A DNA stretch of 64,000 nucleotides, taken from assembly GCF_030296755.1 (NCBI RefSeq), contig NZ_AP027741.1, positions 434,001 through 498,000 of the forward strand. Direction: 5' to 3'. The translations under genes were made by a program, and so were the position numbers. This document shows, one piece after another, positions 1 to 64,000 of the stretch. The notes beneath the pieces were generated by a model. It was given only the letters and a program-made list of their open reading frames with translations. It had not been told where the DNA came from and made no database searches. How positions within the stretch are numbered: position 1 is the first letter of the stretch; the number at the start of each line of letters is the position of its first letter. Source of the stretch: Methylophaga marina (GTDB lineage: Bacteria > Pseudomonadota > Gammaproteobacteria > Nitrosococcales > Methylophagaceae).

Positions 1-516
<516 letters not shown>

Positions 517-589
517 TCAATAAAAAACGACGCGGCCAGAATGGCTGCGCTCAAAATAGCGTATAAATTATCAGAATTGCCCTTCCCGC

Positions 590-1930
590 TCAATCTAAAT
601 CTGGTTGAAGATCACCAGCCAGATAAGGCAGCCAGCCTTTTTCACCAGTATCAGCCGCATAATGTTCAGCATAACCATATCCCACAACGCCGACTAACTC
701 TGCTCCAACAAAAATCAGCGGAATAGTTGCGCGCTTCCAAGGCGGTACTGACCACTCCTGGAAAAGCTGTTTTAATGATTTATGTTGCGGATGTCCCCTA
801 AGCCGGATTTTTTCCCCGCCCTGACGATAACGCATCATAAGATCACCATTGAGCACAGATGTTTTCAAACCATCACCGGAAGTCAACTGCCATTTGAGTG
901 TGCAGTCGTCGGACAACTCAAGTTCTGCAGGGCCAGTGAAATTAATCTCTATTGGAGGGAGTTCTGAATCTGTAGAAGTCTGAACATATAAATCATCTCG
1001 ATAACGCCTGACTTCAGTATCTGCCCATCTCACCAGCGGGGCTTTATCATCAGCGGCATTGATCACGTCTTCGATAATACGCTGTAAAATCGCTGTAGAC
1101 GGTAATACATACCCTGCTGTTTCAATCATAAACCGCAACAGGTTTCGTTGCCGCTCCAAGGGTAGTTGTTTCACGGCTGCGATAGATAAATGTCCATCGT
1201 GTTTCAACTGACACTGTTCTCGATCCTGTTCCGCCAATTGAGCTAATAACAGACTAGTCTCTTGGCAATGCTTTGCACTTCGACTAATAGTTTTTTCAAT
1301 AGTGGGCCAACGCTGTTGCAAAAGCGGCCAAATTTCTTGGCGTAGATAATTGCGATTGATATCGATGTTTTGATTACTGGGATCATCAACCCAATGAAGC
1401 TGATGAAGTTCAGCATAATCAAGAATATCCTGCTTGGGCACATCTAACAGTGGTCGGATAATACTCATACCATGTGACTGACTTTCAGGCCACATAGCAG
1501 ACAACCCTAATGGCCCTGCACCACGAAATAGCTGCAGTAAAAGCGTTTCAGCCTGATCATGCTGATGTTGGGCAGTGACCAGCACTTCATCTGACAGTAA
1601 TTCATCACTCAGAGCCTGATAACGGGCTTTCCTGGCTGCGGCTTCCAAACCTAATTCATCGATATCCTGAACAGTGACATCAATATGACTAAATTCAATA
1701 TCAAGTTTGCTGGCAACATCGGCACAATGCTTAGCCCACTGCTCCGCTGTTTTATGTAAACCGTGGTTAATATGTACAGCACGAACTTGAGCAAGCTGTG
1801 GGTGTTGTGTGGTTGCTAAAAGATGCAATAAGACATGAGAATCGACACCACCACTGTAGGCAAGACAAACAGGTCGTCCTGCCGCCAGTGAAGTAATGTC
1901 AGTGATGATTTTTTGGGGATTTAATGACAC
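590..1930 (-). CDS. tilS: tRNA(Ile)-lysidine synthase TilS
   Basis: TilS attaches lysine to C34 of the tRNA-Ile that reads AUA, using ATP, and so changes both its charging and its decoding. The 446-residue length fits the long gammaproteobacterial form. The PP-loop motif SGGVDS is at residues 26-31, inside an N-terminal N-type ATP pyrophosphatase domain; HINHGL and the stretch around LLLQLFRGAGPLG are also typical. The C-terminal part (about residue 360 on, MMRYRQGGEKIRLRG) matches the substrate-binding TilS_C domain. It starts 8 bases after the accA stop, so the two are probably co-transcribed. Confidence 0.93.
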   Translation of the reverse strand: MSLNPQKIITDITSLAAGRPVCLAYSGGVDSHVLLHLLATTQHPQLAQVRAVHINHGLHKTAEQWAKHCADVASKLDIEFSHIDVTVQDIDELGLEAAARKARYQALSDELLSDEVLVTAQHQHDQAETLLLQLFRGAGPLGLSAMWPESQSHGMSIIRPLLDVPKQDILDYAELHQLHWVDDPSNQNIDINRNYLRQEIWPLLQQRWPTIEKTISRSAKHCQETSLLLAQLAEQDREQCQLKHDGHLSIAAVKQLPLERQRNLLRFMIETAGYVLPSTAILQRIIEDVINAADDKAPLVRWADTEVRRYRDDLYVQTSTDSELPPIEINFTGPAELELSDDCTLKWQLTSGDGLKTSVLNGDLMMRYRQGGEKIRLRGHPQHKSLKQLFQEWSVPPWKRATIPLIFVGAELVGVVGYGYAEHYAADTGEKGWLPYLAGDLQPDLD

Positions 1931-1938
1931 CCCGTTTT

Positions 1939-2895
1939 TTATCCCTCAAAAGCGCCGTAATTCAGCAGTTTTTCCTGACGGCGTTTGATTAATTTATCAG
2001 CAGGGAGTTTTTCTAACTCTTTCATTTTATTTTCAATGGCTTGTTTGACGCGTTTTGCCATTTCAGGCACGTTACGGTGGGCACCGCCTAAAGGCTCAGC
2101 AACAACTTCGTCGATCAGTTTCAGTTCTTTCAGTCGTGAAGAGGTCACACCTAATGTGGCTGCGGCATCTGAGGCTTTTTCGGCACTCTTCCATAAAATA
2201 GAGGCACAACCTTCTGGGGAAATCACCGAGTAAATACCGTATTCAAGCATCATCAGATGATCAGCAACACCTACAGCTAATGCGCCACCAGAACCACCTT
2301 CACCAATGACTGTACTGATAATGGGCGTTTTTAATTGCGCCATTTCAAACAGATTACGGGCAATCGCTTCACTTTGACCACGTTCTTCCGCACCGATGCC
2401 AGGATAAGCGCCAGGCGTGTCAATGAAGGTAATCACAGGCATGCCAAAGCGTTCTGCCATTTTCATCACACGCAATGCTTTACGATAACCTTCTGGTCTT
2501 GGCATACCAAAGTTTCTGGCGACTTTCTCTTTGGTGTCACGCCCTTTTTGATGGCCAATCGCCACAACAGGACGACCATTTAAACGACCGATCCCGGCGA
2601 CCAAAGCAGCATCATCAGCATAAGTGCGATCACCATGCAGTTCTTCGAAGTCTGTCAGAAGTAATTTAATGTAATCAAGGGTGTATGGACGTTGTGGATG
2701 ACGCGCCATTTGTGTGATTTGCCAGGGCGTTAATGAGGCGAAAATCGATTTTGTCAGACTTTCACTTTTTTCCTTTAACTTTTGAATCTCTTCAGTGATA
2801 TTTAAATCACTGTCATTACTCATGTAGCGCAACTCATCAATTTTCGCTTCCAGCTCAGCGATGGGTTGTTCGTAGTCAAGGAAATTTAACTGCAT
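1939..2895 (-). CDS. accA: Acetyl-CoA carboxylase carboxyltransferase subunit alpha
   Basis: AccA pairs with AccD to move the carboxyl group from biotin to acetyl-CoA, the first committed step of fatty acid synthesis. The length of 318 residues is standard. The N-terminal helical part ([19 protein letters not shown]) is typical, and the crotonase-like core shows [18 protein letters not shown] and [15 protein letters not shown], the oxyanion-forming segments. The gene belongs to the dnaE-accA-tilS-pyrG series, here interrupted by pilU. The upstream gap of 59 bases is AT-rich and could hold a promoter, but I cannot define one. Confidence 0.96.
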
Positions 2896-2954
2896 CAGGA
2901 TTACCTTAGATATTCAAAAATGGGTGGATTATACACATTAAGCCAGTGAGACAC

Positions 2955-4055
2955 TTAGCTGAGAATTAATTCATCTGGTGTGTCTGATCCGGCACTGTCA
3001 TCACCAAGACGAATAGCCAGACTCAAATCATTACGCGAATCGGCATTCATTAATGCGTCTTCTTCTGTGATCTTACCACTGCGATACAGACCGAGCAGCG
3101 CCTGATCAAATGTAATGGTACCTTTTTCATTACTGTCACGCATGGCATCTTTGATACTGCCAATTTCTCCTTTATTGATCAAATCTGAGATATATGGAGA
3201 ATTCAGCATGACCTCAACGGCAGGTACACGCCCTGCATCCTTGGTTGGCAATAATCGTTGAGAAATAATGGCTCGCAAATTAAGCGATAAATCCATTAAT
3301 AGCTGTCGGTGCAAAATTTCAGGGAAAAAGTTAATAATTCTATCGAGTGCCTGATTGGCGTTATTAGCGTGCAATGTCGCCAGACAGAGATGACCCGTTT
3401 CAGCATAGTTAATCGCGTGTTTCATTGTTTCCATATCACGGATTTCACCAATAAGAATGACGTCGGGCGCTTCACGCAAGGCATTTTTTAAGGCGTTTTC
3501 ATAAGATAAAGTATCAATACCAACTTCACGCTGTTGCACGATTGAACGTTCATGTTTGTGTACAAACTCAAGCGGGTCTTCAATTGTCAGAATATGTGAA
3601 CTGGAATTACGATTGCGATGACCTATCATCGATGCCAGTGTGGTTGACTTACCTGAACCTGTTGCCCCCACCACTAGAATCAGTCCACGTTTTTCCATGA
3701 CCACATCACCGAGCACATCAGGCAAACCAATTTGTTCAAAGGTTGGAATGGAGGTTCTGATATAACGAATCACGATAGAACACTCGCCACGCTGACGGAA
3801 AATATTGACCCGGAAACGCCCCACGCCTTTCAGAGGAACAGCAAAGTTCATCTCAAGTGTGCTTTCAAATTCCTTTGCCTGCTCATCCGTCATCATCGAA
3901 TAAGCCATTTCTTTCACATCACCGGGCGCTAATTTCTGGGTGCCAACCGGTCTGATGACGCCCTGAATTTTGATATGGGGTTCAGTGCCAGTGCAGAAAA
4001 ACATATCTGAGGCATCCTTGTCTGCCATCAGTCTGAAATAAGGTGTCATATCCAC
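2955..4055 (-). CDS. pilU: Type IV pilus retraction ATPase, PilU type
   Basis: This hexameric PilT/PilU-family ATPase acts at the cytoplasmic base of type IV pili and assists pilus retraction. The 366 residues show Walker A GATGSGKST at 130-138, the acidic segment ILTIEDPLEF near 155-164, Walker B VILIGEIRD near 199-207, and a His box in ETGHLCLATLHANNANQAL. The start MTPYFRLMADKDASDMFFCTG and the acidic C-terminal tail (about the last 20 residues) favour PilU over PilT. No pilT or other pilus gene is next to it. It sits between dnaE and accA, which are direct neighbours in many relatives. PilT remains a less likely alternative name. Confidence 0.85.
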   Translation of the reverse strand: MDMTPYFRLMADKDASDMFFCTGTEPHIKIQGVIRPVGTQKLAPGDVKEMAYSMMTDEQAKEFESTLEMNFAVPLKGVGRFRVNIFRQRGECSIVIRYIRTSIPTFEQIGLPDVLGDVVMEKRGLILVVGATGSGKSTTLASMIGHRNRNSSSHILTIEDPLEFVHKHERSIVQQREVGIDTLSYENALKNALREAPDVILIGEIRDMETMKHAINYAETGHLCLATLHANNANQALDRIINFFPEILHRQLLMDLSLNLRAIISQRLLPTKDAGRVPAVEVMLNSPYISDLINKGEIGSIKDAMRDSNEKGTITFDQALLGLYRSGKITEEDALMNADSRNDLSLAIRLGDDSAGSDTPDELILS

Positions 4056-4150
4056 TTTGCGGGTCCTCTTGCAACAATGCTCAGATAGTGTGTTTATCCT
4101 ACAACAATGCGAATGTGCATACTATTATGCGTTTCACGCTTTTCGAGTGC

Positions 4151-7100
4151 TCAATTTGTCATCGTAGCACGGTATCGAACGGTGACGTTTTGACTTTCCG
4201 GCAACATAGCTAACTGACTCATCAAAGTATCGCTGGGGGTAACCTGCCAGTCATCACCTAACATAATTACCGTGCTTGCCTGTTCGTTCTGATATAACAA
4301 CTCCAGTGATAAAGCACCACCCTTGAAAGGCGTCAGCGTATTTTTCATTTGTTCTATCCACTGACTGACCTTGTCTTTATTATCAATATTAATCTGGAGA
4401 GAATGACCAAACGCTTCGCGCGCTCCAGTGATATCAAACACTTTTTCTGCTGTCGCGGCTAGGCCCCCAGTGAAGTTGTCCTGTCCGATTTTGCCTTGAA
4501 TCACTACCAGCTTGTCAGGCTGAATAAAGCTCTGATATTGGTCATAAACATCGGCAAACACTCGCACTTCCAGACGACCACTCTGATCATCCAATGTGAT
4601 AAAAGCCATACGGCCGCCATTTTTTGACTTCATGGTGCGAATCGCCACCACCAAGCCAGCAGTTAACACTGGTTTTTCATTACGCTGATACCCTTTGGAT
4701 TCAGGCGCATCCAGTTCATTGATACGTTTGGGGATAAATTCAGCCAATTCTTTTTGATAACGATCAATCGGATGACCACTCAGGTATAAACCCAGGGTGT
4801 CTTTTTCAGCCTGTAATAAATGTTCTTCTGCCCACTCCGCGGCCTGTTCCAGAGGCTCATCCTGACCGCTATCAACTTCCGGACTGAGTCCAAACAGATC
4901 ATTCTGACCACTGTCTTTATTACGCCGATGTTGATCGGCGATCTGCATCGCTTTTGTCAGGCTGGCCTCAATACTGGCGCGGTGTCCACCGAGAGAGTCC
5001 ATGGCACCCGCTTTCACAAGCGACTCCATCACCCGACGGTTAATCTTACGCATATCAACCCGGCGACAAAAATCATACAAAGAACTGAAGGTTTCGCCCT
5101 GTTCACGCTCAGACACAATACCGGCCAGGGCAGACTCACCCACGCCTTTAATTGCGCCTAAGCCATAACGAATCGTTCTTTCATCTTCCACGGTGAATTT
5201 GATTTTGCTGTGATTCACATCAGGTGGTAGCACCTTCAGTTTCATATCACGACACTCATCAATCAAGCCAACGACTTTATCCGTATTATCCATATCCGCA
5301 GATAACACGGCTGCCATAAACGCGGCAGGATAATGGGCTTTTAACCAGGCGGTTTGATAAGCGACTAAGGCATAAGCCGCCGAGTGAGATTTGTTAAAAC
5401 CATACTCAGCGAATTTTTCCATCAAGTCGAAAATCGGTCCGGCTTCTTTTTCCTCAATGCCCCGTTTAGCTGCCCCTTCGAGGAACAATAAACGTTGTTT
5501 GGCCATTTCTTCCGGTTTTTTCTTACCCATTGCACGGCGCAACATATCGGCGCCACCCAGGCTATAGTTCGCCAGGATCTGGGCGATTTGCATAACCTGT
5601 TCCTGATAGACAATGACTCCATAGGTTGGCTTCAATACAGGCTCAAGATCGGGATGAGGGTAATCAACTTTTGCCCGACCATGTTTACGGTTAACAAAGT
5701 CATCTACCATGCCCGATTGCAATGGACCAGGACGGAATAACGCAACCAAGGCCACGATATCCTCAAAATTATCAGGTTGTAAGCGTTTAACCAGCTCTTT
5801 CATCCCACGCGATTCAAGCTGGAATACGGCAGTTGTTTCACAACGCTTCAATAAAGCGTAGGTTGGTTTATCGTCCAATGGTAGATTGGCAATATCGATT
5901 TTATCGGCGTCTTCTTTAGGTAGCAGCGTGCGGACGTTTTTCATTGCCCAGTCAATCACTGTCAGCGTTTTTAGGCCCAGAAAGTCAAACTTCACCAGAC
6001 CGACACTCTCCACATCATCTTTATCAAACTGAGAGACAAGACCAGCACCATTGTGCTCACTATAAATTGGCGTGTACTCGGTCAATACTTTTGGCGCGAT
6101 AACAACACCACCGGCATGTTTACCGACGTTTCTGGTTAAGCCCTCCAGCTGTAAAGCGAGGTCAATCAGGGTTTTGACTTCTTCCTCATTGTCATAACGC
6201 TCTTTCAGCAATGGCTCTTGCTCCATCGCTTTGCTGAGTGTCATCTTTAATTCAAACGGGACTAATTTTGCGAGCTGATCAACAAAGCCATAGGGATGAC
6301 CTAATACACGGCCGACATCACGCAATACCGCTTTGGCTGCCATGGTCCCGAAGGTAATAATCTGTGATACGTGATCCCGACCATAATGTTGTGACACATA
6401 TTCAATAACCCGGTCACGACCATCCATACAAAAGTCGACGTCAAAGTCGGGCAAAGAAACACGCTCAGGGTTAAGAAAACGTTCAAACAGCAAGTCATAT
6501 TGCAAGGGATCAAGGTCGGTGATTTTTAAGGCATAAGCCACCAGAGAACCTGCACCCGAACCCCGTCCTGGCCCAACCGGCACATCATTATTCTTCGCCC
6601 ACTGGATGAAGTCAGCAACGATCAAGAAGTAGCCTGGGAAGCCCATTTGGTTGATAACATCCAGCTCAATCTGCAAACGCTCTTCATAGCGTGCTTTATT
6701 CGCTTCTCTATCAGCTTCGTCTGGGAACAACACTTCTAAGCGTTCAGCAAGGCCTTTGAAAGACTCTTCACTGAAAAACTGCTCAATGGTCATGCCCTCT
6801 GGTACTGGGAAGTCAGGCAGATAATGCTCACCCAGTGTCAGTTGCAGATTACAACGCTTGGCAATTTCAACCGTATTTTCTATCGCTTCAGGAATGTCTT
6901 CAAATAAGGCGGTCATCTCTTCAGCGCTTCGAAGATATTGATGCTCCGAGTAATTCCGTGGACGCCGTGGATCATCCAGCTGACGGCCCTCATGGATGCA
7001 GACTTTGGCTTCATGCGCTTCAAATTGATCAGGGGTTAAGAAACGCACATCGTTGGTCGCGACCACCGGTAAGTCTTTTTCTGCTGCTAAAGCTGTAGCT

Positions 7101-7648
7101 GCCCGGATAAACCGCTCTTCATCTTCTCGTCCGGTACGAATCAACTCCATGTATAAACGGTCAGGAAACAATGTCTGCCAGAAGTTAAGCTGCTGCTCAA
7201 TTTCATCTTTCTGATGATTGAGTAAGGCTTTACCCAAAATACCTTCACGACCGCCAGATAAACAAATCAGTCCATCAGTTTGGCCTTGCAACCACTCAGC
7301 TTCCAGCATCGGTACACCGAGGTGCTGGCCTTCCATATAGGCTTTTGATAACAGGCGTGACAGATTGTGAAACCCATCCAGGTTCATACACAGCAACACA
7401 AACCGCGTGCTTTGCTTGGCGTCATTCGGATCACGCAAACGCAGATCGGCACCTAATATCGGTTTCACACCAGCCTGCATCGCCGCATTAAATAATTTCA
7501 CTGCCGCGAATAAATTATGATGATCGGTGATCGCAATAGCAGGCATGCCTGCATCGGCCACTTGCTTGACCAAGGGTTTGACTCTGACTAAACCATCAAC
7601 CAGAGAATAATCAGTATGCAAATGAAGATGGACAAACGATTTTGGCAT
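4151..7648 (-). CDS. dnaE: DNA polymerase III subunit alpha
   Basis: This is the catalytic subunit of the replicative polymerase. I place the start at the ATG complementing 7646-7648 because the protein then begins MPKSFVHLHLHTDYSLVDG, the classical DnaE start with the PHP-domain histidines; an upstream in-frame extension of 16 residues looks spurious. The 1165-residue length is normal. The polymerase palm carries the catalytic PDFDVDFCMDGRD segment and the finger region GVIVYQEQVMQIAQ; helix-hairpin-helix and OB-fold regions follow. The start lies 31 bases after the stop of the MscS-type gene, so the two may share a transcript. Confidence 0.97.
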   Translation of the reverse strand: MPKSFVHLHLHTDYSLVDGLVRVKPLVKQVADAGMPAIAITDHHNLFAAVKLFNAAMQAGVKPILGADLRLRDPNDAKQSTRFVLLCMNLDGFHNLSRLLSKAYMEGQHLGVPMLEAEWLQGQTDGLICLSGGREGILGKALLNHQKDEIEQQLNFWQTLFPDRLYMELIRTGREDEERFIRAATALAAEKDLPVVATNDVRFLTPDQFEAHEAKVCIHEGRQLDDPRRPRNYSEHQYLRSAEEMTALFEDIPEAIENTVEIAKRCNLQLTLGEHYLPDFPVPEGMTIEQFFSEESFKGLAERLEVLFPDEADREANKARYEERLQIELDVINQMGFPGYFLIVADFIQWAKNNDVPVGPGRGSGAGSLVAYALKITDLDPLQYDLLFERFLNPERVSLPDFDVDFCMDGRDRVIEYVSQHYGRDHVSQIITFGTMAAKAVLRDVGRVLGHPYGFVDQLAKLVPFELKMTLSKAMEQEPLLKERYDNEEEVKTLIDLALQLEGLTRNVGKHAGGVVIAPKVLTEYTPIYSEHNGAGLVSQFDKDDVESVGLVKFDFLGLKTLTVIDWAMKNVRTLLPKEDADKIDIANLPLDDKPTYALLKRCETTAVFQLESRGMKELVKRLQPDNFEDIVALVALFRPGPLQSGMVDDFVNRKHGRAKVDYPHPDLEPVLKPTYGVIVYQEQVMQIAQILANYSLGGADMLRRAMGKKKPEEMAKQRLLFLEGAAKRGIEEKEAGPIFDLMEKFAEYGFNKSHSAAYALVAYQTAWLKAHYPAAFMAAVLSADMDNTDKVVGLIDECRDMKLKVLPPDVNHSKIKFTVEDERTIRYGLGAIKGVGESALAGIVSEREQGETFSSLYDFCRRVDMRKINRRVMESLVKAGAMDSLGGHRASIEASLTKAMQIADQHRRNKDSGQNDLFGLSPEVDSGQDEPLEQAAEWAEEHLLQAEKDTLGLYLSGHPIDRYQKELAEFIPKRINELDAPESKGYQRNEKPVLTAGLVVAIRTMKSKNGGRMAFITLDDQSGRLEVRVFADVYDQYQSFIQPDKLVVIQGKIGQDNFTGGLAATAEKVFDITGAREAFGHSLQINIDNKDKVSQWIEQMKNTLTPFKGGALSLELLYQNEQASTVIMLGDDWQVTPSDTLMSQLAMLPESQNVTVRYRATMTN

Positions 7649-7679
7649 TAATGTATTAAACCTATTTTCTGTGATTAAT

Positions 7680-9440
7680 TTAGCGAGGAAACTCAACAGG
7701 GCCTGGAATTCTATCGCCCAGTGTCTGCCCTACAATCGACTCAGCTTCTGCATGGGCTTTGGCAAAGGCTTCTTCCTGACTCATCGCAGGGGAATAAGGT
7801 GACGCTTTTGGTACCCCATTCTGACCTCGTTTTAGATAAAGCGTTTGGGTTGGGAACGCAAACTCGATTTCCATTTGATGTGCCAATCTCAGAACATCCA
7901 GTAAAAAACGATGGCGTTCTCGAAGCTCGGTGTTCCAGTCCGGTGTCGCCCAAAACACATACAAGAGAATATCTAATGAAGCGGCACCATAATCGTTAAA
8001 GTAGACTTGGTAGAGGTCTTTACGCATGTAGGGATGCAACTGAATAATACGCCGAATACCCTCACAAAAACCTTCAATTTTTTCTGGTGGCGTATCGTAG
8101 GTGACCGCTAATTTTGTCAGCATACGACGATAACGACGCGCGCCCATATTATCAATTTTGGTGGTGGTTAATATGGAATTAGGCATGGTGACTAATGAGT
8201 TATAAAAAGTACGGATTCGTGTACTACGAAAACCAACTTCCTCCACCATTCCTTCGATATCACCAATGACAACCCAGTCACCGATATGAAAGGGACGATC
8301 CATCAGCACAGTTAAGGAACCAAAGAAATTACCCAATAAATCTTTAGCGGCCAATGCAAATGCTAAACCACCGAGACCGAGACCCGCTAATAAACTAGTG
8401 ACATCAATATTCAGATTATCGGCGGCAAATACGATTCCCATCACGACCACAAATACTTTCATACTCTTCGTGATCATGGGCACTAATAAGTCATCGTACT
8501 TGGTCTGCGTTCTACTGACGCGAGCCGTCCAATAGGCATTAAAAATATCGACAAGTCTGAATGCACTCCAAATGCCTGAGATTGACACTAACAGTTTCAC
8601 CGCCACCAGCAAAATCAACAGTGCCGTATCAGGTAAACCCAGTAAATTCAGACCTGACCACCACATCAGAGCCATGGCCATTAAACCTAGGGGACGCAGT
8701 ACATCATCATCTAATTCTGTGTATAAGGCATGTTTCTGTTTACGGCGTTTGATATGCAGTTTTAATAAAAATGCCAGAGATTTGTCTGCAATAGATCCGA
8801 TAACAATAATCAGAAATAAGCCAATCCATTGCCAATATTCTAATAAGAAACCAGTCCTCAGAAATTCCGGTATATCTGATCGTAATCTGACACTGACGGG
8901 TAATGACACTTTTGCTGAAGACTTTTCAACCAGCTCTTTGTTGTGACTGAGTTCGTTGAAAATATCAGGGATGGCTTCAATAGATTCTGGACTGAATAAC
9001 CAATCACCTTGCTCATCAAGCTTAAGCACAATATTGCCATTATCTGTTCTTAGATAGGTATATTGCTTGCCTTTCGGATTTTCAGGAATCTCACTGACTT
9101 TTGGCGTCTTAGCGATCTGAATAATGTTATATAGCAGGCGTGCCGTTTCGCGACCACGCTCCGTTCGTATAAGCGGACTGACACTGGATAAATCAAAGGT
9201 CGAAACAGCGTGTTCTATAGCACTATTATCCCCTTCAGCCACTTTATCCATCGCTTTGATGAAGTGTTTTACCGTGATTCGGGGCTGAGTCAGATTAAGC
9301 TTCTCAACCGTAACATCAACAGATTTTTCCTGGCTCGATGAACTCTGCATGCCGACAATAGCGGCAGGATTAATTCCGCCGCCGGCATGGACTGACAAGC
9401 TCCATATCATCAAAAAGAAAAACAACGACCTCGTTATCAT
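7680..9440 (-). CDS. MscS-family mechanosensitive ion channel
   Basis: This inner-membrane channel probably opens on membrane tension to release solutes during hypo-osmotic shock. The 586-residue protein has a signal peptide (residues 1-19, ending VHA), an extended periplasmic region to about residue 200, several membrane helices between about 205 and 350, and then the MscS core: a glycine/alanine-rich pore helix (LLAGLGLGGLAFALAAKDLL) and a beta domain (FHIGDWVVIGDIEGMVEEVG). It is larger than E. coli MscS (286 residues) and nearer to the YbdG/YnaI-sized members. It overlaps the nagZ stop by 4 bases, so it is translationally coupled to nagZ. Confidence 0.9.
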   Translation of the reverse strand: MITRSLFFFLMIWSLSVHAGGGINPAAIVGMQSSSSQEKSVDVTVEKLNLTQPRITVKHFIKAMDKVAEGDNSAIEHAVSTFDLSSVSPLIRTERGRETARLLYNIIQIAKTPKVSEIPENPKGKQYTYLRTDNGNIVLKLDEQGDWLFSPESIEAIPDIFNELSHNKELVEKSSAKVSLPVSVRLRSDIPEFLRTGFLLEYWQWIGLFLIIVIGSIADKSLAFLLKLHIKRRKQKHALYTELDDDVLRPLGLMAMALMWWSGLNLLGLPDTALLILLVAVKLLVSISGIWSAFRLVDIFNAYWTARVSRTQTKYDDLLVPMITKSMKVFVVVMGIVFAADNLNIDVTSLLAGLGLGGLAFALAAKDLLGNFFGSLTVLMDRPFHIGDWVVIGDIEGMVEEVGFRSTRIRTFYNSLVTMPNSILTTTKIDNMGARRYRRMLTKLAVTYDTPPEKIEGFCEGIRRIIQLHPYMRKDLYQVYFNDYGAASLDILLYVFWATPDWNTELRERHRFLLDVLRLAHQMEIEFAFPTQTLYLKRGQNGVPKASPYSPAMSQEEAFAKAHAEAESIVGQTLGDRIPGPVEFPR

Positions 9441-10486
9441 GTGAGATTTAACTCCATCTCAGGATCAGGTGCGTAATCCATCACGGTTTGCACAGCCTGT
9501 TTCCATTCGGCACTTTGTTGTAATTCATGACGAGGCGTCGAATGCCGACCATGCAGGCGCATCAAACGTGCGTTTCTCAACGGATCAGTCGCGACTTTCA
9601 GGCCATCAATTACCTGCTCAACACTACCGGGATTATTGCATACCAGCACCATATCACAGCCGGCAGATAACGCTGCTTCGGCTCTTTCCAGAGGGCCTCC
9701 CATAATAGCAGCCCCTTCCATGCTCAGGTCATCGCTCAAAATGGCACCCTGAAACTGTAGTTTACCGCGTAGCATGTCCTGCAACCAAAACGGTGAAAAA
9801 CAGGCCGGTAGTTTGTCATTATTTTCGTAAACAATATGTGCAGGCATAATGCCTGCCAGCTCAGTTTGACATAAACGGGTAAATGGCAACATATCGGCCT
9901 GCAGCATATCTTCCAGATGACGGCTATCAACAGGCAAGCCAAGATGTGAGTCGACTTCTACTGCGCCATGACCTGGAAAATGTTTTCCTACCGCCGACAT
10001 CCAGACGCGTTTCATACCCTGAATATAAGCACGAGCGATGTCCGTTACCGCTAACGGATCACGATGAAAGGCACGATCGCCAATCACCTGACTAACGCCA
10101 TAATCTAAGTCCAGTACAGGTGCAAAACTGAAATCAACACCAACCGATCTTAATTCTGCAGCCATTAACCAGCCGGTTTGCTCTGCTCTTTCCAGCGTCA
10201 ATTTTGGATGCTGATGATATTCCTTACCTATGGCAGCCACAGGTGGTAAACGACTAAAGCCCTTTCTGAAACGCTGGACACGACCGCCTTCGTGGTCGAC
10301 AGAAATCAGCAGATGCGGTTGTCTCAGCTGATGGATGTCGTCACATAAACGGGTAATTTGCTCGACTGACTCAAAATTACGACTAAATAAAATTACCCCG
10401 CCGACCAGGGGATGTTTAAGCATTTCTTTTTCTGTTTCGCTCAGTTCAGTGCCGAGCAAATCGACCATCAAGGGGCCTAATGCCAT
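9437..10486 (-). CDS. nagZ: Beta-N-acetylhexosaminidase NagZ
   Basis: NagZ is a cytoplasmic GH3 enzyme that removes N-acetylglucosamine from muropeptides during cell-wall recycling. The 349-residue protein contains the NagZ signature KHFPGHGAVEVDSHLGLP, with the catalytic His and neighbouring Asp/His, and the nucleophile segment GAILSDDLSMEGA. No signal peptide is seen, as expected. It follows an L,D-transpeptidase gene (12-base gap) and overlaps the MscS-type gene by 4 bases, which makes a small cell-envelope group. Confidence 0.94.
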   Translation of the reverse strand: MALGPLMVDLLGTELSETEKEMLKHPLVGGVILFSRNFESVEQITRLCDDIHQLRQPHLLISVDHEGGRVQRFRKGFSRLPPVAAIGKEYHQHPKLTLERAEQTGWLMAAELRSVGVDFSFAPVLDLDYGVSQVIGDRAFHRDPLAVTDIARAYIQGMKRVWMSAVGKHFPGHGAVEVDSHLGLPVDSRHLEDMLQADMLPFTRLCQTELAGIMPAHIVYENNDKLPACFSPFWLQDMLRGKLQFQGAILSDDLSMEGAAIMGGPLERAEAALSAGCDMVLVCNNPGSVEQVIDGLKVATDPLRNARLMRLHGRHSTPRHELQQSAEWKQAVQTVMDYAPDPEMELNLT

Positions 10487-10498
10487 AGTGATTTAACC

Positions 10499-11008
10499 TT
10501 ATTCGTGGATCCAGACTTTAAGACCAGGGTGAACCTGTTCAAACAACGTCACTACGTCCTGATTACGCATACGCACACACCCATGAGAGAGCGCCTCCCC
10601 CATCGGTAACTCATCAGGACAACCATGGATATAAATATAACGGCGCATTGTATCAACATTTCCCAGTCGGTTTTTACCGACTTCCATGCCGCTGAGCCAA
10701 AGAATTCGAGTCAGGATCCAGTCACGATTGGGAAATTGCGCTTTTAAGGCTGCATTGAAAATTTCAGCCGTAGGACGACGCCCGACAAAAACACTATTGA
10801 TGGGCTGATTATGGCCAATTTTTGCACGGATCAGATGCCAGCCACGCGGTGTACAACCACTGCCATTCTGCTCACCGGGACCATTTAGCGCTGTAGAAAC
10901 AGGCGCATCAAACAAGACTTTATCAGCCTGACGCAGCCAGCAATGTTGCTGTGTCAGTGATATATCCAGCCAGGCTTCATTATCTTTAATCACATCAGAG
11001 TTCATCAT
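10499..11008 (-). CDS. L,D-transpeptidase (YkuD domain)
   Basis: YkuD-domain enzymes form 3-3 crosslinks in peptidoglycan or attach proteins to it. The 169-residue protein is essentially the bare domain: a conserved HG at residues 128-129 and the catalytic motif SHGCVRM with Cys144. No N-terminal signal peptide or membrane anchor is visible, which is unusual because these enzymes normally act in the periplasm; short forms like this are known from several proteobacteria and their location is unclear. The start overlaps the rmuC stop by 4 bases. Grouping with nagZ supports a cell-wall role. Confidence 0.88.
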   Translation of the reverse strand: MMNSDVIKDNEAWLDISLTQQHCWLRQADKVLFDAPVSTALNGPGEQNGSGCTPRGWHLIRAKIGHNQPINSVFVGRRPTAEIFNAALKAQFPNRDWILTRILWLSGMEVGKNRLGNVDTMRRYIYIHGCPDELPMGEALSHGCVRMRNQDVVTLFEQVHPGLKVWIHE

Positions 11009-12612
11009 TCTTTGGCAGAGACTGACTGTTCATTATGCGATAACAACTGGGGATCATCTTCTTCCTCTATGGCTTCAACAATCATGGTCAGCGGTTCAGT
11101 TTCGTAATCACGTTCAATCGTTTCCAATTGCGGCAATGATTTGCTGACTTTCGTTGATAACTGACCAAAGCGATCCACTTTGCCGTATAAGCCCTGCTTC
11201 CCTGCCACACCTTTGATGACCTGATTATATTGATTACTAACTGTGCCCAAAGTATTGCCCAATTTTTGTAATCGTTCAGCGACAATCGCTACCTGATTGT
11301 AAATATCGCCTGCTTTTTCGCTGATTTCCCGTGCTTCAGCATTACTACGTTCCATCATCCACAGATTAGATACCGTTCTGAGAATCGGTATTAATGTAGT
11401 GTGAGACACCAGTACAATGCTTTTTTTATAGCCATACTCAAACAAATCCTTGTTATTTTTTAATGCCTCAATATACGCAGGCTCAATTGGCATAAACATC
11501 AACACAAAGCTGGGACTTCGCATGCCGACCACATTGGTGTAATCCTTTGAAGCCAAATCATCAATATGTTTACGCACCGCTCTGACATGATCCGCCATCG
11601 CCAAGCTGTATGATTCTGGTGTATCTGATGACACCGCACGGTCATAAGCGTTAAGGGAGACCTTACTATCAATAATGATGTGTTTATTATCTGGCAGTTT
11701 AATCAAATAATCCGTTTGTTTCTGTTTGCCTTCAGCATCTTTAAATGCTGTCTGTACTTCAAAATGGGCATCTTCAATTAAGCCGCTCATTTCCAGAGTC
11801 CGTCTTAGTTGTGCTTCACCCCAGGCACCACGTTGCTGAGAGTCGCCTTTTAAAGCGGAAGTCAGGTTATGGGCGTCTTCACTCATTTTCAGGCCAATAT
11901 CCAATACTTTTTTAATTTCAGCATTCAGATTAGTATTGCCCTTGATTGACGCATCATGCACTTCGTTAATCCGTTTCTGGAACCCTTCAATCTGCTCACG
12001 AAAAGGTTTCAAGAGCACATCAATGCTCGACTTACTGGTATCGGTGAATGTTTTGCCTTTTTCTTCAAAAATCTTGTTTGCCAGATTCTCAAACTCTTTA
12101 GTCATTGATTGTTTGGTATCTGCCAGCTGCGCCATTTGCTCTTTGAAATGTTCTTCCCTTCTCTCTAAAGTCGTTTTTAACTCGGTATGTTGATTGGAGA
12201 GTGACTGATAAGCTTGCTGTAAGTCCTGAAACGCCTCTATTTGCTGTTGCAGCTCAGCTTTTTTATCCGTGAATTGCTGTTGTAAAGACTGGTAATTAGC
12301 CTGTGCTGTTTCCGATTGTTTTTCAGCCTGATGTAACTGCTGTTTTGTCTGTTCCAATGTTTGATTGAGTTGAAGAATCTGTTGCTTCTGTTCATCCAAA
12401 GCAGTCGTTAATCGTGACTCAGTAGCCAATGCCGCTTGCAGTTGTTGTTCTTGTCCACTCTGACTGAGCTCTAAGGCGTGTATGTGGTTTTGTAGTTCGG
12501 CTGTTTTGCGGCTATGACGTAAAGCAAATACTAAATAAGCCAATGCAGCAGAAACCACAGCAACAATTGCCAGTAAACCAATAAGTTGATCAGGCGACAG
12601 ACTTTCTAACAT
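11005..12612 (-). CDS. rmuC: DNA recombination protein RmuC homologue
   Basis: RmuC limits recombination at inverted repeats in E. coli and has a nuclease-like fold. The 535-residue protein has an N-terminal membrane helix (about residues 10-28), a long Gln/Glu-rich coiled coil (about 35-170), and the conserved RmuC core with GDSQQRGAWGEAQLRRTLE and IIIDSKVSLNAYDRA, where the acidic/Lys residues resemble the nuclease active site. An acidic tail follows. It is the first gene of the rmuC/L,D-transpeptidase/nagZ/mscS run. A 7-base inverted repeat (12643-12665) lies upstream, without a T-tract. Confidence 0.92.
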   Translation of the reverse strand: MLESLSPDQLIGLLAIVAVVSAALAYLVFALRHSRKTAELQNHIHALELSQSGQEQQLQAALATESRLTTALDEQKQQILQLNQTLEQTKQQLHQAEKQSETAQANYQSLQQQFTDKKAELQQQIEAFQDLQQAYQSLSNQHTELKTTLERREEHFKEQMAQLADTKQSMTKEFENLANKIFEEKGKTFTDTSKSSIDVLLKPFREQIEGFQKRINEVHDASIKGNTNLNAEIKKVLDIGLKMSEDAHNLTSALKGDSQQRGAWGEAQLRRTLEMSGLIEDAHFEVQTAFKDAEGKQKQTDYLIKLPDNKHIIIDSKVSLNAYDRAVSSDTPESYSLAMADHVRAVRKHIDDLASKDYTNVVGMRSPSFVLMFMPIEPAYIEALKNNKDLFEYGYKKSIVLVSHTTLIPILRTVSNLWMMERSNAEAREISEKAGDIYNQVAIVAERLQKLGNTLGTVSNQYNQVIKGVAGKQGLYGKVDRFGQLSTKVSKSLPQLETIERDYETEPLTMIVEAIEEEDDPQLLSHNEQSVSAKE

Positions 12613-12711
12613 AGTGATTCCTGCAATATAGAGATGGTGCTATCAGCCTGATACGTGCAGGCTGAACAAGCTCTACAAGATAACAAAGCCAGATAATAAT
12701 TGCGATATTCG

Positions 12712-13730
12712 CTAGGGTTTATGTGTCGCTTGATACACGCCCAGCACAGTTAACCATCGGCTTAGTACCAATGGTAAAAAAGCGAGTAACGCTATCGACA
12801 AAAAAAGATCATGCTGAGATTGCTTCGGTACCCGCTCTTCCACAATTAGAGGCTGTGATTGCTGTTTGTGGATTTCATCAATGGCTTTAGAAAACTCATC
12901 CAGTGAGCCTGCTTCAAAAGCCTGGTAAGGTACGCCCAGTTTTTTAAAGGCTTTGTGCAATTTCCGTTCTGGCATATCAATCCAGAGCAGACTGTCATTA
13001 TCGCTGGCGTCCAACGTCATGCCTTTCATTGATCGTAGGTAAATCCAATATAAATTCAGACGCATCTTTTTAAAAACATGGTGCAGGTATGCTGTCTGCT
13101 CGGCAGAAAAAACTTGGCCACCATCGGAAATGAGTAAAATATTTCGTGATCCACGGTAAGGCTCATCTTTGTACATATTCACAGCCAAACTCAGCGCTTT
13201 GAAAATATCCGTTTGAGATAAACCTTTACCGAGTCCACCGGCATTGATCGTCGCCAGAACGACTTCTTTGTTGTAGGTAAGCTTCAATATTTCAGTTGAT
13301 TTGGTGCTAAAAAAACATAACCAAAACGGTCATCTGGACGGCGCTTCACAAACTCAGCAAGATAATCCCTTGAAACTTCGCGTTTGCTTCTACTAATCAC
13401 AGTGTCCCTTCGAAGGGTATTCCATGGCGGCCTAGCAAATTGATCATCCATACTGCGGCTACGGTCTAACAGAATGACAAACTCCGCTCCTTGGCGAGTG
13501 CGTTCAACCACTTGTTCAGGAATGTAAGGGTTCGCCAGAGCCAGAAGTAGAAAAATAATAGCAACGGATGCTGACAATTTGCTAAGCCATGACAGTATTA
13601 AAGACAATGAGTCTCTAGGAATAAACCCTTGCCAAACAACCGTTTTAGTCGTGTTCAGAAACAGCCAGGGTAACAAGGCCAGGGGGAGAAAGTAGAAAAA
13701 AACAGGATGAGCCCAATTGAACTCAGTCAT
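12712..13730 (-). pseudogene. Second MxaC-like VWA membrane protein, frame interrupted
   Basis: This is a paralogue of the intact mxaC at 15283-16299. An N-terminal piece (start ATG at 13730, MTEFNWAHPVFFYFLPL, then VWA motif DRSRSMDD) runs to a stop at 13284, and the rest (LTYNKEVVLATINAGG to the C-terminal membrane helix) continues in another frame to 12712. The break is at a run of seven A at 13309-13315 (seven T in the mRNA sense). One extra T gives VFFSTK followed by LTYNKE, matching VFFSTKA and LTYDKE in mxaC. Either one base is missing (sequencing or mutation), or a -1 slip occurs at the heptamer T TTT TTA. It lies 88 bases after mxaL, where mxaD sits in some methylotrophs. Confidence 0.8.
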
Positions 13731-13818
13731 AACATCCTGCCAGGCGCAGCCATACAAAAGATCTGAAAATCGTCAGACTAAAATGACAATCCCTGTCAAA
13801 CATAACTTACTCCATGTA

Positions 13819-14754
13819 TTAGTCGTCTGTTCGTACAAACCACCTATAGGGTAGAAACACCAACAAAATTAAAAACAAGGCTGCACCAGCAAACCAGGCA
13901 TATAAATCATAATCGATGGTTTGCTCACGAGTGTTAGACTCATCTCGGATAGTATCGACTAGATCCACCGGGTCATTTGGTGATGAGACAAAGGCAAATC
14001 CTACCCGATTCGCTAAGGTAGCCAAGTGAGATTTTTTCTGTGAGGACAGGTGTTCACTTCTGGGTTTATTCACATTGACATCCCTATCAGCTCGCATTGA
14101 GGCAAACACATCTTCATGCATCACCTCATTGATTCCCCATACGCCTTCAATCACACCTTTGTCATTTGTTTTAGGCATAGGAAGAAGCTCCTCACCACCA
14201 ATCCCGACTAAGATTCCGTGAATCTCACCTGGCTTACCAGCAAACTTAGGAAATAAGGTGGGATTAATCGGGGGAGATTCATGCCCGTCTGTCAACATCA
14301 CAATGGTCGGTCTGGGATCAATCTCTTTAGCCTGACGAATAGCGGTATAGACCGCTTTTGATACTTCACTGGAACGGGCCCAGGCCATATAAGGATTGAC
14401 CTGCTCAAGCATCTGTATCAAATCATGATAAGACCCACAGACTTCAACCGGGTTCATCAAAATTAAACTTCTGGATTCGCTGAAAATAGCCAATCCCGCA
14501 TGAGCACCACATGGCATTTCTAATAACGTTCTGCGCGTAAACTCTTTGGCCCACGCTAAGCGACTGACGTTCTCCCCGTCTAATTCAGCGTCTTTCACAT
14601 TCATGCTGTCGGTGATATCGATGACAAAGATGGCATCCATGATTTTGACATCTCGCTTGACCAGCGGGAACCATAAAGCAGCCACAACAAATATAAACGC
14701 CGTCAGCATCACAATGGCTGTTAGCAATATACGTTTTTGGTAACTCACTCTCAT
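13819..14754 (-). CDS. mxaL: MxaL-type VWA membrane protein (methanol oxidation)
   Basis: In methylotrophs MxaL is needed for maturation, probably calcium loading, of PQQ methanol dehydrogenase. The 311-residue protein has an N-terminal membrane helix (about 8-30), a VWA domain with the metal-site motif DITDS at 46-50 and a later TDGHE, and a C-terminal membrane helix (about 285-303). The VWA domain therefore probably faces the periplasm. It overlaps mxaK by 4 bases. The name rests on position in the R-S-A-C-K-L order and domain layout; a BatA/BatB-like name would fit the domains alone. Confidence 0.8.
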   Translation of the reverse strand: MRVSYQKRILLTAIVMLTAFIFVVAALWFPLVKRDVKIMDAIFVIDITDSMNVKDAELDGENVSRLAWAKEFTRRTLLEMPCGAHAGLAIFSESRSLILMNPVEVCGSYHDLIQMLEQVNPYMAWARSSEVSKAVYTAIRQAKEIDPRPTIVMLTDGHESPPINPTLFPKFAGKPGEIHGILVGIGGEELLPMPKTNDKGVIEGVWGINEVMHEDVFASMRADRDVNVNKPRSEHLSSQKKSHLATLANRVGFAFVSSPNDPVDLVDTIRDESNTREQTIDYDLYAWFAGAALFLILLVFLPYRWFVRTDD

Positions 14755-15290
14755 GGAAGATCTACCTTGAACGCTTTACTCTCAATTGAACGCTGGCTGC
14801 TGATCACATTCTTTTCATAGTTAGGGTTAACAGCCGGGTCTTCAGGTACCGCTCTCAATGCCACTTCCAGGTTATAGCGTGCATCCCAAAGGTTGGGATC
14901 TAACGCTAAAGCGCGTCGAAAATCCTGTTTGGCGAACTCGATTAAGGGTAACTGACGGGCATCAGCTTCCGTCATTTCCAGCGCTGCGCGTAAATTAATA
15001 TTGCCGCGATTGTAAAAAACCAAAGGCATCAATTCACCCGAAGCCTTACCCAAAGCAATGGTGAGCTGATCCAAGGCCAATTCATGCTGTTCCTGCTTCT
15101 CAAAATCAGCCGCTTTAGCAAAATGTGCACGAGCATCGTCTGGTACATCATCACTCGCCGAGGGTGAAGTAATGTATTGCTCAACCTGTATTTCTTGCCA
15201 CAGTTGCATGGCTAAATAGATAACCGAAGCGGTGCTGGCCAAAATCAATACAATCAACGAAAAACGTAGTGTTTGTAATTTCTTATTCAT
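14751..15290 (-). CDS. mxaK: MxaK-type TPR-like protein (methanol oxidation)
   Basis: MxaK is an accessory protein of methanol dehydrogenase maturation whose exact job is not settled. The 179-residue protein has one N-terminal membrane helix (about 8-30) and then a TPR-like segment (DFEKQEQHELALDQLTIALG and QDFRRALALDPNLWDARYNL). It overlaps mxaC by 8 bases and mxaL by 4 bases, which argues for tight co-translation of the two VWA proteins and this scaffold. The assignment rests mainly on position and architecture. Confidence 0.78.
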   Translation of the reverse strand: MNKKLQTLRFSLIVLILASTASVIYLAMQLWQEIQVEQYITSPSASDDVPDDARAHFAKAADFEKQEQHELALDQLTIALGKASGELMPLVFYNRGNINLRAALEMTEADARQLPLIEFAKQDFRRALALDPNLWDARYNLEVALRAVPEDPAVNPNYEKNVISSQRSIESKAFKVDLP

Positions 15291-16299
15291 GGGCTTTTTT
15301 TACTCCCCACCATGTATATAAATGTGAACTTGCCAATAACAACATGGCTAACATCGCCAACCAGAGAAAGACATCTTCTTTAGGTTCGTGTGGCAGTGTT
15401 TCTTCCACAATCAGTGTTTGATAATGTTGGCGGTCAATTTCAGATAAGGCATCTGCAAAGCTTTCTAATGAGCCAGCTTCAAATGCACGATAAGGCACAC
15501 CTATCGATTTAAAGAACGTATGTAATTTCCGTTCAGGAATGTCGACCCACAACAAATTGTCATTGTCGCTGGCTTCGAGTGTCATTTCCTGTCTGGATTT
15601 AAGATATATCCAGTAAATCGTGAGATTCATCTCACGATAAGTGCTGGCAATCTCTTCTTTAGCTTCATCTGTTAATAATTGCCCACCATCAGACACCAAC
15701 AAGACAATCCGGGAACCGCGATAAGGCTGGTCTTCAAACATTTTGGCACTGCTGATTAATGCCTCAGCCATATTGGTGTCTGATAAGCCTTTACCCAGAG
15801 CATTAGCATTAATCGTTGCTAAAACAGCTTCTTTGTCATAGGTCAACGGTAAAAGATTGATAGCTTTAGTACTGAAAAAGACGAAGCCAAATCGGTCATC
15901 AGGACGATTTTTGACAAACTCCGTTAAATACTCCCGAGCCACATTACGTTTTGAATTATCGCCCCCTACACTGACTGTTGCAGCTTGTGCTTTAACAGCA
16001 AAAGGATCATCCATACTTCGGCTGCGATCTAATAACAAAACGATCTCCGCACCTTCGCCAATTCGCTCTCTTTTCTGCTCAGGTAAACTGGGTGAGGCTA
16101 ATGCCAGGATAAGGCAAGCTATGACGAGAGAAGCCAAGCTTTTCAGGGTGAGATTAATCACACGTGATAAAGGATCGACGGGAACCAGATTCACCCAGGC
16201 TACGGTTTTATCCAGATTGTGGTTAAACCAGGGTAATAATGCCAGCGGCAATAAAAACAAAAGCCAGGCATGATCCCACTCCAAACCGGCTAGCATCAT
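15283..16299 (-). CDS. mxaC: MxaC-type VWA membrane protein (methanol oxidation)
   Basis: MxaC is required for active, calcium-containing methanol dehydrogenase in methylotrophs. The 338-residue protein shows two N-terminal membrane helices (about 10-27 and 52-70), a VWA domain with an intact metal-site motif DRSRS at 91-95 and LLVSDGG later, and a C-terminal membrane helix (about 312-330). It overlaps mxaA by 4 bases. It is clearly paralogous to the interrupted gene at 12712-13730; blocks such as RPDDRFG and PERKLH are shared. Confidence 0.82.
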   Translation of the reverse strand: MMLAGLEWDHAWLLFLLPLALLPWFNHNLDKTVAWVNLVPVDPLSRVINLTLKSLASLVIACLILALASPSLPEQKRERIGEGAEIVLLLDRSRSMDDPFAVKAQAATVSVGGDNSKRNVAREYLTEFVKNRPDDRFGFVFFSTKAINLLPLTYDKEAVLATINANALGKGLSDTNMAEALISSAKMFEDQPYRGSRIVLLVSDGGQLLTDEAKEEIASTYREMNLTIYWIYLKSRQEMTLEASDNDNLLWVDIPERKLHTFFKSIGVPYRAFEAGSLESFADALSEIDRQHYQTLIVEETLPHEPKEDVFLWLAMLAMLLLASSHLYTWWGVKKAHE

Positions 16300-17129
16300 G
16301 CCATTTTCTCCTTAGCACGACATTTTTTTGCCAGTTCAAAAGAGGCGGAGAATGGTGCTTGTTCCACTGGCTCACGGCTAAAGAAGTGGCTGGCTGACTG
16401 CTGGTAAAAGTGTTCAATCTCGTCGGCCAGCGGTTCCAACCAAGGGCATTTCTGCCACAGTACTGACAGATCATTTTTAACAAGCACACGACCTGCGCTG
16501 CGATTAAATGCATGGTGCAATTGACGACTGGCTTCATCGGCATTTTTACGCCCCAGAAAACGCATTTTATTTAACTCAAATACGGCAGTCGCAAATGGCA
16601 AACGATGACGAGGTCGTAAACCAAAGTGCCAAGCCAGCCAAATTAAGATAGCAACTAACAATACAGCTATGGCAATCCACAACTCAGTCAGAAGCTGTTG
16701 ATGACTTTGTGGCGGTAACACAGCATCGGCACGTGGCTGATATTGACTACCATCCGCATTCGATAAAAATGAACCCAGCTCCAGTGTAGTCGCAGGCACC
16801 GTTAAGAACTCTCCTGCTTCTGTGCGAAGTTCTATTTCTGGTGTTTGCACTTCCCGAGTCTGTGCTGGCACATTAATTATCTGAAACGTTAATGTCATCA
16901 CCGTCCCTTCTGACTGGCGCTTTAACAACTGCAGCCAAGGGCCATAACGTTTTTCGACTTGTGGCAGTGAGTGGGCTTCTAACTGACTGCTATCTACGGG
17001 TAAATGGATGGTTGCCTGGATCTGGTCACCGACCAGTAATCCCCAGCTACGATCAAAACGAATAGTGACATCTTCCGCAAAGGCGTTTGCTGTCACCAGC
17101 GTAAATAAAAACAGAGCAAATAATCGCAT
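16296..17129 (-). CDS. mxaA: MxaA-type protein (methanol oxidation)
   Basis: MxaA is an accessory protein for methanol dehydrogenase activity, linked to calcium insertion. The 277-residue protein has a signal peptide (1-18, ending AFA), a periplasmic beta-rich domain with DRSWGLLVGDQI resembling the conserved MxaA start, a membrane helix at about 150-170, and a cytoplasmic tail with RLPFATAVFELNKMRFLG. It starts 11 bases after mxaS and overlaps mxaC. It resembles BatD-like partners of VWA proteins in other MoxR systems, which is the alternative description. Confidence 0.8.
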   Translation of the reverse strand: MRLFALFLFTLVTANAFAEDVTIRFDRSWGLLVGDQIQATIHLPVDSSQLEAHSLPQVEKRYGPWLQLLKRQSEGTVMTLTFQIINVPAQTREVQTPEIELRTEAGEFLTVPATTLELGSFLSNADGSQYQPRADAVLPPQSHQQLLTELWIAIAVLLVAILIWLAWHFGLRPRHRLPFATAVFELNKMRFLGRKNADEASRQLHHAFNRSAGRVLVKNDLSVLWQKCPWLEPLADEIEHFYQQSASHFFSREPVEQAPFSASFELAKKCRAKEKMA

Positions 17130-17140
17130 TGTCTGTATTC

Positions 17141-18031
17141 CTATGAGTTTTTCATGGCGTAAAAATATTCGGTCAACTGTTGTGGCGTCACATCGCCCTC
17201 AACATAGAGTGGTCTTATGCGATAACGCATAAAACACGCTGAGAGTTGAGAAAAATGGTCGTCCATTTGTTGTTGCCAACGCTTTTTAATACTTGGCCGC
17301 ATCCAGACGCTGTGCCGCTGACCTGTCTCAGCATCACGTGTTTCTGCCCATCCCGCATGCGAAGGAAAGTGATCGACATCGTCATGCCGCCATACAATCG
17401 GGATGACCGTATATTGCGACAATTTGCGTAAACTTTGCTCCAACAAGCTCAGATCAAAACAAAAATCGGAAGCCAAAAAGACCATGGCGCGTTTACTGTT
17501 AATCAGATCGGTGGCATGTGTTAAGCCCGCCGCGCCAGGTGCTTTCGGTTTAGCCGCATCCATCAGGCGCTCAGCCGCAAATGCCGGCATGCTACGTTGC
17601 GTGGTGGGCATAATCGTCATGTCTTGGCGCCATTCACTATCAAACGCCGTCATAGCAAACTTATCGCCAATACCAATTGCACTGTGTGCGATCATATGAG
17701 CCAGTTTTGCCAGTCGTTGATGATTCACACTGGAAACCGTCATGGATTGACTGATATCAGACATTAACCACAAAGTGATGGATGAACGTTGTTGATAACG
17801 TTTTACCAACCAGCGTTGTTGTCCTTGCTGGGTCACATCAGCGGCTTGATGACGCAAACTGGCACGTATATCCAGACGACGAGGGTCCGGATAATCAAAC
17901 AAATCGGCAAAGCCCGCAAACCGATCGCCACTGCCTAACGCTGTACCGCTATGCGCGCCTGGCACATGACTGAACACCTTATCGGGAAAACGATAAACAA
18001 ACTCCTGCTGAGGCAGGTTTCTGATAGCCAT
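17141..18031 (-). CDS. mxaS: MxaS-type DUF58 protein (methanol oxidation)
   Basis: DUF58 proteins are partners of MoxR ATPases; MxaS serves the methanol oxidation system. The 296-residue protein has no membrane helix. It shows the DUF58 region (FDYPDPRRLDIRASLRHQA) and a VWA-like core with LWLMSDISQSMTV and MVFLASDFCFDLSLLEQSL. The ATG is 5 bases after the mxaR stop, so the pair is almost certainly co-translated. Confidence 0.82.
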   Translation of the reverse strand: MAIRNLPQQEFVYRFPDKVFSHVPGAHSGTALGSGDRFAGFADLFDYPDPRRLDIRASLRHQAADVTQQGQQRWLVKRYQQRSSITLWLMSDISQSMTVSSVNHQRLAKLAHMIAHSAIGIGDKFAMTAFDSEWRQDMTIMPTTQRSMPAFAAERLMDAAKPKAPGAAGLTHATDLINSKRAMVFLASDFCFDLSLLEQSLRKLSQYTVIPIVWRHDDVDHFPSHAGWAETRDAETGQRHSVWMRPSIKKRWQQQMDDHFSQLSACFMRYRIRPLYVEGDVTPQQLTEYFYAMKNS

Positions 18032-18036
18032 ACAGA

Positions 18037-19056
18037 TTAAGGTGTCGCGATATGATCGCGAAGAGCTCGAACAAATTGCGGCATAATTTGTTCGCGTCGA
18101 CCTTCATACACTGGAGAAAGGAAGACACGGTGTGTCATGGAAGGTAACAACACGGTATGAATATCATCTGGTAGTACATGATCACGACCATCCAACCAGG
18201 CTGCCACTTTTGCGGCTCTTACCATGGCTGACATACCACGAACACTGGCACCGGCCACCACCAGGTCTTCCACATAGATATCAGGCATTTCGATACCTAA
18301 TTCATGCGGCGTCCAGCTGGCATCCCATAAACGAACCACGTAATTTTCAATTTCAGGTGATACAAAAATACTACGTTGAATATCATGATCCAGAGCATTT
18401 AATTGCTGATAGTCCAGTAAGGGTTCACCAATCGTGTTCAGCAGCTGATCCACATCATGAAACGCAGGATCGAAAATAAGTTGGCGACGAATCGCGTCAT
18501 CAGTCGGGCGGCTGATATTTATCTCAAATAAGAAACGGTCACGAGCGGCGGCACTGAGTTCAAATGTTTCTTCTTTTTCTACCGCATTGCGATCGGCAAA
18601 CACCACCATATGGGGGAAACGATATTCTTTACCAAATGCTTCAACACTGCGCTCAGCCATGGCACGAAGTAATAATGACTGCACCTGAGGTCTGGCACGG
18701 TTAATTTCGTTAAAGAAGAAAACGGCTGTTTCTGCACCGTGATTAATCAATGGGCCAGGATCAATGACCGGTTTACCTTCTGCATTCACCCAAGCACTAT
18801 AGAGCAGGTCATTCGGCATTAAGTCGACGCTACCCTCAATACGCCCAAAAGCACCACCCAGCGCTTTTGAAAACGTACGTAGTAAGGTGGTTTTACCTAC
18901 ACCTACACCACCTTCCAGCAGCACATGTCCCCGCGCGTGTAAGGCAATCAGAATCAATCTAACTGCTTCTTTTTGACCAACGACAACTTGATTGACGACA
19001 TTTTCTAACGCCAGCGCTTGTTCTCTTGCTGTCTGTAAAAGCTGAGATTCAGCCAT
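18037..19056 (-). CDS. mxaR: MoxR-family AAA ATPase (MxaR)
   Basis: MoxR AAA+ ATPases act as chaperones with VWA proteins; MxaR works in methanol dehydrogenase maturation. The 339-residue protein has Walker A GGVGVGKTT (about 54-62), a Walker-B-like FFFNEINRARP in which the usual DEINRA reads NEINRA, a sensor region VVFADRNAVEKEETF, and an arginine-finger-like AARDRFLFEI. The Asp-to-Asn change may be a feature of the subfamily; I cannot check. It is the first gene of the mxaRSACKL run and is divergent from a two-component pair across a 306-base gap. RBS-like GGGGAGA precedes the ATG. Confidence 0.85.
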   Translation of the reverse strand: MAESQLLQTAREQALALENVVNQVVVGQKEAVRLILIALHARGHVLLEGGVGVGKTTLLRTFSKALGGAFGRIEGSVDLMPNDLLYSAWVNAEGKPVIDPGPLINHGAETAVFFFNEINRARPQVQSLLLRAMAERSVEAFGKEYRFPHMVVFADRNAVEKEETFELSAAARDRFLFEINISRPTDDAIRRQLIFDPAFHDVDQLLNTIGEPLLDYQQLNALDHDIQRSIFVSPEIENYVVRLWDASWTPHELGIEMPDIYVEDLVVAGASVRGMSAMVRAAKVAAWLDGRDHVLPDDIHTVLLPSMTHRVFLSPVYEGRREQIMPQFVRALRDHIATP

Positions 19057-19362
19057 TTTCTCTCCCCTTAGTTGGTTTTTTTATTTCATCACTCTAGCCA
19101 GTCCATTGACATAAAATCATATGTATCAACAAATAATCTTATGACGCTATCATTTCAGACCGCTTTATGAATTTGCAATCCACACTGACCTACCGGATGA
19201 ATAGTGCTCAGTTGATGAATCATATTAGAACTTTATCCTAATCTGCGTTCAGCCGAAATATGCCTAGTGTCATCGGGCAAATTTCCCGACACGATAAACA
19301 GCGCTTTGCAGATGTCAGGATTACTCCTAGACTAGCTTCATGTTTGTATCAGTGAAAAACGG
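19057..19362. promoter_or_regulatory. Divergent mxaR / sensor kinase intergenic region with dyad
   Basis: This 306-base gap separates mxaR (minus) from the kinase gene (plus), so it must hold promoters for both. I see an interrupted dyad at 19267-19292: GTGTC, two extra bases, CGGG, spacer CAAATTT, then CCCGACAC. It lies about 70 bases upstream of the kinase ATG. It could be the binding site of the response regulator encoded next door or a short hairpin. No clear -35/-10 pair was recognised, and nothing in it looks coding. Confidence 0.4.
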
Positions 19363-20721
19363 ATGAATCTACAACTCCAACTCTTCGTGCGAATTTTGAT
19401 TATTGCGGTGATCTGCATCGTTAGCAGTGCATGGTATGTGTTGTATCAAACCAATCAACAAGCACTGAATGAAGCAGAGGCGACGGCGAGCAGGATTGAG
19501 CACCAAATCCGACAACAATTGCTACAAATGTTCCAACGTTATGACTTTACACAATCTTTTCCGGATATTGGGCTATGGAACAAAATTGATAGTGTTCCCG
19601 GTTCATGCACGCAATTTTTATCCCGCACACAAAGTCGGCAACGCAGTTTATGTAACGCTACTCAGGCATCAAATAAGGATTACCCGATTTGGTTCGGGCA
19701 TTTTTATACACAATTTTTTAACCCGGGCGTGGAAGTAAAACGGTCAGTCAATTTCAATGCAATAAAGTACGGGACGATACTGGTTACCTTGAATGTCGAT
19801 ATTGAAACAGCACGCGCCTGGCATAACTTACAAGCTGCACTTGGCGTACTTGTGGTCACCATCATGGCTCTATGTTGTCTGGTTTTTATCACCATTAATC
19901 GCATGCTAAAACCCGCGAAAGATATTGTCGCGGGTCTCGAAAAAATGCGAGCCGGTGACTTAGCAATACGTCTACCCGACTTTGACATCGCAGAATGGAA
20001 ACGTACCAGTCATGCCATCAATGCCTTAGTCAGTACCCAACAAAATATCATGGCGGAAAACAAACAACTCTCGATCAAGATTATGAACACCCAGGAAGAA
20101 GAGCATCGCTATATTTCCAGAGAGTTACATGATGAGTTTGGTCAATGCCTCGCCGGTATCAATGCCGTCACCACATCGGCATCACAGTCGGCTAAAAATA
20201 GCTGTCCGGAAATAGTGGAGGAGCTAAATTCCATTCGTCACATTACCGGGCATATGATGAGTGCGCTTCGCGATCTGTTGACGCGATTACGCCCCGCAGA
20301 GCTAGATGAACTCGGACTGGAAACCAGCTTGAAACAGTTGATAAAAAGCTGGAATCAACGCAGCTCAGGCAAAACGCATTACAGCTTATCTCTTGTCGGT
20401 AATATGGATGAACTCGCCGAGACCTTGGCGGTACATACCTACCGAATAGTGCAGGAATGTCTGACAAATATCGCGAAACATGCCAGTGCAGAACACGCTG
20501 AGGTCAATATCAATATTCAGGAAGAGAACGCCCTATCACTCATCATAAAAGATGATGGTGTAGCTGATTTGAGTGCATTTTCTTCCAGTAATGGCTTGGG
20601 ACTACTTGGCATCCATGAACGGGTTGCAGCACTCGGCGGTGATCTCAGTCTGGACACACAAATTAATGGCGGACTGGTGGTAACCATCATTCTGCCGATG
20701 ACTCAAAAAGCGGAAGCCTGA
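19363..20721 (+). CDS. Sensor histidine kinase (HAMP, HisKA_3), MxaY/MoxY-like
   Basis: This membrane sensor kinase of the NarL-partner class has 452 residues: membrane helix at about 8-28, a periplasmic sensing region of about 130 residues with two cysteines (82, 97), a second helix at about 158-178, HAMP (about 179-232), a dimerisation domain with the phosphoacceptor His256 in SRELHDEFGQ, and a HATPase domain ending with SNGLGLLGIHERVAALGG. The response regulator starts 2 bases after its stop. Divergence from mxaR suggests control of methanol oxidation, as for MoxYX in Paracoccus; this link is inferred from position only. Confidence 0.82.
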   Translation: MNLQLQLFVRILIIAVICIVSSAWYVLYQTNQQALNEAEATASRIEHQIRQQLLQMFQRYDFTQSFPDIGLWNKIDSVPGSCTQFLSRTQSRQRSLCNATQASNKDYPIWFGHFYTQFFNPGVEVKRSVNFNAIKYGTILVTLNVDIETARAWHNLQAALGVLVVTIMALCCLVFITINRMLKPAKDIVAGLEKMRAGDLAIRLPDFDIAEWKRTSHAINALVSTQQNIMAENKQLSIKIMNTQEEEHRYISRELHDEFGQCLAGINAVTTSASQSAKNSCPEIVEELNSIRHITGHMMSALRDLLTRLRPAELDELGLETSLKQLIKSWNQRSSGKTHYSLSLVGNMDELAETLAVHTYRIVQECLTNIAKHASAEHAEVNINIQEENALSLIIKDDGVADLSAFSSSNGLGLLGIHERVAALGGDLSLDTQINGGLVVTIILPMTQKAEA

Positions 20722-20723
20722 CG

Positions 20724-21389
20724 ATGAATAACTCTATACGAATCATGTTAGTGGATGACCATGCGATTGTCAGGGAAGGTTACCGGGCTTTATTGCAAAA
20801 ACAAGTGAACTTTGAAGTTATTGCCGAAGCCTGTGATGGTGCAGAGGCATACACTCTCTATAAATCACATAAGCCAGATGTGGTGGTGATGGATATATCC
20901 CTTCCGGGCCAAAGTGGTCTAAAAGCCATTGATCGTATTCGCCAATTTGATAATCAGGCGAAAGTGCTTGTGTTTAGTATGCATCAAAATCCGAGTTTTG
21001 CGATTCAAGCCACACGAGCGGGAGCACTTGGCTACATTACTAAAAGCAGTGATCCTGAAGTACTGATTAGAGCGATCGCCCAGATAAGTGAGAACAAACA
21101 TACCTTAAGCGCTGATATTGCACAGGCGCTGGCGATGGAGAAACTGGGCCAAGAACAGTCTGCCATTGATGAGTTGACGGTTAGAGAGTTTGAGATTTTA
21201 CGCCTGTTGTTAGAAGCAAAATCGAGTCAAGATATTGCCGAACTGTTGAATATCAGCCCTAAAACTGTGGCTAATTCTCATTACATTATCAAAAAGAAAC
21301 TCGGCGTGAATAGCGATATTGAGTTAACTCGATTGGCCATTAAAATGAACCTCGTCAACCTCTTGGATTTGGTTGACGAGGCCAAGTAA
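20724..21389 (+). CDS. Response regulator, NarL/LuxR family, MxaX/MoxX-like
   Basis: This 221-residue DNA-binding response regulator has a receiver domain with acidic pocket DD at 11-12, phosphoacceptor Asp57 (VVVMDISLPG) and a conserved Lys in GYITKSSD, followed by a LuxR-type helix-turn-helix (LTVREFEILRLLLEAKSSQDIAELLN, cited as about 150-180). It is partner to the upstream kinase with a 2-base gap. The last codons form an 11-base perfect stem (21350-21360 with 21371-21381). The target is probably the mxa divergent region, by inference. Confidence 0.85.
   Translation: MNNSIRIMLVDDHAIVREGYRALLQKQVNFEVIAEACDGAEAYTLYKSHKPDVVVMDISLPGQSGLKAIDRIRQFDNQAKVLVFSMHQNPSFAIQATRAGALGYITKSSDPEVLIRAIAQISENKHTLSADIAQALAMEKLGQEQSAIDELTVREFEILRLLLEAKSSQDIAELLNISPKTVANSHYIIKKKLGVNSDIELTRLAIKMNLVNLLDLVDEAK
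21350..21381 (+). other. Strong hairpin inside the 3' end of the response regulator gene
   Basis: CCTCGTCAACC at 21350-21360 pairs perfectly with GGTTGACGAGG at 21371-21381 around a 10-base loop. It encodes the final residues NLVNLLDLVDEA. There is no T-tract after it, so it is not a classical terminator; it may protect the mRNA 3' end or aid Rho-dependent ending before the convergent gene at 21417. Confidence 0.5.
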
Positions 21390-21416
21390 TCAAGAACGAC
21401 GTTTAGCGTTTCCGCA

Positions 21417-23506
21417 CTAGCGTGTGTATTGATAAATAAAGGGCTCACTGCCATCAATGTAATACAGGCATTGAAAACTATCTTCTTTGATATTGATCAT
21501 GTCGCAGACAAGTGTTTCTTTCTGACCATCCTGTTGCCACTCATCCTGACATGAATCACGGTATTTTGGTGCTGACGTATCAGTTAGCGTTAAGGTTCTG
21601 CCCTTCCGCTGCCATTGATACTGGGTTTGATATAAATCACAACTCGCCTTCTGGCTGGTTTCTTTATAGCTACCTGTGCCATCTTCATTCCACTGTTCAG
21701 CACCATCCTCTACCCATTGACATGTCTCATCTAGATAAGCCGTCTGCCACTGGCCGGTAATATTAAAATTGTCGTTTGTTGCTTCGGGTTTATTCAGCGT
21801 AATTAAACTATCAATGCCTACGCCTTTGTCATTCACCATACTTCGATAACTCAATTGCATTTCCATTCGACGCAGTGTGTCTAATGCAGAATAGACCTCC
21901 ATACAGCTTTCCATATTTGTGCCGGGTATCGCACTAAAATCCGTATTTTCCATGAGGTCCACCAGCTTTATATAGTTGATGCTAGAGCTGAAACCTAAAG
22001 CGTTTGGCGTTAATTCTTCTGATTCAATAGCGCTTATGGCTTGTTGGCTTTTTTCTCCGCTATAGACAACGACATGCGATCCTTTGATGGCTGCAAAAGT
22101 TGGGATATCGATAGGTAAAGGAAGATTCAGCGGCACCTCGGTACCATCCGCCGGAATACGGATATTCGCTAGTTCTGGCACAAGCTGAAGCAGAGACAAA
22201 ATGCCAGTTGGATTGCTTGTTTCCAAACTTAGTAAAAAGTCGATAGACAACGGCTTGGCTGCATCTGCATCAATATGCAAATCAAACAAGGAAAGTCCTA
22301 AGCCTTTTATACCTTGAGCCATTCCAGTAACTGCGCCCAGTATCATCGGGCTCATTTGTTTTGATTTGACTTGCGCTTGTTGTAAATCTGGACAACTAAA
22401 CTCGGCATTGGCAAATTCAGTCCATAATTTTGTCACGCCCGGCGTCAGTTGATCCATATCCAGCGCTACTGCCATGCTTGAAATTTTATCTTCTGCATCA
22501 ACAACATGATCTGGGATGTGTCCTTGCATGCTTTGCAGAACATTAAGCACTAATGGATGACGTACCTCTAATAACGCACTGACTTTAGCCATGAGCTGAT
22601 TGTCTTTGACTTCGATATCGTTATATCCCATCAACAGACGAGGTACCTGACTAATCAATTTTAAAGTATCTGCCTGACAGATTTGCATATCGGGATCATT
22701 CATCATTTTTTGAGCCAGAGGCGTATCTGAAAAATAGCGTTTGAAATCGTTTGATGCTCTGGAATTATCAGCGACGAAAAGCCCATTCATTAATTTTTCA
22801 ATATCCAGCATGAAAACTAAATCATTGGTGTATTGCTGTTGCTCACGAATATTGGCTAGATCTTCCTCGAAAGAGACGGGAACGGGTGTTTGTGCAAGAC
22901 GCTCAGCAGTATCCGTTTCTGTATCTTTATATGTAATCAGGGTGAATACAGCAGAAGATTTTGTTGTCGCCAAAACCAATTGCAGATTTTTTTGTCCACC
23001 ACCCAACTCAATACAGATTGTTTACCCAGCGTTTTTTCCTGGAAACTAATCCCAGCTTCTTCTGACAGGTTTTTAAACAATGTGACTAACTTTGCCTGAT
23101 CGACGATGGGCATATTTATGACTGGCACCAGGCCATGTAAATAGGTTGCATAATCGCCTTCAGAAGCCAGACCAAAATAATCGACAAACGCTTGGTAGCT
23201 ACCATCCGTTTTTTGGCTGTAGTCTGAGAATAAAGCGGATAAAAATCTTGCGGCGGGTGTATTAGACACTGACAGTTCAGATTGAATGTCGTCCAATAAA
23301 CGAGTTTCTGTGGGGGAAAAACCAAAAACAGGGGAATCGGCTAAAAAAACAGCGAGGGATTTATCAAGCGTTCCCCCCATGTAAAATGCTGTATCAGCAG
23401 GTACATACTGCAAAAGCGCTGATGTTTTTGTCTCCTCTTGTTTGTATTGCCATATGAGGAGCCCAGCAATAACGATAAGGACTAGTACTAAAACAACTTT
23501 TTTCAT
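21417..23506 (-). pseudogene. Membrane-anchored protein of unknown function, frame interrupted
   Basis: I do not recognise a function. The first piece starts at the ATG complementing 23504-23506 (preceded by GGGAAG) and has a membrane helix at about 3-20 followed by LLQYVPADTAFYMGG, reminiscent of DUF3352-type proteins, and a periplasmic region. It hits a stop at 22937, while a 500-residue continuation in another frame runs to 21417. The break coincides with seven T at 22987-22993 (A7 in the mRNA sense); one extra A gives VVDKKNLQLVLATTKSS and a protein of about 696 residues. The C-terminal 100 residues are rich in Cys, Trp and Thr, with LTLTDTS-like strands, suggesting a separate beta domain. 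Confidence 0.6.
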
Positions 23507-23605
23507 CACACTTCCCTGTTCGGTTCAAATCAAGCTCCACATGGTGCTATAAAAAAATGACAAATAAAAATCGTTTTTGCAAAAACGTTAAGTACTTTGC
23601 AAAAA

Positions 23606-23635
23606 AAGACCTACTGACTTTCATCAGTAGGTCTT
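23606..23635 (-). terminator. Rho-independent terminator after ahpF
   Basis: Bases 23606-23617 and 23624-23635 form a perfect 12-base stem (AAGACCTACTGA with TCAGTAGGTCTT) with a 6-base loop. On the minus strand it is followed by seven T, making a textbook terminator 30 bases beyond the ahpF stop. Confidence 0.88.
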
Positions 23636-23664
23636 CATTCAGTTAATAATAAATGTGTGAGGGG

Positions 23665-25239
23665 TTAAGCCGCTTCACTTTTACCATCAAAATCATTACG
23701 AATCAGGTAATCAAAGGCTCCCAGTGCTGCACGAGCGCCATCTCCCATTGCCATAATAATTTGTTTATATGGGATAGTAGTGACATCACCTGCGGCAAAT
23801 ACACCCGGCAAAGATGTTTGGCCATGGTTATCGATTTCTATCTCACCAAATTTACTCAGTTCAATAGTGCCTTTTAACCAATCGGTGTTTGGCAACAGAC
23901 CAATCTGTACAAACACAGCATTCAATTCAACCGTGTGCTGTTGTTCAGTCGCTCTGTCCATGTAAATCAGCCCATTGACTTTGCCATCGTCTCCTGTGAT
24001 TTCAGTTGTTTGGGCACCCGTGATGACCTTAACATTATCCAAAGAGAACAGTTTTTTCTGTAACACCGCATCGGCACGTAATTCACCGTTAAATTCAATC
24101 AATGTCACATGACCGACAATGCCTGCCAAATCAATCGCGGCTTCAACACCCGAGTTACCGCCACCTATGACCGCAACAGGTTTACCTTTAAATAAAGGCC
24201 CATCACAGTGAGGGCAATAAGCGACGCCATGACCACGGTATTCTTTTTCACCTGGCACACCCAGCTCACGCCAGCGAGCACCAGTAGCAAGGATCACCGT
24301 TTTACTTGAAAGCGTTGCACCACTCTCCAGTTCAACATCGATCATCTTGCCATTCTTTTTCAGACTGCTTGCACGTTGAAGATTCATCACGTCTACCTCA
24401 TATTGTTTGACGTGTTCTTCTAATGCAGCAACCAATTTTGGTCCTTCTGTTTCTTTGACAGAAATAAAGTTTTCAATCGCCATGGTATCCATGACCTGAC
24501 CACCAAAGCGTTCAGCCACAATACCTGTACGAATACCTTTACGTGAGGCATAGATAGAGGCAGAAGCACCCGCTGGACCACCACCAATAATCAACACATC
24601 AAAATCTTCTTTTGCGCTGATTTTTTCAGCTTCACGCTTCACTGCACCTGTATCCAGTTTGGCGATGATTTCAGGCAGGCTCATACGGCCTGAGCCAAAA
24701 TTCTCACCATTCAGGTAGACCGTTGGCACCGCCATAATTTTTCGCTGGTCCACCTCTTCCTGATATAACGCACCATCAATCATGGTATGCGAAATATTCG
24801 GATTATGAACGGCCATTACGTTTAATGCCTGAACGACTTCCGGGCAGTTTTGGCATGAAAGTGAAATATACGTTTCAAAGTGGTATTCCCCTTCCAGCCC
24901 TTTAATCTGGTCGATCACTTCCTGATCGAGTTTGGTTGGATGCCCACCGACATGTAGCAGAGCCAACACCAGCGATGTAAATTCGTGCCCCATGGGAATA
25001 CCGGCAAAACGAATTTTTTCTTGTCCATCGGGCTGTTTGATCTGAAATGACGGCTTACGAGAATCGCTGTCAGCATCATCAGCAAAAGTGATGTCACCTG
25101 ACATATCAGCGATTTCTTGCAACAAATCGCGCATTTCAGTCGCTTTAGCACTGTCATCTAGAGCCGCAATCAATTCAATTGGGCGTTTGATGTTTTGCAG
25201 ATAACCTTTCAGTTGTCCGGCGATATTTGCATCCAACAT
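23665..25239 (-). CDS. ahpF: Alkyl hydroperoxide reductase subunit F
   Basis: AhpF is the FAD enzyme that passes electrons from NADH to AhpC for peroxide removal. The 524-residue protein has the N-terminal tandem thioredoxin-fold domain with redox-active SCQNCPEV, then a thioredoxin-reductase-like part with FAD motif [15 protein letters not shown], active-site disulfide [11 protein letters not shown] motif [14 protein letters not shown], and C-terminal [16 protein letters not shown]. The gene lies 75 bases downstream of ahpC on the same strand and is followed by a strong terminator. Confidence 0.96.
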
Positions 25240-25314
25240 AATAATTTACCTTAATCAAAAATAATTTTAGTGACACTGCCCGGGCATTTGCCCGGACAGG
25301 TCGATATAGCCTGA

Positions 25315-25881
25315 TTAGATTTTGCCAACCAAGTCTAATGATGGAGACAGAGTCTCTTCACCTGGCTGCCAAGAAGCAGGGCAGACTTCACCATCATGTG
25401 TTGCAACATATTGTGCTGCTTGCACACGGCGAACTAAGTCTTTAGCGTTACGACCAATACCCAGATCGTTAATTTCAGCAGCTTTAATCACACCTTCTGG
25501 GTTAACGATAAATGTACCGCGAAGTGCCAGACCTTCTTCTTCAATCATCACTTCAAAGTTGCGGCTGATAACACCAGTTGGATCACCAATCATTGGAAAC
25601 TTAATTTTTTGGATGGTTTCTGATGCATCGTGCCATGCTTTGTGAGTGAAGTGTGTATCAGTTGATACTGAGTAAACTTCAACACCCATTTCTTGCAGTT
25701 GAGCATAGTGGTCTGCAACATCACCTAGTTCTGTTGGACAAACGAAAGTGAAGTCAGCTGGGTAAAAAACGAAAACAGACCATTTGCCTTTCAGATCATC
25801 GCTTGAAACTTCGATGAATTCGCCATTGTGATAAGCATTCGCCTTAAACGGTTTGATTTCTGTATTAATCAGTGTAGACAT
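25315..25881 (-). CDS. ahpC: Alkyl hydroperoxide reductase subunit C (typical 2-Cys peroxiredoxin)
   Basis: AhpC reduces hydrogen peroxide and organic hydroperoxides. I choose the ATG at 25879-25881, preceded by GGAGCAAATA, so the protein is 188 residues starting [20 protein letters not shown], as in other AhpC proteins; an upstream ATG would add 16 unlikely residues. The peroxidatic Cys is in [14 protein letters not shown] and the resolving Cys in [12 protein letters not shown]. It is the first gene of ahpCF. OxyR control is common for this operon, but I found no clear OxyR site. Confidence 0.96.
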
Positions 25882-26017
25882 TATTTGCTCCTTAAATTTT
25901 GCATTAGTGTCGTAAGTGACAGTTCGCATTGTAGTCGAGGCACATAAATAGGTACAACGACTTAATTCTATTAGTATGATTGATAAAAACGATTAAACAA
26001 TCGGAAAAATAAAAAAA

Positions 26018-26042
26018 GCCCTTGAAGTCAAACTCCAAGGGC
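26018..26042 (-). terminator. Terminator after pqqA
   Basis: GCCCTTG (26018-26024) pairs with CAAGGGC (26036-26042), with inner AGT/ACT pairing in the loop. On the minus strand the stem is followed by seven T at 26011-26017, so pqqA transcription should stop here, 24 bases after its stop codon. The A- and T-rich flanks would let it work in both directions. Confidence 0.85.
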
Positions 26043-26065
26043 TTTTTTATTATTATTTATCAATC

Positions 26066-26137
26066 TTAACGATTGCAAATATACATGGTTACTTCGAAGC
26101 CGAAACGCATATCTGAGTATTCTGGTTTAGTCCACAT
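26066..26137 (-). CDS. pqqA: Coenzyme PQQ precursor peptide PqqA
   Basis: PqqA is the small ribosomal peptide whose Glu and Tyr side chains are joined and cut out to make pyrroloquinoline quinone, the cofactor of methanol dehydrogenase. The 23-residue peptide begins MWTKPEYSDMRFGFE and contains the family's conserved E-V-T-M-Y core, with Glu15 and Tyr19 as the PQQ precursors. The start is the ATG complementing 26135-26137, preceded by GAGGAATTGATT. It stands alone between ahpC and bioA; no pqqBCDE is in the window. A strong terminator follows, and a perfect 9-base inverted repeat lies just upstream. Confidence 0.95.
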   Translation of the reverse strand: MWTKPEYSDMRFGFEVTMYICNR

Positions 26138-26159
26138 AATCAATTCCTCTTAATTTAAG

Positions 26160-26184
26160 ACGTTGTTTCTAGGGAAAACAACGT
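26160..26184 (-). promoter_or_regulatory. Inverted repeat upstream of pqqA
   Basis: ACGTTGTTT (26160-26168) and AAACAACGT (26176-26184) are a perfect 9-base inverted repeat around a 7-base spacer, 22 bases upstream of the pqqA start codon. It could be an operator or a hairpin in the mRNA leader. On the minus strand, GTGACA with TCTATA 18 bases later (within 26188-26217) is a weak promoter candidate just upstream of it. Confidence 0.5.
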
Positions 26185-26290
26185 AGGTATAGACTATCTA
26201 AACTGACAAAATGTCACATCAGGGTCTTGCTTGATTCATCTCAGGATTATTCTTATTAAAATAAACGGGATTATTCAGCGATACATGAAA

Positions 26291-27592
26291 CTAGCGCTCA
26301 GTAGAATTCAACGCGTTTAATATATGAAAAATCGCATCGCACAACAATTGAAGGTCAGCAGTATCAATAATGTAAGGTGGCATGATATAAATCATGGTTC
26401 TGAACGGTCTGATCCACACACCCTGTTCGACAATAAAGCCTGGTAACCAGTCCATCGCATCATCAAGTGGTTTCTTTAGCTCAACGACACCAATGGCCCC
26501 TTTTACCCTGACATCCTTAACTAATTCATGATCACGATATTTAGTCAGCTCGGTATTCAAACTATTTTCAATGGTGGATACCTGCGTTTGCCAGTCACTC
26601 TCCAGTAACAAATCAATACTGGCAGCTGCCACGCGACAAGCCAGTGGATTCGCCATAAAAGTGGGACCATGCATCAATACACCCGAACCATCTGCAGCAA
26701 TACCGTCAGCCACCTGCTGATTACACATCACCGCTGCCAGCGTCATATACCCACCGGTAAGGGCTTTACCCATGCAAATAATATCTGGCACGATGCCAGC
26801 CTGCTCGTAAGCAAACAGTGAACCGGTTCGCCCAAAACCAGTGGCAATTTCATCAAAAATCAATAGGATATGATATTCGTCACATAAGGCGCGTATTTGA
26901 CGAAGGTACTCAGCGCAATAGATGCGCATACCGCCGGCCCCTTGAACCAAAGGCTCGACGATGACAGCAGCTAATTCGTGGTGATGTTTTTCCACCAAAT
27001 GTTTGAAATCTTCGATGTAGCTATCCTGCCAATCAGCATCATCTCGACACTCAGGTGCAGCAGCAAATAAATGCGTCGGCAGCACTTTTTCAAACATTTT
27101 ATGCATGCCATTAACAGGATCACAGACTGACATCGCACCAAACGTATCGCCGTGATAACCATTTCTGAATGTGAGCAAGCGATGTTTTTCAGGTTTATTC
27201 TGAGCAAACCAGTATTGAATAGCCATCTTAATAGCCACTTCAACAGAGACTGAACCTGAATCGGCTAAAAATACATACTGCAAACTGTCATCGGTTATCT
27301 CTACCAGCTTTCTGGCAAGATTGACTGCTGGTTCATGCGTTAAACCGCCAAACATGACATGCGACATCGTATCAATCTGCTGATGTGCAGCCTCATTAAG
27401 CTTTGGGTGATTATAACCATGAATAGCTGACCACCAAGATGACATACCATCAACCACTTCACGACCATCAGCCAGAGTTAATCTAACGCCTTTTGCTGAT
27501 GTCACCTCATGTAATAACGGTGGGTTTGACACGCTGGTATAAGGGTGCCAGATGTGGGCGGCATCAAATTCAAGATTACTTAGTTTTGTCAT
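26291..27592 (-). CDS. bioA: Adenosylmethionine-8-amino-7-oxononanoate aminotransferase
   Basis: BioA makes 7,8-diaminopelargonate in biotin synthesis, using S-adenosylmethionine as amino donor. The 433-residue class III PLP aminotransferase starts MTKLSNLEFDAAHIWHPYTS, with the WHPYT hallmark of BioA, and shows GMSSWWSAIHGYNHP, LIFDEIATGFGRTGSLFA and the PLP-lysine segment ICMGKALTGGYMTLA. It stands apart from other bio genes. The gap to pqqA (153 bases) holds the pqqA regulatory region. Confidence 0.95.
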   Translation of the reverse strand: MTKLSNLEFDAAHIWHPYTSVSNPPLLHEVTSAKGVRLTLADGREVVDGMSSWWSAIHGYNHPKLNEAAHQQIDTMSHVMFGGLTHEPAVNLARKLVEITDDSLQYVFLADSGSVSVEVAIKMAIQYWFAQNKPEKHRLLTFRNGYHGDTFGAMSVCDPVNGMHKMFEKVLPTHLFAAAPECRDDADWQDSYIEDFKHLVEKHHHELAAVIVEPLVQGAGGMRIYCAEYLRQIRALCDEYHILLIFDEIATGFGRTGSLFAYEQAGIVPDIICMGKALTGGYMTLAAVMCNQQVADGIAADGSGVLMHGPTFMANPLACRVAAASIDLLLESDWQTQVSTIENSLNTELTKYRDHELVKDVRVKGAIGVVELKKPLDDAMDWLPGFIVEQGVWIRPFRTMIYIMPPYIIDTADLQLLCDAIFHILNALNSTER

Positions 27593-27655
27593 GTCTGTTT
27601 TACATAGTCTTAGAGCTGGCTCACCGTTTTTAATTCAGAGAGCTAAAAACAAGAA

Positions 27656-27674
27656 TGCCCGCATTGAGCGGGCA
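27656..27674 (-). terminator. Terminator after iscA
   Basis: TGCCCGC (27656-27662) pairs with GCGGGCA (27668-27674) around a 5-base loop. On the minus strand it is followed by TTCTTGTTTTT, a moderate T-tract, 22 bases past the iscA stop and before bioA. Confidence 0.7.
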
Positions 27675-27696
27675 CTTTTGAGAAATAGTGTTTCGT

Positions 27697-28023
27697 TTAT
27701 TTAGTAACACTGAAGCTCTCACCACAGCCACATTCAGAAACCACATTAGGATTTCGGAATTTAAAACTCTGATTCAAGCCTTCGCGAACAAAGTCGAGTT
27801 CCATACCATCGAGGATTGGCATAGCGTCTTCGTTAATAACCACTTTCACATCACCATGCTCAACCACCACATCGTCAGCGGCCACTTCGTCTGCATAGTC
27901 AAGCGCATAGCTATAACCTGAACAACCACTTTTGACGACGCCAATTCTTAAGCCGACACCCGATGCACGTTTTGTCATCATATCTCTGACACGATTAATG
28001 GCAGATTCAGTCAATGTAATCAT
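27697..28023 (-). CDS. iscA: Iron-sulfur cluster carrier IscA
   Basis: IscA is an A-type carrier that delivers iron-sulfur clusters to apoproteins. The 108-residue protein has the three conserved cysteines (one in VVKSGCSGYSYALDY, two in ECGCGESF) and the IscA-like run GLNQSFKFRNPNV, which favours IscA over ErpA or SufA. It follows iscR with a 146-base gap. The iscS and iscU genes that normally lie between iscR and iscA, and the hscBA-fdx genes that normally follow, are all absent. Confidence 0.9.
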   Translation of the reverse strand: MITLTESAINRVRDMMTKRASGVGLRIGVVKSGCSGYSYALDYADEVAADDVVVEHGDVKVVINEDAMPILDGMELDFVREGLNQSFKFRNPNVVSECGCGESFSVTK

Positions 28024-28169
28024 ATTTTCACCTGTAACATTCAGTGATTAAGACCATAAATAATTGAGAACGTTTGATTCTGATTGAAGAATATCAAAGG
28101 CTTCTTAATTAGATTCACTCATTTAGATCTGTAAAAGTGATAAGTCGAAAGTTTGGGGCAAAGAGCAAA

Positions 28170-28615
28170 CTAGAGCATATCAAATGCGATAACTTTTTCG
28201 CCGTTTCTACTCTTTTCAAAGTTAGACACGACTTGTGCCAGAGTGATGCCATCAAGATATACACGAATCTGATCACTTAAGCTTTGCCAAAGCTCATGGC
28301 TTAAACACTGCTCATGACCGTGACAATTTTGTCGACCTTCGCATTGTGTGCTATCGACCTTCTCATCAACTGCCGATATGACATCTAACACCGTTATGGT
28401 ATCTGCTGCACGACTTAAACGATATCCGCCCCCGGACCACGAGAGCTGCTCACAAGACCTTGCTTTCTCAACCTTGCGAATAACTGCTCCAGATAAGAGA
28501 GAGAAATACCTTGTCTTTCTGAAATATCTGCCAGAGTTATTGCGCCTACGCCATAGTTCAGACTGAGGTCAAGCATGGCGGTCACAGCATAGCGACCTTT
28601 AGTGGTTAAACGCAT
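28170..28615 (-). pseudogene. iscR: Iron-sulfur regulator IscR, frame interrupted
   Basis: IscR is an Rrf2-family repressor carrying a 2Fe-2S cluster. The first piece ([19 protein letters not shown], winged helix) runs to GPGADIV and stops; the remainder continues in another frame. Adding one G to the G5 run (28429-28433, shown as C on the plus strand) restores [20 protein letters not shown], followed by the cluster ligands in CEGRQNCHGHEQC and the nearby His in LSHELW, at the exact C-x5-C-x5-C spacing. The complete protein would be about 148 residues. Everything else is conserved and an IscR operator is upstream, so a sequencing error or very recent mutation is likely. Confidence 0.9.
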
Positions 28616-28648
28616 TCTTACAAATCCAGAATAAACTTAATCGTCTAA

Positions 28649-28680
28649 AGTTTACATGCCTGACTATTTTAGTCAACTTT
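28649..28680 (-). promoter_or_regulatory. IscR type-1 site and iscR promoter
   Basis: On the minus strand, AGTTGACTAAAATAGTCAGG matches the known type-1 IscR consensus (TTGACT/AGTCAA dyad, plus-strand 28658-28677). It contains a -35 TTGACT (28671-28676) with TAAACT (28649-28654) 16 bases downstream as -10. The site overlaps the cysE stop codon and ends about 40 bases before the iscR ATG. This suggests autoregulation by holo-IscR. Confidence 0.8.
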
Positions 28681-29458
28681 TATTCTCTTCGTTGTCCTTG
28701 TAGATATCACACCCTTCTAAATCCGGCATTTCAACGTCAGGTAATTCACCACCCAGACGATGGATAGTTTTGCACATCACATCAACGCGCTTATCCATAG
28801 CGTGAACATGCTGAATCAGTCCATGAATGGCCAAAGCCACCGGATCCATAGTTTTACTTGAGGTACCGTAGGCATCAAAACCAACCGACTGTGCTAGTTT
28901 TTGACGTTGTTTTTCGTCTTCACTCAAGTTGGTTTTCACTACCCTACCCGGCACGCCCACAACGGTATCACCTGAGGCAACATCCTTAACAACTACGGCA
29001 TTGGAACCTATACGGGCACCATCATTAAGCGTAATAGGACCAAGTACTTTTGCACCGGCACCAACAACAATATTATTTCCAAGCGTAGGATGGCGTTTCC
29101 CCTCTTTCCACGATGTGCCACCCAGGGTGACTCCATGATAAAGCGTCACATCATCGCCGATTTCTGCGGTCTCACCAATGACGACACCCATACCGTGATC
29201 AATAAAAAAACGGCGGCCAATCTTAGCGCCGGGGTGAATTTCAATACCGGTAAGCCAACGTGAAATGGAAGAAATAAACTTGGCGAGCCATTTCCAGTTT
29301 GAACGCCACAACCAATGACTTAGACGGTGAAACTGCAGCGCATGTACGCCGGGATAAGTGGTGACAATTTCAAATACATTCCGTGCTGCCGGATCGCGAT
29401 CAAAGACACAAGAGATATCTTCTTTGATGCGTTCCCAACGGCTTATTTTTTCTGTCAT
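28673..29458 (-). CDS. cysE: Serine O-acetyltransferase
   Basis: CysE makes O-acetylserine, the precursor of cysteine. The 261-residue protein has the N-terminal helical domain (residues 1-65) and a left-handed beta-helix of hexapeptide repeats with [18 protein letters not shown] and [19 protein letters not shown], containing the catalytic His residues. A longer, Asp/Glu-rich C-terminal tail follows. It overlaps trmJ by 4 bases and precedes iscR, the conserved trmJ-cysE-iscR order that links cysteine supply to cluster assembly. Confidence 0.95.
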
Positions 29459-30186
29459 TCTTTCCTCGCTTTGGTTTCTGCTGCACGCAAAATACCATGC
29501 ATAATCTGTAATTCGTTTCGATCCATATCCGCTCTGTTAAATAGTCGGCGTATACGTCGTAACAGGTTACGTGGGTTTTCAGGATCCAGAAAACCGATGG
29601 TCGTCAACGAACGTTCAAAATGATCATATAAATGAGCTAAATCTTCTGAAGTTACCGCCTCACGCTCTTCACCAATACGACCAAAATCAATATTAGGCTG
29701 GAAGCTCATTCTGAGTTCATAAGCGACGACCTGGACTGCCGCAGCCAGGTTTAGAGAACTATAATCTGGATTAGCAGGAATATTGACTAAATACTGACAT
29801 CGATCGATTTCATCATTGGATAAGCCAGAATGTTCACGACCAAACACAATAGCTATATGTGTATCATCATCGAACTTTTCAAGTTGCGTCACTGCTTCAC
29901 GCGGATTCATTACTGGCATATGCAAGTGACGTAAACGGGCACTCATCGCAAAAGCATAGTGGCAGCCTGCCAATGCATCATCGAGACTATCATGTACCAC
30001 CGCACGGTGTAAGACATCATCCGCACCGGATGCACGTGTTGTTGCTTCAGCACTTGGGTAAATTTTAGGCGAGACAAGATGTAGATTTGTGATCCCCATC
30101 GTTTTCATTGCCCTGGCTGCCGCACCGATATTACCGGGATGCGTTGTACCGACAAGCACAAAACGAACATTATCCAGCGACTTCAT
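29455..30186 (-). CDS. trmJ: tRNA (cytidine/uridine-2'-O-)-methyltransferase TrmJ
   Basis: TrmJ methylates the ribose at position 32 of tRNAs. The 243-residue SPOUT-class protein begins with [20 protein letters not shown], a strong TrmJ/TrmH-family signature (Asn and Arg of motif 1), and has [17 protein letters not shown] (motif 2) and [21 protein letters not shown] with the trefoil-knot residues (motif 3). It overlaps queA by 17 bases and cysE by 4, so the whole queA-trmJ-cysE run is probably one transcript. Confidence 0.93.
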
Positions 30187-31213
30187 TAGAATTCCTTGTT
30201 ATAAACATGGCATCACCATAACTAAAAAACCGGTAACGCTGTTGGATGGCATGTTGGTATGCCTCCAGAATGTGTTTTTTACCTGCAAAGGCTGAGACCA
30301 GCATTAACAGTGTGGATTCAGAAAGGTGAAAATTCGTTACCATGGCATCAACGCTTCTAAATTGATAACCCGGATAGATGAAAATATCCGTTTCTCCTTG
30401 ATAAGCCGTAATCTCACCGTTAATGGATGCTGACTCTAACGCTCTGACACTGGTAGTGCCGACAGCGATAACCCGGCCACCACGTGCTCTGGTTGCTTTT
30501 ACTTGTTCTGCCACTTTATCACTGACGGCAATGACTTCTTTATGCATCTGATGAGAACGCACATCATCCACTCTGACCGGCTGAAATGTACCAGCGCCAA
30601 CATGTAACGTGAGCTCAGCTGTTTCAATTCCTGCTTCACGAATTTTATTCAATAAGGCTTCATCAAAATGTAGACCCGCTGTAGGTGCAGCCACGGCTCC
30701 AACATTCCTGGCATAAACCGTCTGATAACGATCTAAATCCGCTTTATCCACTTCCCTTTCAATATAAGGGGGTAATGGTAATCGTCCATACTGATCAAGC
30801 GCATCTATCACAGAATGAATATCGTGAAACTTCAACTCAAATAAAGCATCATGCCGCCCGAGAACTTCCGCATCAAGCACACCTTCAAGTTGCAAATGAC
30901 GACCGGCTGCTGGCGATTTGCTACTTCTTATATGCGCCAGTACCCGAGTTTCATCAAGCACCCGCTCTATCAACACTTCAACTTTACCACCACTATCTTT
31001 GACGCCAAAAAGGCGAGCGGGAATCACTTTTGTATTGTTAAAAACCAATAAATCATCAGGCTTGAGTAGTGATAGCAGATCGGTAAATTGGAGATCCTGG
31101 CGCTGACCGCTATTCCCTTCCAGAAACAATAATCGACTGGCAGTTCGGTTCTCTGAGGGGTATTGGGCGATTAGCTCTTCGGGCAAATCAAATTGGAAGT
31201 CACTCGTTTTCAT
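30170..31213 (-). CDS. queA: S-adenosylmethionine:tRNA ribosyltransferase-isomerase QueA
   Basis: QueA transfers the ribosyl part of AdoMet to preQ1 in tRNA, forming epoxyqueuosine. I choose the ATG at 31211-31213, giving 347 residues that begin [19 protein letters not shown], a very conserved QueA start. Typical motifs are [28 protein letters not shown] and [13 protein letters not shown]. The tgt, yajC and secDF genes that often follow queA are not here; trmJ follows instead. Confidence 0.96.
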
Positions 31214-31352
31214 GGGCGCGATCATAGCAAAATGTCTATCAAAACAGCATTTAAATCATCCATGTCGTCCAGCTTCAGCGAGAATAACGTTCGCTTTAGC
31301 TATTACTATCAATTAGTTAGATTTTTCAGTTAAGAACAAATGAAAATCACCC

Positions 31353-31381
31353 TTCCAATACTCAGGGGTAGACGTTATAAT
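31353..31381 (+). promoter_or_regulatory. Promoter of tRNA-Leu
   Basis: A perfect TATAAT lies at 31376-31381, with a weak -35 TTCCAA at 31353-31358, spacing 17. The following GC-rich discriminator (GCGC at 31384-31387) is typical of stable-RNA promoters under stringent control. The tRNA starts 14 bases after the -10. Confidence 0.65.
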
Positions 31382-31395
31382 TTCGCGCTTAGGTT

Positions 31396-31480
31396 GCCGG
31401 GGTGGCGGAACTGGTAGACGCGCCGGATTCAAAATCCGGTTTCTTCGGAAGTGCGAGTTCGATTCTCGCCCTCGGTACCA
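31396..31480 (+). tRNA. tRNA-Leu(CAA)
   Basis: The 85-base type II tRNA has acceptor GCCGGGG pairing with CCTCGGT, D-loop GGTAGACGC, anticodon stem CCGGA/TCCGG with loop TTCAAAA (anticodon CAA at 31430-31432), a variable arm with TTTCTTCGGAAG, T-loop GTTCGATTC, and an encoded CCA. It reads UUG. It stands alone, divergent from queA. Confidence 0.97.
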
Positions 31481-31989
31481 ACCTAACTCTTCTCAGCATC
31501 AATCAACTATCCCTATAAATCTGTATACACCAATCCCTATAGAATGAACGTAAATTGTTGATTTATTTTCAGTGGCTCTATTAGCACAAGCCCGACTTCA
31601 CTCTATATGCACTCCCAGGCTATTTGTATAAATTAATCTCCGTGTGGCTCGATGATGGGTGGCAAACACCCACTTGGATGACATCAGGGGTGTAATGTTT
31701 TTTGTAAGTGGGGATCTGCCATTGAAAAAAGCGGGTATCCAAAAGCAACAATTGAAGCCGAGGAGAGTAAGAGAGAGGTGTAACTGATACCCGCGATTCA
31801 GAAAATATAGCAATGAATTATGACTATTTTATGAATCGAAAAGAATTATTACCCAGCGATGTGTGGCCCCATACTTTTTATAGTTCGGCGATTCTCTACT
31901 TTTATCACTTAACGTTAAGTGATGTAACCACCTCTCTCCCCTTTCAAATAATTCAGCCCATTTCCATCTGAAAAACTTTGTTCTAGATC
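31481..31989. other. Noncoding stretch with inverted repeats
   Basis: I see no convincing gene in these 509 bases; the longest frame (31598-31813, minus) has neither an RBS nor recognisable protein features. Two inverted repeats stand out: TGGGTG/CACCCA at 31656-31661 and 31667-31672, and GCGGGTATC/GATACCCGC at 31731-31739 and 31786-31794 (46-base spacer). A small RNA or the remains of a gene is possible. Confidence 0.45.
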
Positions 31990-32589
31990 CTAGGCAGTCT
32001 GTTTTTCGAGTAATCTTTTTATCAAAGCAAAAGACACCGGTTTTTCTTCTATCATCGCGCTAGCAGGTAGCGTGACTTCTTTGCCTAATGCTGATTTATC
32101 TTGTGTTGTCACGATAATGATTTTGGCGTGCTTGGTTTCTTTATTTTTACTTATGGCATCGACAAGATGTGCCACATTCATATCATCCATTTCCCAATCG
32201 ACAATGATGAGGTTGGGTTTATAGCGGCCTGTCAAAATGAGGGCATCAAATCCATTGTCTGTCACATGAATATTGGTCGGCAGCCCTTCCTGCCACTGTA
32301 GTAATTGTGATTCGTATAACCTCAATAGTTCGCTGTCTTTATCAACAAGTAACACCGTTAATTCAGCATGACTATTCAGTGTTGATTTGCTGGGTATTGC
32401 TAATTCTTGAGGGATCGGTTTGCCTAGTTTTTCTGCCAGACGAATCACTTCATCTTCAGAAATTCGTCGGTGGCCACCCAGTGTTTTTACAACATTAATC
32501 AATCCTTGATTTGCCCATAGCTGGATTGTTCTTGCTGTCACGCCGAGTAACTTAGCGAGTTGAGTAGTAGTAAACAATCTTTTTTCCAT
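31990..32589 (-). CDS. MerR-type HTH and receiver-domain regulator
   Basis: This DNA-binding protein of about 199 residues (start MEKRLFTTTQLAKLLGV; an upstream ATG adds 3 residues) has a MerR/excisionase-like helix-turn-helix at about 4-60 (TARTIQLWANQGLINVVKTL, then GGHRRI) and a receiver-like domain from about 75 on (LTVLLVDKDSELL, candidate phosphoacceptor Asp in LIIVDWEMDD, and IIIVTT). The HTH-first order is the reverse of ordinary response regulators. No kinase is adjacent. It is divergent from the DUF2789 gene. The target is unknown. Confidence 0.8.
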   Translation of the reverse strand: MEKRLFTTTQLAKLLGVTARTIQLWANQGLINVVKTLGGHRRISEDEVIRLAEKLGKPIPQELAIPSKSTLNSHAELTVLLVDKDSELLRLYESQLLQWQEGLPTNIHVTDNGFDALILTGRYKPNLIIVDWEMDDMNVAHLVDAISKNKETKHAKIIIVTTQDKSALGKEVTLPASAMIEEKPVSFALIKRLLEKQTA

Positions 32590-32758
32590 ATCAGTCACAC
32601 CATATTATGTTGTGTACAATAGTTTACACTAATTTATTCTTTTTTTGATTTTACGCTTAGATGACAAGGATAAGTAAAATTAGTTATGAATTTGAAAGCA
32701 TTGGCTCCTCTATTGTACTAATATGAAATAAATTAGACTTTGCTGAAGAGGATTCATT

Positions 32759-32989
32759 ATGGATACAAGTTCTCATTCCTTAGAAAACTTATTTCTCCAA
32801 TTAGGGTTGGATAATAGCCCGGCCGCGATGGATGAATTTATTTTTGAGCATAAACTGCCTCCAGAAAAAACGATTGAGGCTGCGGAATTCTGGACAGCCT
32901 CACAGAGGGCGTTCATCAAAGAATGTCTCTCAGAAGATTCTGACTGGGCAGAAGTTGTCGATCAGCTCAATGTGTTACTGCATGAATAA
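32759..32989 (+). CDS. DUF2789 family small protein
   Basis: This 76-residue protein of unknown function matches the DUF2789 pattern: HSLENLFLQLGLDNSPAAMDEFI, an ending with FWTASQRAFIKECLSEDSDW, then AEVVDQLNVLL. It is acidic, probably all helical and cytoplasmic. GAAGAGGATTCATT precedes the ATG. The stop is immediately next to the stop of the convergent cfa gene (32990). Confidence 0.85.
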   Translation: MDTSSHSLENLFLQLGLDNSPAAMDEFIFEHKLPPEKTIEAAEFWTASQRAFIKECLSEDSDWAEVVDQLNVLLHE

Positions 32990-34177
32990 CTAACGGATTG
33001 AGCGATAGGTTCCAGTACGATCACGTTTGGTGAGTACTATTTGCCAAAGTTGGCCTTGTCGTGATTTAAAAAAGCCAGCGCAGCTCATCAAGTAATATTT
33101 CCACATACGGTAGAAACGTTGGTCATATTTTTCAGACAGCATTGACCAGGCGGCCTCAAACCTATCCCACCAGGCCAGTAATGTCAGCGCGTAGTCTTGT
33201 CCAAAATTATGCCAATCTTCTATCACCATGCGTTTATTTAATACATCAGCAATCTGCTCAGCTGATGGCAGCTTGCCATTTCTAAAAATATATTTATCAA
33301 TCCAGGGGTCAACCCGATGAATGGTTTTATATATACCGATAGTATGCAAAAGGAATAAACCGTCTTTTTTTAATAAACGATTCACGGTATCGAAATAGAT
33401 CGGATAATTTTTTTCGCCCACATGTTCAAACATGCCAACCGAGACTATTTTGTCGAACTCACCCTCTAGATCACGATAATCTGTCAGACGAATTTCTACA
33501 GGTAATCCTTTACAGCGTTGCTGAGCGAGTTTTTGTTGCTCTTGAGATATCGTTATCCCCAATACTTCAACGCCATAATGTTCAGCCGCATGACTTGCAA
33601 GACCACCCCAGCCACAACCAATTTCCAATAACTTTTCGCCTGGTTTGAGTTGTAGTTTTTTGCAGATCAGATCTAATTTATCCAGCTGAGCTTGCTCCAG
33701 CGTATTGGCTTTTTGCCAGAAACCACATGAGTAACTCATCGTCGAGTCGAGCATGGCCTCAAATATATCATTACCGATATCGTAGTGTTGTTCACCCACC
33801 TGATAGGCACGTTTTTCAGTTTGTAGATTAAAGAAGCGGTGTCTAAGACTTTGAAGAATCAGAGCAAACTTACCCACGCCCACAAGGTTTTCTTCAATAT
33901 TAGCGCGCATGATGCGATAAAAAAGCTCATCCATTCGCTCACAGTCCCAGAGACCATCCATGTAGCTTTCCCCGAAGCCTAATGAACCTTTCGTTAAAAT
34001 CTGAGAGTAAACATCACGATGGTGAACTTGAATATCCCAAGGATTGCTGCCGTTAAAACGAACATCACACTGTTTGGCTAGCTCACGTAAAACTGCAGGC
34101 GGAGACAAAGAAGCCTGACTGGATGTTGATGAATTATAGATGTCATCACGATTATCATACTGCTCGAATCTAGCCAT
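32990..34177 (-). CDS. cfa: Cyclopropane-fatty-acyl-phospholipid synthase
   Basis: CFA synthase methylenates the double bond of membrane-bound unsaturated acyl chains, using AdoMet. The 395-residue protein has the N-terminal lipid-binding domain (GSLGFGESYMDGLWDCERMD) and the AdoMet domain with LLEIGCGWGGLASHAAEHYG and VSVGMFEHVGEKNY. The C-terminal RFYRMWKYYLMSCAGFFKSR is typical. It stands alone, unlike the two CFA-type genes of the lipid operon at 37.5-41.1 kb. Confidence 0.93.
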   Translation of the reverse strand: MARFEQYDNRDDIYNSSTSSQASLSPPAVLRELAKQCDVRFNGSNPWDIQVHHRDVYSQILTKGSLGFGESYMDGLWDCERMDELFYRIMRANIEENLVGVGKFALILQSLRHRFFNLQTEKRAYQVGEQHYDIGNDIFEAMLDSTMSYSCGFWQKANTLEQAQLDKLDLICKKLQLKPGEKLLEIGCGWGGLASHAAEHYGVEVLGITISQEQQKLAQQRCKGLPVEIRLTDYRDLEGEFDKIVSVGMFEHVGEKNYPIYFDTVNRLLKKDGLFLLHTIGIYKTIHRVDPWIDKYIFRNGKLPSAEQIADVLNKRMVIEDWHNFGQDYALTLLAWWDRFEAAWSMLSEKYDQRFYRMWKYYLMSCAGFFKSRQGQLWQIVLTKRDRTGTYRSIR

Positions 34178-34292
34178 GCTTTTCCCTACCTCCAGAGAGT
34201 GAGCCTGAATAAATTAAAGAATTTGATTAACCTGTAAATTACTTGTTTAGACAATATATTACAATCCGTGTAATTACGTACAGACATAAAAA

Positions 34293-34322
34293 AGCCCGAA
34301 CAGACCGCGTCATGTTCGGGCT
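34293..34322 (-). terminator. Terminator after bfr
   Basis: AGCCCGAACA (34293-34302) pairs perfectly with TGTTCGGGCT (34313-34322) around a 10-base loop. On the minus strand TTTTTATG follows. It ends the bfr transcript 16 bases after the stop. Confidence 0.85.
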
Positions 34323-34338
34323 CTCAGAAGCATGATTT

Positions 34339-34818
34339 TTATTCTGCTTCTTTTACAATTTGTGCTTGGTGGTAGTTTTGTAAGCCCATTTTTTCTATCA
34401 AGCCAAGTTGCGTTTCTAACCAATCAACATGCTCTTCTTCAGAGTTTAAAATATCCTGAAACAAGTCACGGGTGACATAGTCCCCGACAGATTCACAATA
34501 TTTAATGCCTTCTTGTAAATCGGGGATGGCATCTAATTCGAGAGCTAAATCACTTTCGAGCATTTCTTTTGTATTTTCACCAATACGCAGTGCACCTAGA
34601 TCTTGTAAATTTGGCAAACCTTCTAAGAATAAAACTCGCTCTGTTAATTTGTCTGCGTGTTTCATTTCATCAATAGATTCATGATATTCATGTTCGTATA
34701 GGTTGTGCAGACCCCAGTCTTTATACATTTTGGCGTGAAGGAAATATTGATTGATAGCAATTAGCTCATTCCCTAATACTTTATTTAAGTATTCGATAAC
34801 TTTTTTATCGCCTTTCAT
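34339..34818 (-). CDS. bfr: Bacterioferritin
   Basis: Bacterioferritin stores iron in a 24-subunit shell, often with haem between subunits. I choose the ATG at 34816-34818, preceded by AAGGGG, giving 159 residues starting [19 protein letters not shown] as in the family; an upstream ATG adds 11 residues. Ferroxidase ligands are visible in [32 protein letters not shown] and [13 protein letters not shown], and the haem Met is probably within IDEMKH. bfd lies upstream on the same strand. Confidence 0.94.
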
Positions 34819-35136
34819 AAACAACCCCTTAATTTCATGTAAAGTTGCCATGATTATCGTTTGTCTGAGTCAAAAGTCAAAGCTAAGCGACTGTTTTAAA
34901 AATAAAATCAGAATTATTATCATCTAGATTGGGATATATACGGCAGGGTTGTTTGGACGATGAAAGATGTCTAATGACATGATAAACACAAAAAGACCTT
35001 TATGTTTATCAACTTAGCTAATTGAATAGAAACAGATACTCAGTTATTGAGCGGGAATGATGGTTACACACTGAACTGAGAGTGGTAATGAGAATGACTT
35101 ATAGTTAACTAAAATACTTTTTACCGTGCGGGAAGA
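34819..35136. other. bfr upstream region
   Basis: These 318 bases between bfd and bfr must include the bfr promoter. I see a 9-base inverted repeat TGATAAACA/TGTTTATCA (34980-34988 and 35003-35011) without a T-tract, and otherwise AT-rich sequence. No coding frame is credible. Confidence 0.4.
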
Positions 35137-35337
35137 TTAGCCCTCTCCGGAACATGCACTGGGGATAACATTCGTTTGTTCAAATTCATTTAGCAAACGA
35201 TTAACTTTGAACTGACACTTCCCACAACATGCAGACGCGCCGGTTTGTTCACGAATGTGATGAAGTGTGTTTGCACCAGATTCCATGGCTTCGTTGATGG
35301 CGTCCGAGTTCACATTGTTACAGATACATACAATCAT
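35137..35337 (-). CDS. bfd: Bacterioferritin-associated ferredoxin
   Basis: Bfd carries a 2Fe-2S cluster and reduces bacterioferritin so that stored iron is released. The protein has the four ligands VCICNN and ACCGKCQF at C-x-C ... C-x2-C spacing, typical of BFD-like domains. With the ATG at 35337 it is 66 residues, starting MIVCICNNV; a GTG 4 codons upstream is possible. A short tail with an extra Cys (SACSGEG) follows the domain. A Fur-like box is just upstream. Confidence 0.92.
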   Translation of the reverse strand: MIVCICNNVNSDAINEAMESGANTLHHIREQTGASACCGKCQFKVNRLLNEFEQTNVIPSACSGEG

Positions 35338-35360
35338 TGCAGTACTCACTTGAGGTTTGA

Positions 35361-35384
35361 TGTTAATGATAATGATTGTTATTT
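35361..35384 (-). promoter_or_regulatory. Fur-like box upstream of bfd
   Basis: TTAATGATAATGATTGTTAT (35363-35382) resembles the Fur consensus built from GATAAT hexamers. It is about 25 bases upstream of the bfd start, where a repressor would block transcription. Iron repression of bfd is well known in other gammaproteobacteria. Confidence 0.65.
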
Positions 35385-35499
35385 AATGAGTCAATTATAT
35401 TTTTAGATTATTCCTTAAAAAATAATGATTTTTTCACAAAGCCCATACAGCAATACGTTATGCTTACGTTGCAGGCAATCAAAAAGTAAGGACCGAGAG

Positions 35500-36198
35500 A
35501 TGAAGATCAACCCAGCAACCGTTCTCATTGTCGAAGATCATCAAGATCTGGCGGCAAATGTAGGGGACTTTCTAGAAGAAGGAGGCATGACTGTCGACTT
35601 CGCTGCCGATGGATTGACAGCATTAAAGTTATGCAGTCAGAACCATTATGATGCTGTTGTGTTAGACGTCATGATGCCGGGGATTGATGGCTTTGAAGTC
35701 TGTGAACGAATTCGTGGTGAGCTACAACTTGATATGCCTATCGTAATGCTCACAGCCAGAGATACACTCAATGACAAATTGAGCGGCTTTGAGTATGGGG
35801 CAGATGACTACCTCATTAAGCCTTTTGAGATGAAAGAATTAGAGGCAAGACTGACCTCACATATACGTCGTCATAGAGGAGAAATGGATACAAAATCATT
35901 GCAAATTGCCGATATGATTTTTGATCCTAAGACCATGCGTGTGACACGAGCTGGTGAAAATGTCCGCCTTTCACCCATCATGCTACAGATTTTGAAAATT
36001 CTTATGCGTGAATCACCAAAGTTAGTGACACGGGAAAAGCTGGAAACAGAGATATGGGGTGAAGATACCCCTGACAGTGATACGCTACGTAGCCATTTAT
36101 ACAATCTTAGAAAACTGATTGATAAACCTTTTCAGCAACATCTGCTACACACTATCCCTGGCGTAGGATATAAGCTCTGTGAAGAGAAAGATCTATAA
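35500..36198 (+). CDS. Response regulator, OmpR family
   Basis: This 232-residue DNA-binding regulator starts at the ATG 35500-35502 (preceded by AAGGACCGAGAG), giving MKINPATVLIVEDHQ. The receiver has acidic pair ED at 12-13, phosphoacceptor Asp56 in VVLDVMMPG and Lys in DYLIKPFEM; the winged-helix effector ends with HLYNLRKLID and HTIPGVGYKL. It is convergent with a histidine kinase whose stop is 3 bases away, which is the likely partner. Target genes are unknown; the lipid operon that ends with that kinase is a fair guess. Confidence 0.88.
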   Translation: MKINPATVLIVEDHQDLAANVGDFLEEGGMTVDFAADGLTALKLCSQNHYDAVVLDVMMPGIDGFEVCERIRGELQLDMPIVMLTARDTLNDKLSGFEYGADDYLIKPFEMKELEARLTSHIRRHRGEMDTKSLQIADMIFDPKTMRVTRAGENVRLSPIMLQILKILMRESPKLVTREKLETEIWGEDTPDSDTLRSHLYNLRKLIDKPFQQHLLHTIPGVGYKLCEEKDL

Positions 36199-36201
36199 GA
36201 G

Positions 36202-37500
36202 TTAGCTTTCAATCTGTGACTTAGGAAAATGGACGCTCACCTCTGTCCCTTTTCCAATTTCACTGGTGATGCGTAAATGCCAGAAGTAGCGATTGCATAA
36301 ACGTTTAACAATGGTCATTCCTAAACCATAGCCCTTTTCATTATTATCACGCTCTCCGCGATAAAAAGGTTCAAACACATTTTTCACTTGTTGCTCACTC
36401 ATCCCAACACCACTATCAGCAACAGAAAAGCCCTGCTGCCAAATTTTGATAATCACATGGCCTTTGGGCGTGTAATTAAAGGCATTACGCAACAAGTTAC
36501 TCATCAAAATAGACACTACCGCTTCGGGTGCCTTAACCACTAATTTAGCTTGTTCATCAATATCGACGGTTATCGACTTGTCTTGGAATAGTGTCTCCAG
36601 TGTGTCCAACTGTTTCAGGGCCATCGCATTAATATCAACATCCTGAACCGGTAGCACGGCTTTTTCTTCCCTCGCCAGTATGAGCAGTGTTTCAATCAAT
36701 GCTTCCATGTCATATAAGGTGCGATAAACTCGGCGCATCGTTTTATCATTAGCCACATCGTAACGACGCTCGAGTAATTCCATGGCACTTCTTAATACAG
36801 CTATTGGGGTTCTCAGTTCGTGACTGGCATCTCGTGTGAAATGGCGCTCCCGATCAATAAAGAGCTCAAGACGCTGGGTAAACTGATCCAACGCGCCTAC
36901 TAAGCTTGATACTTCATCGTCGGGGATATCACGTAGTTCTTGCAAATCCAAGTCCGGTAGACTGCCATCTTTGATTTCGGCTTGTCTCACCGACTTAGCT
37001 AACTTCACGATAGGCGATACCGCTTTATGCGATTGACGATACGCTATCCAGGCCAAGATATATAACACCACTAACACGCCAGCGAGCGGCAAAATGCCAA
37101 ATAAAAGCGCCAGACGAGAGACTTTTACTTCATCAAAAATCAGATAAAGTCGGCTATTACCTTTGTCTTCTATGTAGAGAATGGGGGTTTCTTGATTTAA
37201 TCCAGCTCGCTGATAACCAGGTGACAAAGGCACTAATTCTTTAGGTAAGGAAGAATAGTCTCCATCTGTGACCAGATAGGTTTTTAAATTCATTGTATCT
37301 GGTGGTGGAAAATCAGGATCTTTCTCACGCATTTCCCAAAAGTGCTGAGCTTCACCTTCTAATGCCTGTCGCACCAGCACATCTTCAACCATGATTTTTG
37401 CGGCATAAATACCACCGACAGTGACCAGACTAATTAATAGAACCTGTATAAGAAAAACTTTAACTAACTTGGCTTGAAGCGTGGATTTATTTTTCAGCAT
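36202..37500 (-). CDS. Sensor histidine kinase (last gene of the lipid operon)
   Basis: This 432-residue membrane kinase has helices at about 12-34 and 130-152 that enclose a periplasmic sensor of about 95 residues (with the Pro-rich DPDFPPPDTMN), then a HAMP-like linker, phosphoacceptor His227 in SHELRTPIAV, N box LLRNAFNYTP and G boxes VADSGVGMS and GYGLGMTIV. It starts 7 bases after the second CFA-type gene, so it appears to be in the lipid operon. Its stop almost touches the stop of the OmpR-type regulator. A role in sensing membrane lipid state is inference only. Confidence 0.87.
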   Translation of the reverse strand: MLKNKSTLQAKLVKVFLIQVLLISLVTVGGIYAAKIMVEDVLVRQALEGEAQHFWEMREKDPDFPPPDTMNLKTYLVTDGDYSSLPKELVPLSPGYQRAGLNQETPILYIEDKGNSRLYLIFDEVKVSRLALLFGILPLAGVLVVLYILAWIAYRQSHKAVSPIVKLAKSVRQAEIKDGSLPDLDLQELRDIPDDEVSSLVGALDQFTQRLELFIDRERHFTRDASHELRTPIAVLRSAMELLERRYDVANDKTMRRVYRTLYDMEALIETLLILAREEKAVLPVQDVDINAMALKQLDTLETLFQDKSITVDIDEQAKLVVKAPEAVVSILMSNLLRNAFNYTPKGHVIIKIWQQGFSVADSGVGMSEQQVKNVFEPFYRGERDNNEKGYGLGMTIVKRLCNRYFWHLRITSEIGKGTEVSVHFPKSQIES

Positions 37501-37507
37501 TCACTGC

Positions 37508-38533
37508 TCATCTTTTCTCAAATAAATAGTGTCCGACAAGCCACTGGTTTCCATTTTCATATCCAAACAACTCTGCACACGCCATAAAAAACAAACGCCA
37601 GCGCTGTAACCAGGTTTCCGCTTGGTCGCCATAAACATCTCGGAATAAACGTAGCACATTCGCTTCATTTTTATCTGTATTTTCCAGCCAGGCTTCTGCT
37701 GTTTTCTGATAGTGACTACCATTAACCAACCAGTGTTGCTGTATGGATAATTGTGATTGAAAGTACAGCAAAGTATCGGCAGAAGGCATGAGACCACCCG
37801 TAAAGAAATAGCGCCCCATCCAGTTATCTTCACCTTCAGTTTCAAATGGATAAACCACTTCCCGGTGACAGAAAATGTGCACAAATAACTTGCCTTGAGG
37901 CTTTAGCCAGTCTCCAATCTTGTCGAATAAACGCTGGTAATTACGCATATGCTCAAACATTTCAACTGACACCACACGGTCGAATTGTTGTTCCAGCTCT
38001 AAGTCATTCACATCACAAGTAATCACCTGAACATTACTCAAACCACGATCTAATAATTGCTGTTCGATATATTGGCGTTGTGAATGTGAGTTAGACACGG
38101 CTGTTATCTTGGCAAAGGGCAGTTTTTCGGCCATGTACAAGGTCAGAGAGCCCCAACCACACCCCAACTCGAGAATGTGTTGACCATTGACTAACTCTGC
38201 TCTCTCCAGATAAATGCTCAGCATGGCTTCTTCTGCATCATCGAGGGTCAAACAACTGTTTGTCCAGTAACAACCACTGTATTTAAAGTGCTTGCCTAGT
38301 ACTTCTTTATAAAACTCAGCAGGCACTTCATAGTGCTGCTCATTCGCAGCATCTGTTTCTATGGCGATAGGACTTTGTTTTAGTTGCTCAATGCATTGCT
38401 GTTTACGTTGAGTTAATTTATCTGGCTCTGAAGCGTATTCCTCTTTTAGGCGTTGTTTCAGTAACTGCCTTATTCCAATTCGAATCAAGCTGTCAGGAAA
38501 CCACTTCTTTTCTGCCAAATCAATCATGCCCAT
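37508..38533 (-). CDS. CFA synthase-like AdoMet methyltransferase (second operon copy)
   Basis: This 341-residue protein (start [11 protein letters not shown] at 38533, preceded by GGAGAAAGAAAG) has a short lipid-binding-like N-terminus and a CFA-type AdoMet domain with [33 protein letters not shown] and [15 protein letters not shown]. It differs from true CFA synthases in the shorter N-terminal domain and the [12 protein letters not shown] region, and resembles the coclaurine N-methyltransferase-like branch. The substrate is unknown. It overlaps the DUF1295 gene by 14 bases. Confidence 0.85.
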
Positions 38534-39290
38534 CTTTCTTTCTCCACGGAATAAATGCACTGGTTGTTTTTTGATATTGTCGGTACGCATCGCCACGACT
38601 TCGGATGGCTTGTTGCTCGGTGTAAGGAATCCCTGTGATGAAGTACAGAAAGGCAAACATCACAACAGGCATTATCCATAGCCACTCACCACCAGAAATG
38701 CCTATGGCCATGATGGGGTAACTAAACCAGTGACACCATTCAAAAAAGTAATTCGGGTGACGAGAATAAAACCAAAGCCCTTTCTCACATACTTTGCCTT
38801 TGTTAGCGGGATTCTTTTTAAATTCGGCAAGTTGTTTATCCGCTACGTAGACCCCGACCCAAGCGCCAAACGCGAGGGCTAATGCAACAACAAGCCATAC
38901 CAGTTGAAAAGTGTCTACCTGAGCTAACCACCAAATCGGCAAGGTAAAACCCCAGGCTAAAACAGCCTGAAATTGAAAAAAGAAAAAATGATTCCGATGT
39001 GCTTTGTCTCCCCAATACTCACGCAGATAACGATAGCGCCCGTCTTCCGGTTCTGAAAAAACTCGTGTACTGAGGTGAATAAACAAACGTAGATACCAAA
39101 AGCTCATTAATGCAGCACTGGCTACTCGTAACACGACATCACCCTGCATCTGCGTGGCATACAGAATGGGTAACCCCATCATCAATCCAGACCAGAGAAC
39201 ATCCACCACGCCAGCATTATTGGTTCTTCCTTCATATATCCAGCCAAACAGCATGGTAATACTCGCAATCAGCAGGCCGAGTTCAAGCAT
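38520..39290 (-). CDS. DUF1295 membrane protein (steroid 5-alpha-reductase-like)
   Basis: This protein of about 256 residues (start MLELGLL at 39290, preceded by GAGGAGAC) belongs to the DUF1295 group, relatives of steroid 5-alpha reductases and isoprenylcysteine methyltransferases. It has six or seven membrane helices and the conserved C-terminal [21 protein letters not shown], expected at the NADPH-binding end. It may reduce or modify a lipid double bond; the real substrate is not known. It overlaps genes on both sides (8 and 14 bases). Confidence 0.85.
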
Positions 39291-39807
39291 GTTCAGTCTC
39301 CTCTTTATGTCGCCAATGGTTTGCAATCTGCATCAACAAAGGAATCCACAAAGCCCAGCTGATTGATACCACAGCTAGTGCCAGAAAAGGTGTATTCAGA
39401 CTGACTGCACCGGCTTCGCTACCAGCATAATAGGACAGTGGAGCAGCGACTATGCACAACAATCCCAATAAAACAGGCTTCCGTTGCAGCCAGCTTAATG
39501 AGTGATTCAAGGTCAACATAAAGTTGATCCACAAACATCCTATCCACCAGGGAGCAACATGAATAAACGTTTTATCGATGTAATTCATGAGATCCAAGTT
39601 GAGCCAGACAGTATCTAAGAGCATCCCAGCGGAAAGCCCGAGCAGAATCAATTTGATATCTGTTTTTTTCCATGGACTCAGGGCTAGCTGGAAAATGATA
39701 AACAGCGCTGTCGCTAGTAATGCGTAATGACTACTGTTGGCAGCAGCTGAGAAAATACTGATAAACCAAACTAGCTGGAAAGCAATAAAGTTGAATACAT
39801 TAACCAC
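39283..39807 (-). CDS. DUF2878 membrane protein
   Basis: This small membrane protein has about five helices and no known function. I choose the GTG at 39807 ([17 protein letters not shown]), which gives 174 residues and matches the family start; an ATG at 39891 would require an 84-base extension inside the upstream gene. The PWWIGCLWINFMLTLNHSL segment is typical of DUF2878. It overlaps the CFA-type gene by 8 bases, suggesting translational coupling. DUF2878 genes commonly accompany DUF1365, cfa and FAD-oxidoreductase genes. Confidence 0.8.
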   Translation of the reverse strand: MVNVFNFIAFQLVWFISIFSAAANSSHYALLATALFIIFQLALSPWKKTDIKLILLGLSAGMLLDTVWLNLDLMNYIDKTFIHVAPWWIGCLWINFMLTLNHSLSWLQRKPVLLGLLCIVAAPLSYYAGSEAGAVSLNTPFLALAVVSISWALWIPLLMQIANHWRHKEETEHA

Positions 39808-41065
39808 GTTGTGGAACCCACTGTGCCTGTCGCGTATCCTGTTTACTAAACAGTAAATGAACATCACTGATACTGCGTTCAATAAAGCCACCTTCGCAGT
39901 AACAAAGGTAAAACTCCCACATTCTTATAAAACGCTCGTCATACCCCATCGCTTTAACTTGCTCTTCCTTATCGAAGAACCGTTCACGCCATACCCGCAA
40001 TGTTTGCGCGTAACTCGGCCCAATGTCTTCCAGATTAGTTAATCTCATCTGTGCTTTTGCAGCGGCATTGACCAAAACACTGACACAGGGAATAAAACTA
40101 CCGGGAAAAATAAACCGTTTAATAAAATCGACTGATTTCAATGATTGTTGATAACGGTGATCTTCCAGCGTAATCGCCTGAATCACCGCAACGCCATTCG
40201 CTTTTAACAAGTCACTGCAACGTTGAAAGTACTCATTAATAAAATGATGCCCCACAGCCTCAACCATTTCGATGGAGACAAGCTTGTCATATTGGCCTTC
40301 CAGATCACGGTAATCTTCCAACAACACGGTGACTTTATCTTGCAGGTTGTATTCTTGAACGCGACGAACAGCATAATCATATTGCTGTTGAGAAATCGTG
40401 GTGGTTGTTACCCGACAGCCATAGTGGAGTGCTGCAAACATCGCACAACCACCCCACCCGGTACCAATCTCCAGTAAGTGGTCATCTGGTTGCAAGTCTA
40501 ACTTGTCACATAAGCGGGCTAATTTGTTAGTTTGAGCCTGCTCTAAACTTTCAGCAAAGTCATAATACAGTCCAGATGAATACATCATATGTTCACGATC
40601 CAAAAACAACTCAAACAAGTCGTTACCCAGATCATAATGTGCAGCAATATTTTTACGGCTGCCGTCACGCGTATTTTTCCTTAACCAATGCACGCCTTGC
40701 ATGACAACACCAGTCAGCCTGGCCAGGCCCTTTTCCATACCATCTACCAGATGGCGGTTTCTGACTAACAATCGTATTAATCGTGTTAAGTCATCCGTTT
40801 GCCATTCACCATCCATATAAGATTCTGCTGCACCAACAGAACCACCCAGAACAGCTGCTTCAAAAAAATGTGGGTGTTGAACAAAGATATGACTTTTTAA
40901 TTCGGCTTTTGGATCTCCAAATTCCAGACGACTATCAGCCATTTCGATGACTAAAAAACCTTCTTTGAAGCCATCCAATTGCTTGCAGAACAGAGTCATA
41001 CAAAGACGATGAAACTTACTGATTCTTAATTCACTTTGTCGAGTAGCATGAATGGGAGGTGTCAT
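39800..41065 (-). CDS. CFA synthase-family AdoMet methyltransferase (first operon copy)
   Basis: This 421-residue protein has an N-terminal lipid-binding domain ([20 protein letters not shown]) and an AdoMet domain with [20 protein letters not shown] and [13 protein letters not shown]. The GTGWGG glycine loop and EAVG differ from the separate cfa (GCGWGG, EHVG), which marks it as the branch usually found beside DUF1365 and the FAD oxidoreductase. Members of this group make cyclopropane or methyl-branched/furan fatty acids; which one applies here is not known. It overlaps DUF1365 by 4 bases. Confidence 0.88.
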
Positions 41066-41859
41066 GATTTATCCTTCAAAGCTGGTTTGTCTGAGTATGT
41101 ACGGTTATCAGATGAATTCTGCGGATGGCTATAGAAAGGCACTCTTCGAATCCACAACTTCAAAGCATGCCAATAGATCCGCCAGATAATCTTGAATGTT
41201 TGTAACGGGTAATCCCGTGGTAAGCGAGACATACTTTGTTGGTCAAGAGGCTGGCGCTTTAGCATCATATCTGCAGTGAATTGTTTTTCATTATTGCGAA
41301 ATAAATGCATATCGATACTCAGCTCATCTTCACGCCAGAAAAATCGCCACTCATATTGAATATCCATGGGCATAAAAGGTGAAATGTGGAACTGTTTATC
41401 GAATGTCGATATCACAGATTGATCTTGACTACTCGGCTTCGCTTTTAATACATAACAATAGCGTTCATCCCAAGGTGTGTTGTTGATATCCGCCAGGACA
41501 TACTCAAGTTGCCCCTGATGATTCACACAAAAATAAAAACTGACCGGATTAAACACAAACCCTAAGTAACGTGGATGGGTTAACAGATAAACTTGGCCGG
41601 AAAACTGCTCACCCGTCCGTTTAAAAATCAGCGACTCAACCGTCGTTTTTAAATCACCATTATGTCGGCCTAAATAATCCTTACGCTTAAAACTAATCAG
41701 ATTAAAGCGTTCTAATGACCACCAACGGTGACGCTCAAAAACAGACGCTATTTCATCGACATCCAGCATTAACATGGCAATCGGATATTGAAACTGGTGG
41801 CGTTTAGGCTGAAAACGCGTGTGGTTCACCTCACCTTTCATCAACGCAGTAGAGAACAT
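41062..41859 (-). CDS. DUF1365 family protein
   Basis: This 265-residue protein of unknown function has the family features: [20 protein letters not shown] near the N-terminus, [20 protein letters not shown] in the middle, and [20 protein letters not shown]. It has no signal peptide or clear membrane helix. It begins directly after the FAD oxidoreductase stop and overlaps the CFA-type gene by 4 bases. DUF1365 genes nearly always sit between these two partners, so a role in the same lipid modification is likely. Confidence 0.9.
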
Positions 41860-43104
41860 TTACAACACCTCGCCATTAAGCTGCTGAACCACTTTCAATG
41901 CACTTTTTACTCCATCCTCGTGAAAGCCCCAGCCCCAGTAAGCACCACAGAAATACGTATGCCGTTGGCCGGAAATATCGGCCCAGCGTTGTTGCGCGGC
42001 TAAAGTTTTTTCAGTGTAAACCGGATGTGAATAATGTCGCTCTACCAGCACTTTATCAGGAGAGATACGAGCGGCAGAGTTCAAGGAAACAATAAACTCG
42101 ACCGGAGCATCTAATCTCTGCAAGGTGTTCATATGGTACGAAACGGTGCATTGCTCTTGCAGATCAGGGCTGACATGAACATTCCAGCTCGCCCATGCAG
42201 CTCTATTGCTTGGCAGTACAGATTCATCTGTATGCAACTGCATATGATTGCGCTGATAATCAATATTTCCTAAGACCGTTGCCTCATCATAGCTGGAGTC
42301 AGCAAGAAGTGATAAAGCCTGGTCAGAGTGACACGCCAAAACGACAGCATCAAACATCTGCTTTTCACCATTAACAGACAAGATAACGCCATCATCCGTG
42401 CGTTGAATATTTTCGACGGGAGAATTTTGATGAATCTTTCCACTAAAGTGATGAATAAATTGTTTTATGTACTGATTGGAGCCACCCTCGACGACACGCC
42501 ACTGAGGTCTTTTCATTAACGACAGCATTTTATGATTTGCCATAAAAGACACCAGATAACGAACTGGCATATCTAACAAGCTAACGGATGGACCAGACCA
42601 TAATGCACATGCCATGGGAATAAGGTGATCGTGAATGAACACATCACTATAACCATGCTTCTTAAGATACTCTCCTACAGTTTGTGTGTTACTAGGTTGC
42701 TTGAGAATATCCGGTGATGCTTTATAGAACTTGATAATGTCGGCAATCATCCGATAAAAAGCAGGATTAATCAGATTTTTTCGTTGGCAGAATAATGTAT
42801 TCAGACTCGTCGCATTGTACTGCAGTCCAGTATCAGCATGATCAACACTGAAACTCATTTCAGTATCGATGGCCCTTACCTTGAGTTCGCTTAGTAGCTG
42901 GCTGAAGTTTGGATAGTTGTATTCATTAAAGACGATAAAACCGGTATCAACTGACCATGATGTGCCTTCGATATGGATCTGATGGGTATCGGTATGTCCA
43001 CCAATGTAATCATTCGCCTCGAATAAGGTGACATTATGCTGCTTTGATAAATACCAAGCGGCAGTGACACCTGATATTCCGCCACCAACAATTGCAATAT
43101 TCAT
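41860..43104 (-). CDS. FAD-dependent amine oxidase-like oxidoreductase
   Basis: This flavoprotein of about 414 residues starts at the ATG 43102-43104 (MNIAIVGGGISGVTAAWYLS), which places the dinucleotide-binding GxGxxG motif at the very N-terminus; the frame is open for 20 residues upstream but those overlap the desaturase gene. FEANDYIGGHTDTH and DTGFIVFNEYNYPN are typical of the amine oxidase/carotenoid-desaturase-like group. C-terminal FCGAYWGWGFHEDGVKSAL is shared by the relatives encoded next to DUF1365. A lipid substrate is likely from context. Confidence 0.88.
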   Translation of the reverse strand: MNIAIVGGGISGVTAAWYLSKQHNVTLFEANDYIGGHTDTHQIHIEGTSWSVDTGFIVFNEYNYPNFSQLLSELKVRAIDTEMSFSVDHADTGLQYNATSLNTLFCQRKNLINPAFYRMIADIIKFYKASPDILKQPSNTQTVGEYLKKHGYSDVFIHDHLIPMACALWSGPSVSLLDMPVRYLVSFMANHKMLSLMKRPQWRVVEGGSNQYIKQFIHHFSGKIHQNSPVENIQRTDDGVILSVNGEKQMFDAVVLACHSDQALSLLADSSYDEATVLGNIDYQRNHMQLHTDESVLPSNRAAWASWNVHVSPDLQEQCTVSYHMNTLQRLDAPVEFIVSLNSAARISPDKVLVERHYSHPVYTEKTLAAQQRWADISGQRHTYFCGAYWGWGFHEDGVKSALKVVQQLNGEVL

Positions 43105-44015
43105 TGGCTCACCTTGTTGAGTCGGTGGTCGCGCTTTTTGACTGGTATCGTTCTCATATCCCATATCAAGCCAAATTTATTCATCAAGCAAAGCAGGTAA
43201 AAACTGATATCCACTTCCCACCAGTAAAACCCTTGTCTTGCCGACGATGCATGATAGTGATGGTTGTTATGCCAGCCTTCGCCCAGCGTTAAAAGTGCTA
43301 ATAAAAAATTATTACGGCTATCATCGCCAGTGTTGTAGCGGCGCTTTCCCCATTTGTGAGCGAGAGAGTTAATCAGTAATGTTGCATGTAGCAGGATGAC
43401 CGTCGAAATAAAATATCCCCAAACCACCATTTGCCAGCCATTCGTATTCAATCCCGGATTTAGCCAACTTAACCATTCACCCAGACCAAACAAACTCAGC
43501 GCCAGCAACAATGGAATTGCTATATCAAATCTGTCCAGCCAACGTAGTTCTGGATAACGAGACAAATCCTTTACAAGCCCATAATCAGCGTGGAAGTGGC
43601 GTTTGGTCAAAAACCACCCAACATGGCTCCATAGAAAACCCTCTCGTGGTGAATGAGGATCTTGATTGGTATCCGCATGACGGTGATGGTTGCGATGATG
43701 TGCCGCCCACCAGATTGGGCCTCGTTGAGTCGAGGCAGCACCGATAACTGCAAATACAAACTGCACTGGTCTGCTTGTTTTAAACGATTTGTGAGCAAAA
43801 TATCGATGATAGAAAGCGGTAATAGCAAACATTCTGACAAGATAGAGAATCACCGCTGTGTATACGGCTACAGCTGATATCCCCACCAAAAAAACAGCAA
43901 GACAGGCTAGATGTAACACGATAAACGGTATGATTCTAAACCAATCAATCCTGTCATCAGCTGCGGCATATCGGATGCTACTATCACTATCAAACCAGTA
44001 TCGTAACGATTTCAT
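43101..44015 (-). CDS. Fatty acid (acyl-CoA type) desaturase
   Basis: This 304-residue di-iron membrane desaturase probably introduces a cis double bond in acyl chains. The start MKSLRYWFDSDSS at 44015 is preceded by AAGGACTGAT. All three histidine boxes are visible: HRYFAHKSF, HRNHHRHAD and HNNHHYHAS. Hydrophobic pairs lie near 30-75 and 145-190. It is the first gene of the lipid operon and would supply the unsaturated substrate for the CFA-type enzymes. The stop overlaps the FAD oxidoreductase ATG (ATGA). Confidence 0.92.
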   Translation of the reverse strand: MKSLRYWFDSDSSIRYAAADDRIDWFRIIPFIVLHLACLAVFLVGISAVAVYTAVILYLVRMFAITAFYHRYFAHKSFKTSRPVQFVFAVIGAASTQRGPIWWAAHHRNHHRHADTNQDPHSPREGFLWSHVGWFLTKRHFHADYGLVKDLSRYPELRWLDRFDIAIPLLLALSLFGLGEWLSWLNPGLNTNGWQMVVWGYFISTVILLHATLLINSLAHKWGKRRYNTGDDSRNNFLLALLTLGEGWHNNHHYHASSARQGFYWWEVDISFYLLCLMNKFGLIWDMRTIPVKKRDHRLNKVSQ

Positions 44016-44157
44016 ATCAGTCCTTCTAAGATAGTGGATAGCGTATTGAGCAATCTGTGAATTTGATGTGAAACAAGCTGTCATGCGGCTTCACCTTAAA
44101 TTCACGCTGTGAAGATTGTAATGCCGTTGTGTTTAATAATTAACCACTGAGAGAGAA

Positions 44158-44688
44158 ATGCTGAAATTTTTAGTCGCGATGATAACGATGTCTGTCTGCA
44201 CCACGCTGTTAGCCGAAGTTCGCTTCCAGGATACTGTCAAAACGACGTCATCTACATTACAAAAATGTAATGAAACATCCATCACAGTGATGGCATTTGT
44301 TGATGTAGCGGACGCTGCGTTTTACCTGCCAGATTGCAATTTTTTACCTGACATCGCAGGTGAAAAACAACTTTCTTTTTATTACCATCGCTCAATTACA
44401 GCTGATGATTTTATTGAAGCTTCAGAAACACTTCTCGAGCGTAATCTGACAAGCACTGAGTATTCCAAGATTGAGGATGAGTTAACCCGCTTTAATGCCA
44501 ACTACCAGGATGTGGAAGATGGCGACGTATACGATATCAGGAAAACAAAGAGCGGTTTATATCTGCTAAAAAATGGCCAGCAAATTTCCCACAGCTCTTC
44601 AATTGAACTGGCAAACTTTTACTATCAGATCTGGTTTGGTCCCAAACCTTTTAACAAGGGCATGAAAGAAACGCTTCTCGAGCGATAG
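44158..44688 (+). CDS. Chalcone isomerase-like periplasmic protein
   Basis: This 176-residue protein has a signal peptide (1-19, ending LLAEV) and a chalcone-isomerase-like fold suggested by VMAFVDVADAAFYLPDC, LSFYYHRSITADDFIEA and a C-terminal YQIWFGPKPFNKGMKETLL. In bacteria such proteins are not chalcone isomerases; they probably bind fatty acids. It is divergent from the lipid operon (142-base gap to the desaturase ATG) and so probably belongs to the same system. The stop is 8 bases from that of the convergent SSS transporter. Confidence 0.82.
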   Translation: MLKFLVAMITMSVCTTLLAEVRFQDTVKTTSSTLQKCNETSITVMAFVDVADAAFYLPDCNFLPDIAGEKQLSFYYHRSITADDFIEASETLLERNLTSTEYSKIEDELTRFNANYQDVEDGDVYDIRKTKSGLYLLKNGQQISHSSSIELANFYYQIWFGPKPFNKGMKETLLER

Positions 44689-44696
44689 AAGCTGCA

Positions 44697-46136
44697 TTAC
44701 CCTACGTCAGAGTCAGCCACTAATCTATGTGCCGTGCCCACGGTCTTTTTCTTCCAGATGAGGCCGATTGTTAACACCAATAGACCACTCATAATACCCG
44801 GCAGTCCCTCATAGACAGCGTTATGCAGTTCAAAATAACGCCAGGACAATGCCACCATCAGACCGATTAACATGGCAACGATACTCAGGCGCTGGCTAGG
44901 CCTGAAGCCCAGACATAACGCGACAAGCAATGGGGCAAAAGCGCTAGCCAAACCAGACCAGGCAAATATCACTAAGCTGAACACACTCTCTGAACTGGTC
45001 AGCGCCCATAACAATGCGACCGTCACTATCCCAATCGTACTCAGCTTAAGGATCAAGGTATTTTCGATATTATGAGGCAGCAAATCGTGGGTGACCGCCG
45101 CTGAACAGTTCAGCACCAAGGAGTCTGCCGTTGACATGGTAGCGGCAAATACACCCGCTAACACCAAGCCCACCAAAACCGGTGGCAATAACTCCATAGC
45201 CATAGTGGGTAGCGCCAGTTCAGCATCAAACGATGCCACATCACCGAGGTAAACACGAGACAGCATCCCTACGCCAGTCGCCAGGCAATAAAATGCTGTA
45301 AACCAGAGGTAATACCAAAGGCGTGCACGCAGCATTTTATTATCATGACTTAATGCCATAAACCGAATCATGACATGTGGCTGTCCGATAACTGAGAACC
45401 CCGCAAACATCCAACTTAGCGCAAATAAGACACCACCAGTTAATCCTGGAATCACTAAATCCTGAGGGAATAAATTGAGAAAGCCGTCCACTTGATCCAT
45501 TTGTTCAATTGCGGCTGATGTGCCTCCTAATGAGGATACGGCGACGATTAGCATCAGAGTCATCGCCACAATCATAACTACCGATTGCGCAGCATCCGTC
45601 CAAATAGAAGCTCGTATACCACCAGCAAAGCAATATAAGGTCACCATAATGGCACCAATAATCGCACCGGTGTATGACGGCCAGCCGAATAAAACATGTA
45701 GCGCTTTGCTACCTGCAACCAATTGAGCGCCGGCATAAGCCAGCAATAACACGAGAGAAATTAAGGCGATTAACCTTTGTAGCACGATATCATTTTGCCC
45801 ATACCAGTTACTTAACACACCAGCATAACTTGGTTCAGCACTGTCACTTGTAGCACGACGCAAACGTGAATGGACAAACGTGGACGCAATTAAATCACCC
45901 AATATCCAGCCAATCATTATCCAAATAGACGCCAATCCTGTTGCATATGTGTAACCAATAACACCAATGAACATATAGCCACTGTTATTGGTTGCAACAG
46001 CAGATAAGCCGACAAGACTGGGGGGAATATCACTACTGGCAAGATAATAATCTTTTTTAGTGCCACGGCTGAAAAAAACAGAACTTACGCCAATAGCAAC
46101 AAAAATGGCAAGAAATCCTAAAAAGCTCCAAATCAT
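44697..46136 (-). CDS. Sodium/solute symporter (SSS family, PutP-like)
   Basis: This inner-membrane Na+-coupled symporter of 479 residues starts at the ATG at 46136 (AGGAGAATGCC before it). About 13 membrane helices are visible. GLSAVATNNSGYMFIGVIG resembles the first sodium-site helix of PutP, and ATMSTADSLVLNCSAAVTHDLL the eighth-helix site. The substrate cannot be read from sequence; proline, pantothenate, ectoine and other solutes are transported by relatives. It is the last gene of the extended ectoine operon, so compatible-solute or precursor uptake is plausible. Confidence 0.88.
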   Translation of the reverse strand: MIWSFLGFLAIFVAIGVSSVFFSRGTKKDYYLASSDIPPSLVGLSAVATNNSGYMFIGVIGYTYATGLASIWIMIGWILGDLIASTFVHSRLRRATSDSAEPSYAGVLSNWYGQNDIVLQRLIALISLVLLLAYAGAQLVAGSKALHVLFGWPSYTGAIIGAIMVTLYCFAGGIRASIWTDAAQSVVMIVAMTLMLIVAVSSLGGTSAAIEQMDQVDGFLNLFPQDLVIPGLTGGVLFALSWMFAGFSVIGQPHVMIRFMALSHDNKMLRARLWYYLWFTAFYCLATGVGMLSRVYLGDVASFDAELALPTMAMELLPPVLVGLVLAGVFAATMSTADSLVLNCSAAVTHDLLPHNIENTLILKLSTIGIVTVALLWALTSSESVFSLVIFAWSGLASAFAPLLVALCLGFRPSQRLSIVAMLIGLMVALSWRYFELHNAVYEGLPGIMSGLLVLTIGLIWKKKTVGTAHRLVADSDVG

Positions 46137-46174
46137 GGCATTCTCCTTTTGCAAAAACCACCGCGCAAGGAGGC

Positions 46175-47059
46175 TTAGCTTTCAACTGTGACTTTCAGTA
46201 AATTTTCCAGTTCAGGGTGGTTCTGCAGCGGCTCAAGTGCAGGATCGTCTTTACATTGTTCACGATAAGTATCGCTACACTGAATCGCTTGCTTGAGATA
46301 ACGGATGGCTTCATCAAACTGATTCAATGCGGTGTTAGCACACGCCAGTTGATAGAAGGCATGACCGTTTTCCGGATCAGACTCCAGAGCTTGATGACAA
46401 AGATTGGCAGCCCATTGAGGCTCGTCCAGCTCGAGCACCGCATCTGCTTTATAGGTTAAAGCTTCTACATCGTACGGCCTTATCGCCATGATTTGATCAT
46501 AAACGGCGATTTTGTTGCTTGGACTGGTTTCCTGCCCCGCACGTAACCACAAGGATTGAACTTCTTGGGTATGTTCAATTTTCTCGCGGTTCTCTTCAAT
46601 TTGCTGGGTTTCTTTGCTGAGTTGCTGCTCAATAGCATGAAGTCGTTTTTCATACTCATTGATTAAGCTGTTAATTTCCTGATCGGCCAGCGTATGCACC
46701 CGCTCTTTAATTTCACGAATCGATGACCACCCCACTAATACCAGTACGGATGAAGCTGCAGCAATAAGATAGAAAAAATAAGTGACAGTATCAGTGGCAT
46801 ATCCGACAGCTCTGTCTGCAGCTGACAGTTCTTTATCCACTGTCATCTGGATCATTTCAGCACGCTGTGCTGCCATATCGGTACGAAGCTGCTTCAACTC
46901 ATCGAGCACATAACGCTCAATAAATGGGGTATATAAAGGCTCATTAAGGGCATCAACAGACTCACGCATCTGTTGTTCTGTAGGTGCCTGCTCAGCGGCA
47001 AACAGCTGAGCAGGTATAAGTAAGACAAGAAATAAGCTTATCGTTATGAAGCGAGGCAT
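46175..47059 (-). CDS. Membrane-anchored coiled-coil TPR protein
   Basis: This 294-residue protein has a signal peptide (1-21, ending LFA), a periplasmic segment (22-85), a membrane helix (about 92-111), a coiled coil (about 120-165) and three TPR-like units (about 185-290: NKIAVYDQIMAIRPYDVEAL, WAANLCHQALESDPENGHAF, and a third). I do not recognise a specific family. It overlaps the ask stop by 16 bases and precedes the SSS transporter by 20 bases, so it is coupled to both. It could scaffold or sense for that transporter. Confidence 0.78.
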   Translation of the reverse strand: MPRFITISLFLVLLIPAQLFAAEQAPTEQQMRESVDALNEPLYTPFIERYVLDELKQLRTDMAAQRAEMIQMTVDKELSAADRAVGYATDTVTYFFYLIAAASSVLVLVGWSSIREIKERVHTLADQEINSLINEYEKRLHAIEQQLSKETQQIEENREKIEHTQEVQSLWLRAGQETSPSNKIAVYDQIMAIRPYDVEALTYKADAVLELDEPQWAANLCHQALESDPENGHAFYQLACANTALNQFDEAIRYLKQAIQCSDTYREQCKDDPALEPLQNHPELENLLKVTVES

Positions 47060-48486
47060 ATGGCTCTACCATGGTCATGAATCTCTACCAGCACACTGTG
47101 CAGGCTCTTAATCGCATCGTCATAATCATCTTCGTTGATAATGAACTGCATATCAACCTGACGCATGGATTGATGCATCGCTAAGACACTGATGTTTTCT
47201 TTGGCCAGTGCCCCAACTGTTTTTGCCAGAATACCAGGAATTTTCATATCACTGCCGATCGCAGAAACAATGGCCACTTGTTGCTGATTGATTTCAGCAT
47301 CCTCGAACCGCTCTTGCAGTGCATTTCGAATACGTTTAATCGTCTTCAAGTTTGCTGATAAATAATGCGTGATCGTGTTGGCATTAATATCTTTAGAGAT
47401 GATATGTGCATTAAAGCGATGGATAGTTGCCAATATCTCACGATCATACACATCAATATTGCCCGCCATATCCTGGTCGAATAACTCAAACGCATACACG
47501 CCTTTACAGCCAGCAATGATTTCGACACATGGGGTGGCGCTGACATAATCGCCGGTAATTAATGTACCCGCATGCTCGGGTTCAAACGTGTTACGTACAC
47601 GAAGAGCAATCTCGTTTCTACGCAGGCCTTTGGCTGCTTTAGGATGAATGGCTTCCATACCTAAATTAGCTAATTGGTCTGCGACATCATAATTCGTTCT
47701 GCCGATAGGTACGGCATTGTCTTCACCCACCAGTCTCGGGTCTGCACTGCTGAGATGAAATTCTTTATGAATGATCGCTTCGTTTGCTTCAGTCAGCACC
47801 GCAATACGACTGAAGCTCATTTCACTATAACCACGGTCAAACGTCGACATCAGACCATCATCACTGTGGGCGTAACCAGTGACTATAGGTAGTTGTTTTT
47901 TCAAGTCAATATCTTGAAAGGCGACTTTAATACGTTCGTCCAGCGGTAAATGTTTGTCTGTTTGCCAACCAGTTAAATCAACAAAAATGGCATCAATGCC
48001 ATCACGTTTTAGTAGCTGGGTCATATTCCATGCACTGTGTGCTTCACCAATACTGGCCAGCATTTCACGGACTGTTTCAAGATGCATATCCAGCTCAAAG
48101 TGCCCATGCTGACAGAGTCTTTGCAAATCGGCTAAGCAACGTTCAGCATCATCTAAACGTTCACCAATGAACTGATTAGCACGCTCAAGATTGTCTGGTT
48201 TTTTGTAAAACGTTTCATTGATGGCAAAGATTTTTTGCTTCAGATCTTCGAGAGCTTGTTTCCAGCTGTCATCATGTAGTCCGTTTGCAAACAAGCCGAA
48301 CACACCTGGTTGTCCGGTCTTTTTATGTTCCAGTAGCAGGTCGGTAATGCCGCCGTAAGCTGAAACAACAAATATACGATTGTAGAGCGAGTCGTTATGA
48401 ACCGGTTTCAGAATAATGTTATCGCGCACAGCAACGTAGTCGCTCATAGAAGTGCCGCCGATTTTTTCTACCGTATGAAAACTCAT
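47044..48486 (-). CDS. ask: Ectoine-operon aspartate kinase (Ask_Ect)
   Basis: This dedicated aspartate kinase supplies aspartyl phosphate for ectoine synthesis. The 480-residue protein starts MSFHTVEKIGGTSMSDYVAV, with the kinase KxGGTS motif; FDRGYSEMSFSRIA is the aspartate-binding region, and two ACT-type segments occupy the C-terminal 130 residues. Enzymes of this subfamily escape lysine/threonine feedback in other organisms. The gene is 128 bases after ectC, across a strong hairpin, and overlaps the TPR gene. Confidence 0.92.
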   Translation of the reverse strand: MSFHTVEKIGGTSMSDYVAVRDNIILKPVHNDSLYNRIFVVSAYGGITDLLLEHKKTGQPGVFGLFANGLHDDSWKQALEDLKQKIFAINETFYKKPDNLERANQFIGERLDDAERCLADLQRLCQHGHFELDMHLETVREMLASIGEAHSAWNMTQLLKRDGIDAIFVDLTGWQTDKHLPLDERIKVAFQDIDLKKQLPIVTGYAHSDDGLMSTFDRGYSEMSFSRIAVLTEANEAIIHKEFHLSSADPRLVGEDNAVPIGRTNYDVADQLANLGMEAIHPKAAKGLRRNEIALRVRNTFEPEHAGTLITGDYVSATPCVEIIAGCKGVYAFELFDQDMAGNIDVYDREILATIHRFNAHIISKDINANTITHYLSANLKTIKRIRNALQERFEDAEINQQQVAIVSAIGSDMKIPGILAKTVGALAKENISVLAMHQSMRQVDMQFIINEDDYDDAIKSLHSVLVEIHDHGRAICLAS

Positions 48487-48576
48487 TGTAATCTCTCTAT
48501 TTCATCCTTCTGGGATTGGATATTGTTTACTGCCAAGGCGGCAGTTATGTAAGTCGATTGGCTTATTCGCCAGAGA

Positions 48577-48606
48577 AAGGCATCGGTTATGAGAAACCGA
48601 TGCCTT
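48577..48606 (-). other. Hairpin between ectC and ask
   Basis: AAGGCATCGGTT (48577-48588) and AACCGATGCCTT (48595-48606) form a perfect 12-base stem with a 6-base loop, 8 bases after the ectC stop. The T-tract after it on the minus strand is weak (TTTCTC), so it may be a partial terminator or mRNA-stabilising stem that lowers ask expression relative to ectABC. Confidence 0.65.
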
Positions 48607-48614
48607 GGCTCAAT

Positions 48615-49019
48615 TTAGTCACTGATGGTGTCTGCTTCTAATTCGTAAGCACCATCTTTGTTATGAACTTCTGTGCCATGAAGCGGTGGATTAAACACGC
48701 ATGCCAACTTCATTTCTTTAAAAGCACGAAGCATGTGTTTGTCGTGTTTGTCGAGGTTATATAACGTACCTGGCGTGATAGCGTATTTTTTACCATCATC
48801 CAGTGTTTCAACCTCACCTTCACCACTAATGCAATACACAGACTCCAGGTGATTTTGATAATGCATTCTGAAATCAGCACCTTCGTAGATAGTGGTGATA
48901 TGGAAAGAAAATCCCATATTGTCATCTTTTAACAGCAAACGAGTACTGTCCCAGTTGCCATTAGGATCAACGATTTTACGATCCGTTTTTTCTGCTTCTT
49001 GAAGTTGTCTAACAAGCAT
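48615..49019 (-). CDS. ectC: L-ectoine synthase
   Basis: EctC closes N-gamma-acetyldiaminobutyrate into ectoine. The 134-residue cupin starts [16 protein letters not shown] and contains [27 protein letters not shown] and [13 protein letters not shown], with the metal-binding Glu, Tyr and His of the family. It lies between ectB and ask. No ectD (hydroxylase) is present, so ectoine rather than hydroxyectoine is expected from this locus. Confidence 0.96.
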
Positions 49020-49051
49020 TTCATATCCTCTGGTTGATTAATATTCGGAAG

Positions 49052-49079
49052 TAAAACGGGTGTCTGGGCACCCGTTTTA
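49052..49079 (-). other. Hairpin between ectB and ectC
   Basis: TAAAACGGGTG (49052-49062) pairs with CACCCGTTTTA (49069-49079) around TCTGGG. It fills the 71-base ectB-ectC gap and has no long T-tract downstream (ATATTAATC). It may protect the ectB message or tune ectC. Confidence 0.65.
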
Positions 49080-49090
49080 TGTTCATAAGC

Positions 49091-50428
49091 TTATGATTGA
49101 CGAGTCATTTTCTCGACTTCTTCACTCACTGAATAATCACCTTCGAAATAATCTTTTTCTTCTGGAATATTGTCAGCCTTGGCACATACTTCTTTGATTG
49201 ATTGCTCAAGGATATCAATACCCTTCTCTAAGTTTTCTTGTGTGATCGTGAGCGGACATAAAAATTTGACCACATGATCATCAGTACCACTTGTTTCGAT
49301 GATCAGACCTTTCTGGAAGGCGTTGTGGGTGATTTTTCCAGCAATTTCACCGCTCACACAATTAATACCACGGAACATGCCACGACCATGTGAGTTGAAG
49401 TTACCTTCACCATACAACTCAACGATCTTATCAACACGCTTAGCGATGTAATCACCTTTCGCTTGTACTTCTTTAGCGAAAGTATCGTCTTTCCAATAGT
49501 TATCCAGTGCCGCTTTTGCTGTAATGAAGGCAGGGTTATTGCCACGGAATGTACCGTTGTGCTCACCTGGTTTCCATTGATCTAACTCAGGCTTCATCAA
49601 CACAATAGCGAAAGGTAAACCATAACCACTGAGTGATTTAGAGACAGTCACGATATCAGGGTAGATACCCGCTTCCTCAAAGCTGAAGAATGTGCCTGTT
49701 CTACCACAACCGGCTTGGATGTCATCAATAATTAGAAGTACGTCATGCTTCTTACATACTTCAGAAAGACTTTTTAACCAAGTCATTGAACACGCATTGA
49801 TACCACCCTCACCCTGCACAGTTTCCACAATGACAGCAGCAGGTTTATCTACACCACTGCTTGAATCAGAGAGAACTTTGTCTAAGTAGTTAGTTGTATC
49901 AACATCATCACCCATATAACCATCATATGGCATACGAGTGGCACCACTGAGGCTCACGCCTGCACCACCACGGTGATGTCCATTACCTGTGATAGCTAAA
50001 GAACCCAATGTTTGACCATGCCAACCATTAGTAAAAGAAATGACATTTTCCCGCCCTGTATATTTACGAGCTGTTTTTAACGCAGCTTCTACAGCATTGG
50101 TACCCGTTGGACCTGTGAACATAACAATATAGTCAAGGTCACGTGGCTTAAGAATATTGTTGTTGAAACTCTCTAGAAACTCACCTTTGGCACGAGTGTG
50201 AAGATCAAGACCTTGAGTGATGCCATCGTTGTTGATGTACTCAAGCAATTTTTCTTTGAATAGATCGTTATTGTGACCGTAGTTCAGTGAACCTGCACCG
50301 GCTAAGAAGTCTAGATAGGCATTGCCTTCTTCATCATAAATAAACTCGTCTTTTGCACGGTTGAACATGCGAGGGAAAGAGCGGGCATAAGAACGTACTT
50401 CTGATTCAATTTCATCAAAGATTTTCAT
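49091..50428 (-). CDS. ectB: Diaminobutyrate-2-oxoglutarate transaminase (ectoine pathway)
   Basis: EctB converts aspartate semialdehyde to 2,4-diaminobutyrate with glutamate as amino donor. The 445-residue class III PLP enzyme starts [19 protein letters not shown], diagnostic for EctB, and shows [34 protein letters not shown] and the PLP-Lys segment [33 protein letters not shown] precedes the ATG. The gap from ectA is 57 bases. Confidence 0.96.
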
Positions 50429-50485
50429 AGGTTATTTTTCTCCTAGTAATATTTTTTTCGTATCCTGATATCTGTATCTATTCTG

Positions 50486-50995
50486 CTATAGCTCGAATGG
50501 ACCGACTCTGACCAACATTTCTGTCTCATGTTGACCTGCAAAATGTTGTTGGCGATCAAACATCACTGATCGGTTTAGCTCTGCATCAAGCTTATTGGCC
50601 AAACTTTCAAATAATGCCCACGATGCACGATTATCCGGTGTGATAGTGGTTTCGATAAATTTCACATTCTTACATTGCTCACGGATCAGTATGTGACGAA
50701 GCATTCGGCTTGCAAGCCCTTGTCCTCTTGCTTTCTCGCCCACAGCGACTTGCCATATAAACAAAGTGTCAGGTTTCTTAGGTAAAACATAACCAGAAAT
50801 AAAACCGACCAGTGTTTCATTCATTTCAGCAGCTACAGATGTTTGGGAAAAATGACTGCTCTGCAGCAGATTGCAATACATAGAATTGGTGTCCAGAGGA
50901 GGACAGGCAGCAATTAATTCGAAGACAGAAGAACCGTCTTCTGCTGTAGGTTCTCGGAGGGTAATGAAAACATTCTCATCGTTATTATTTGTCAT
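50486..50995 (-). CDS. ectA: L-2,4-diaminobutyric acid acetyltransferase
   Basis: EctA acetylates diaminobutyrate at the gamma amino group. The 169-residue GNAT protein shows TLREPTAEDGSSVFELIA, ACPPLDTNSMYCNLL and the acetyl-CoA loop EKARGQGLASRML. It is the first gene of ectABC-ask. An 11-base direct repeat (CTCTATTATTT at 51006-51016 and 51021-51031) lies just upstream of the start, and the 194-base divergent gap to the cheW-like gene should hold the EctR-controlled promoter. Confidence 0.95.
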   Translation of the reverse strand: MTNNNDENVFITLREPTAEDGSSVFELIAACPPLDTNSMYCNLLQSSHFSQTSVAAEMNETLVGFISGYVLPKKPDTLFIWQVAVGEKARGQGLASRMLRHILIREQCKNVKFIETTITPDNRASWALFESLANKLDAELNRSVMFDRQQHFAGQHETEMLVRVGPFEL

Positions 50996-51189
50996 TTATA
51001 AATAGCTCTATTATTTATATCTCTATTATTTTTAAGTCACAATAAACCTGAAATTTATCTAATAAAACTGCATATTTCTTATTAAACAGCAATTTAAATA
51101 AAGTAAGTCAGGCTGTTAATGATTTGATATATATAGTACACTAAATAAACATATTGTCCAGCCCGAGATTATCAACGTATATTCAATAG
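50996..51189. promoter_or_regulatory. Divergent ectA / cheW-ectR regulatory region
   Basis: This AT-rich 194-base region lies between ectA and the cheW-ectR pair. It holds an 11-base direct repeat CTCTATTATTT (51006-51016, 51021-51031), which would be in the ectA leader, and an imperfect palindrome TTATTAAA-CAGCAA-TTTAAATAA (51079-51101) that is a candidate EctR (MarR-type) operator. I could not fix a -35/-10 pair in either direction. Confidence 0.5.
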
Positions 51190-51627
51190 ATGACATTACA
51201 GTTACAAGGCAACAAACAATGGCTCTGCTTCGCCATAGAAGATGAAACTTACGCTCATGCGGTAGATAAGGTGAGGGAAGTTCATGACTATATCACCCCC
51301 GTCCCTGTACCGGGCTCGCCGTCATATGTAGACGGGGTACTCAATATAAGAGGAGAGATTGTCACTATTGTATGCAGCAGAAAACTGCTTGGTATTGCTG
51401 ATTCATATGATGCGCGCCACATCATTATTCTGGAGTCAGATAATGGCTTAGTCGGAATAAGCGTCGATGAGGTGATAAGGATTACCTTGCTGGATTTGCA
51501 AAATATGGTTCATGTTGAACAAAAAAATACATTGAGCCCTATATATGCAACCGTAAAACATAAACAACAGCTAATTATATTGGCCGACTTTGAGCGTTGT
51601 TTTAACCAATTGGAAGATTATGAGTAA
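51190..51627 (+). CDS. CheW-like chemotaxis adaptor domain protein
   Basis: CheW couples chemoreceptors to the kinase CheA. The 145-residue single-domain protein has WLCFAIEDETYAHAVDKVRE, PGSPSYVDGVLNIRGEIVTI and VGISVDEVIRI, which fit CheW well. No cheA, receptor or other chemotaxis gene is in the window. It overlaps ectR by 8 bases (ectR ATG at 51620), so the two are co-translated. A run of seven A (51531-51537) is in frame here and intact. The role at an ectoine locus is unknown. Confidence 0.85.
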   Translation: MTLQLQGNKQWLCFAIEDETYAHAVDKVREVHDYITPVPVPGSPSYVDGVLNIRGEIVTIVCSRKLLGIADSYDARHIIILESDNGLVGISVDEVIRITLLDLQNMVHVEQKNTLSPIYATVKHKQQLIILADFERCFNQLEDYE

Positions 51628-52219
51628 AACTATCGGTTTAAATTTAGATGCAGTTTATAATCTTGATCTGACTGATAAGCAGAAGGATCACCTGTTGAAC
51701 CAAATTGAAGAAGTTTTAATCGCTTTACGGCGAGTTATTCGTGCAACTGATTTGCACTCTAAATATCTGGCAAAAACCACCAGCTTAACTGCACCACAAA
51801 TTCTGCTTCTGCAAAGCCTCAGAGATAAAGGTCAGATAACCATTGGCGAACTGGCCAGTGAGATGAGTCTTAGTCAGGCAACGGTCACGACAATTGTTGA
51901 TCGTCTGGAGAAGCGTGAACTGGTTTATCGAATGCGTTCAGAATCAGATAAGCGCAAAGTACATGTTCATCTGACTGATAAAGCATTGGAAATCCTGAAG
52001 AACGCACCGATTCCTCTCCAAGAGCAATTTACACGTCAGTTTGGCGACCTTCAGGAGTGGGAACAAACCATGATCATTTCTGCTCTGAAACGGGTAGCCC
52101 AGATGATGGATGCTCAGCACATCGATGCCTCCCCTGTTCTAGATATTGGTCTGTTAGATCGGCATGATGCTCTACTCGATAATCATGCCGCTTTTCTAGA
52201 CGAAAAAAATAAGACCTAG
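51620..52219 (+). CDS. ectR: MarR-family regulator EctR
   Basis: EctR represses the ect operon in halotolerant methylotrophs. I choose the ATG at 51620 (MSKTIGLNLDAVYNLDLTD, preceded by GGAAG); 199 residues. The winged helix-turn-helix (ITIGELASEMSLSQATVTTI, then VDRLEKRELVYR with the wing SDKRKVHVHL) is clear. The length and N-terminal extension match EctR better than short MarR proteins. Position next to ectA supports the name. It follows the cheW-like gene and is convergent with the GGDEF/EAL gene (4-base overlap). Confidence 0.87.
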   Translation: MSKTIGLNLDAVYNLDLTDKQKDHLLNQIEEVLIALRRVIRATDLHSKYLAKTTSLTAPQILLLQSLRDKGQITIGELASEMSLSQATVTTIVDRLEKRELVYRMRSESDKRKVHVHLTDKALEILKNAPIPLQEQFTRQFGDLQEWEQTMIISALKRVAQMMDAQHIDASPVLDIGLLDRHDALLDNHAAFLDEKNKT

Positions 52220-54312
52220 TGGTCCAATAATAAACGTAACTGCTGTGCAGGCATCGGGTGACTGAAAAAGAATCCCTGAAACTCTGCACAGCCTAACTTC
52301 CTTAAGACCTCCGCTTGCTCACTGGTTTCAACACCTTCAGCGATCGTACACAGTTGCAAATTATCCGCTAACTGTACAATTGTTTGTGCTATGGCACAGT
52401 CTTTTGTATTTGAGACAATTTCCTCTACAAAAGAACGATCGATTTTTAAAGTATCAATAGGAAAGTTCTTCAAATAACTCAGAGAAGAATAGCCTGTACC
52501 AAAATCATCAATTGCCAGCCGCACGCCCAACTTTTTTAACGAAAACAAAAGTGGAATAGTCTCAGCAGTATCTTTCAACATGGCTGTTTCCGTAATTTCT
52601 AATTCAAGCGTTTCTGGTGGTAGATCAGTGACATCCAAAGTATTTTTTATCGTATCTAACAGATAAGATTGCGTAAACTGAGACGCCGATAAGTTCACAG
52701 CAATACGGTAGGCACAGCCTGATGTTTTCTGCCACTCCCTCACTTGGAGGCAGGCTTGCATCAAGACCCAGTTCCCAATTGATAAAATGAGTCCCGTGCT
52801 CTCGGCCACTTCAATAAATACATCCGGTGTTAATAAACCCTTTGTAGGGTGACGCCAACGAAGTAATGCTTCAACCCCCACAATAGTGATGCTCTGAGCA
52901 TCATATTGCGGCTGATAAAACACCTCAAACTGCTGTTCAGCCAACGCTATTCTGAGATCATTCTCCATCTCTAAACGTAATTTAAGATAGTTGTTCATAG
53001 TTTCAGAAAAGAACTGATAATTATTTCTTCCCTTTTCTTTAGCATGATACATAGCCACATCGGCATGTTGTAATAAGGTCTGAACATTGTGACCATCATC
53101 AGGAAACAAGGTAATGCCCATACTAATTGAGATATGTAAAAACTTATCACTAATCAGGAAAGGCTCAGAAAACGCTTGAATTAAACGCTGAGCAATTTCA
53201 GCAACCTGCTCGACCCGGCCTACATCATCCAATAAGACAGTAAATTCATCACCGGCCAAGCGAGCAACACGATTATCAGCATCATAATTTGCTTTAGCGA
53301 CGACATCTGAGTCTCTGACACACTCTCGAATTCTGACGGCAGACTGACAGAGCACCTCATCCCCAATGTGATGACCATAGGTGTCATTGATATATTTGAA
53401 ACGATCTAAATCAAGAAACATCAGAGCAAATTTATTCTGATGGCGTTTTGCACTGGCAATGGCCGTTTCTAACTGCTCAATGAAAAGACGTCGATTTGGT
53501 AAATCTGTCAGCGTGTCGTAGTAAGCATAATAAGTAATCTCCTGCTCTGACTGTTTTCTTGAGGTAATGTCGTGCAAGGTACCTACCATTCGCCATTGAC
53601 CATATTCGAAACTAATATCGGTCCGCTCATTCACAAATAACACGCTACCATCGTTACGAATAATTCGGTATTCAATATCATATGACTGCTTTTCGTAAAC
53701 GGCTTGTTTGAGCGCCATCATCAAACGTGGCCTGTCATCTGGATGCACTTTTTTTAGCGCGGTTCGAACTGTCAGATTGGTTTCTTTTGAAAAACCCAGC
53801 ATGTCGAACATATCTGATGAGCATTCGAGAAACTCGGACTCAAAATCCCACTCCCAATACACCAGATTGGCGATTGACTGGGCCTTAGCCAATTTATTTT
53901 TATTCAGGCTCAGCTCTTGAAGCGTTTTGTTCGCCTTAAGAATATAACGAACCCGATGTTTAAAGAGCGGCCACTTCAATGGTTTGGTGATAAAGTCGGT
54001 GGCGCCAGATTCAAAAGCCTGTTCAATATCTTCAACATCATCCAGTGCTGTCACCATCACAATGGCACACTCAGCACCTTTCGGCAGAGCACGCAGTTGT
54101 GCACAGCACTCAAAACCATTCATGCCGGGCATCGATACATCAAGTAATGTGATATCTGGTTTATGCGTCGTAAATTGAATGATCGCTTCTTCACCCGATG
54201 CAGCTTCGACGATCTGTAACTCACTCGAGGTCAATGACTGAGTCATGAGCATACGTGTGACGGGATCATCATCCACGATCAAGACTACTTGCTTTTTGAT
54301 GGTATTTGCCAT
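52216..54312 (-). CDS. Receiver-PAS-GGDEF-EAL cyclic-di-GMP protein
   Basis: This protein of about 698 residues starts at the ATG at 54312 (TGATG overlap with the hybrid kinase stop, GGGGGATT before it). Domains: receiver (about 8-125, phosphoacceptor in ITLLDVSMPG), PAS/PAC (about 150-260), GGDEF (about 275-430, motif AGDEF in RLAGDEFTVLL) and EAL (about 445-695, with VEALLRWRHP and AIDDFGTGYSSLSYL). AGDEF variants can still be active. It may make and/or break cyclic di-GMP under control of the hybrid kinase encoded just upstream. Confidence 0.92.
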   Translation of the reverse strand: MANTIKKQVVLIVDDDPVTRMLMTQSLTSSELQIVEAASGEEAIIQFTTHKPDITLLDVSMPGMNGFECCAQLRALPKGAECAIVMVTALDDVEDIEQAFESGATDFITKPLKWPLFKHRVRYILKANKTLQELSLNKNKLAKAQSIANLVYWEWDFESEFLECSSDMFDMLGFSKETNLTVRTALKKVHPDDRPRLMMALKQAVYEKQSYDIEYRIIRNDGSVLFVNERTDISFEYGQWRMVGTLHDITSRKQSEQEITYYAYYDTLTDLPNRRLFIEQLETAIASAKRHQNKFALMFLDLDRFKYINDTYGHHIGDEVLCQSAVRIRECVRDSDVVAKANYDADNRVARLAGDEFTVLLDDVGRVEQVAEIAQRLIQAFSEPFLISDKFLHISISMGITLFPDDGHNVQTLLQHADVAMYHAKEKGRNNYQFFSETMNNYLKLRLEMENDLRIALAEQQFEVFYQPQYDAQSITIVGVEALLRWRHPTKGLLTPDVFIEVAESTGLILSIGNWVLMQACLQVREWQKTSGCAYRIAVNLSASQFTQSYLLDTIKNTLDVTDLPPETLELEITETAMLKDTAETIPLLFSLKKLGVRLAIDDFGTGYSSLSYLKNFPIDTLKIDRSFVEEIVSNTKDCAIAQTIVQLADNLQLCTIAEGVETSEQAEVLRKLGCAEFQGFFFSHPMPAQQLRLLLDH

Positions 54313-56599
54313 CAAATCCCCCGCCACTGTTCATCTAAGAAAGAAGTCAATTCAACATAATGCGTATCTAGTTTATCTATATATCCCCCAATCTGGTCAA
54401 GATTATTTTGTCTTGCCAACATTTCTATTTGTTTTGCTAACTCGGCAACAGCCGAAGCGCCAATATTGAGTGAACTGGATTTCAAGGCATGTGCTGATTT
54501 AAATAATTGCTCTGCGTTTTGATTTTTATAGGCCTGTTTGATTGCATGGATGAGGCTTGGAGTATGCTCCATATAGACCTGAAAGATTTGCTCAACCATC
54601 TGTTGGCCACTTTCCCCTGCCATAGCGCGAATATCATCCACAACACGCATATTAAGTATAGGGGTTGAGCCCTTGGCATGATCAAAAGTAGTGGATTCTG
54701 GCAACTTTTCTTTGGTATCTCCTAAGAATCTAGTCAATAAATCCACCAGCTTATTGAAATTGACTGGTTTAATCAGAATATCGTTTGCACCAGCAGCATA
54801 GAAGTCAGATTTAACTTGTTCATCATCATCCGCAGTTAACGCAATAATGGGGACTGTCAGCTTCAACCCCTCTCTGATTTGTTGAGTCACTTCGATACCG
54901 CTCATCATCGGCATGTGATAATCCATTAAAATCATGTCGTATTCAGACACACGACATGCATCTAATGCTTCTTTTCCATCACTCACTAAATCCACATTGC
55001 AATCGAGTTTTTCTAGCATATTCAGAGCAACGGATTGATTGACTTCATTATCTTCTACGACAAGTATTGTTTTGAGTGCCTTTTCGGCAGATGTTTTTAG
55101 CGAAGATGGTTTTTCTTCTGGTAACACCGTTGACCGAAAAATGACTTCAATAGGTAGGGTGAACCAAAAACGATTACCTTTTTTAGTCGCCCCCAGGCCG
55201 TAATCACCCAACATCAAGCTGATCAATTGGCTTGAGATCGCTAAGCCCAGTCCTAAGCCTACTGTCATGGCTTGTTCATTGTTCGAAGCTTGTTGAAAAG
55301 GTTCAAAAATACGTTGTTGTTCGACCGTATCTATAATTGGTCCAGGGTCGCTGACTGAAAATGTCAGAAAAGGTTTTGTCTCGTTAGTGCTCTCAACAAG
55401 GCTTAACTCAATATTCCCAGGCGAGGAGAACCGGATGGCATTATCGATTAAGTTATTGAGGATTTGTCTTAGCTTATGAGGATCCAATATGGCTTCTCTG
55501 ACATCACACTGGAAGCTTAATGTCAGTGTATGTTCATTTTGACTAGCCTTGGCTTGATTACTCTCCAGTACTGAATGAAGCAGTCGATATAAATCCGTCT
55601 GTTGTAGCTCGACTGGCAGTTGGTTGTCATTTAGTTTTGAATATATTTGTAATCGTTCAATAACATCTAATAACTCATGAACTGAATCATTCAGCTGACT
55701 GGCCTTTTCATGTACTTGTGATTCAGTGATGTGAACTTTCAGAAATTCGACATCATTAATCATTTTATGCACTAAAGCCTTTAACCCACGACCGCTGAGG
55801 TTAATAAGTGCTAATTTCGTGTTTTTTTCGTTCTCATATTGTGCTATCAAACGATTCGTTATTTCTAACGTTTCATCAGTTTGTTGCTTTAGCTTTAGCT
55901 CCAACTGTTTGCTGTGCTCAACCCAGTTCTGATTATCAGATTGTAAATCGACAATTGTGTGCTCTATATCTTGTAAACTTTGCTCACAGCTTAATAGCTG
56001 ATCCTGCTTTGTTTCCAATACAGCGTCGACAAACCGTCTTACTGGAAGAATATATCGACGCATAAAAAACCAAACTGTAGCGAGGATGGTTAGAAAAAAA
56101 TCACGAGTCCAGCATATCCGCCAAGCCAGATTGGATGAAAAGGCTTTTGCAATAGACGTTTATCAACCTCTAAATAAATACTCTCCACATTTTCATGCGC
56201 TCCACCAATTGGCTGAAGCGTATGGAGAACCTCTGAATCTGAATAATGATTTGTCTTAGTGAACGTTTGCCGCCATTGATTGGCATACTTATGCGTGACC
56301 TCTTGATTCGGTTTTTTATAATAAAAAAGCGTCTCCGCATTTTTACCAAAGACCACGGCCTGCTTAATATAAGGCACCGCATCTAACCAGGACAGTGCTT
56401 CCGTCTGTTCAGTAATATCATCAATACTGATATTTTTAGACTGTATTGATATCTGTTTTATGAGCGGCTCAAGCTGGTTCTGAGTGACTTTATCCACTAA
56501 TAGGTTGAATACGGCCACAAAAGTTATAGTGGAAACGGTGAGAAATACCACACTTCCCACCCATACAGATCGTGAAATACTCGTTTTCGATAGCGTCAT
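54312..56599 (-). pseudogene. Hybrid sensor kinase with receiver and HPt domains, frame interrupted
   Basis: A first piece (56090-56599) encodes a membrane helix, a periplasmic sensor and the start of a second helix, ending WLGGYAGLVIFF. The rest (54312-56063) continues in another frame: coiled coil, kinase domain (N box LRQILNNLIDNAIRFS; G box VGLGLGLAIS), receiver (ILVVEDNEVN, MILMDYHMPMMSG) and HPt (SAHALKSSSLNIGA). One extra T in the T7 run (A7 at 56094-56100) joins them as VIFFLTILATVWFFMRRYIL, completing the helix; the heptamer T TTT TTC would also allow a -1 slip. The usual His of the SHE-R-P H box appears as LSGRG, so the kinase may lack its own phosphoacceptor. Confidence 0.8.
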
Positions 56600-56837
56600 G
56601 ACTCACGCAACATGTGAGTGATTAACCAATAACACCGTCGCTGAAGGAGTGAAAGAGGAAAGCCTATCAACAATTACAAGCTTGCAGCCAAAAAAAGTCA
56701 TATTGCCTTTCCTCCTCTTATATTGCTCATTGATGCCATTTTTTATGTCATGCTTAGTCAGCGACTAAAATAAGGCCACTCTTATTGTTGTCGTCCCCAT
56801 TTCATTTATATTTAATTTTTACAAATAAAAATTATTA

Positions 56838-57881
56838 CTAGGGTGCAGGATTAGGAATACGTTGATGAATATTCGTTATTTCCGACAGTAATTCTTCTGA
56901 CAATATCAGCTGCTCACTGGCGATATTATTTTTGAGCTGGGACATGTTAGTGGCGCCAATGATATCAGCTGTTAGGAATGGCCGTGAATTAACAAAAGCC
57001 AATGCCATCTGGGCTGGGTCAAGCTGAAAACGCTGAGCAAGCTCCACATAGGCACGTGTTGCCTCAACCGCCTGAGGGTTACTATAGCGACTATAATTCG
57101 GCCAGCGAGTTAAACGAGCATCAGTAGGTTGTGCATTAAGGTATTTTCCTGTCAGTACACCAAATCCCAACGGAGAATAGGCAAGCAGACCGATATTCTC
57201 CCGATGACTAATCTCTGCACACCCGACTTCATAGGTTCTGTTCAATAAACTATAAGGGTTTTGCACACTCACAACTAATGGCAGATTCATCGATTTAGCC
57301 ACAGTGATAAATTGCATTATTCCCCATGGTGTTTCATTGGATAAACCAATATGGCGAATTTTTCCTGCCTGAACTTGTTTCTCCAAGGCTTGTAAAGTCT
57401 TAATGATCGGTGTCAAACCTTGCTCTTTCTCAGACTGTTCGTATCCTAATCGACCGAAGTAGTTTGTATTACGCTCCGGCCAATGTAATTGGTATAAATC
57501 AATATAGTCCGTTTTTAGACGTTTAAGACTGTTATTCAGTGCTGTTTCTATTGTTTTCTCATCAAAGCGGGTTTGACCATCTCTGATATGAGAAACCCAA
57601 TCACCGCCTGGTCCTGCGATTTTGCTCGCTAAGACAATGTCGTCTCTACGAGCTCTTTTTTGTAGCCAGTCACCAATTATTGTTTCGGTTGCACCGTAGG
57701 TCTCAGCGCAGGGAGGGATGGCATAGAGCTCGGCAGTATCAATAAAGTTAACTCCCTCACTGAGAGCGTAGTCTAATTGCTGATGTCCCTCAGCTTGGGT
57801 GTTTTGCTCGCCAAAGGTCATCGTACCCAGACAAATTCGGCTGACTTTTAAATCTGTATTCCCAAGATACCGATAGTGCAT
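56838..57881 (-). CDS. NADP(H)-dependent aldo/keto reductase (Tas-like)
   Basis: This 347-residue AKR barrel protein reduces aldehydes or ketones; the natural substrate is not known. MHYRYLGNTDLKVSRICLGTMTFGEQNT (cited as the first 28 residues by position) and the long insertion IPPCAETYGATE fit the Tas branch. Catalytic residues are visible: Asp and Tyr in FIDTAELYAIPP, Lys in VLASKIAGPGG, His in LYQLHWPERN. It appears monocistronic. A terminator-like hairpin on the same strand (57963-57985) lies upstream, so it must have its own promoter in 57882-57962. Confidence 0.9.
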   Translation of the reverse strand: MHYRYLGNTDLKVSRICLGTMTFGEQNTQAEGHQQLDYALSEGVNFIDTAELYAIPPCAETYGATETIIGDWLQKRARRDDIVLASKIAGPGGDWVSHIRDGQTRFDEKTIETALNNSLKRLKTDYIDLYQLHWPERNTNYFGRLGYEQSEKEQGLTPIIKTLQALEKQVQAGKIRHIGLSNETPWGIMQFITVAKSMNLPLVVSVQNPYSLLNRTYEVGCAEISHRENIGLLAYSPLGFGVLTGKYLNAQPTDARLTRWPNYSRYSNPQAVEATRAYVELAQRFQLDPAQMALAFVNSRPFLTADIIGATNMSQLKNNIASEQLILSEELLSEITNIHQRIPNPAP

Positions 57882-57962
57882 ATAAATAATTCCCTTTTAA
57901 AAATTCAAACCAATAATTCATCATACATTAGTCATGTTATATGCAGAGATAAGCATAAAAAA

Positions 57963-57985
57963 AGGGTGGTTACTGGAACCACCCT
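57963..57985 (-). terminator. Terminator-like hairpin, unit 1
   Basis: AGGGTGGTT (57963-57971) pairs with AACCACCCT (57977-57985) around ACTGG; on the minus strand seven T follow. No gene ends before it on that strand, so what it terminates is not known. On the plus strand ACTCC-A6-GGAG follows and could form another small stem. Confidence 0.65.
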
Positions 57986-58129
57986 ACTCCAAAAAAGGAG
58001 ATTTACGCAGATAGGATTACTGACGTACAGGTCAGTGAACGTCAGTACGATTATTGACTATACAAACAAAAGAAATATTCATTGGAATTAACGAATGAAA
58101 ATCGATTAGTTATCTACTAAGCAAGAAAA

Positions 58130-58157
58130 AAGGCGGTAATGTAGACATCACCGCCTT
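58130..58157 (-). terminator. Terminator-like hairpin, unit 2
   Basis: AAGGCGGT (58130-58137) pairs with ACCGCCTT (58150-58157) around a 12-base loop; on the minus strand T6 follows. Similar arrangement to unit 1, including a downstream AAGGAG on the plus strand. Confidence 0.65.
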
Positions 58158-58264
58158 CTCAAAACAAGGAGTAGAAATTACACCCATGACGATAGTCTCA
58201 GGTAAAACTATGACACGATAAAAAAATAATGGTTGCAGTGGGAATGTAAAGTTTTGAAAAAATA

Positions 58265-58291
58265 AGCCAGCTTATCGGGAGTAAGCTGGCT
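58265..58291 (-). terminator. Terminator-like hairpin, unit 3
   Basis: AGCCAGCTTA (58265-58274) pairs with TAAGCTGGCT (58282-58291) around a 7-base loop. On the minus strand it is followed by TATTTTTTC. No gene lies directly upstream of it on that strand. Confidence 0.65.
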
Positions 58292-58578
58292 AAGGGTGGT
58301 GAACTGCTAACAAGGATAGTTCGAGATTGATAGTATCACCTGACTGCGAAATTTCTGTGAAAATCACTCTGTACCCAATCGCCTCAATCATCATGACCAG
58401 ATTATCGGTGCAGCATTTGCATCAAATGCCTTACATCGAGGTAAAGAACAGCAATGATGACTCTTAAACCTGCAGTTTATCTCTATATTGCATGCTTCTT
58501 CACTATATTCACATGGATTAAGCATGTTTTTGGTGCACGACATTCCACAATAAGGTGCAGAAATACACAGGAGAACAT

Positions 58579-59889
58579 ATGCAATCCTTTGCATTATTAA
58601 AACCAATCCAATCTATTTTATGGAGTGTTGCCCTTTTATTGTTAGGCAATGGGCTCATTAGTACCCTACTCACATTGAGAGGTACAGATGAAGGTTTTTC
58701 TAGCGCGACAATGGGCTTCATTATGTCGAGCTATTTTATTGGCTTTATTTGTGGCACCTGGGTGAGCGGTAGACTCATACGCCGAATGGGACATATCCGG
58801 ACATTTGCATTTTGTGCATCGATATGTGCGTCCTCGACTTTAATACACATTATTTTTATTGATGCATGGGTCTGGATTATCTTGCGATTTTTCTATGGGC
58901 TTGCCTATATCACCCTGATGACGGTCATTGAAAGCTGGCTCAATAGTCAAGCCGCCAGTCATGAGCGAGGCCGTGTATTTGCTTTTTATATGGTAGTTAA
59001 CTTAGGTGCACTCACTATCGCGCAACAAATGTTACATATCGCGACACCAGATAATTTCTTATTATTTGCTATCGTTTCTATTCTCATAAGCTGGGCGATA
59101 CTGCCATTAACATTAACACGACGAAATCAACCCACCATCAATTCAGAAAAACCTAAAAGCAGTTTAAAAAATTTATTAAAAATTGCGCCACTCTCTTTTG
59201 CCGGTTCAACCCTATCGGGTTTAGCGATGGGCGCATTCTGGGCAATGACGCCAATCTATGCCACTCAACTTGGCTATGACATCAGTGGTATTGCTCTCAT
59301 CATGAGTTTAACCATTTTAGGTGGTGCCGCTTTGCAGATTCCTATTGGTCGTTATTCAGATAAGCATGACAGGCCAAAAGTGATTACATGGGTAGTGACA
59401 TTAGCCGGTCTCATCGCTTTATCCATGGCAATCATTCCCTCTCAAACAGCGTTACTTATTGTCTTTTTTATCTGGGGTGGTCTGTCTTTCTCTATCTATC
59501 CGCTTTCTGTTGCTCAACTTATCGACCAACTGCATCCTGACGAAATTGTTTCAGGCTCATCGGATATGTTGGTTCTTCATGGCCTAGGATGTGCCTTTGC
59601 ACCTGTCGCAGCAGGCTCATTGATGACACTGATTGGAGCACAAGGTCTGCCACTTTACATTGGCGCAGTTTTATTAATATTGGCAGCTTATACAGTTTAC
59701 CGTCGTCGCCGTGTAGTTGATCTTGTCAGTGGAAATAATGCTCACTTCGAACCGATGGTCCAAACCAGCTCCCAAGTACTCAGCATGATGTTCGATCAAC
59801 CACAAAGAGACTTATTTGATGATCCAAGCTTTTATGGAGAAGAAGAACGAGAACGGATTATCAATGCTTTAAGACAAAGCGGCTCGTAA
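58579..59889 (+). CDS. MFS transporter (YcaD-like)
   Basis: This inner-membrane major facilitator protein of about 436 residues starts at the ATG at 58579 (ACAGGAGAACAT before it). It has 12 predicted helices, and the intracellular loop 2-3 motif reads [37 protein letters not shown] resembles the YcaD/UMF-type family. Helices 1-6 and 7-12 are separated by a loop near residue 195. A hydrophilic tail of about 60 residues follows the last helix. The substrate is unknown. It is convergent with tRNA-Pro. Confidence 0.85.
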
Positions 59890-59927
59890 TTGTGAGTTTA
59901 TATCTTGAGAATATTAACAAGAGAAAT

Positions 59928-60004
59928 TGGTCGGGACAGAAGGATTTGAACCTTCGACCCCTTGCACCCCATGCAAGTGCGCTACCAGGCTGCGCCATGC
60001 CCCG
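59928..60004 (-). tRNA. tRNA-Pro(GGG)
   Basis: On the minus strand the 77-base tRNA has acceptor CGGGGCA pairing with TGTCCCG, D arm GCGCAGCCTGGTAGCGC, anticodon stem CTTGC/GCAAG with loop ATGGGGT (anticodon GGG), T-loop GTTCAAATC and an encoded CCA. It reads CCC and CCU. It stands alone between the MFS gene and ppsA. Confidence 0.97.
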
Positions 60005-60073
60005 ACGATTTTTGTGTCAACCTATAGATTGCTTGAGACAGCCAGATTGACGAGGTCGCTATATTAGCAAAGC

Positions 60074-60095
60074 CCGGCCTGAAAAAACAGGCCGG
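60074..60095 (-). terminator. Hairpin after ppsA
   Basis: CCGGCCTG (60074-60081) pairs with CAGGCCGG (60088-60095) around six A. It lies 18 bases after the ppsA stop. The minus-strand T-tract is short (GGGCTTTG), although the loop itself is T6 on that strand, so its efficiency is uncertain. Confidence 0.65.
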
Positions 60096-60113
60096 ACACT
60101 CGCTTTTTTACTT

Positions 60114-62480
60114 TTAAACGTGCTTTTCAGCTAAAGCCTGCCAAGTACTAACAACAGTATCCGGATTCAGAGAGATACTGCTGATGCCACGCTCTAATAA
60201 CCACTCTGCAAGATCTTCATGATCTGAAGGTCCTTGACCACAAATACCGACGTATTTATCGGCTTTCTTACACGCAGTAATAGCCATATCAAGCATCTTC
60301 AATACAGCAGGATTACGTTCATCAAATGAACCCGCCACTAATGCTGAGTCACGATCCAAGCCCAGTGTTAACTGAGTCATATCATTTGAACCGATTGAGA
60401 AACCATCGAAGAACTCAAGGAATTCATCTGCCATCACAGCATTTGAAGGTAACTCACACATCATGATTAGACGCAGACCATTTTTGCCACGCTCCAGTCC
60501 GTTTTCTTTTAGTAAGTTAACGACTGACTCAGCTTCGTCTAATGTACGAACAAATGGAATCATCAATTCAACATTAGTTAAGCCCATTTCATCACGAACG
60601 CGCTTCATTGCTTCAATTTCAAGTTTAAAGCATTCAGCAAAATCGTCTGATGAATAACGCGAAGCACCGCGGAAACCGATCATTGGATTTTCTTCTTCAG
60701 GCTCAAATAATGTGCCGCCAATTAGATTGGCGTATTCATTTGATTTGAAGTCTGACATACGTACGATGACCGTCTCAGGGTAGAATGCAGCAGCGATAGT
60801 TGATACACCTTCTGCAATACGGCTTATGTAGAATTCTACTGGGTCGCCATAAGCAGTTGTACGTTCTTTAATCGCTTGTTTAACTTCACCTTCCATCTCA
60901 TCTGCATTCATCAATGCTTTTGGATGAATACCGATCATATTGTTGATGATGAATTCCAAACGAGCCAGACCGACACCTTTGTTTGGTAATTGTGCAAAGC
61001 TGAATGCACGGTCAGGGTTACCAACGTTCATCATAATCTTGACTGGCAACTCAGGCATATTATCGAGTTCTTCTACGCGATGTTCGAATTCGAGCAAGCC
61101 AGCATAGATATTACCTTCATCACCCTCAGCACAAGAGACAGTGACTTCTGTGCCTTCTTTAATGGTTTCAGTCGCATCGCCACAGCCTACAACAGCAGGA
61201 ATACCTAATTCGCGAGCGATGATAGCCGCGTGGCATGTACGACCACCACGGTTAGTGATAATCGCAGAAGCACGTTTCATGATAGGTTCCCAATCTGGAT
61301 CTGTCATGTCTGTTAACAGAACGTCACCTTCTTGGAATTTATTCATTTGATCAAGACTGTTTAGTAAACGCACTTTGCCTTGACCAATTTTGCTGCCAAT
61401 AGCGCGGCCAACAGAAAGTAATTCACCTTCTTGTTTCAGAACGAATGTTTCACGAACGTTTTTCTTGGTACGACTTTGCACTGTTTCAGGACGTGCCTGA
61501 ACAATGTAAATTCGGCCATCATTACCATCTTTAGCCCATTCCACATCCATAGGACGCTTATAATGTTTCTCAATGGTGACAACCATTTTCGCTAAAGACT
61601 CAACTTCTTTGTCAGTTAAGCAGAAATGTAAGCGTTCTTCTACATCAACATCCACCGTTTTAACTGGAGATGAAGCATCCCCAGAGTAAATCATTTTAAT
61701 GGCTTTATGACCGACTGTACGGCGTAAAACTGATGGACGACCGGCTTCTAGAGTATTTTTGTGAACATAGAACTCGTCAGGGTTGACAGCACCTTGCACC
61801 ACCATTTCGCCCAGGCCATAACTACCAGTGACGAAGACAACGTCACGGAAGCCACTTTCTGTATCAAGAGAAAACGCAACACCGGCACTTGCAATATCAG
61901 AACGCACCATTTTTTGGATGCCAGCAGATAAAGCGACTTCACTATGATCAAAGCCTTGGTGGTCACGATACGCAATAGCACGATCATTAAATAATGATGC
62001 AAACACTTCACGAATCGCTTTTTTGATGTTTGCTAAGCCAGAAACGTTAAGAAATGTTTCTTGTTGCCCCGCGAAAGAAGCATCAGGTAAATCTTCTGCC
62101 GTTGCTGATGAACGCACAGCAAAGCTTGCTTCAGGACCGTATTCTTTTTCCAGCGCGGCATAAGCTTCGTCTATCGCTTTTTCCATCGCTTCTGGATAAG
62201 GAATAGTCATAATCCAATCACGGATTTCCTGACCTGTTTTTTGCAAAGCAGTGACGTCATCGACATCCAGCTCACGCAAGCGTTCATTGATTTTACTCTG
62301 GAGTCCATCGTGCAGAAGAAACTCCCGGTAAGCATCCGCTGTTGTGGCAAAGCCACCTGGGACATCGACTCCTAGAGGGGCGAGATTTTGCAGCATTTCA
62401 CCTAATGAGGCGTTTTTACCACCTACTCTGCCGACATCCTCCATGCATAGCTTATCCAGAGAGATAACATATTCCGACAT
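60114..62480 (-). CDS. ppsA: Phosphoenolpyruvate synthase
   Basis: PpsA makes PEP from pyruvate and ATP, feeding gluconeogenesis. The 788-residue protein starts [20 protein letters not shown], has the ATP-grasp domain ([31 protein letters not shown] as adjoining motifs), the phospho-His loop GGRTCHAAI (His417; Thr415 is the expected target of PpsR) and the PEP-binding TIM barrel ending [19 protein letters not shown]. It follows ppsR by 8 bases on the same strand, so enzyme and regulator are co-transcribed. Confidence 0.97.
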
Positions 62481-62488
62481 AGTTATAA

Positions 62489-63379
62489 CTACCTTGCTTT
62501 TATAGATTTATTAAACATTAAAACCGACTCTCTTACTCGCTCCCGGCCCAAGCCCAGTGCACGTACTACACGGCTTGAGATTTCTTCGATTGAAGTATCG
62601 GTTGTTTCGAAAACGGCAATTCCCGCTTTATCGAACATAGATTGTGCTTGTGTCAATTCTGCCTGACAAATTTCCAGAGAGGCGTATTCACTCCCGGGCC
62701 GGCGTTGGCGTCTGATACGACTTAATGGTACGGGCTTAATTGTTAGCCCGACCAGTTTATCAATATTATCCAATAAACACTGAGGTAATTCATCTGAAGA
62801 CAAGTCTTCTGGCGTCAAAGGATAGTTCGCCACTTTGAGTGAAAAGTTCATTGCCAGATAAAGACTTGTAGGGGTCTTACCACAACGTGACACACCAGCA
62901 AGAATCACATCGGCATCATTATAATGATCGGGTCTGACACCATCATCATGCGTCAGAGCGAAGTCAATGGCGTCTAATCTGCGCTGGTATGTGGTATCGC
63001 TAAATGCAATTCGCGAGACACCTTGTTTATGTGATGACTCAACACCAAAGAAACTTTCCAATGAGCCAATATAACTGTGAAACAAACTAATAACACAAGC
63101 GTTGGCGCTCTCGATAATGTATTGCTCATCATCATGCACTAAAGTGCTAAAAACAACGGGTTTGAGATTAGACTCTAAGCTGGTTTCGTTTATTTTCTCT
63201 CTGGCCTGTAATGCTTTTTCTGGGGTGTCTACAAAGGCCAGTGTGATGGTTTCGAACTCGAGATCAGGAAATTGAGCCAACAAGCACTTTCCATAAGATT
63301 CGGCAGTAAGTCCGGTGCGGTCTGATACAAAGAACACTTTCCGTATTTGTTCAGAATATTGTAGTTCTGTTTCTGTCAT
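62489..63379 (-). CDS. ppsR: PEP synthase regulatory protein (kinase/pyrophosphorylase)
   Basis: PpsR inactivates PpsA by ADP-dependent phosphorylation of a Thr and reverses this with phosphate. The 296-residue DUF299 protein has [16 protein letters not shown] at the N-terminus and the P-loop [12 protein letters not shown] (162-169 for the core). An extension of about 10 residues precedes the conserved start. In E. coli ppsR and ppsA are divergent; here they form an operon, regulator first. Confidence 0.95.
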
Positions 63380-63655
63380 GTGTTAATCATGTGCCGAAAT
63401 ACAGGAATTGATCAACAAAAATTTTGCGTTAAGACAAAACACTGTTTACTCAATTCAGACCATACCGTATTTACTCGTCATATCAAAAAGACCTGTGGGA
63501 TCATTTTCAAAACGAAAATACGGCAACCAAAACCGTGAATAATCGCATCTTTTTAAACTAAAAACCAGACTTAATCGATATATTATACTTCTGACAATCA
63601 GACACTTTATGATAACAGGTCCGAGGGAAAGGGCCTATCTAGGATAGATATATAA

Positions 63656-64000
63656 ATGAGTACCTTGATTCATCCCAATGATGCGCTTGTGAATGAAGAG
63701 CAAACACTTCCACTGATACCGGTATGTGAACACTTTGCAGGTAACCGTCACACACTACTCAAAGCCTTTGCGATTCAAGCTGAGTATGGCCCTGTTTTCG
63801 ACATAACTTGTGATTGCGAAGATGGTGCAGCAACGGGGACAGAAATTTCCCACGCCAATATGATTGTTGAGCTTCTCAATAGCGAACATAACATTCATAA
63901 AATGGCAGGTGTGCGTATCCATGGTTTCAATGAGCCTGTCTGGAAACAGGAAGTCGATATTTTATTATCTGGGGCAAGAGATCTCATTCGTTACATAACA
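63656..64000 (+). CDS. HpcH/HpaI aldolase / citrate lyase-like protein, N-terminal part
   Basis: The first 115 residues are inside the window; the gene runs off the right edge. It starts MSTLIHPNDALVNEEQ (ATG 63656-63658, preceded by AGGATAGATATATAA). GPVFDITCDCEDGAA resembles the acidic metal-binding strand of the citrate lyase beta/malyl-CoA lyase family, and AGVRIHGFNEPVW resembles the Arg-containing strand that follows. The C-terminal half is needed to name it. It is divergent from ppsR across 276 bases. Confidence 0.65.
   Translation, partial: MSTLIHPNDALVNEEQTLPLIPVCEHFAGNRHTLLKAFAIQAEYGPVFDITCDCEDGAATGTEISHANMIVELLNSEHNIHKMAGVRIHGFNEPVWKQEVDILLSGARDLIRYIT

Follow-up and report, generated by a model that had tools for sequence, protein, structure and literature searches.

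Introduction

Among the closest described counterparts of the locus considered here is the EctR/ectABC-ask locus of halophilic methylotrophs. According to a review on ectoine, the ectR transcript rises on osmotic up-shock in both M. alcaliphilum and Methylophaga thalassica (PMC5924519). The review describes control of ectR by EctR itself in M. alcaliphilum and none in M. thalassica, and gives the cue to which EctR responds as unknown (PMC5924519). The word CheW is absent from the main text of four ectoine papers, this review among them, and no link between CheW and EctR, CheW and ectoine or CheW and Methylophaga was found among the literature matches listed, a mention in the original M. alcaliphilum and M. 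thalassica EctR papers being possible.

Another counterpart is the CheW adaptor itself. In the account of PMC3828127 the salt-bridge pair E38-R62 aligns the receptor and kinase sites of CheW, residues 55-68 of E. coli CheW form the proposed CheA-binding site, and replacement of E38 with Ala is reported to disrupt interaction with the receptor (PMC3828127). To our knowledge, the coupling of osmotic adaptation to movement is poorly understood.

Organisation of the locus

The stretch of DNA analysed (the window) comprises 64,000 nucleotides of the Methylophaga marina genome, from genome position 434001 to 498000. On its plus strand a cheW-like gene, the product of which is called ect-CheW here, occupies positions 51190..51627 and encodes 145 aa that match the Pfam CheW profile (E=9.2e-24) over profile positions 1-136 of 138. 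It is followed on the same strand by ectR (51620..52219), which encodes a MarR-family regulator of 199 aa (Pfam MarR E=8.7e-21). The stop of cheW and the start of ectR overlap by eight bases, ATGAGTAA (51620..51627, plus strand), and this overlap is identical in all ten cheW-bearing genomes of the genus. On the minus strand lie ectA (50486..50995; NCBIfam EctA TIGR02406, E=1.2e-63), two open reading frames that we take to be ectB (49091..50428) and ectC (48615..49019) from their place in the operon and from similarity, and ask, encoding aspartate kinase (47044..48486; NCBIfam NF006614, E=6.8e-228). cheW therefore sits between a divergent ectABC-ask operon and ectR, with 194 bp separating the start of ectA (50995, minus strand) from cheW. 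A first-pass annotation of this DNA had described a CheW-domain gene before ectR with an eight-base overlap, and its coordinates, gene order and overlap sequence were all right. The overlap suggests a single cheW-ectR transcript with coupled translation, although an internal ectR promoter is possible. The same annotation held that EctR is made only with CheW; this is a claim about expression that goes beyond the sequence, and ectR occurs without cheW elsewhere in the genus.

The window was scanned with the CheW and MCP-signal profiles and no match to either was seen besides cheW, which upholds, for these two kinds of domain, the earlier statement that no chemotaxis gene is near. Genome-wide there are 11 CheW-domain matches and 19 MCP-signal domain matches, 18 of the latter above the cut-off. 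Judged by neighbouring matches and by their lengths, the remaining CheW-domain genes of the genome would include a CheW of flagellar type, members of a second system and a Pil-Chp-like set. In the genome contig (G000:C1) two equal-score MCP matches and two identical operator-like matches fall within about 1-53800 and 3053160-3106976, the paired matches being spaced by 3,053,160-3,053,162 bases at opposite ends of the contig. An untrimmed overlap of about 54 kb in a circular contig would give this pattern, and the MCP count would then be one too high.

Downstream of ectR, a response regulator-PAS-GGDEF-EAL gene (52216-54327, minus strand) lies tail to tail with ectR, an arrangement seen in many genomes of the genus with cheW present or absent. 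At the M. thiooxydans locus (L144) a match to residues 612-675 of this protein remains between ectR and a gene that we take to encode an aldo/keto reductase. Further along the minus strand of the window, part of a hybrid kinase (54312-56063; ATPase, receiver and Hpt) comes after a separate short open reading frame (56090-56599) with a membrane-anchor-like N-terminus. Since the relatives at L137, L138 and L145 are likewise in two pieces, this region may represent two genes rather than a frameshift.

Control region

An EctR-type operator, the 18-base palindrome TATTTAGTGTACTATATA (as read on the minus strand), is found at 51130..51147, 42 bp before cheW. We take this sequence to be the EctR site of M. 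alcaliphilum. It is overlapped by a promoter-like TGGACA-N16-TACTAT directed toward ectA (51133..51160, minus strand) that came from a consensus scan, weak when taken alone (5 sites against 3.3 expected by shuffling). The operator is present with 0-2 mismatches in all 21 ectR loci of the genus and with 0 mismatches in both Zooshikella genomes described below, and the window's genome holds only one site with under two mismatches. The locus thus combines an EctR-type MarR gene with a predicted EctR-type operator at the ectA promoter, and from this arrangement cheW, too, would be expected to come under the control of EctR.

The association of operator and regulator was examined at 47 ectA loci, one of which (L231) was set aside as it has no upstream sequence. 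The operator was scored as present where it had at most five mismatches and was equalled in no more than 4 of 100 shuffles, a limit set post hoc. On this basis it is present in 10 of the 22 ectA loci with ectR, including both Zooshikella, and in 1 of the 24 without a neighbouring ectR. That single case is G802, where the operator (four mismatches) falls inside the first listed codons of cheW; a GTG 43 bases downstream suggests itself as the true start of that gene. The corresponding site in Motiliproteus, 47 bp before cheW, is weak, with six mismatches and an equal score in 14 of 100 shuffles.

A candidate extension of the EctR regulon to a chemoreceptor was rejected. An operator-like site (L073:1501-1518), 82 bp ahead of an MCP gene, is the second-best such site in the genome, with two mismatches to a degenerate pattern; five further sites have three mismatches. 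The orthologue of this MCP gene in a second genome of the species has six mismatches at its best upstream site; the corresponding figures are 5, 5 and 7 for three congeners and 5 to 8 for six congeners at a greater distance (orthologues about 50% identical). A reversed control pattern gave about as many matches genome-wide at up to three mismatches (8 vs 7). The site, not conserved among orthologues, was judged to be a chance match.

Distribution of cheW at ectoine loci

In a set of 23 genomes of the genus (G000-G022) a strong EctR match was found in 21, the other two being 55% and 68% complete, and a divergent ectA is visible at 20 of the 21 ectR loci. An orthologous cheW (50-100% identical) lies directly 5' of ectR in 10 of the 21. 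Nine of these ten also show the divergent ectA; in the tenth, G003, the contig starts 231 bp before cheW and is too short to show it. The second genome of the window's species also encodes ect-CheW (as a 145-aa frame), and the named cheW-bearing species are M. sulfidovorans, M. aminisulfidivorans and M. thiooxydans. In another 10 of the 21, ectR is divergent from ectA across a gap of 239-292 bp that holds no cheW. One cheW-less genome, G020, has ectR split into two overlapping frames (L062, G020:C28:19773-20314) with the ect operator kept, and EctR may be broken there.

In G004 the gap between ectA and ectR is 330 bp. Over 75 bases it matches 7 of the 10 cheW-bearing genomes at 73-79% identity (best E 9e-12), the match spanning the operator and the first 17-18 bases of cheW, with a stop at the third codon; against the other three cheW-bearing genomes the match ends after 29-31 bases. 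In the EctR tree the G004 protein groups with EctR of the window's close relatives (95/75), and the remaining nine EctRs from cheW-less loci in that tree make up one clade (99/98). G004 thus appears to have lost cheW while keeping ectR; some doubt attaches to this, as the remnant is short and the support middling. The cheW-bearing species do not form one clade in this tree, in which the deeper forks of the genus are weakly supported.

Outside the genus, scanning of genome contigs revealed relatives of ect-CheW in Zooshikella ganghwensis, Z. harenae and Motiliproteus sediminis; the same scan gave two further weak matches (L149, L150). In the NCBI taxonomy Zooshikella and Motiliproteus belong to the Oceanospirillales and Methylophaga to the Thiotrichales. 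Both Zooshikella have the order ask-ectC-ectB-ectA, then a divergent cheW and an EctR-like MarR gene, with cheW and ectR 93-98 bp apart when measured from the listed TTG starts. In Motiliproteus sediminis and a relative, G802, cheW is again divergent from ectA, and no ectR follows it at the locus. The Motiliproteus sediminis locus also has a small minus-strand open reading frame between ectC and ask (L148:2042-2380) that by eye resembles a DksA/TraR zinc-finger protein.

Searches of larger sets of genomes indicate that this arrangement is rare. Around Zooshikella, a search of 390 genomes of the order (E up to 1e-38) returned the two Zooshikella as the sole matches. Around Motiliproteus, a search of 291 genomes (E up to 1e-36) returned Motiliproteus, the two Zooshikella, G802 and three weaker matches (E 3e-37 to 5e-37) with scores like that of the canonical CheW of G046. 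In a sample of 369 genomes of the class, EctA (E up to 1e-20) gave 45 matches in 43 genomes. Apart from the regions of G000 and G013, 43 gammaproteobacterial EctA-match regions were examined; an EctR-like MarR gene (E under 1e-8) was present in 20 of them and a CheW gene in none of the 43, several being cut by contig ends and L231 lacking sequence upstream of ectA. On this sample, the possibility that cheW is a widespread feature of ectoine loci is rejected.

The adjacency of cheW and ectR, searched for across relatives, is therefore not restricted to this strain: the same order is found in 10 of 21 genomes of the genus and in the two Zooshikella, and the link of cheW to the ect locus extends to three named genera in two orders. 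An obligatory pairing of CheW with EctR is rejected, as ectR stands without cheW in ten genomes of the genus (broken in G020) and after the apparent loss in G004, and as Motiliproteus sediminis and G802 have cheW beside ectA with no adjoining ectR. Nor is there support for a straightforward transfer of cheW and ectR as one complete cassette: in the EctR tree Zooshikella falls with a different ect locus (L217, G396; 98/90), apart from Methylophaga. The distribution may reflect shared ancestry with losses or a transfer of parts.

The ect-CheW protein and its relationships

Five AlphaFold monomer models of ect-CheW were obtained with pLDDT values of 82.9 (best), 81.5, 55.7, 43.0 and 40.4, three of the five being poor. 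The best model superimposes on E. coli CheW (6s1k_C) with a TM-score of 0.85, and the protein is predicted to adopt the CheW fold as a single full-length CheW domain. Against the NCBIfam CheW equivalog NF007903 it scores 45.8 bits (E=5.3e-12), well below the cut-off of 260. Residues E38, G57, R62 and G63 (E. coli numbering) are invariant in 14 of 14 ect-CheWs.

The 14 ect-linked CheWs (ten from Methylophaga, two from Zooshikella and those of Motiliproteus and G802) lie on one side of a branch supported at 97/90, with 36 other rows on the opposite side. In a first tree 13 ect rows were separated from the flagellar rows with support of 100/98, and flagellar CheW was the group nearest to the ect-CheW clade. 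This clade is separate from the rows of flagellar CheW, second-system CheW, CheV, PilI and ParP, and ect-CheW, falling outside the gammaproteobacterial flagellar CheWs, does not group as an orthologue of them. Six rows were left out of the second tree, L268 and L278 as second copies of the same ect genes and L279, L285, L005 and L006 for their long branches. One of these, L279 (G407:C7:15839-16237), is a CheW-domain gene of Zooshikella whose contig differs from that of the ect locus; the first tree placed it on the ect side, on a very long branch (2.77).

Wherever dS was computable, pairwise dN/dS is about 0.04-0.24 for cheW, many distant pairs being saturated, and 0.00-0.04 for ectR. From these values cheW is under purifying selection and evolves more freely and faster than ectR.

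Possible functions of ect-CheW

The comparisons above place ect-CheW in a lineage next to flagellar CheW, encoded divergently from ectA over a short control region with a predicted operator; its gene is intact and under purifying selection, with the E38-R62 pair kept. The chances are about even, in our view, that it is a dedicated CheW paralogue, co-regulated with the ect genes, which retunes the chemosensory arrays under osmotic stress. Through the shared control region the level of CheW would track osmotic stress along with ectABC-ask, and in Methylophaga the overlapping frame would tie it to ectR too. As salt rises, an extra adaptor with an altered CheA-binding surface would join the chemosensory arrays; its entry would shift which receptors couple to CheA, or how strongly they do so, and swimming behaviour would be adjusted while ectoine is being made. 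Several observations count against a dedicated adaptor, namely its rarity (none in 43 other ectA regions), the apparent loss in G004, its absence from ten other members of the genus, the changed CheA segment and the NF007903 score below cut-off. To these may be added the lack of ectR autoregulation in M. thalassica, the weak operator of Motiliproteus and the faster evolution of cheW relative to ectR. A bolder form of the proposal can be put forward only tentatively. It holds that a specialised CheW has been retained under ectoine control in two bacterial orders and that arrays are rebuilt with a salt-specific adaptor as ectoine synthesis starts, a hard-wired link between osmolyte synthesis and taxis to which the overlapping genes of Methylophaga might add feedback on EctR.

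The residues in and around the proposed CheA-binding segment allow another reading. Position 56 is E or D in 14 of 14 ect-CheWs and L in 19 of 19 flagellar CheWs; position 64 is E or D in 12 of the 14 and N in all 19; and D70, just past segment 55-68, is kept in 1 of the 14 (Motiliproteus) against 18 of the 19. This pattern is compatible with a coupling protein whose kinase contact has changed, and CheA binding may have been lost rather than redirected. ect-CheW might then be a decoy or modulator that binds receptors and couples CheA poorly, so that its salt-driven supply would dampen chemotaxis during osmotic stress. The invariant E38, the difference from flagellar CheW across the whole group in the proposed CheA-binding segment and the loss of D70 in 13 of 14 are consistent with such a role, which we nevertheless consider unlikely. 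The changed residues may not matter for CheA binding, and E. coli CheW, which has K at 56 and V at 64, also differs there, so working CheWs can vary at both sites; moreover D70 is kept in Motiliproteus and G57, R62 and G63 within the segment are invariant.

The patchy distribution, the one apparent loss and the 43 of 43 other ectA regions without cheW could also be accounted for by a passenger gene: an additional adaptor of the usual kind would have arrived in the ect control region on a single occasion and spread with the locus, with no functional tie to osmotic stress. This is quite unlikely, being hard to square with the occurrence of ect-CheW in three named genera of two orders in the same orientation, with the operator, with purifying selection and with a separate clade.

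Two directions can be envisaged for the flow of information, from salt to a chemotaxis adaptor or from chemosensing to osmotic control, and the conserved scaffold residues favour the first. The second, in which CheW passes a signal to osmotic regulation, perhaps through binding to EctR or a nearby kinase, and the ectoine operon listens to the chemosensory array, would profit from matched synthesis of CheW and EctR by way of the overlapping frames, and the review leaves room for it in giving the cue of EctR as unknown (PMC5924519), but it is very unlikely given that ectR occurs without CheW in eleven genomes of the genus (broken in one), that two lineages have CheW next to ectA with no ectR adjoining it, that Zooshikella EctR, unlike the CheWs, is not grouped with that of Methylophaga, and that no CheW-MarR interaction was found among the literature matches listed. 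Across lineages the steadier companion of cheW is the ect promoter rather than ectR, and a role for CheW mainly as a partner of EctR is therefore disfavoured. The first-pass annotation had proposed a link between salt control and a chemotaxis adaptor; the link itself stands, in three named genera and two orders, while the notion of CheW as an obligate partner of EctR is not supported.

A dedicated adaptor under ect control would have a bearing on how osmotic adaptation and movement are joined. The conserved CheW subfamily at the ect control region offers a concrete gene and promoter in M. sulfidovorans, M. aminisulfidivorans, M. thiooxydans, Zooshikella and Motiliproteus, and suggests that a metabolic stress regulon can set the composition of adaptors, beyond the choice of receptors.

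Comparison with known systems

ect-CheW is a known kind of protein in a conserved regulatory setting of which no earlier description was found in the literature searched. The locus resembles the EctR/ectABC-ask loci of M. alcaliphilum, Methylophaga thalassica and M. alcalica in its divergent ectR and ectABC-ask and its MarR-type EctR, and shares with those of halophilic methylotrophs an operator that overlaps a promoter-like ectA site. It differs from them in that the window has cheW between the control region and ectR, overlapping ectR. As with CheV and other CheW-domain adaptors encoded outside che clusters, the gene for ect-CheW lies away from other CheW and MCP genes; unlike CheV, ect-CheW has no receiver domain (145 aa, a single Pfam domain) and is not among the CheV rows of the tree. 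With the flagellar CheW of gammaproteobacteria it has in common a full-length domain, the predicted fold, the invariant E38, G57, R62 and G63 and the nearest position in the tree. It is set apart from flagellar CheW as a separate clade encoded at the ect locus, away from other CheW and MCP genes, and by a proposed CheA-binding segment that differs from the flagellar one, with D70 lost in 13 of 14.
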